6,025 nucleotides of DNA. It comes from Clostridia bacterium (GTDB taxonomy: Bacteria > Bacillota_A > Clostridia > Oscillospirales > CAG-272). Shown here one piece after another: positions 1-6,025 of the stretch. The stretch spans positions 1 to 6,025 of the forward strand of contig JAFZCF010000053.1 in assembly GCA_017552165.1 (NCBI GenBank). Direction: 5' to 3'. Positions within the stretch are counted from its first letter, which is position 1. Every line of letters starts with the position of its first letter. Both the position numbers and the translations under genes were made by a program. Under the pieces are notes generated by a model, which worked only from the letters and a program-made list of their open reading frames with translations, had not been told where the DNA came from and made no database searches.

Positions 1-1011
1 GTTCTCCCGAACGTCGATCTCTCCGCCCCGTGGTGGAATACCCAGGGAAACAGCACCTTCAAAATCAGGGATATCCAGTTCGCCGCGACGGGCGATTTCA
101 GTCTTTCACACTACAACAAGATCTACTGTTTCATATACAACAAGGATCTTTACGCCAACGTTGATACCGGGTACGATCTTTACGAACTGGTGAGAAAACA
201 CGACTGGACGATTGAACGTCTCTATGAGATCGCCAGGCCGTTCAATCAGAATCTTGACGGCGACATAAATACCGTTTCCGACGACGACGGACACGGGATA
301 GTCGCGACGTCAAAGGTCCTTTTCTCGCTGCTGCTCAACGGCTCGGGCGTCAAGATCATCCAGAGCGATAAAAACGGCGACCCGTATTTCGCGCTCGACG
401 GAAGGCGCCAGACCGACGTCCTGCAGAGGATAGTCGAGGTGAATATCGGCGACGGCGGATATTTCCGCAACGTAGAGCAGGCAAACGGTGCGCTGGAGCT
501 CGGCACGTACGCAAAGGGCAACACCCTCTTCTACGCCTGCATACTGAGCGGCGTCGGCAGCACCCCGGATTATAATTTTGAGACCGGCTTCATGCCCGCT
601 CCCCTCTACGACTCGACGCAGGAAAACTATCACTCCGTTTCCATAGGCGGCAACGTGATGGTAGTCCCCGCGACCCTCGAAAAGAGCCGCAGGGAAGACG
701 TCTCGACGCTGCTTGAATATATGTCCTATCTGTCGCGCGACACCGTCGTGAAGGAATACGTTCAGACGTATCTCAAGACGAGACTTGCCGACGAGAACGA
801 CGCCGAGATGATACAACTCATGTTCGACACCGTCGATTACGATCTCGCGAACAACCTTTTCGCAAAGGGCGCGAGACTCGCGGTAAACGCGAACGTTTTC
901 CATCCGCTCGTCACGAGTTTCGCTTCTATCCTCGAGGGTATAAAGACGGATCTCGAGAACACAATCGGGACAACTCTCGAAAACATCGATAAAATAACGG
1001 AAAACAAGTGA
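1..1011 (+). CDS. ABC transporter extracellular solute-binding protein, C-terminal part (5' end outside window)
   Basis: The frame is open from base 1 to the TGA at 1009-1011, giving 336 visible residues. The signal peptide, lipobox and start lie upstream of the window, so an ATG further inside should not be taken as the start. The protein resembles clostridial family 1/8 solute-binding lipoproteins, usually 450-550 residues. Visible hallmarks are a PWWN motif near visible residues 10-13, a YNKDLY segment, a following DLYELVRKHDWTIERLYEIA stretch (the usual 'plan the next domain' region of these proteins), an FMPAPLYD..QENYH segment and a late LADENDAEMIQLMFDT-like helix. Such proteins capture a solute, often a sugar, outside the membrane and hand it to an ABC permease. 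No permease or ATPase gene is visible here, so the substrate cannot be assigned. The family call is fairly secure; the substrate is unknown. No convincing intrinsic terminator follows, and the next gene has its own promoter. Confidence 0.82.
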   Translation, partial: VLPNVDLSAPWWNTQGNSTFKIRDIQFAATGDFSLSHYNKIYCFIYNKDLYANVDTGYDLYELVRKHDWTIERLYEIARPFNQNLDGDINTVSDDDGHGIVATSKVLFSLLLNGSGVKIIQSDKNGDPYFALDGRRQTDVLQRIVEVNIGDGGYFRNVEQANGALELGTYAKGNTLFYACILSGVGSTPDYNFETGFMPAPLYDSTQENYHSVSIGGNVMVVPATLEKSRREDVSTLLEYMSYLSRDTVVKEYVQTYLKTRLADENDAEMIQLMFDTVDYDLANNLFAKGARLAVNANVFHPLVTSFASILEGIKTDLENTIGTTLENIDKITENK

Positions 1012-1091
1012 CCGATCTCCGCAATTGAGGGCAGCGCTCCCGTTGCCTTACGCCGCCGCAAGTTTTATTGCCGCGGGACGGGCAAAAAAGA

Positions 1092-1120
1092 TTGACATGC
1101 CGCCCTCTCCGTGTTAAAAT
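1092..1120 (+). promoter_or_regulatory. Sigma-A-type promoter of the aquaporin gene
   Basis: A perfect -35 box TTGACA (1092-1097) and a -10 box TAAAAT (1115-1120) are separated by 17 bp, the optimal spacing. Transcription would start near 1127, giving a leader of about 40 nt before the aquaporin ATG at 1170. No operator-like repeat overlaps the boxes, so basal expression is probably substantial. Confidence 0.85.
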
Positions 1121-1130
1121 ATAAGCAACG

Positions 1131-1148
1131 GGCGGCGGGAAAGCCGCC
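1131..1148 (+). promoter_or_regulatory. GC-rich hairpin near the 5' end of the aquaporin mRNA
   Basis: GGCGGC (1131-1136) pairs with GCCGCC (1143-1148) around a GGGAAA loop. With the predicted start near 1127 this stem would sit within a few bases of the mRNA 5' end, a position known in other bacterial mRNAs to protect against decay. It leaves the Shine-Dalgarno AAGGAG (1158-1163, 6 nt before the ATG) free. A similar hairpin lies upstream of the SD of the gene at 3917. The pairing is directly visible; its function is inferred. Confidence 0.5.
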
Positions 1149-1169
1149 GAAACGGAAAAGGAGAATGAT

Positions 1170-1832
1170 ATGAAATCATTTAAAAAGTATCTGGCGGAGT
1201 TTATCGGCACTTTTGTTCTTGTGCTGTTCGCCTGCGGAGCGGCTGTAGTCACGCAGTGCTCCACGTCAAATTTTGCCGGCTACCTTTTGACGGCGCTCGC
1301 GTTCGGGCTTGTCATCGTCGCGATGGCATATTCGATAGGCAACGTCTCGGGCTGCCACATCAATCCGGCGGTCAGTCTCGCGATGCTTATAAGCAAGAAG
1401 CTCTCGCTTGTTGACTTCGTCGGTTACGTCATCGCGCAGTTCGCCGGCGCCACGGCGGGCGCGGCGCTGCTCTGGGGACTTCTCGGGAGCAACGAAAATC
1501 TCGGGCAGAACGGCCTTTACAACGGGAACGTATGGCTCTCGCTGCTCGTTGAGGTCGTGCTCACCTTCGTCTTCGTCCTCGCAATCCTCGGCGTGACGTC
1601 AAAGACAGAGAACAGCGCGGTCGCCGGGATCGTTATCGGCCTCACCCTGACGCTCGTTCACATCTTCGGCATTTATTTCACCGGCACGTCGGTCAACCCG
1701 GCGCGCAGCTTCGGCCCCGCGCTCTTTGCCGGCGGCGAGGCGCTCGCGAACGTGTGGGTATTCATCGTCGCTCCCCTCTGCGGAGGCGCGCTCGCGGCGG
1801 TATGCCACAAACTGCTTTCTGACAAGAAATAA
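1170..1832 (+). CDS. Aquaporin, AqpZ-type water channel (MIP family)
   Basis: This 220-residue integral membrane protein is close to the usual length of bacterial aquaporins. It has the MIP inverted-repeat fold: six membrane helices (about residues 9-29, 35-57, 80-103, 121-142, 151-170, 193-215) and two half-helices carrying NPA motifs at 65-67 and 176-178. The residues expected at the aromatic/arginine filter of E. coli AqpZ are all present: Phe45, His164, Thr173 and Arg179. Ser180 follows that Arg, where glycerol facilitators carry Asp. The protein should therefore pass water rather than glycerol. The ATG at 1170 is chosen because AAGGAG lies 6 nt upstream and the AEFIGTF start of helix 1 follows at once. 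It is a single-gene unit with its own promoter and a strong terminator. An osmotic role is likely from the family; the physiological trigger is unknown. Confidence 0.93.
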   Translation: MKSFKKYLAEFIGTFVLVLFACGAAVVTQCSTSNFAGYLLTALAFGLVIVAMAYSIGNVSGCHINPAVSLAMLISKKLSLVDFVGYVIAQFAGATAGAALLWGLLGSNENLGQNGLYNGNVWLSLLVEVVLTFVFVLAILGVTSKTENSAVAGIVIGLTLTLVHIFGIYFTGTSVNPARSFGPALFAGGEALANVWVFIVAPLCGGALAAVCHKLLSDKK

Positions 1833-1846
1833 TCATATTAAACCCG

Positions 1847-1875
1847 AAAAACGGCGTGATTTTCACGCTGTTTTT
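1847..1875 (+). terminator. Intrinsic terminator of the aquaporin gene
   Basis: A 12-bp stem pairs 1847-1858 (AAAAACGGCGTG) with 1864-1875 (CACGCTGTTTTT) around the 5-nt loop ATTTT, with a single G-U pair. The 3' arm ends in five T's followed by CATTATT. It begins 14 nt after the aquaporin stop. The A-tract on the 5' side means it could also act on leftward transcripts. It separates the aquaporin from the channel operon. Confidence 0.92.
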
Positions 1876-1904
1876 CATTATTCGGACGCAAATCGCCTCT
1901 TTTC

Positions 1905-1934
1905 TTGACACATACGCCCGGGATATGGTATAAT
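1905..1934 (+). promoter_or_regulatory. Consensus extended -10 promoter of the channel operon
   Basis: TTGACA (1905-1910) and TATAAT (1929-1934) both match the sigma-A consensus exactly, with an 18-bp spacer. A TGG immediately before the -10 (1926-1928) provides the extended -10 TGn element. Transcription would start near 1941, giving a leader of about 80 nt. Such a strong promoter suggests that control may act after initiation, which fits the unusual leader downstream. Confidence 0.93.
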
Positions 1935-1972
1935 ACGAAAAATCTGATTTATTTACAGTATAAACTGCTGAT

Positions 1973-2020
1973 AAGGAGGTCACCGGCAGATCCGCGCAGA
2001 CGCGCTCTGCCGACACGCTC
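1973..2020 (+). promoter_or_regulatory. Remote Shine-Dalgarno with intervening hairpin (possible structure-bridged RBS)
   Basis: AAGGAGGT (1973-1980) is an almost perfect Shine-Dalgarno, but the next ATG is at 2021, 40 nt away. No ATG, GTG or TTG lies between them in any frame, and no purine-rich SD lies close to 2021. The gap folds into a hairpin. CGGCAGA (1984-1990) pairs with TCTGCCG (2006-2012); after a 3-nt bulge (1991-1993), GCGC (1994-1997) pairs with GCGC (2002-2005) around the loop AGAC. When folded, only 3 nt before and 8 nt after the stem separate SD and start, about 11 nt in all. Phage T4 genes 25 and 38 are known cases of this arrangement. The pairing is seen; the translational effect is inferred. 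Confidence 0.68.
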
Positions 2021-3862
2021 ATGGAAAAGAAAAAGAAAGGCCCGCTTCGCGACCGAATGAGATACTGGTTTGACAACCGCATCTCAAAGAGCTCACTCGG
2101 GCTTATCCGGGCCCTCATAATCGCATCTCTGATCCTCGCGCTCGCCGTCGCCGCCCTCATCATCCTTTTCGGGTTCAACGACGAGGGAGAGGTCGCCTCG
2201 GTTTTCTGGGACAGTATCGCGACGGTCATAAACGCCTGGATGCCGTCATACGAGGACGGGAGCATCGGATATCTTATCCTCATGTCCGTGACCGCCGTGG
2301 CCGGGCTGCTCTTTACGAGCGTCCTCATCGGTATCGTCACGAGCGCCATTGAGGAGAAGATAATCGAGCTGAAAAAAGGCAATTCGCTTGTGCTCGAGAG
2401 CGGCCATATCGTGATGCTCGGCTTTGATCCCGGTGAGTACACGCTTCTCAGTCAGCTTATTCTCGCTGCGGAGGACAAGCCCTGCCGGATCGTCATAGCC
2501 GAGGACATGGACAGGGAAGAGATGGAGCAGCACATAAAAGAGAACTTAGTCCTCCCTAAAAACGTGAAAATAATATGCAGGACGGCCGACATAACGTCAC
2601 CGCAGTCGATCGCAAAGTGCTCGATAGAAACGGCGCGGATGGTGATCGTGAATCCCGGAGACGACCTGACGGTCACAAAGGCCGTGCTCGCCGTCGTCGC
2701 GCTTCTTAAAGAAAAGAAAGCGGACGGCGTTCCGATAAACGCGATACTGTCTCAGGGGGATTACCGTCTCCCCGAATCGCTTGTAAAGGCGCACAACATA
2801 TCGATATTCAGGACGCACGACGTCATGGCCAAGATAATCGCCCACTCGTGCACTCAGATAGGTCTCTGCGAGACCTTCCGCGAGGCGTTCAATTTCGAGG
2901 GGTCGGAGTTCTATCTCGCCGACATTCCCGAGGCGGCGGGCGAGACCTTCGGCGAGGTCTCGGTGCGCCTTAATCACGGCGTCGCCGTCGGCATCAGCCG
3001 CGACGGTGACGTGACGCTCAATCCCGCCGCGGACGAGGTGATCCGCCAGAGCGACAGGATACTCGTTTTCTCAACGGACAGCGACGACATGAAGCTCGAG
3101 CCGCCGCGCGATATATCCCCGGAATCCGACGCTCCCCTGCCTGACGCCGATAGCGGCCCCGGAATGGAGGTCATGATCATAGGCAGGAACGAGTCGCTCC
3201 CGACAGTCCTGCGCGAATTGCCGTCGAACGTCACGAAAGCGGTGCTGGTAGGCCCGGAGCCGCCGGAGGAAGAAAAGCAAAAAGACGCCGGCGCAGCCGC
3301 CGGCCGCGGGCTCGAGCTGGTTTATTCCGGTCTCGATCCTGAAGACGGTGATGACGCCGCCGAAATCGCAAAAGAGGCGGAGCACATCGTGATACTCTGC
3401 GACCACGAGCTGCCGGAGGACGAGGCGGATATGAAGACGGCGTTCCTGCTGATGAACTTCCGCGAGCTGAGGACGATATACGGTCTGTCCTTCAACATCA
3501 CGGTGGAGATGCAGAAGGAATCCAACCAGAAGCTCGTCGGTATCGGAAGCGAGACCGACTTCCTCGTCACGTCGAGCATGGGCTCGACGATCCTCGCCCA
3601 GCTTTCGGAAAATCCCGAGCTCCTCGGGGTGTTCCGCGAGATTTTGTCGAACGAGGGCAACGAGTTCTATCTGAAAAACGCCGGCTCGGCCGGTCTCTGC
3701 GGGACGTCGTCGGTACGTGATCTCCGCCGCCGCATGACGGCGGGCGGGTTCGTGTTGCTCGGCTTCCTGAACGCCGAGCGCGTGAGCAGATTCCTGCTCG
3801 AGCCCGACGAGGAGATAACCCTCACCCCGGACGACGATCTCATAGTCATAGGCGCGGACTGA
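2021..3862 (+). CDS. CASTOR/POLLUX-like putative ion channel with two RCK modules (first paralog)
   Basis: This 613-residue protein has the architecture of bacterial CASTOR/POLLUX-related channels. A basic N-terminus contains the family-typical RYWFDN (14-19). TM1 spans about 29-50, a pore-loop-like region about 61-80 (W63, PSYEDG 75-80), and TM2 about 84-106. RCK module 1 starts near 128, with a degenerate dinucleotide-binding loop (LGFDPGEY, 133-140) and the conserved VIAEDMDREEME segment (158-169). It ends in a TrkA-C-like part from EFYL (296-299). A Pro/Asp/Glu-rich linker (about 360-381) leads to RCK module 2 (382-613), with EM at 496-497, TDFLVTS (512-518) and a second EFYL (548-551). 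The RCK parts should be cytosolic and ligand-sensing. No TVGYG potassium filter and no plant ADAGNHA filter is present, so ion selectivity cannot be read. ATG 2021 is preferred over the in-frame ATG at 2057: neither has a near SD, but 2021 matches the N-terminus of the paralog at 3917. The two genes probably form one operon. Family call strong; ion and ligand unknown. Confidence 0.87.
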   Translation: MEKKKKGPLRDRMRYWFDNRISKSSLGLIRALIIASLILALAVAALIILFGFNDEGEVASVFWDSIATVINAWMPSYEDGSIGYLILMSVTAVAGLLFTSVLIGIVTSAIEEKIIELKKGNSLVLESGHIVMLGFDPGEYTLLSQLILAAEDKPCRIVIAEDMDREEMEQHIKENLVLPKNVKIICRTADITSPQSIAKCSIETARMVIVNPGDDLTVTKAVLAVVALLKEKKADGVPINAILSQGDYRLPESLVKAHNISIFRTHDVMAKIIAHSCTQIGLCETFREAFNFEGSEFYLADIPEAAGETFGEVSVRLNHGVAVGISRDGDVTLNPAADEVIRQSDRILVFSTDSDDMKLEPPRDISPESDAPLPDADSGPGMEVMIIGRNESLPTVLRELPSNVTKAVLVGPEPPEEEKQKDAGAAAGRGLELVYSGLDPEDGDDAAEIAKEAEHIVILCDHELPEDEADMKTAFLLMNFRELRTIYGLSFNITVEMQKESNQKLVGIGSETDFLVTSSMGSTILAQLSENPELLGVFREILSNEGNEFYLKNAGSAGLCGTSSVRDLRRRMTAGGFVLLGFLNAERVSRFLLEPDEEITLTPDDDLIVIGAD

Positions 3863-3883
3863 CGTCCCGAAACAGTTGATTTC

Positions 3884-3901
3884 CGGGCGGAAAGCCGCCC
3901 G
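3884..3901 (+). promoter_or_regulatory. Hairpin in the channel-operon intergenic gap, next to the second gene's SD
   Basis: CGGGCGG (3884-3890) pairs with CCGCCCG (3895-3901) around an AAAG loop: a 7-bp, almost pure GC stem ending 2 nt before the Shine-Dalgarno AAAGGAG (3904-3910). No T-tract follows, so it is not an intrinsic terminator. No promoter is visible in the 54-nt gap. The stem could mark a processing or stability site, or tune translation of the second gene. An alternative weaker pairing, 3866-3872 with 3880-3887 (one bulge), competes for the same G's. Confidence 0.5.
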
Positions 3902-3916
3902 TCAAAGGAGAAAAAT

Positions 3917-5734
3917 ATGAGCAAAACTCCGATAGGAAAAAAGATCCGTTACTGGCTGGACAGGCGCATGGCGAAGGGAACGGCGAGCATGGTCAAGCTC
4001 CTTCTGCTCGCCGTGCTGTTTATGGTCGTGCTCGTCACGGTCCTCGTGATAGTATTCAAGCTCAACGGGTCTGATAAAAACCCGATAGCCCTTTTGTGGG
4101 ACAATATGCGCTCTGCGATGTCGTCGTCGTTCCCGGCGTCGGACTCGGGGCCGCTCCTCTATATCATTCTTTACACCCTCATCGGGCTGACCGGAATGAT
4201 CTTCACCGGTATGCTTATCGGTATCTTTTCGACCTCAATGCGCGGCAAGATCCTTGCCCTTCAGAAGGACAATCCAGAGGTAATCGAAGAGAATCACACC
4301 GTGATCCTCGGCTTCCGTCGCGGAGAATACGCCCTGCTCGACCAGATGATGCAGGCGGCGGGCGGCGAAAAGCGCACGATCGTCATCGTTGAAAACGTAG
4401 AGCGCCAGGATATGGAGCAGATGATCCGCACGAACATCCGCATCCCGAAAAAGATACGCATGATAGTGATAAAGGCGGACACGACGAGCGCCGCCGGCCT
4501 CGTGTGCTGTACCATACCGAGGTGCTCGACGGTCGTCATCAACACGCGTGACAAGGGGCGCACGGTAAAGACCCTCCTCGCCGTCGAAAAACTGCTCGCC
4601 GGCGCCGAGCGGCGGCCGCGCATAGTGACTGCGGTGGACACCGACGAGTCGCTTTTCCCCGACGAGCTGCTCCGCAGCCGTCAGGTCTCGATGCTTCATT
4701 CCGGTAATATAGCGGCGAGGATAGTCGCTCACGCGGCGACTCAGCCGGGCATTTTCGACGCGTTCATGGATATGCTCGACTTCGAGAATTACGAGTTCTA
4801 TTTCGAGGACAGACCCGAGTGGAGCGGGCTTCCCTTCGGCAAGGCGGTCATAAACGCCGAGAACGGGGTCGTCGTCGGGCTTTACCGCGGCGACGACGTT
4901 CTGCTGAATCCCCCGGCCGGGACGATAATTGAGCGCGGCGACCTTATGGTCGTGTTCGAGGAAAACCCGGGCGACCTCAGATTTATCGAGAACGCCGCCG
5001 AAATGCCCGAGGCAAAAACGCCTCCCGCCGCCGAGAAGATACCCGAGGTCGTTATTTTCGGCGTCAACTCGGCGATCTGCACGGTCATCAAAGAACTGCC
5101 GGACAATATCGAACGTATAAGGTTCATAGGCATCCGCCAGAGCGAGTACGCGGCGGGCGTTTCGGACAAGATATCCGTGTCGTCCGAGCTTATCCCCGAT
5201 TACCGTGACTCCGAATCCGTCGGGATCCTCGCCGAGATGGTTCGCGCCGCCTCCCACGTCGTGATCCTTTCCGACAGAGGGAAGAACGAGGAGGCCGCCG
5301 ACACCGAGACTATGATACGCATAATCCGCCTCCGCAACATCAAAAAGAAATACGGTCTCGACTTCTCCATAACGGCGGAAATGCGCTGTGAGAACAACCG
5401 CAGACTTATAGTCCGCGACGTCACCGACGACTTCATCGTGGCGTCAGACCTTTCGTCAATGATGCTCGCGCAGGTGACGGAGGATACGAGGCGTCTGCCC
5501 CTCTTCAGGGAGCTTCTCGACGAAAACGGATCGGAGCTTTACCTCAAGCCCGCGTCCGCCCTTGAGCTCGGCGGGATGGAGATCAGCGTCAGTGATCTGC
5601 GGAGCAGAGTCTATGCGTACGGCTATATTCTTCTCGGGCTCAGGACCGACGCCGATCCGTTCATGGTACTTGACGACCACAAGGACGTCACCCTCGGCGC
5701 GTCCGACCGTCTTATACTCCTTGGAAAGGAATGA
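3917..5734 (+). CDS. CASTOR/POLLUX-like putative ion channel with two RCK modules (second paralog)
   Basis: This 605-residue protein is a diverged paralog of its upstream neighbour and aligns with it end to end. It shows the family N-terminus IRYWLDRRMAKGT (10-22), TM1 about 25-47, a pore-loop-like region about 57-79 (W61, PASDSG 73-78) and TM2 about 81-104. RCK module 1 begins at 127 (HTVILGFRRGEY), has VIVENVERQDME (156-167) and ends in an EFYF-led TrkA-C-like part from 293. A linker of about 25 residues leads to RCK module 2 from 377, with DDFIVAS (504-510) and ELYL (540-543). Three cysteines (197, 198, 203) cluster in module 1; the paralog has Cys200 close to the first two. The start is secure: AAAGGAG lies 6 nt upstream of the ATG. 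With a 54-nt gap and no promoter between them, the pair is probably co-transcribed and the proteins may co-assemble. Ion selectivity and gating ligand are unknown. Automatic annotation might call it a TrkA-domain or NAD-binding protein. Confidence 0.87.
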   Translation: MSKTPIGKKIRYWLDRRMAKGTASMVKLLLLAVLFMVVLVTVLVIVFKLNGSDKNPIALLWDNMRSAMSSSFPASDSGPLLYIILYTLIGLTGMIFTGMLIGIFSTSMRGKILALQKDNPEVIEENHTVILGFRRGEYALLDQMMQAAGGEKRTIVIVENVERQDMEQMIRTNIRIPKKIRMIVIKADTTSAAGLVCCTIPRCSTVVINTRDKGRTVKTLLAVEKLLAGAERRPRIVTAVDTDESLFPDELLRSRQVSMLHSGNIAARIVAHAATQPGIFDAFMDMLDFENYEFYFEDRPEWSGLPFGKAVINAENGVVVGLYRGDDVLLNPPAGTIIERGDLMVVFEENPGDLRFIENAAEMPEAKTPPAAEKIPEVVIFGVNSAICTVIKELPDNIERIRFIGIRQSEYAAGVSDKISVSSELIPDYRDSESVGILAEMVRAASHVVILSDRGKNEEAADTETMIRIIRLRNIKKKYGLDFSITAEMRCENNRRLIVRDVTDDFIVASDLSSMMLAQVTEDTRRLPLFRELLDENGSELYLKPASALELGGMEISVSDLRSRVYAYGYILLGLRTDADPFMVLDDHKDVTLGASDRLILLGKE

Positions 5735-5780
5735 AGCGCGACGGCGTGACCTTTTGATCGATTTCGCCTATACGCGAAAA

Positions 5781-5812
5781 AAAGGCGGCACGGTTATCGT
5801 CGTGCCGCTTTT
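5781..5812 (+). terminator. Intrinsic terminator of the channel operon, possibly bidirectional
   Basis: GCGGCACG (5785-5792) pairs exactly with CGTGCCGC (5801-5808). The stem extends through a G-U and three A-T pairs to 5781 and 5812, with an 8-nt loop. The + strand 3' arm ends in only four T's, whereas the - strand reads into seven T's (complement of 5777-5783). It should stop the rightward operon transcript and may stop leftward transcription even better. A separate 6-bp stem, TTTCGC (5762-5767) with GCGAAA (5774-5779), lies immediately before it. Confidence 0.88.
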
Positions 5813-5906
5813 GCATTATATTCGGGATGACCCGTTAACAAAGCTGACTGTTCATTGATCATTGAGAAAAAATATCCTAATACACGACTTGTTTCGTCTC
5901 ATTTAT

Positions 5907-5939
5907 GACAACTTTCAAAAAATGAAGTCAAAAGTTGTC
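5907..5939. repeat. Perfect 9-bp inverted repeat in an AT-rich gap
   Basis: GACAACTTT (5907-5915) and AAAGTTGTC (5931-5939) are exact inverse complements separated by 15 bp of A-rich sequence. The spacing puts the arm centres 24 bp apart. It lacks a T-tract directly after either arm, so it is not a standard terminator. It could be a regulator's operator, an RNA stem or the remnant of a mobile element end. I do not recognise the motif. Confidence 0.55.
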
Positions 5940-5956
5940 CGGTTTTGGCCTTCTTT

Positions 5957-5991
5957 TCCGTCTTATATACAGAGGCCGCCTCAAAGACGGA
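5957..5991. repeat. Imperfect hairpin with an 8-bp outer stem
   Basis: TCCGTCTT (5957-5964) pairs exactly with AAGACGGA (5984-5991). Inside, GAGG (5972-5975) can pair with CCTC (5979-5982) around a 3-nt loop, leaving an asymmetric internal loop of 7 nt against 1 nt. No T-tract follows. It lies upstream of the terminal TTGACA, so if that is a real -35 box this hairpin precedes the next gene's promoter and is not part of its leader. Confidence 0.45.
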
Positions 5992-6025
5992 TGCAGGGCG
6001 CGCTCCCGAGCGCCTTGTCTTGACA

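Follow-up and report, generated by a model that had tools for sequence, protein, structure and literature searches.

A probable hairpin-bridged ribosome-binding site in the leader of a clostridial CASTOR/POLLUX-like channel gene, and a parallel element upstream of dpaA

Introduction

How can a gene be translated when its only SD sequence lies 40 nt upstream of its only usable start codon? This question is raised by a stretch of 6025 nucleotides of Clostridia DNA (the window), in which such an arrangement precedes the first of two CASTOR/POLLUX-like channel genes. A first-pass annotation of the window proposed that the gap folds into a stem which would bring the SD and the ATG close together, and that the element may act as a switch. 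The question matters for start-site prediction, which assumes an SD 5–10 nt from the start, an assumption defeated by a hairpin that absorbs a gap of 20–50 nt. The proven bridged sites described in the accessible part of PMC3014915 both belong to phage genes.

The leader of channel gene 1

The features discussed below are collected in Table 1. Channel genes 1 and 2 (2021–5734) form a tandem pair with 34% identity, and channel 1 has sequence matches to the solved CASTOR and DMI1 structures. No second channel gene was found in the available flanks (some of them short) of 80 channel relatives, and no viral relative of the channel was confirmed using tblastn with viral contigs. Among 391 sampled genomes of a single class, the closest match of the aquaporin (75%) was in genome G599. 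For channel 2 there was an 84% relative (P0122) in a different metagenome-assembled genome of Clostridia, indicating that a sister species exists.

Both promoter hexamers of channel 1 agree with the consensus (12 of 12 positions), a TG precedes the TATAAT, and transcription would start near 1941, giving a predicted leader of ~80 nt. The first-pass annotation was right about the full consensus; its suggestion that this fits control after transcription initiation does not follow from consensus alone. Pairing of the distal SD with the anti-SD was calculated at −13.4 kcal/mol, compared with 0.0 for the best site near the ATG, and no second SD closer to ATG 2021 was found in the leader. The frame is open from the stop codon TAA at 1961, and none of the 19 in-frame codons in between is ATG, GTG, TTG, CTG, ATT, ATC or ATA, ATG 2021 being the first in-frame start. 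A near-cognate or leader-peptide start was rejected, with none in frame and only CTG in any frame of 1941–2020. Met1 was invariant in 26 aligned channel proteins, whose starts are themselves predicted. The aquaporin and channel 2 genes have ordinary SDs ~6 nt from their ATGs. Thus the description from which this work started, a distant SD with a sole usable start beside genes of normal 6-nt spacing, proved correct in each element and its position, with no nearer SD or start.

Table 1 Features of the window and an example dpaA leader
Feature	Position	Strand	Details
Solute-binding-protein-like gene, 3′ end	1–1011		Weak match below cut-off
Aquaporin gene	1170–1832		
Sigma-70-type promoter	1905–1934	+	TTGACA 1905–1910, 18-bp spacer, TATAAT 1929–1934
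Possible upstream hairpin	1945–1982	+	Would involve most of the SD; not significant
SD	1973–1980	+	AAGGAGGT; 40 nt before ATG 2021
Bridge hairpin, 5′ arm	1984–1990	+	CGGCAGA
Bulge between outer and inner stems	1991–1993	+	3 nt
Inner stem	1994–2005	+	GCGC 1994–1997/GCGC 2002–2005, AGAC loop
Bridge hairpin, 3′ arm	2006–2012	+	TCTGCCG
Residual spacer	2013–2020	+	8 nt to ATG
Channel gene 1	2021–3862	+	CASTOR/POLLUX-like, PF06241, 613 aa
Channel gene 2	3917–5734		CASTOR/POLLUX-like, PF06241
Example dpaA leader	L201:2317–2381	−	

A hairpin between the SD and the ATG

Folding of the gap gave an outer stem of seven Watson–Crick pairs with four inner pairs stacking across the bulge, 11 pairs in total. 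Outside the hairpin, 3 nt (1981–1983) and the 8-nt spacer make up a residual gap of 11 nt, confirming the proposal that a stem of up to 11 bp would leave the SD and the ATG ~11 nt apart. The pairs of the outer stem had a probability of at least 0.92 across 25–60 °C in silico, and the inner stem one of 0.73 at 37 °C.

For the 40-nt gap the folding energy was −18.6 kcal/mol compared with a shuffle mean of −10.3, the stability of the gap being equalled by 20 of 5000 dinucleotide shuffles; a 7-bp stem alone was commoner by chance (265 of 5000). Within the GC-rich window, equally stable 40-mers were found at 44 of 1995 positions on the + strand and 33 of 1995 on the − strand, and the longer stretch 1930–2080 showed no excess of structure (z −1.15; 25 of 200 shuffles). 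A further exact copy of the hairpin was absent from the window, where one match carried three mismatches. Copies were likewise absent from the retrieved loci, plasmids, phages and viral contigs, and from 31 genomes belonging to the same order as G599, where one short match lay inside another gene. With no copies in any of these, a repeat or mobile element was rejected.

Relatives of the channel gene

We compared the leader with those of the best 80 of 102 channel relatives found in genome contigs, leaving out three without a usable upstream stretch (L063, L072 and L079). The 77 relatives thus compared were at most 59% identical, and the bridged layout was found in none of them. A near SD was present at −4 kcal/mol or better in 71 of the 77 and at −3 in 76, whereas the window gave +0.4 near the start and −11.2 at 40 nt in the same scan. 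Five of the 76 had weak near SDs (−3.5 to −3.8 kcal/mol), including L045, which has a second ATG after a strong SD; the remaining relative (L044), with a near SD of −2.8, has by eye an in-frame ATG 24 nt upstream with its own SD. The protein collection held a single 99% relative of channel 1, with its N-terminus missing, and the next-best relatives were at most 61% identical among the 120 matches listed. No second leader of channel gene 1 was found in the protein collection or the genome contigs, and a leader shared with channel relatives was rejected. The first-pass annotation had looked to orthologous leaders for conserved pairing, and the relatives, with a near SD in 76 of 77 at no more than 59% identity, went against it. 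These relatives are remote, however, and the T4 gene 25 bridge is, in the accessible part of PMC3014915, itself confined to close T-even phages.

These comparisons bear on the explanation that the structure is incidental, in which a recent insertion or drift would have made the gap, the gene would initiate poorly from an SD-independent start and the hairpin would be a by-product of GC-rich DNA. The single known copy of the leader, the lack of the gap in the 77 remote relatives and the many + strand 40-mers that fold equally well are as expected from such an origin. However, few shuffles of the gap itself fold so stably, the stem starts 3 nt past the SD and stops 8 nt short of the ATG, and the hairpin was not found as a repeat in any of the collections named above; we thus regard an incidental origin as unlikely.

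Structure around the SD and the question of regulation

A second structure involves the SD itself, most of which could pair with the upstream strand 1945–1960 (mean unpaired probability 0.22). The regulated explanation would have either this masking or the folding of the bridge answer a protein, ion, metabolite or temperature, and ion channels would be plausible ion-sensing targets. The masking was not significant, however, since 37 of 500 shuffles equalled it. With heat the upstream hairpin loosens slowly, much of the SD remaining paired even at 50 °C, and the bridge did not melt over the range given above, for which reason a thermosensor was rejected for it. Rfam gave no family for the leader at E values as high as 1, and the two sub-threshold matches found within the window both lie outside it; a riboswitch was rejected, no described aptamer family matching the leader. 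Taken together with the shortness of the leader, these results told against the switch that had been suggested at the outset, and regulation of the element appears improbable.

A parallel element upstream of dpaA

A first survey, covering 1652 ORFs in 2.17 Mb of related DNA, gave 22 start/SD pairs that had a distal SD but lacked a near one. Apart from the window, the bridged candidate judged convincing was L174, a dpaA gene (PF16924) whose best NCBIfam match, a dipicolinate synthase subunit, was below its cut-off. Two others were judged dubious by eye, the gap falling in another ORF (L057) or the start lying within a longer frame (L015).

dpaA (dipicolinate synthase A) was present in 19 of the 21 genomes of the family to which the genome of L174 belongs. 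In all eight genomes whose dpaA is at least 72% identical (L195–L202), GGGAGGA lay 28–51 nt before the start and the gap held a hairpin, with 7–12 pairs, a residual spacing of 7–10 nt and shuffle p-values of 0.017 or less. Across registers the SD stood 23–51 nt upstream in the eight, and a strong near SD was absent, although L196 showed a weak one (−2.8). In six of the eight, the register with the strongest SD pairing, GAGGAGG, has a linear spacing of 23–29 nt and runs into the base of the stem, where between one and three outer pairs may therefore open. Each of the 11 remoter dpaA genes in the family had a near SD, at −6.9 kcal/mol or stronger; among seven further dpaA genes from the order, four had a near SD and three had a start that could not be placed.

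Seven leaders were aligned for covariation analysis, leaving out L195 with its larger hairpin; L196 was misaligned by one column and was counted unchanged. In this alignment 93.7% of the cells were paired and four of the nine pairs had changed on both sides. The covariation score was 0.450 compared with a shuffle mean of 0.317 and was reached by one of 500 shuffles, and all six slid registers scored below the true one. The number of pairs changed on both sides was equalled by 10 of 500 shuffles, and further pair types were not above chance (195 of 500). RNAalifold, unprompted, gave the same nine pairs. Judged from these sequences, the bridge seems to have been preserved during the evolution of dpaA, which is a better lead for follow-up than the channel leader.

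Translation through the gap was considered for these leaders too. A 19-codon ORF spans the gap of L195, so that coupling is possible there; the other leaders share an ATG start (GTG in L196) with gap lengths that differ modulo 3, and a common leader peptide is thus unlikely. Immediately upstream of the element, most of L195–L202 carry CATAnnnTA, which we take to be a sigma-K-like motif. In the dpaA leaders L206, L208 and L209, AACACCTCTC stands ~15 nt before GAGAGGTGTT; the SD of these remoter genes therefore lies inside a perfect inverted repeat, which may mask it.

Frequency of bridged sites

An enlarged survey (2370 ORFs, 2.92 Mb) allowed 256 start/SD pairs to be tested for folding of the gap. 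Ten had p≤0.02 compared with 5.1 expected, an excess of ~2-fold, and those accepted by eye were the window and three dpaA leaders (L174, L254 and L246); L250 is a fourth dpaA leader, unlisted by the survey. L246, L250 and L254 are not independent, because the DNA of G631, G450 and G492 was added after dpaA was known. By eye, L238 was dropped for nested gap repeats and because a further ATG with AGGAGG lies a short way into the frame. L044 was also dropped, as were L156, which has a TTGACA inside the gap, and L073, L253 and L055 for internal starts or helices without a normal residual gap; L154 was removed as a duplicate of L046, and L071 and L179 partly overlap. The small excess and the few pairs accepted indicate that bridged sites are rare.

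When 28 genomes of the order were searched, a covariance model of the dpaA element (R1) recovered the eight dpaA leaders; in 391 genomes of the class it recovered six of these eight, together with five weak matches (E 0.01–0.06) without a bridged ORF. No ORF behind a bridged SD was found at the weak matches L267, L268 and L276–L280, L269–L275 having been left out. R1 gave no match in the window, indicating that the dpaA element is a parallel of the channel element and not a relative.

Proposed mode of initiation

We conclude that the leader of channel 1 is probably a hairpin-bridged (split) ribosome-binding site, a fixed structural spacer rather than a switch. 16S rRNA would pair with AAGGAGGT while the hairpin at 1984–2012 remained folded on the 30S subunit, removing 29 nt from the path, so that the ATG would effectively lie 11 nt from the SD. 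Exposing the SD alone costs 5.2 kcal/mol in silico and the SD plus the start region 6.6 kcal/mol with the hairpin kept, compared with 25.4 kcal/mol for opening everything from the SD to the start, so a ribosome would fare far better by leaving the hairpin intact. These energies, the absence of any alternative SD or start and the covarying parallel in dpaA lend good support to the bridging mechanism of the first-pass annotation. The bridge would set a basal initiation rate and is most likely unregulated; we infer formation of the hairpin on the ribosome, its use in initiation and the absence of regulation.

That the inverted repeat is a DNA operator or the leader an assembly error is highly improbable, since, although the arms lie 22 bp apart centre to centre, which would correspond to two helical turns, and only a single contig has yielded the leader, an operator has no further exact copy within the window and would still leave the SD without a start at normal distance, and the surrounding reading frame and promoter are intact.

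More widely, it seems evenly balanced to us whether bridged ribosome-binding sites are a recurrent, selected initiation route for chromosomal genes of Clostridia, with independent origins in the CASTOR/POLLUX-like channel and in dpaA, where the size of the hairpin varies with the spacing held at 7–10 nt. If so, selection would keep the spacing rather than the sequence, and the channel leader and especially dpaA would be chromosomal cases, testable by simple reporters.

Comparison with known systems

Titles and abstract openings, a coverage that mostly excludes subscription journals, gave no chromosomal case of a bridged ribosome-binding site and no dpaA leader, and the available parts of PMC4631060 and PMC11087576 have no direct bearing on bridged sites. 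In the accessible part of PMC3014915, structure between the SD and the AUG cuts the spacing from 22 to 5 nt in T4 gene 38 and from 27 to 11 nt in T4 gene 25. Channel 1 resembles both in having an over-long gap shortened by RNA structure (from 40 to 11 nt), with a strong distal SD, no near SD and a hairpin leaving ~5–11 nt. The T4 sites belong to a phage and were, in the same source, shown by mutation and probing; channel 1 is bacterial, has a longer gap and carries a predicted site. The dpaA leaders share with channel 1 an SD, a hairpin and a short residual gap; they differ in gene and sequence, and their hairpin has compensatory changes across genomes, whereas channel 1 is one sequence.

RNA thermometers and riboswitches mask or free the SD, and, as in channel 1, the leader is structured around it. 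Unlike these elements, the main hairpin of channel 1 leaves the SD and the AUG free and stayed unmelted in silico. In thrS the hairpin lies upstream of the SD and is part of the operator, whereas that of channel 1 lies between the SD and the AUG and has no known regulator. The split ribosome-binding site of Escherichia coli thrS is nevertheless, in the available part of PMC3936740, one whose folded hairpin the ribosome accommodates without unfolding it, and the tolerance shown there is what we propose for channel 1.
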